Part shown: positions 1 to 8,986 of the stretch, piece by piece
Layout: each line of letters opens with the position of its first letter
Numbering within the stretch: position 1 is the first letter of the stretch
DNA from: Rubrobacter sp.
Lineage (GTDB): Bacteria; Actinomycetota; Rubrobacteria; Rubrobacterales; Rubrobacteraceae
Length of the DNA: 8,986 nt
Direction: 5' to 3'
Assembly: GCA_013815485.1 (NCBI GenBank)
Contig: JACDGB010000044.1
Span: forward strand, 1 to 8,986
The notes under the pieces: model-generated
Database searches by the model: none
Told to the model about the DNA's origin: nothing
The model's input: only the letters and a program-made list of their open reading frames with translations
Program-made: the position numbers and the translations under genes

Positions 1-1122
1 CTGGCCTTTCTGGAGGAACTCCTCGGCGAAATTCTTCTCCAGTTCACCATTCTCCTGGCGCTCCTTCACGAACGCGGCGAACTCTTCGGTGAGCGGCCCG
101 AAGACGGCTGAGGCTGGGCCGTCCGCTCCGTTGGTCTCGGGGCTTTCTTCGGCGTGGATCTCCAGGCTGAAGTTCAGGCAGCGGCGTTGGAGTTCGCGCA
201 TCAGTTCTCTGTCCACCCCGCTCGCTACCCCGCGCTTCACGTCGAAGACTCGCAGGCGAACGACCGCATCGTCCAGGTCGGCGTTTTGGGTGCGGGTCCG
301 GATCTCCTCAGTCAACCCCTCGGCGTCCAACTCAGCTGCCTTTATCTTCGGGAGGTCCACCATCCGCCGCGACTCTATCTCGACGTGCTCGACGCTCTTG
401 AGACCGCCGTTCTCGAATTCAACGATGGCGAAGCCCGGCTTGGACTCGACTTCTCCGAAGCCGAACCGTTCCGTGGCACCGGCATAGTAGGCGTTTGGTT
501 TGTGCTCGTGGAACTCGTGGTAATGGCCGAGGGCCACGTAATCGAAGCCGCCGGAGATCATATTCGCCTGAAGGTTCGCCTCGCCCATCTCGTGCTGCTT
601 CGCCTCAAGCCCCGGAACCATCCCGTGCGTCACCAGGATGTTGATGTCCGCGTCTCTAGCCAGCGTCACGGCTCCGGTCCCAAAGACAGCCCCGTGCGGA
701 ACCAGCGTCACCCCGACGCCAACGTCGCCGGCCTCGATCAGTTGGTAGTCCAACTCGAAGCCATGCGCGGAGTAGGCGTTCACCAGGTTCGCGTATTCCA
801 GCGCGGCGGTTGTCGTGCGCAGGCGTGGCGTCTCGTGGTTGCCGGCCGCGACCAGGTAGGGAATGCCCGCTCGCGCCGTGATGCGGGCTGTTTGTTTCAG
901 GAAGCCGATGATGACGTGGGTGGCTGGGCGCACCGAGTCGAAGGCGTCGCCGGAGTGGATCACCAGGTCAACATCCCGCTCCAGGATGGCGTCCACCGCC
1001 CGCCCGTAAGCCTCCTGAACGTCAACCTCCCGCTGGTTGCGCCCCGACTCTGGGCACAGCCTCGCGTACCGGGTGTATCCCAGGTGCGTATCCGAGATGT
1101 GGGCGATCCTAATTATTGTCAC
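1..1122 (-). CDS. Mre11/SbcD-type DNA double-strand-break repair nuclease (3' end outside the window)
   Basis: A Mn-dependent calcineurin-like phosphoesterase; family members trim DNA ends with a Rad50/SbcC ATPase. 374 residues are visible and the frame is still open at the edge. All phosphodiesterase motifs are present: D11-T-H13 in ISDTHLG, G58-D59 in HSGDAFDS, G94-N95-H96-E97, H166 in VTHGMVPG, and G199-H200-Y-H202. A YAGATERFG stretch near 213-221 matches the conserved segment after the last histidine motif. Residues from about 230 on would be the capping domain. The GTG start at 1122 is well fixed: a TGA lies nine codons upstream in frame with no other ATG/GTG/TTG between, and the first catalytic Asp is already residue 11. 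It begins inside the methyltransferase gene (14-nt overlap), with purine-rich GGAAG directly before the start, suggesting translational coupling. The domain call is firm; Mre11 versus SbcD is not settled. By family logic the next gene to the left should be a Rad50/SbcC-like ATPase. Confidence 0.93.
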   Translation of the reverse strand, partial: MTIIRIAHISDTHLGYTRYARLCPESGRNQREVDVQEAYGRAVDAILERDVDLVIHSGDAFDSVRPATHVIIGFLKQTARITARAGIPYLVAAGNHETPRLRTTTAALEYANLVNAYSAHGFELDYQLIEAGDVGVGVTLVPHGAVFGTGAVTLARDADINILVTHGMVPGLEAKQHEMGEANLQANMISGGFDYVALGHYHEFHEHKPNAYYAGATERFGFGEVESKPGFAIVEFENGGLKSVEHVEIESRRMVDLPKIKAAELDAEGLTEEIRTRTQNADLDDAVVRLRVFDVKRGVASGVDRELMRELQRRCLNFSLEIHAEESPETNGADGPASAVFGPLTEEFAAFVKERQENGELEKNFAEEFLQKGQ

Positions 1123-2389
1123 CTTCCATTTGCAAAGAGTCGGGAGTCAGTTCCTGAGTTTCGCCTTTCACATGCTCGTCTAGCGCCTCCTGCACGAGCA
1201 TGGGCAAGTCAACTAGTGATTCCTCGACGGCCAAAGCAGTTGAGTTCAAGACCAAAACGTTCTCTGGTAGAGTTTCACGAAACAACGAGTCTTGCTCAGT
1301 TCTCACAAGTATAGCTTTGAGACTGCCTTTCTTTCTAGCCGCCTTGGATAGAAGCTCTGCGGCCTTCATCAATGATTCACCTCGTTTTTGAACACGGATC
1401 AGGACAGGGGTACCCATGTACTGACGCTTCAAGATTGCATCGATACCCTTGTTTCTTTGCACAGGAATGAGGTCGAGCCCACGGAGCAAATTAATGCCCT
1501 CTTCGTCAGCGGTTAGATAAGCACCGCGACCTTTCTGCATCAACTGCGATTCGCTCTTGACCGGCGTCTTCAGTCGAGCTTGCGTGAGCTTTACCGCGTC
1601 CTCCGAAATATCCATTCCGATAGAATTGCGTCCGAGAAGCTTTGCGGCAACCAGAGTAGTGCCGCTTCCGCAGAAGGGGTCAAGAACCACATCGTTGGGT
1701 TCGCTGGCGATCTCGATAATCCGCTCTAGCAACAATATTGGCTTTTGGGTAGGGTAGCCTACACGTTCTTTCGCTTTTGGGTTGAGGTAAGGGATTTCCC
1801 AGACATCGCTCAAAGGAACTCCCTGTTTCTCATCATCCAAGAGGATTTCTTCGTCCTCTGTACGTGCGTAGACGGCCTTACCTTGCTCATTCCTGACCCG
1901 CTTCTGGAGTATTTGGTCGATGTTAGTAGATGCGGAATAGGCATCATAGATGACACGAAACTTATACTGATTTGACTTAGAGTAAAAGTATATTGTCTGG
2001 TGTGCTGGTAGCAAGTTCTTGCCCGCACTCGACCATCTCTTGTAAGACCAGATTATCTCGGAGCGGAACTGATCTTTTCCGTAAACATCGTCTAGCAATG
2101 CTCGGATTACGTGGGTCGCATTCCGGTCACAGTGGACGAAGATGCTTCCTGTCGTCTTCAAAACGCGTTTCATTTCGGAGAGCCGCTTAGAGAGAAATTG
2201 CGCGTACTCCTCGTAATCTCTCCAAAGATCATCGTACGAGAATACATGCGTCCCTACTCTATCTCTCAGGCGATGTACCTTACCTGTGAAGAACGGAGGG
2301 TCCAAGTATATTAAGTCCAGGGACCCGTCGTCGATCTGCTGTAGCAGATCCAAACAATCTCCTTTTAGCACCTGTGCCTTGGTGTTCAT
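1109..2389 (-). CDS. Beta-class DNA N6-adenine/N4-cytosine methyltransferase with a long C-terminal extension
   Basis: Transfers a methyl group from S-adenosylmethionine to an exocyclic amino group of a DNA base; here presumably the protective half of a Type II restriction-modification pair. Catalytic motif IV, D30-P-P-F33 in LIYLDPPF, precedes SAM-binding motif I, DPFCGSGTT (237-245). This order, with the target-recognition region between (about 105-205), defines the beta class. YPTQKP (212-217) is the usual element just before motif I. DPPF is more often seen in adenine-N6 than cytosine-N4 enzymes, so N6-adenine is favoured but not proven. The catalytic domain ends near 275; some 135 residues follow that the family does not require (see findings). 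The ATG overlaps the upstream endonuclease stop as ATGA and has no good Shine-Dalgarno of its own, so coupled translation is likely. The gene is richer in A+T than its flanking genes, pointing to transfer together with the endonuclease. Confidence 0.93.
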   Translation of the reverse strand: MNTKAQVLKGDCLDLLQQIDDGSLDLIYLDPPFFTGKVHRLRDRVGTHVFSYDDLWRDYEEYAQFLSKRLSEMKRVLKTTGSIFVHCDRNATHVIRALLDDVYGKDQFRSEIIWSYKRWSSAGKNLLPAHQTIYFYSKSNQYKFRVIYDAYSASTNIDQILQKRVRNEQGKAVYARTEDEEILLDDEKQGVPLSDVWEIPYLNPKAKERVGYPTQKPILLLERIIEIASEPNDVVLDPFCGSGTTLVAAKLLGRNSIGMDISEDAVKLTQARLKTPVKSESQLMQKGRGAYLTADEEGINLLRGLDLIPVQRNKGIDAILKRQYMGTPVLIRVQKRGESLMKAAELLSKAARKKGSLKAILVRTEQDSLFRETLPENVLVLNSTALAVEESLVDLPMLVQEALDEHVKGETQELTPDSLQMEGDNN

Positions 2390-3012
2390 CTTTCAGCAGA
2401 GTTCTCTTGTGCGATTTTTTCGAGGATACTCTTTAGCTGTATGCCAGTCCGGGCTGCCACATAATCCCAGGCACCATCGCCGTAATGATATTCGCCTCCT
2501 ATTCCTCCATATAGAGTCTCTAATGTTTGCTGTATACGGATAGCCTGCCTTCTGTTGGGATAATAGAACATGACTCTGATAGGTTTGTAGCCTGCCTCTG
2601 CGATAACTCTTATACGAGTGTGCTCCTTCGTTATGTGGTCGCCGTCCGTCGTAGCGTCACGCCACTTGATCTCTATGGCGTTAGTTCCCTCTAAACAATC
2701 TATTTCGAATGTCTTGGGACGCGTTCCCCAGGTGTTCGGAATCCGTACAGAACCTGACTCTGGAAAAGCGTGAAGGAAACTTTTCTTGGTGGCCTCTTCT
2801 AAGAACGAGCCTGCGTACCTGTAAACGAAACGGCCCTTGTTCTGGTAGATATCAACTCGCTCCCCCTCTTCGTAGCTTATCCCCAAAACTTGGTAAATCA
2901 GGTAGTGAGAATGGTCGTCAGCTTCCATCTCGACAACTCGATCATGCATCTGCTTCTCTAGTTGCTTAGAGTATCTGGCCGCCAACTCTCTAATGTCACT
3001 ATCGATGCTCAT
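2386..3012 (-). CDS. ApaLI-family Type II restriction endonuclease
   Basis: A 208-residue protein that I recognise as an ApaLI-type restriction endonuclease by its overall look, including the run EADDHSHYLIYQVLGIS (30-46), DIYQNKGRF (54-62) and IKWRDATTDGDHITKEHT (115-132). ApaLI itself cuts GTGCAC; whether this relative keeps that site cannot be read from sequence. A PD-(D/E)xK-type active site is visible: D105 in FEID, then E114-I-K116 in AIEIKW. Length fits a complete single-domain enzyme. The ATG at 3012 has a GGAG four bases upstream, a slightly short spacing. The stop overlaps the methyltransferase ATG by 4 nt, the usual tight pairing of R and M genes. No C protein or other regulator gene is present. 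Its A+T-rich base composition resembles the methyltransferase and not HerA. Family assignment rests on memory of the family, not a search; the nuclease fold call is more secure than the family name. Confidence 0.8.
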   Translation of the reverse strand: MSIDSDIRELAARYSKQLEKQMHDRVVEMEADDHSHYLIYQVLGISYEEGERVDIYQNKGRFVYRYAGSFLEEATKKSFLHAFPESGSVRIPNTWGTRPKTFEIDCLEGTNAIEIKWRDATTDGDHITKEHTRIRVIAEAGYKPIRVMFYYPNRRQAIRIQQTLETLYGGIGGEYHYGDGAWDYVAARTGIQLKSILEKIAQENSAER

Positions 3013-3049
3013 GCGGCTCCACTGAGTATCCCGGATCGCCTATCAAAGT

Positions 3050-5107
3050 TTAGTCCCTCATCCGATCCAGGCCGGAGAGTATCTGCGAGGACTCGCGCCG
3101 ACGGGATGGACGATTGCCGCGGGTGAGGTTCCAGCGGAAGTTTTTGTAGGGGTCGGCGGCGCCGTGGCCGGTGCGGTGGGCGGCCTGCACGGCGTCGAGG
3201 GCTTCGTAGACTTTCTCTTCGGGGACGCCTTCTATGTCCTCGCGGATGGCGGAGATCCCGGGCGGCTTGCTCGTCAGGTTCCTCATCACGGAGAGGACGG
3301 AGGTGGCGGCGTCGCCCCGGTGCTCGCCGAAGATGTCAGTGCCCTGCTTGCCCATGAGGACCATCGGGCGCGGGAACGTCCCGAAGACGGGGACGGCGTA
3401 GTGGGCGTGACGGCAGAGAAGGCGGCCTTTCTCTAGCTGGAGTAGCTCCTCGCGGGTGGTGCCGGAGAAGGAACGGTAGCTGCTGTTGGTCAGCTCCTCG
3501 TCGCCTATGCGGCCGTAGAGGCTGGTGGCGGCGTTGCCGATGACCTCGTCGTCCACCTTGCTGCGGAACTGCTGCGCCCCAAAGAGCGTCAGGTTGAGGT
3601 GACGTCCGCGCGCGGAGATGTCCACGAGCGTGTCCTTGAGGGATGAGGTGCGGGAGTTACCCGCGGGAGCGTACTTGTTCAACTCGTCCACGAAGATGAT
3701 GAGCTTGTCCACGCCGAGGCGTCCGCTCTCGGCTAGTTCCCATATTTTGGAGATGACGCTGGTTACGATGAGGTCTTGGGGGATGCCGGTGAGCTGGGAG
3801 ATGTCCACGACGCGCATCTCGTTGTTCTCGAACGGACCTTCCACGCGGGGGAGGTCGCCGTGCTCGACTTTCCCGTGCGCGAGCAGGCCGCCGCATTTGG
3901 TCGGGAGGATTTTGAAGCGGTTGCGGACTTTGGCGATGGTCATGTGGTTGTGGCCGTTCCAGGAGGAGATGTTCTTGCCGTCCTCGCGGGCCGCCTCGAA
4001 ATAGTCTTCTATTTCATCGAGCAACCCGTAAAAATCCGCCTGTGTTCGTATCCCCTGGTCCCGAAGCTCCTCGATGAACCCCCGGAATTTGTCGTCCATG
4101 TCCGACGGCTCGAAGACGTAGCCAGCATACGGCAGCACGTCGCCTAGCTCCCAGATGATCGGGAACACGTTCGAGTCCTCGCCCCGCGCATTCCGCAAAG
4201 TGTTCAACTTGCGCGTCGGTACGCCCTCGGCGTGGATGACCCGTTCCCCAGCCTCCATCCCGTACCGCATCGGGGCGAAGATGCGGAGGTTGTCGAAAGG
4301 CTGAATGTCGAGGCCGAGCGAGGCGTACATCTCGCGGTCCTCCCGTGGCAGGCCCTTCTGTCCGGCCTTTTCGTAGCGCTCGGCCAGTTCGGGGTCATTC
4401 GCCGGGTCCACCTCGACCGGCTTGTCCAGGAACAGGAGGTCAGCGCCCTTGACGTTGAACATAAGCGCAGCGACTTTCTTGTCTTTCATGGTCTGGAAGG
4501 TGCTCGCGATGGTGAAGAGGGCGTGGCTGGTCTTGGTCGAGAGACCGCTCATGCCGGTGATGTTCAGATGCCCGGCCTCGGGACCGAGGAGATAGTCGCC
4601 GTCCACGTACAGGGGCGTGCGCTGCGGAGTCCCATCCTTCTCGTTGCCGTTCTCGTGCAGGAGCATCGGGATGTGATGTCCCGAGAACTCCTCAGCGCCG
4701 AGAGCGTACTCGATGGCGGCGCTCGTGGCGAAGAAGACCGGACCCGTCCTCACGGGACGCTTGGACTTCTTCTTCTCGTGGCGGTGCTTGGTGGCGAGGA
4801 CGCGGGCTTTGAAGACGAGTATCTCGACCCGCTCGCTCAATGCCTCAAGCGCCGGATCGCCGTCGTAGGCGTAGAAATCGTCGAGGAAGGACTGGAGGTC
4901 GGAGTAGCGTTGTGGGTCGTCGAGGACGGCGATGGCTGTGGCGTCTTCGGCCTCGGCGGCCACGATGTGCCCGATATCCAGGTTCTGGGCGGCCTCCGTC
5001 TCGGCGGTCCAGAAATAGAACTCGTGGGCGGTGGCCGGGTTCTCCTCGCTGGTTACTACGCGACCGATGGGGCCGAGGTCCATGTCCAAATAGTTCGGGT
5101 GCAGCAT
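3050..5107 (-). CDS. HerA-type hexameric DNA-translocase ATPase
   Basis: A FtsK/HerA-superfamily ATPase of 685 residues, expected to form a ring that drives DNA into the partner nuclease NurA. The N-terminus (LGPIGRVV at 11-18, then a beta-rich stretch to about 110) is consistent with a HAS-barrel. The Walker A region is GMSGLSTKTS (185-194), which departs from the canonical GxxxxGK[ST]: the residue before K192 is T, not G. Walker B is LIIFVDE (469-475), with D474 and E475. A RGRHLNLTLFGAQQ segment (500-513) matches the polar sensor strand of the superfamily, and R502 and R533 are possible arginine fingers. About 270 residues lie between the two Walker motifs, which makes it longer than many archaeal HerA proteins. 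The basic tail after about 655 looks disordered. The ATG directly follows the nurA stop with no gap and has a strong GGGAGG six bases upstream inside nurA, so the two are made together. Confidence 0.88.
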   Translation of the reverse strand: MLHPNYLDMDLGPIGRVVTSEENPATAHEFYFWTAETEAAQNLDIGHIVAAEAEDATAIAVLDDPQRYSDLQSFLDDFYAYDGDPALEALSERVEILVFKARVLATKHRHEKKKSKRPVRTGPVFFATSAAIEYALGAEEFSGHHIPMLLHENGNEKDGTPQRTPLYVDGDYLLGPEAGHLNITGMSGLSTKTSHALFTIASTFQTMKDKKVAALMFNVKGADLLFLDKPVEVDPANDPELAERYEKAGQKGLPREDREMYASLGLDIQPFDNLRIFAPMRYGMEAGERVIHAEGVPTRKLNTLRNARGEDSNVFPIIWELGDVLPYAGYVFEPSDMDDKFRGFIEELRDQGIRTQADFYGLLDEIEDYFEAAREDGKNISSWNGHNHMTIAKVRNRFKILPTKCGGLLAHGKVEHGDLPRVEGPFENNEMRVVDISQLTGIPQDLIVTSVISKIWELAESGRLGVDKLIIFVDELNKYAPAGNSRTSSLKDTLVDISARGRHLNLTLFGAQQFRSKVDDEVIGNAATSLYGRIGDEELTNSSYRSFSGTTREELLQLEKGRLLCRHAHYAVPVFGTFPRPMVLMGKQGTDIFGEHRGDAATSVLSVMRNLTSKPPGISAIREDIEGVPEEKVYEALDAVQAAHRTGHGAADPYKNFRWNLTRGNRPSRRRESSQILSGLDRMRD

Positions 5108-6259
5108 CTAATTCCTCCCGTTCGCCGGTGGGTCTTCGGCGAGTTGGCGTTCCAGCCTCGCGTATGTACGTTCGGAGCCCTGTACGAGGGGCTTGAGGAT
5201 CTTCTCCACGTAATGAATAGGGTAGATCATGGCGGGCCATCTCGGGTCCGGCTTCGCAAGCGGCGCGCGCTCCGCCAGGACCCAACGCGAGATCTCGTCT
5301 ATCTGATCCGGCTCCGTGTCCCGCTGAGCCTCGATCCTCATCAACGAGCCCAATGCGTCCGCGCCCTGTTGCGGCGGCCACATCCGCAGATACCATGAGG
5401 TCCGGTGATCGCTCGGGTTGCGTCGCAACTGCCAGTCCGGGACGAAGCTCGTCGTCCGCATCCCCGGTTCCAGGTCGAGGAGCATCCCGACGTCTTTGCC
5501 CACGAACTCGGGGCGGGCGACGCTCTTTATGAGGCCGATGGCGCGGCGGTTGGACTCCCGGATCTCCTTGAGCTGTCCGTCAACCGCGATCCAGGCGTCC
5601 GTGTCCTCCAGCGTCCGATCATCACCCTCCCACTGTCGCAGCATCCCACCTTCCAACCGCTCCCGCAATGCCCGAACTCGCACGCGGGAACGCTCTCTCA
5701 TCCCGACGTAATCCGAAGGGTCGGCATCGGCCATGTACTCAGCCGAGTCGAGGATCAGGTGTTCCGATGAGGGGACTTCGTCCGGGCCAAGCTCCGAGAA
5801 CCCGGCCTCGATCAAGAGTTCCCAGAATGCCTCGACGCCCGGTTCTCCTGCGCTACGGGGTAGGATCACCGTCTGCACCACAACCGGCGGGCTCTCCATC
5901 GGCATGCGCGAGAACCGCCTCTCGCACCGGTTGATTATCGCGGCGGCGACGGTCGCCACCACGACCGGGGACATCTCTATCCGCCCGATCTCGCGCGCGC
6001 TCTGCACGCCATCCAGGAAGTAACACAGCCGTGATGTGCCGTCGTGGGCACCGGGGTCCCGTGGTCCGGGCGGCGTCTCCAAATGATGGGGCCTCCCCGG
6101 AGGGAACTGCTCCTCTTCCGATGGGAGGTTGGCGAACTGCTGGGCCTCCAGGTCGCAGGAGCCAGCGCCCGCCGTAATATGTATGCCTTTGCGGCGGGCG
6201 TTCGCCAGCGCATCGCCGATCTTCTGCGCGAAATCTTTGGAAATGCTCCCCGATAGCAT
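5108..6259 (-). CDS. NurA-domain nuclease
   Basis: NurA proteins are Mn-dependent nucleases with an RNase H-like fold that work inside or next to the HerA ring to resect DNA 5' ends. Visible landmarks fit that family in the right order: D83 in YFLDGVQ (first metal-binding Asp), a long helical middle, D227 in WIAVDGQL followed by K245 in GLIKS, an R-I-E at 308-310, and the C-terminal YPIHYVEKIL (346-355) carrying H349. Residues 45-75 are rich in E, P and H and look like a flexible linker. Overall similarity is weak, as is usual for NurA, but direct adjacency to HerA supports it strongly. The start is the less certain part: ATG 6259 has only GGTGG next to it, no in-frame ATG/GTG/TTG lies between it and the upstream stop at 6317, and a better purine tract (6306-6315) sits 47 nt upstream in front of a TTG in another frame. 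Confidence 0.82.
   Translation of the reverse strand: MLSGSISKDFAQKIGDALANARRKGIHITAGAGSCDLEAQQFANLPSEEEQFPPGRPHHLETPPGPRDPGAHDGTSRLCYFLDGVQSAREIGRIEMSPVVVATVAAAIINRCERRFSRMPMESPPVVVQTVILPRSAGEPGVEAFWELLIEAGFSELGPDEVPSSEHLILDSAEYMADADPSDYVGMRERSRVRVRALRERLEGGMLRQWEGDDRTLEDTDAWIAVDGQLKEIRESNRRAIGLIKSVARPEFVGKDVGMLLDLEPGMRTTSFVPDWQLRRNPSDHRTSWYLRMWPPQQGADALGSLMRIEAQRDTEPDQIDEISRWVLAERAPLAKPDPRWPAMIYPIHYVEKILKPLVQGSERTYARLERQLAEDPPANGRN
5114..5119 (-). promoter_or_regulatory. Strong ribosome binding site of the herA-like gene, inside the end of nurA
   Basis: GGGAGG, six bases before ATG 5107, forms part of the last codons of nurA (the final residues N-G-R-N). It fixes the ATPase start and shows that both genes are translated from one message with no gap. 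Confidence 0.75.
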
Positions 6260-6316
6260 CCACCAGATTATACGCAGCGAGAGGAAAGAAGGCTGATCCG
6301 GCCAACCCTCTCCCTG

Positions 6317-6886
6317 CTATTCAGGTAGAGATACAGGCAACTCGAAGTTGCGTTCGGCTAAAGAGACGGCGTTACGGAAGCCGCGGCGTTCCTCGGGCGT
6401 ATCCCCGTAGGCGTCGCGGGCCATCTTGAGGATCTTCTTCGCCTCGGATCTCTGGTCCTGGCCGTTGGGGATCTCCTTGGAGAAAGCGTATGCGAGGTCG
6501 CCGTTCTCTGCCTCGTAGAAGTGGAAGTAGATGCTCTTCTGGCGTCCGAGGCCGGTGATGGCGGCGTCGCCAGAGACCTGAGAGATGTTCAGCAAGGTTC
6601 CGGCTGAGAAAGGCTCGCCAGCTTCGGGGTAGACGGAGAAGGCGAGTCGGACGACGGGTCCGTAGAAAGTCTTGTAGAACTCGAGTTGGCGCACGATGCT
6701 GGCCGCGCCCCGGATGGCGTCTATCTCCGCCTTCGAGGCGGCGGCCACTATGTGGCATTGAGGGGGGCGCATCGAGTCGCGGCCCTGGGTGGAGATCACC
6801 CGCGCCTGCGCGCCCCTCGAATCCACGGTCGCCGCGATGCTTTGACGCACCCGCTCCGGAAGGTCGAGGCCCTGGGGGTGCTCCAT
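6317..6886 (-). CDS. Unrecognised 189-residue protein upstream of nurA
   Basis: I do not recognise this protein. It is soluble-looking, with no signal peptide or membrane span. Features seen: an N-terminal acidic/basic helix (10-35), a likely helix with KAEIDAIRGAASIVRQLEF (52-70), a central hydrophobic, aromatic strand region (VVRLAFSVYP 78-87; IYFHFYEAENGDLAYAF 119-135), and a charged C-terminal helix pair (147-182). No nuclease, ATPase or helix-turn-helix motif is evident. The frame opens as far as an ATG at 6958, but that start would overlap the peptidase by 73 nt; ATG 6886 is preferred because it joins the peptidase stop as TGATG and has GGGGA a few bases upstream. Its stop lies 57 nt before nurA, so it probably travels with the nurA-herA pair and could be a partner of that complex, but this is only a positional argument. 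Confidence 0.75.
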   Translation of the reverse strand: MEHPQGLDLPERVRQSIAATVDSRGAQARVISTQGRDSMRPPQCHIVAAASKAEIDAIRGAASIVRQLEFYKTFYGPVVRLAFSVYPEAGEPFSAGTLLNISQVSGDAAITGLGRQKSIYFHFYEAENGDLAYAFSKEIPNGQDQRSEAKKILKMARDAYGDTPEERRGFRNAVSLAERNFELPVSLPE

Positions 6887-8235
6887 CAGTCCCCGAACCT
6901 CTCGAAGAAGCTGCCAAAGTAATTGACCGCCCCAAAATAATCGTCGAGCCGGACCCATTCGTTTGGTGAGTGAAGGCGGCTATCAGTGTTCGCCACGCTC
7001 CCGGCCATGATGGTCGGTATCCCAAGCTCCGTGACGATGAGGGAGGTCGGGCCGCTGCCGCCGACGGTCGGATAGACGACCGCCTCCTCGACGCCGAGGT
7101 CTTCCCACGCTTCGACCGCCGTGCGGACGATGGGGGAGTCCACGGGCGTCTTCGCCGCCTCGACGCCGTGAAGGTCTATTACTTCCACGTCGTCGAAGCC
7201 GCGCTTGTGGAGATGGTTTCTTATCAACTCCAGCACAGGCCCCGGACTCTGCCCGGAGACGAGCCGGAAGTCCATCTTCACGAACGCCTCGGAAGGCACG
7301 ATGGTCTTTGACCCAGGCCCCGTGTAGCCGGACTGCATCCCGGCGATGTTCGCGGTCGGGCGGAGGAGCATATCGCGCAACGCCGCTTCGCTGGTGAGAT
7401 CCCTGTCGAAGGCTTCCACGCCCCACGATGATTTCAGCGTGGCTTCGTCGAAGGGGATGCGGTTTATGGCTTCGAGGTCTTTCTCGGAGGGTGGGTCGGC
7501 GAGGTCATCGAGGCCGTCGAGCGTGATTTCTCCGTCTTCGTCTTTGATGGTCCGCAGGGCCTGGATGAGCCGCCAGGCGGGGTTGGGGGCGATGCCGCCG
7601 TACATGCTGTGGAGGTCGTGGGAGGCACCTTTCGCACGCAGCTCGACGTAGGCCATACCCTTCGTCCCGCAGAAGATGAGAGGGCGTCCCGCGCCGTCCT
7701 TCATCGAGCCTTCCCACAGGCAGGCGTCGGCGGCGAGTAGTTCGGCGTTGTCCCTCACGAACGGGGCGAGGTTCGGGCTGCCGACTTCTTCTTCGCCTTC
7801 GATCAGGAATTTCAGCTTGAACGGGAGCGAGCCGTGCTCTTCCATAAAAAGCTGGAGCGCCTGGATGCGGGCGAGCACGTCTCCCTTGTCGTCGGCGACG
7901 CCGCGGGCGAAGATGCCGCCGTCGCGCAGGGTGGGCTCGAACGGGTCGCTCTCCCACAGTTCCAGCGGCTCTGGCGGCTGCACGTCGTAGTGACCGTATG
8001 AGAGGAGCGTCTTCTCTCCGGCTCCGATCTCCGCGTACACGACCGGGTGGCCGTCCGTCTCCATCAGGCGGGCGTTTGCGCCGGCCTCTCGCAGTTTCTC
8101 CGCGACCCATTCGGCGCATTCCCGGAAGCTGTCCGGGTCTTCTTTACGGGCCGAGATCGAGGGCATCCTCAAGAACTCTTTCAACTCTTCGAGGAGCTCG
8201 TCCCTGGCACCGCTCACGCGCTCTTGTATGCTCAT
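6886..8235 (-). CDS. M20-family metallopeptidase (dipeptidase type)
   Basis: A cytoplasmic zinc-dependent exopeptidase of 449 residues, a normal full length for M20 dipeptidases. The co-catalytic metal site is complete: H82-Y-D84 in SYGHYDVQPP, the bridging Asp in FARGVADDKGD (D115), the catalytic/metal acidic pair in LIEGEEEVGSP (E148/E149), a further acidic position in the D170-W174 area, and H422 in SRLHSPNE. The lid/dimerisation domain lies around 195-310, with H206/H209 in SHDLHSMYGG. It probably cleaves dipeptides or related amide bonds; the exact substrate cannot be told. The ATG has GGAGG at 8243-8247, seven bases upstream. It is the first gene of the minus-strand series and its stop overlaps the next start by one base, so it is likely co-transcribed with the DNA-end-processing genes although no functional link is apparent. 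Confidence 0.95.
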   Translation of the reverse strand: MSIQERVSGARDELLEELKEFLRMPSISARKEDPDSFRECAEWVAEKLREAGANARLMETDGHPVVYAEIGAGEKTLLSYGHYDVQPPEPLELWESDPFEPTLRDGGIFARGVADDKGDVLARIQALQLFMEEHGSLPFKLKFLIEGEEEVGSPNLAPFVRDNAELLAADACLWEGSMKDGAGRPLIFCGTKGMAYVELRAKGASHDLHSMYGGIAPNPAWRLIQALRTIKDEDGEITLDGLDDLADPPSEKDLEAINRIPFDEATLKSSWGVEAFDRDLTSEAALRDMLLRPTANIAGMQSGYTGPGSKTIVPSEAFVKMDFRLVSGQSPGPVLELIRNHLHKRGFDDVEVIDLHGVEAAKTPVDSPIVRTAVEAWEDLGVEEAVVYPTVGGSGPTSLIVTELGIPTIMAGSVANTDSRLHSPNEWVRLDDYFGAVNYFGSFFERFGD

Positions 8236-8262
8236 GTTCCAACCTCCATCCAGTCCACGATG

Positions 8263-8271
8263 AGGTTAGCA
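8263..8271 (-). promoter_or_regulatory. Candidate extended -10 promoter of the minus-strand operon
   Basis: On the minus strand TGC precedes TAACCT (8268 down to 8263). No convincing -35 is seen 16-18 bases upstream. It would give a 5' leader of about 20 bases with the GGAGG of the peptidase gene (8243-8247) inside it, a sensible layout. This is the only promoter-like element I find in the 107-bp divergent gap. Confidence 0.3.
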
Positions 8272-8321
8272 CTTTCGCCGGTTGGTTTCGTGAGCAAAAC
8301 GTGGTTCGCGGCTGGGGTTGC

Positions 8322-8330
8322 TGGTATATT
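8322..8330 (+). promoter_or_regulatory. Extended -10 promoter of the membrane/winged-helix gene
   Basis: TGG followed by TATATT (8325-8330) forms an extended -10. The -35 region around 8302-8307 (TGGTTC) is weak. A start of transcription near 8337 would leave only about six bases before ATG 8343, so the message would be nearly leaderless, which agrees with the absence of a Shine-Dalgarno. Confidence 0.4.
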
Positions 8331-8342
8331 GAAGATTGCCTC

Positions 8343-8852
8343 ATGTCTATCGAGAAGAGACAGGATCCCGCCCCGGAGCGCCGTCACCACGGTCGGGACG
8401 AGGACGACTTCTTCGGACTCGACGTTCGCAGCATGAGCCCGAGAGCGCAGGTAGTGACATCGCTCGCGGTCTTGATACCCGTCGTGGTTGGGGCAACCCT
8501 GGCCTTGACTTTTGGACCGTGGTGGCTGATCTTCGTTTTCGGCTGGATGGTCTTCCCTGCCTCCAGTCTGCTGGTGCGCGGGATCGCGGGTCTCTCCGAG
8601 GGCAGTGGCTCGAAGCCGCTGACAGGGAACGGCGGAGAACGGGAGCTTCTCGGGGCGCTGCGGGAGCAGGGAGAGTTGACCTCCGCGCAGGCTGCGATGG
8701 AGACCTCGCTCTCGGTGGCGGAGGCGGACGCGATGCTCAAAGGACTGGCCTCGGGCGGTCATCTGGACGTGCGGGTGCGTGGCGGCGGGCTGTTCTACGC
8801 TTTGTGGGAGCATGAGCGGGGAGAGTCGCGGGAGCTTCGAGGACGGGGCTAG
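8343..8852 (+). CDS. Small membrane protein with a C-terminal winged-helix-like domain
   Basis: 169 residues, not recognised by name. After a charged N-terminus (1-33) come two membrane spans, about 37-57 (VVTSLAVLIPVVVGATLAL) and 60-83 (WWLIFVFGWMVFPASSLLVRG), then a Gly/Ser linker. The last 65 residues look like a winged helix: ERELLGALREQG (99-110), ELTSAQAAMETSL (111-123), SVAEADAMLKGLASGGHLDV (124-143), and a Gly-rich wing (RGGGLFYALWE, 146-156). This resembles regulatory domains where each helix-turn-helix unit reads as a level of control, but whether it binds DNA or protein is unknown. The reading frame is open far upstream through the peptidase gene, but ATG 8343 is chosen because earlier codons are antisense to that gene and a promoter-like element ends just before it. 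There is no clear Shine-Dalgarno, which fits near-leaderless translation. Confidence 0.72.
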   Translation: MSIEKRQDPAPERRHHGRDEDDFFGLDVRSMSPRAQVVTSLAVLIPVVVGATLALTFGPWWLIFVFGWMVFPASSLLVRGIAGLSEGSGSKPLTGNGGERELLGALREQGELTSAQAAMETSLSVAEADAMLKGLASGGHLDVRVRGGGLFYALWEHERGESRELRGRG

Positions 8853-8857
8853 AAAAG

Positions 8858-8885
8858 TTTTGGCGCGCTCCGGTCATGGTATTAT
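8858..8885 (+). promoter_or_regulatory. Sigma-70-like promoter for the right-edge gene
   Basis: TATTAT at 8880-8885 is preceded by TGG, giving an extended -10 element, and TTTTGG at 8858-8863 is a fair -35 with a 16-nt spacer. It sits right after the stop of the membrane-protein gene, and the A+T-rich patch stands out from its surroundings. Transcription would start near 8892. Confidence 0.5.
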
Positions 8886-8908
8886 TCAGGGTCCAAAGAA
8901 GGGGTTCT

Positions 8909-8941
8909 GTGGACGAACGGGAGCATACGACGGGCATCTAA
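8909..8941 (+). other. Possible ten-codon leader ORF ahead of the right-edge gene
   Basis: GTG 8909 follows a good purine-rich Shine-Dalgarno (AAGAAGGGG, 8896-8904, four bases away) yet stops at TAA 8939-8941 after only ten codons (VDEREHTTGI). The next gene begins two bases further on. It could be a short leader whose translation feeds re-initiation of the downstream gene, or the SD could simply be a chance match. Confidence 0.25.
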
Positions 8942-8942
8942 A

Positions 8943-8986
8943 GTGGAAGATCGCAGGATGCCGGAGACGCTCGAGGAGGCCTACCA
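8943..8986 (+). CDS. Start of an unidentified gene, cut by the right edge
   Basis: A frame beginning GTG 8943 (or ATG 8958, five codons later) stays open to the edge and reads VEDRRMPETLEEAY. ATG 8958 has GGAAG about eight bases upstream and is slightly the better start. It lies downstream of a good promoter-like element. Too little is visible to name a product. No other nearby frame has both a start and a plausible coding look to the edge, but the evidence is thin. Confidence 0.4.
   Translation, partial: MEDRRMPETLEEAY

What the first reader, a model, noticed from the sequence alone, without database searches (positions are those of the whole stretch)
1..6259. NurA-HerA and Mre11 genes in one operon with a restriction-modification pair between them
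Seen: NurA, HerA, an ApaLI-like endonuclease, a DNA methyltransferase and Mre11 follow one another on one strand with gaps of 0, 37, -4 and -14 nt. Known: HerA-NurA with Mre11-Rad50 is the archaeal end-resection operon; in bacteria the set is much less standard. Inference: the cluster may be a combined defence module in which the endonuclease cuts unmodified DNA and the HerA-NurA motor plus Mre11 destroy the ends, analogous in logic to restriction followed by RecBCD digestion. If so it would be an unusual two-stage immune system. The simpler alternative is a repair operon that happened to receive an R-M pair.
Basis: partly seen in the sequence, partly recalled or inferred. Interest (0 to 1): 0.75.

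Follow-up and report, generated by a model that had tools for sequence, protein, structure and literature searches.

The report
Swappable immune-gene slot inside repair operon
In Rubrobacter-family bacteria the operon predicted to process broken DNA ends has a gap between two of its genes that close relatives fill with different genes, many of restriction, abortive-infection or toxin types, likely exchanged by recombination; in this genome it holds a restriction-modification pair, which likely works on its own and not as part of a new two-step immune machine.

Summary
In detail: nurA, herA, an ApaLI-family REase, an N6/N4 MTase and mre11 (cut by the contig end) run on one strand with gaps 0, 37, -4 and -14 nt. 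But the place matters. Of 30 resolved herA|mre11 junctions in Rubrobacteraceae, 21 carry 0.5-3.5 kb of extra DNA; four neighbouring junctions show 0/31, 3/33, 0/37 and 0/36. Cargo differs between close relatives (2 of 11 pairs with HerA at least 90% identical share half of it): ApaLI R-M, XhoI R-M (seen from the mre11 side), MrcB-HNH, AbiV, RelA/SpoT, ParE and DUF5615 modules, but also non-defence genes. No tRNA was found and no mobility gene among the ORFs scanned; three cargoes hold pieces of herA or mre11 ends, which points to recombination. The window's MTase ends in an antitoxin-like tail and runs into mre11. Best reading: a small core defence hotspot embedded in an end-resection operon. 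Two-stage immunity is untested and not needed.

The parts
5108..6259 (-). nurA, bacterial (Deinococcus-type) NurA nuclease, 383 aa
   Evidence: profile of 10 sequences hits 7f6d_H NurA 9.4e-8 and 1zup 2.2e-4
3050..5107 (-). herA, bacterial (Deinococcus-type) HerA ATPase, 685 aa
   Evidence: profile of 10 sequences hits 7f6d_B HerA 2.8e-63
2386..3012 (-). ApaLI-family type II restriction endonuclease, 208 aa; D105, E114, K116 the same in the four sequences aligned (window and three relatives)
   Evidence: PF09499 1.7e-91, PADLOC REase_II 1.1e-94, alignment
1109..2389 (-). type II DNA methyltransferase, 426 aa, DPPF motif before FCGSG motif (beta-type N6A/N4C order, class name recalled)
   Evidence: PF01555 3.6e-57, PADLOC MTase_II 5.1e-169, alignment
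1133..1222 (-). C-terminal tail of the MTase (about residues 390-419) that resembles the C-terminus of the antitoxin-like ORF in front of the ParE_like toxin at the same junction of G005, G022, G020
   Evidence: z 11 to 13.5 against shuffles, computed on P0001, which differs from the window by one residue in the tail; also a tblastn hit
1..1122 (-). mre11, 5' 374 codons, cut by the contig end; overlaps the MTase by 14 nt
   Evidence: PF00149 4.8e-14; NCBIfam Mre11 models below cut-off; PDB Mre11 chains
1123..3049 (-). the herA|mre11 slot as filled in this genome: 48.8% GC against 63.1% in herA and 63.2% in mre11
3787..5887 (-). approximate tract of 99-100% nucleotide identity to the same-genus genome G006, with 91-97% upstream and 89-94% in the last 0.7 kb of herA
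   Evidence: 150-base bins; limits are to the bin

Best explanation
The ApaLI-type R-M pair fills a slot between herA and mre11 that holds more than 300 bp of cargo in 21 of 30 resolved Rubrobacteraceae junctions and holds different cargo in close relatives, likely because cargo is exchanged by recombination through the flanking repair genes, and the pair is predicted to act there as an ordinary type II R-M. Shown: the slot is variable while the four neighbouring junctions are nearly fixed, cargo is lower in GC than both flanks in 18 of 21 junctions, and 13 of 21 hold genes of R-M, abortive-infection or toxin-type families. Inferred: (1) donors are other Rubrobacteraceae with the same locus, because second copies of the herA 3' end or mre11 5' end sit inside three cargoes; (2) the R-M genes are read from the nurA-herA transcript and mre11-rad50 is read with them, because the promoter-like TAGAAT box that stands before mre11 in 14 of 21 occupied junctions is missing here and the MTase overlaps mre11; (3) the MTase tail is what remains of an antitoxin gene, so the R-M pair came to lie on an older toxin-antitoxin cassette; (4) HerA-NurA and Mre11-Rad50 do their normal end processing and may help cope with cuts, but need not form a complex with the R-M enzymes.
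For: Junction counts in loci (gaps above 300 bp: herA|mre11 21 of 30; M20|up213 0 of 31; up213|nurA 3 of 33; nurA|herA 0 of 37; mre11|rad50 0 of 36). HerA and Mre11 each in 35 of 39 genomes. Cargo families. Turnover: of 11 pairs of occupied junctions with HerA 90% or more identical (20 junctions compared), 2 share at least half of the cargo; the window and G006 (HerA 99%) share none. GC of cargo below both flanks in 18 of 21. Scars: herA 3' end inside the cargo of G006 and G022, mre11 5' end inside that of G023 (3 of 32 cargo pieces). Identity steps in nurA and herA between the window and G006. No tRNA/tmRNA in 24 loci or the window, no Rfam match in 5 sources. TAGAAT box in 14 of 21 occupied resolved junctions, 4 of 228 control pieces of cargo. 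MTase tail. ApaLI-type pairs without herA or mre11 on plasmid pA40P2 and in a viral contig.
Against: Not all cargo is defence: LplAB-like (G013, G014), PhoD-like (G011), ASCH-domain genes as the only family match (G001, G008, G010) and unassigned ORFs (G009, G019, G034). The families counted genome-wide were chosen because they occur in the slot; an antitoxin family not chosen that way (PhdYeFM) has 0 of 117 copies there. Only 3 of 32 cargo pieces carry flank scars. Six other occupied junctions (G036, G035b, G003, G001, G013, G014) also lack the exact TAGAAT box, so its absence in the window is weak evidence for read-through. Draft genomes dominate, and by their record titles G006, G007 and some others come from one metagenome co-assembly, so the identity steps could partly be assembly effects. 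One genome rated 100% complete (G012) has neither herA nor mre11. R-M or toxin cargo was not evident in 16 loci of other phyla with large gaps.
Confidence: 0.75

Rival explanations
1. Combined two-stage immune module: the REase cuts unmodified phage DNA and the linked HerA-NurA and Mre11-Rad50 then degrade the ends as a dedicated partner machine.
For: Tight same-strand packing with overlaps; in this genome mre11 may depend on the R-M transcript; other cargo in the slot also includes nuclease genes (MrcB-HNH, XhoI R-M).
Against: REase in 1 of 39 genomes; 9 of 30 junctions have no cargo, others hold toxin-type, ASCH or metabolic genes; the pair type occurs without these genes elsewhere; 5464 relatives of the REase were found, so it is a widespread enzyme.
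Confidence: 0.1
2. Plain accident: a mobile type II R-M pair happened to insert once in a repair operon and the site means nothing.
For: Only one genome of 39 has this REase; ApaLI-type pairs occur on mobile DNA.
Against: The same junction is filled with other cargo in most relatives; six MTases 72-80% identical to this one carry the same antitoxin-like tail, so the joining is old and shared by several lineages, although their gene context could not be fetched.
Confidence: 0.1
3. Assembly artefact: the contig joins R-M genes of another organism to a Rubrobacter operon.
For: Draft genome, contig of 8986 bases, cargo GC about 14 points lower than flanks.
Against: Both joins lie where independent genomes also change, and the MTase tail matches antitoxin-like ORFs that stand before mre11 in relatives; a chimera would be unlikely to produce this.
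Confidence: 0.03

Closest known systems
Core defense hotspots cDHS1/cDHS2 of Pseudomonas aeruginosa (PMC10250203, passages seen)
   Same: conserved flanking core genes, occupied in most genomes, diverse immune cargo, lower GC, fast change between close relatives, recombination through flanks proposed
   Different: here the slot lies between two genes of a same-strand repair operon, is 0.5-3.5 kb (there medians 26 and 6 kb), has no tRNA or tmRNA nearby, and holds many toxin-type modules and some non-defence genes
Small integration hotspots for R-M systems suggested by PMC4176335 (2014; passages seen)
   Same: small acquired region with R-M genes between two core genes, no mobile element seen
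   Different: that paper infers such hotspots from region sizes; this is a named site with different R-M types in relatives
Deinococcus radiodurans NurA-HerA (PMC9960219, passages seen; PDB 7f6d)
   Same: profile match of both proteins; end-resection nuclease and translocase
   Different: in Rubrobacteraceae the pair lies upstream of mre11-rad50, which resembles the linkage reported for most hyperthermophilic archaea (PMC2288612, abstract and passages), with a cargo slot between
ApaLI-family type II R-M (e.g. plasmid pA40P2 of Psychrobacter)
   Same: REase gene directly before an N6/N4-type MTase gene; REase 54-58% identical to two plasmid and one viral relative, MTase 52-53% to one plasmid and one viral relative
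   Different: here between herA and mre11, and the MTase has an extra antitoxin-like tail

Membership tests
Core defence hotspot | conserved core genes on both flanks | tested here: met
   HerA 35 of 39, Mre11 35 of 39 genomes
Core defence hotspot | occupied in a majority of genomes | tested here: met
   21 of 30 resolved junctions above 300 bp
Core defence hotspot | diverse immune systems in the slot | tested here: met
   R-M, MrcB-HNH, AbiV, RelA/SpoT, ParE, PIN and DUF5615 families in 13 of 21 occupied junctions (DUF5615 and RelA/SpoT are counted as toxin-type by interpretation)
Core defence hotspot | cargo differs between close relatives | tested here: met
   2 of 11 close pairs share half of the cargo
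Core defence hotspot | cargo GC lower than chromosome | tested here: met
   18 of 21 below both flanking genes; whole-chromosome GC was not computed
Core defence hotspot | tRNA/tmRNA landing site at a flank (as in P. aeruginosa) | tested here: not met
   no tRNA or tmRNA in the window or 24 loci; in the passages seen the authors note it but do not make it a requirement
Core defence hotspot | defence genes in excess over the rest of the genome | tested here: inconclusive
   ParE_like 4 of 7, DUF5615 6 of 110, XhoI 2 of 10 places, AbiV 1 of 4 at the junction, but these were picked from it; unselected PhdYeFM 0 of 117
Core defence hotspot | cargo blocks phage | not testable with these tools
   needs phage assays
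Type II R-M system | adjacent REase and MTase with intact motifs | tested here: met
Type II R-M system | both enzymes share one recognition site | not testable with these tools
   needs methylome or digestion data
Dedicated nurA-herA-R-M-mre11 system | gene set kept together in several genomes | tested here: not met
   REase in 1 of 39 genomes; related tailed MTases exist in the protein database but their context could not be fetched
Bacterial NurA-HerA | sequence relation to D. radiodurans HerA and NurA | tested here: met

The most novel reading that the evidence does not exclude
The herA|mre11 slot is a dedicated immune socket: cargo that cuts DNA or arrests the cell is kept on the end-resection transcript because the resection enzymes finish off cut phage DNA or rescue the host from its own cuts, and the cargo in turn cannot be lost without harming mre11-rad50 expression.
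Probability: 0.15. Interest if true: 0.8.

Novelty: new variant of a known kind. Interest (0 to 1): 0.5.

Why it matters
How small R-M and toxin-antitoxin systems move without mobile elements is an open question; this site is a defined place where different systems stand in for each other inside a conserved repair operon, with scars that can be read. It also raises a testable question, whether immune genes that break DNA gain from being transcribed with the enzymes that process broken ends. As a search handle, the herA and mre11 flanks point straight at uncharacterised cargo genes that may be new defence or toxin genes.

Tried and rejected
Dedicated two-stage system: rejected as best reading. 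Same slot with immune cargo in other phyla: 16 loci of Thermomicrobiales/Chloroflexia, Gemmatimonadota and Armatimonadota with large gaps in nurA|herA or herA|mre11 were examined by reading ORF translations only; no R-M or toxin gene was evident (one insert, L087, looks transposase-like), but families were not scanned, and the remaining loci of those phyla were not examined. ApaLI R-M source: plasmids gave 2 records, phages 0, viral contigs 1; no donor could be named. Repeats around the R-M pair: only four short pairs, which I take as chance. Promoter scan of the window: 4 sites against 2.0 expected, not informative. AddAB/RecBCD-type nuclease domain (PF12705): a match in 18 of 39 genomes, many of them in short frames, so whether HerA-NurA is the main resection machine is left open. 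Literature: seven searches listed no paper on a Rubrobacter nurA-herA locus or on cargo between herA and mre11; five of the seven lists were capped, and only open-licence PMC papers are held. The FtsK-HerA comparative paper (recalled) is not held.
Full report
What is in the window. All five genes of the finding are present, on the - strand, with the stated gaps. The window is a whole contig, G000:C486, of a draft genome that is 75% complete in 511 contigs. The closest relatives found by HerA carry Rubrobacter and Rubrobacteraceae record titles, so the host is taken to be of that family. Upstream lie an uncharacterised 213-aa gene (6317-6958) and an M20 peptidase (6886-8235; PF01546). The window's HerA and NurA lack Pfam matches but profiles of ten sequences each match D. 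radiodurans HerA at 2.8e-63 and NurA at 9.4e-8 among solved structures. REase and MTase belong to PF09499 and PF01555 and to PADLOC type II models. REase residues D105, E114 and K116 are the same in the four sequences aligned, and MTase motifs DPPF and FCGSG in the six aligned; that these are the catalytic motifs is recalled knowledge.

HerA is found in 35 of 39 genomes of the order and Mre11 in 35 of 39. Missing HerA: G004 (60% complete), G012 (rated 100%), G017 (82%), G032 (79%). Missing Mre11: G004, G012, G030, G032. The ApaLI REase is in 1 of 39, and PF09499 in 1 of 396 genomes sampled from the phylum. So the five-gene set is not a kept system in these genomes. The protein database does hold close MTase and REase relatives (85% and 91% for the best that are not the window's own cluster), so this pair exists in other lineages outside the genome set; their gene context could not be fetched.

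The junction. Using tblastn positions in Rubrobacteraceae loci, gaps above 300 bp were counted per junction: M20|up213 0 of 31 loci, up213|nurA 3 of 33 (G002, G009, G024), nurA|herA 0 of 37, herA|mre11 21 of 30, mre11|rad50 0 of 36. Loci where a gene is cut or lies on another contig do not enter the counts. The mre11|rad50 distance printed is -4 (ATGA overlap) in 28 of 36 loci and +4 in G010; in seven (G035b, G026, G001, G023, G025, G027, G018b) the assumed mre11 start hit an in-frame stop and the printed distance is not usable. The nine junctions without cargo are G015, G024, G025, G026, G027, G028, G029, G031, G033 (gaps -14 to 75). G035 is counted twice because it has two loci on two contigs; it may be a mix of strains (6% contamination).

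What fills it. ORFs were listed by script and 40 of them, all 70 aa or more and picked by me, were scanned against Pfam in four calls; 38 of the 40 come from this junction (some from contigs seen only from the mre11 side) and two from up213|nurA of G009. Two of the 40 run against the operon. Per resolved occupied junction: window ApaLI R-M; G036 RelA_SpoT plus a 196-aa ORF with a weak HEPN match below cut-off; G022 and G020 ParE_like toxin with an upstream ORF without a family; G016, G006, G003, G023 DUF5615 (PIN-like), G023 also DUF5677; G035b MrcB_N-HNH; G035a AbiV; G021 PIN_3; G037 N6/N4 MTase, a 220-aa ORF without family, an XhoI REase lacking its first part, DUF433 and DUF5615; G011 PhoD-like, ParE_toxin on the opposite strand, ASCH; G001, G008, G010 ASCH; G013 and G014 lipoate-ligase-like (G014 scanned; G013 87% alike by DNA); G009, G019, G034 nothing assigned (most of the G019 cargo matches that of G021). 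That is 13 of 21 with R-M, abortive-infection or toxin-type families. Of seven contigs seen only from the mre11 side, four add an XhoI R-M (G007:C310; the REase lies in two frames), DUF5615 (G017) and ParE_like (G005, G018); for three (G007:C180, G038:C141, G002:C220) nothing was assigned. No integrase, transposase or recombinase family appeared among the scanned ORFs.

Is it enriched for these genes? Genome-wide, ParE_like PF24732 has 7 matches in 39 genomes and 4 lie at this junction; DUF5615 has 110 matches, 6 at the junction; XhoI REase lies at 10 places, 2 at the junction; AbiV has 4 matches, 1 at the junction. These families were chosen because they occur there, so one copy each should be discounted. 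The unselected family PhdYeFM has 117 matches and none at the junction. So the slot collects particular modules rather than all toxin-antitoxin genes, and a general excess of defence genes is not proved.

Turnover and how. Cargo GC is below both flanking genes in 18 of 21 junctions (exceptions G010, G013, G014; window 48.8% against 63%). Of 11 pairs of occupied junctions with HerA at least 90% identical (20 junctions compared; G020 left out because its HerA is cut), 2 share half of their cargo. Pieces of the herA 3' end lie inside the cargo of G006 (88% over 68 bases) and G022 (81% over 47), and a piece of the mre11 5' end (89% over 87) inside that of G023, 3 of 32 cargo pieces. Between the window and G006, nucleotide identity is 91-97% upstream, 99-100% through most of nurA and the first two thirds of herA, 89-94% at the herA 3' end, and 75-92% in mre11. 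No tRNA, tmRNA or, in the five sources tried, Rfam RNA marks the site. I read this as exchange by homologous recombination through the flanking genes; this step is inferred, and co-assembly of related strains could mimic part of the identity pattern.

The window's own fill. In 14 of 21 occupied resolved junctions a TAGAAT box stands before mre11 (24-35 bp in 13, 72 bp in one); it also occurs in 3 of 9 empty junctions and in 6 of 7 contigs seen only from the mre11 side, and in 4 of 228 control pieces of cargo. Seven of the 21 lack the exact box, the window among them: there the MTase runs into mre11. The MTase ends in a tail like the C-terminus of the antitoxin-like ORF before the ParE_like toxin of G005. 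Twenty of the 120 listed MTase relatives were scored: P0001 (the cluster that holds the window's protein, one residue different in the tail), P0003 and P0005-P0009 have z of 8 or more against that ORF, P0002 z 5, P0004 1.4, and the other eleven at most 1.5 against any of the three ORFs used. P0005, P0006 and P0008 stop exactly at the ESL end of the antitoxin-like ORF (for P0005 and P0006, for P0008). So MTases of this clade have long been joined to a piece of a toxin-antitoxin cassette of the kind seen at this site; the toxin gene is absent in the window. Whether the tail still binds a toxin is unknown.

Outside the family. In 16 loci of Thermomicrobiales/Chloroflexia, Gemmatimonadota and Armatimonadota with large gaps, the ORFs read look like metabolic, transport, transposase-like or degenerate sequence; no families were scanned there.

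Literature. PMC10250203 (passages seen) describes core defence hotspots in P. aeruginosa with conserved flanks, low GC, rapid change and a suggestion of homologous recombination through flanks. PMC4176335 (passages) suggests that R-M mobility may depend on small integration hotspots. PMC9960219 (passages) describes bacterial NurA-HerA and says its role is controversial. PMC2288612 (abstract and passages) says rad50-mre11 are linked to nurA and herA in most hyperthermophilic archaea. Seven searches listed nothing on this slot.

Verdict. The combined immune module is not supported. The site is a small, operon-embedded cargo hotspot, a new variant of core defence hotspots, with a real but untested question about coupling to end resection.

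Noticed in passing
window 1133-1222; P0003, P0005-P0009; L128, L036, L126: MTases of this clade carry an antitoxin-like C-terminal tail; in L036 and L126 a different N-terminal part (with VECKSHKW/VECKSHRW, nuclease-like by my reading) is joined to the same kind of end before a ParE_like toxin. The antitoxin gene seems to be a repeated joining point for unrelated upstream genes.
   Followed up: partly
window 3050-5107 (HerA residues about 185-194): The HerA P-loop region reads GxSGLxTKTS in all 10 sequences aligned and GISGVATKTS in D. radiodurans HerA, without the usual Gly before Lys (canonical form recalled).
   Followed up: partly
G007:C180 and G007:C310 (L123, L124); G035 loci L039 and L043: G007 has two mre11 copies (89-90% to the window) and G035 two herA-mre11 loci with different cargo (HerA 98% alike): duplicate loci or mixed strains.
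   Followed up: no
L112 5307-6833; L119 5767-6893: The up213|nurA junction also has inserts in G024 and G009 (1.5 and 1.1 kb; the latter with an HSDR_N match), so a second, rarer slot may exist.
   Followed up: partly
window 6317-6958: A 213-aa gene without Pfam match stands upstream of nurA in 33 Rubrobacteraceae loci measured and may belong to the operon.
   Followed up: no
window 8336-8852: A small gene at the contig's right end has DNA relatives elsewhere in the same genome (74% and 70% identity on C420 and C307); its translation suggests a membrane part followed by a helix-turn-helix-like part (my reading).
   Followed up: no
G012: A genome rated 100% complete has no match to HerA, Mre11 or PF12705.
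   Followed up: no
L137: A viral contig with terminase- and portal-like genes (my reading) carries an ApaLI-type REase (shortened at its N-terminus) and a matching MTase.
   Followed up: partly
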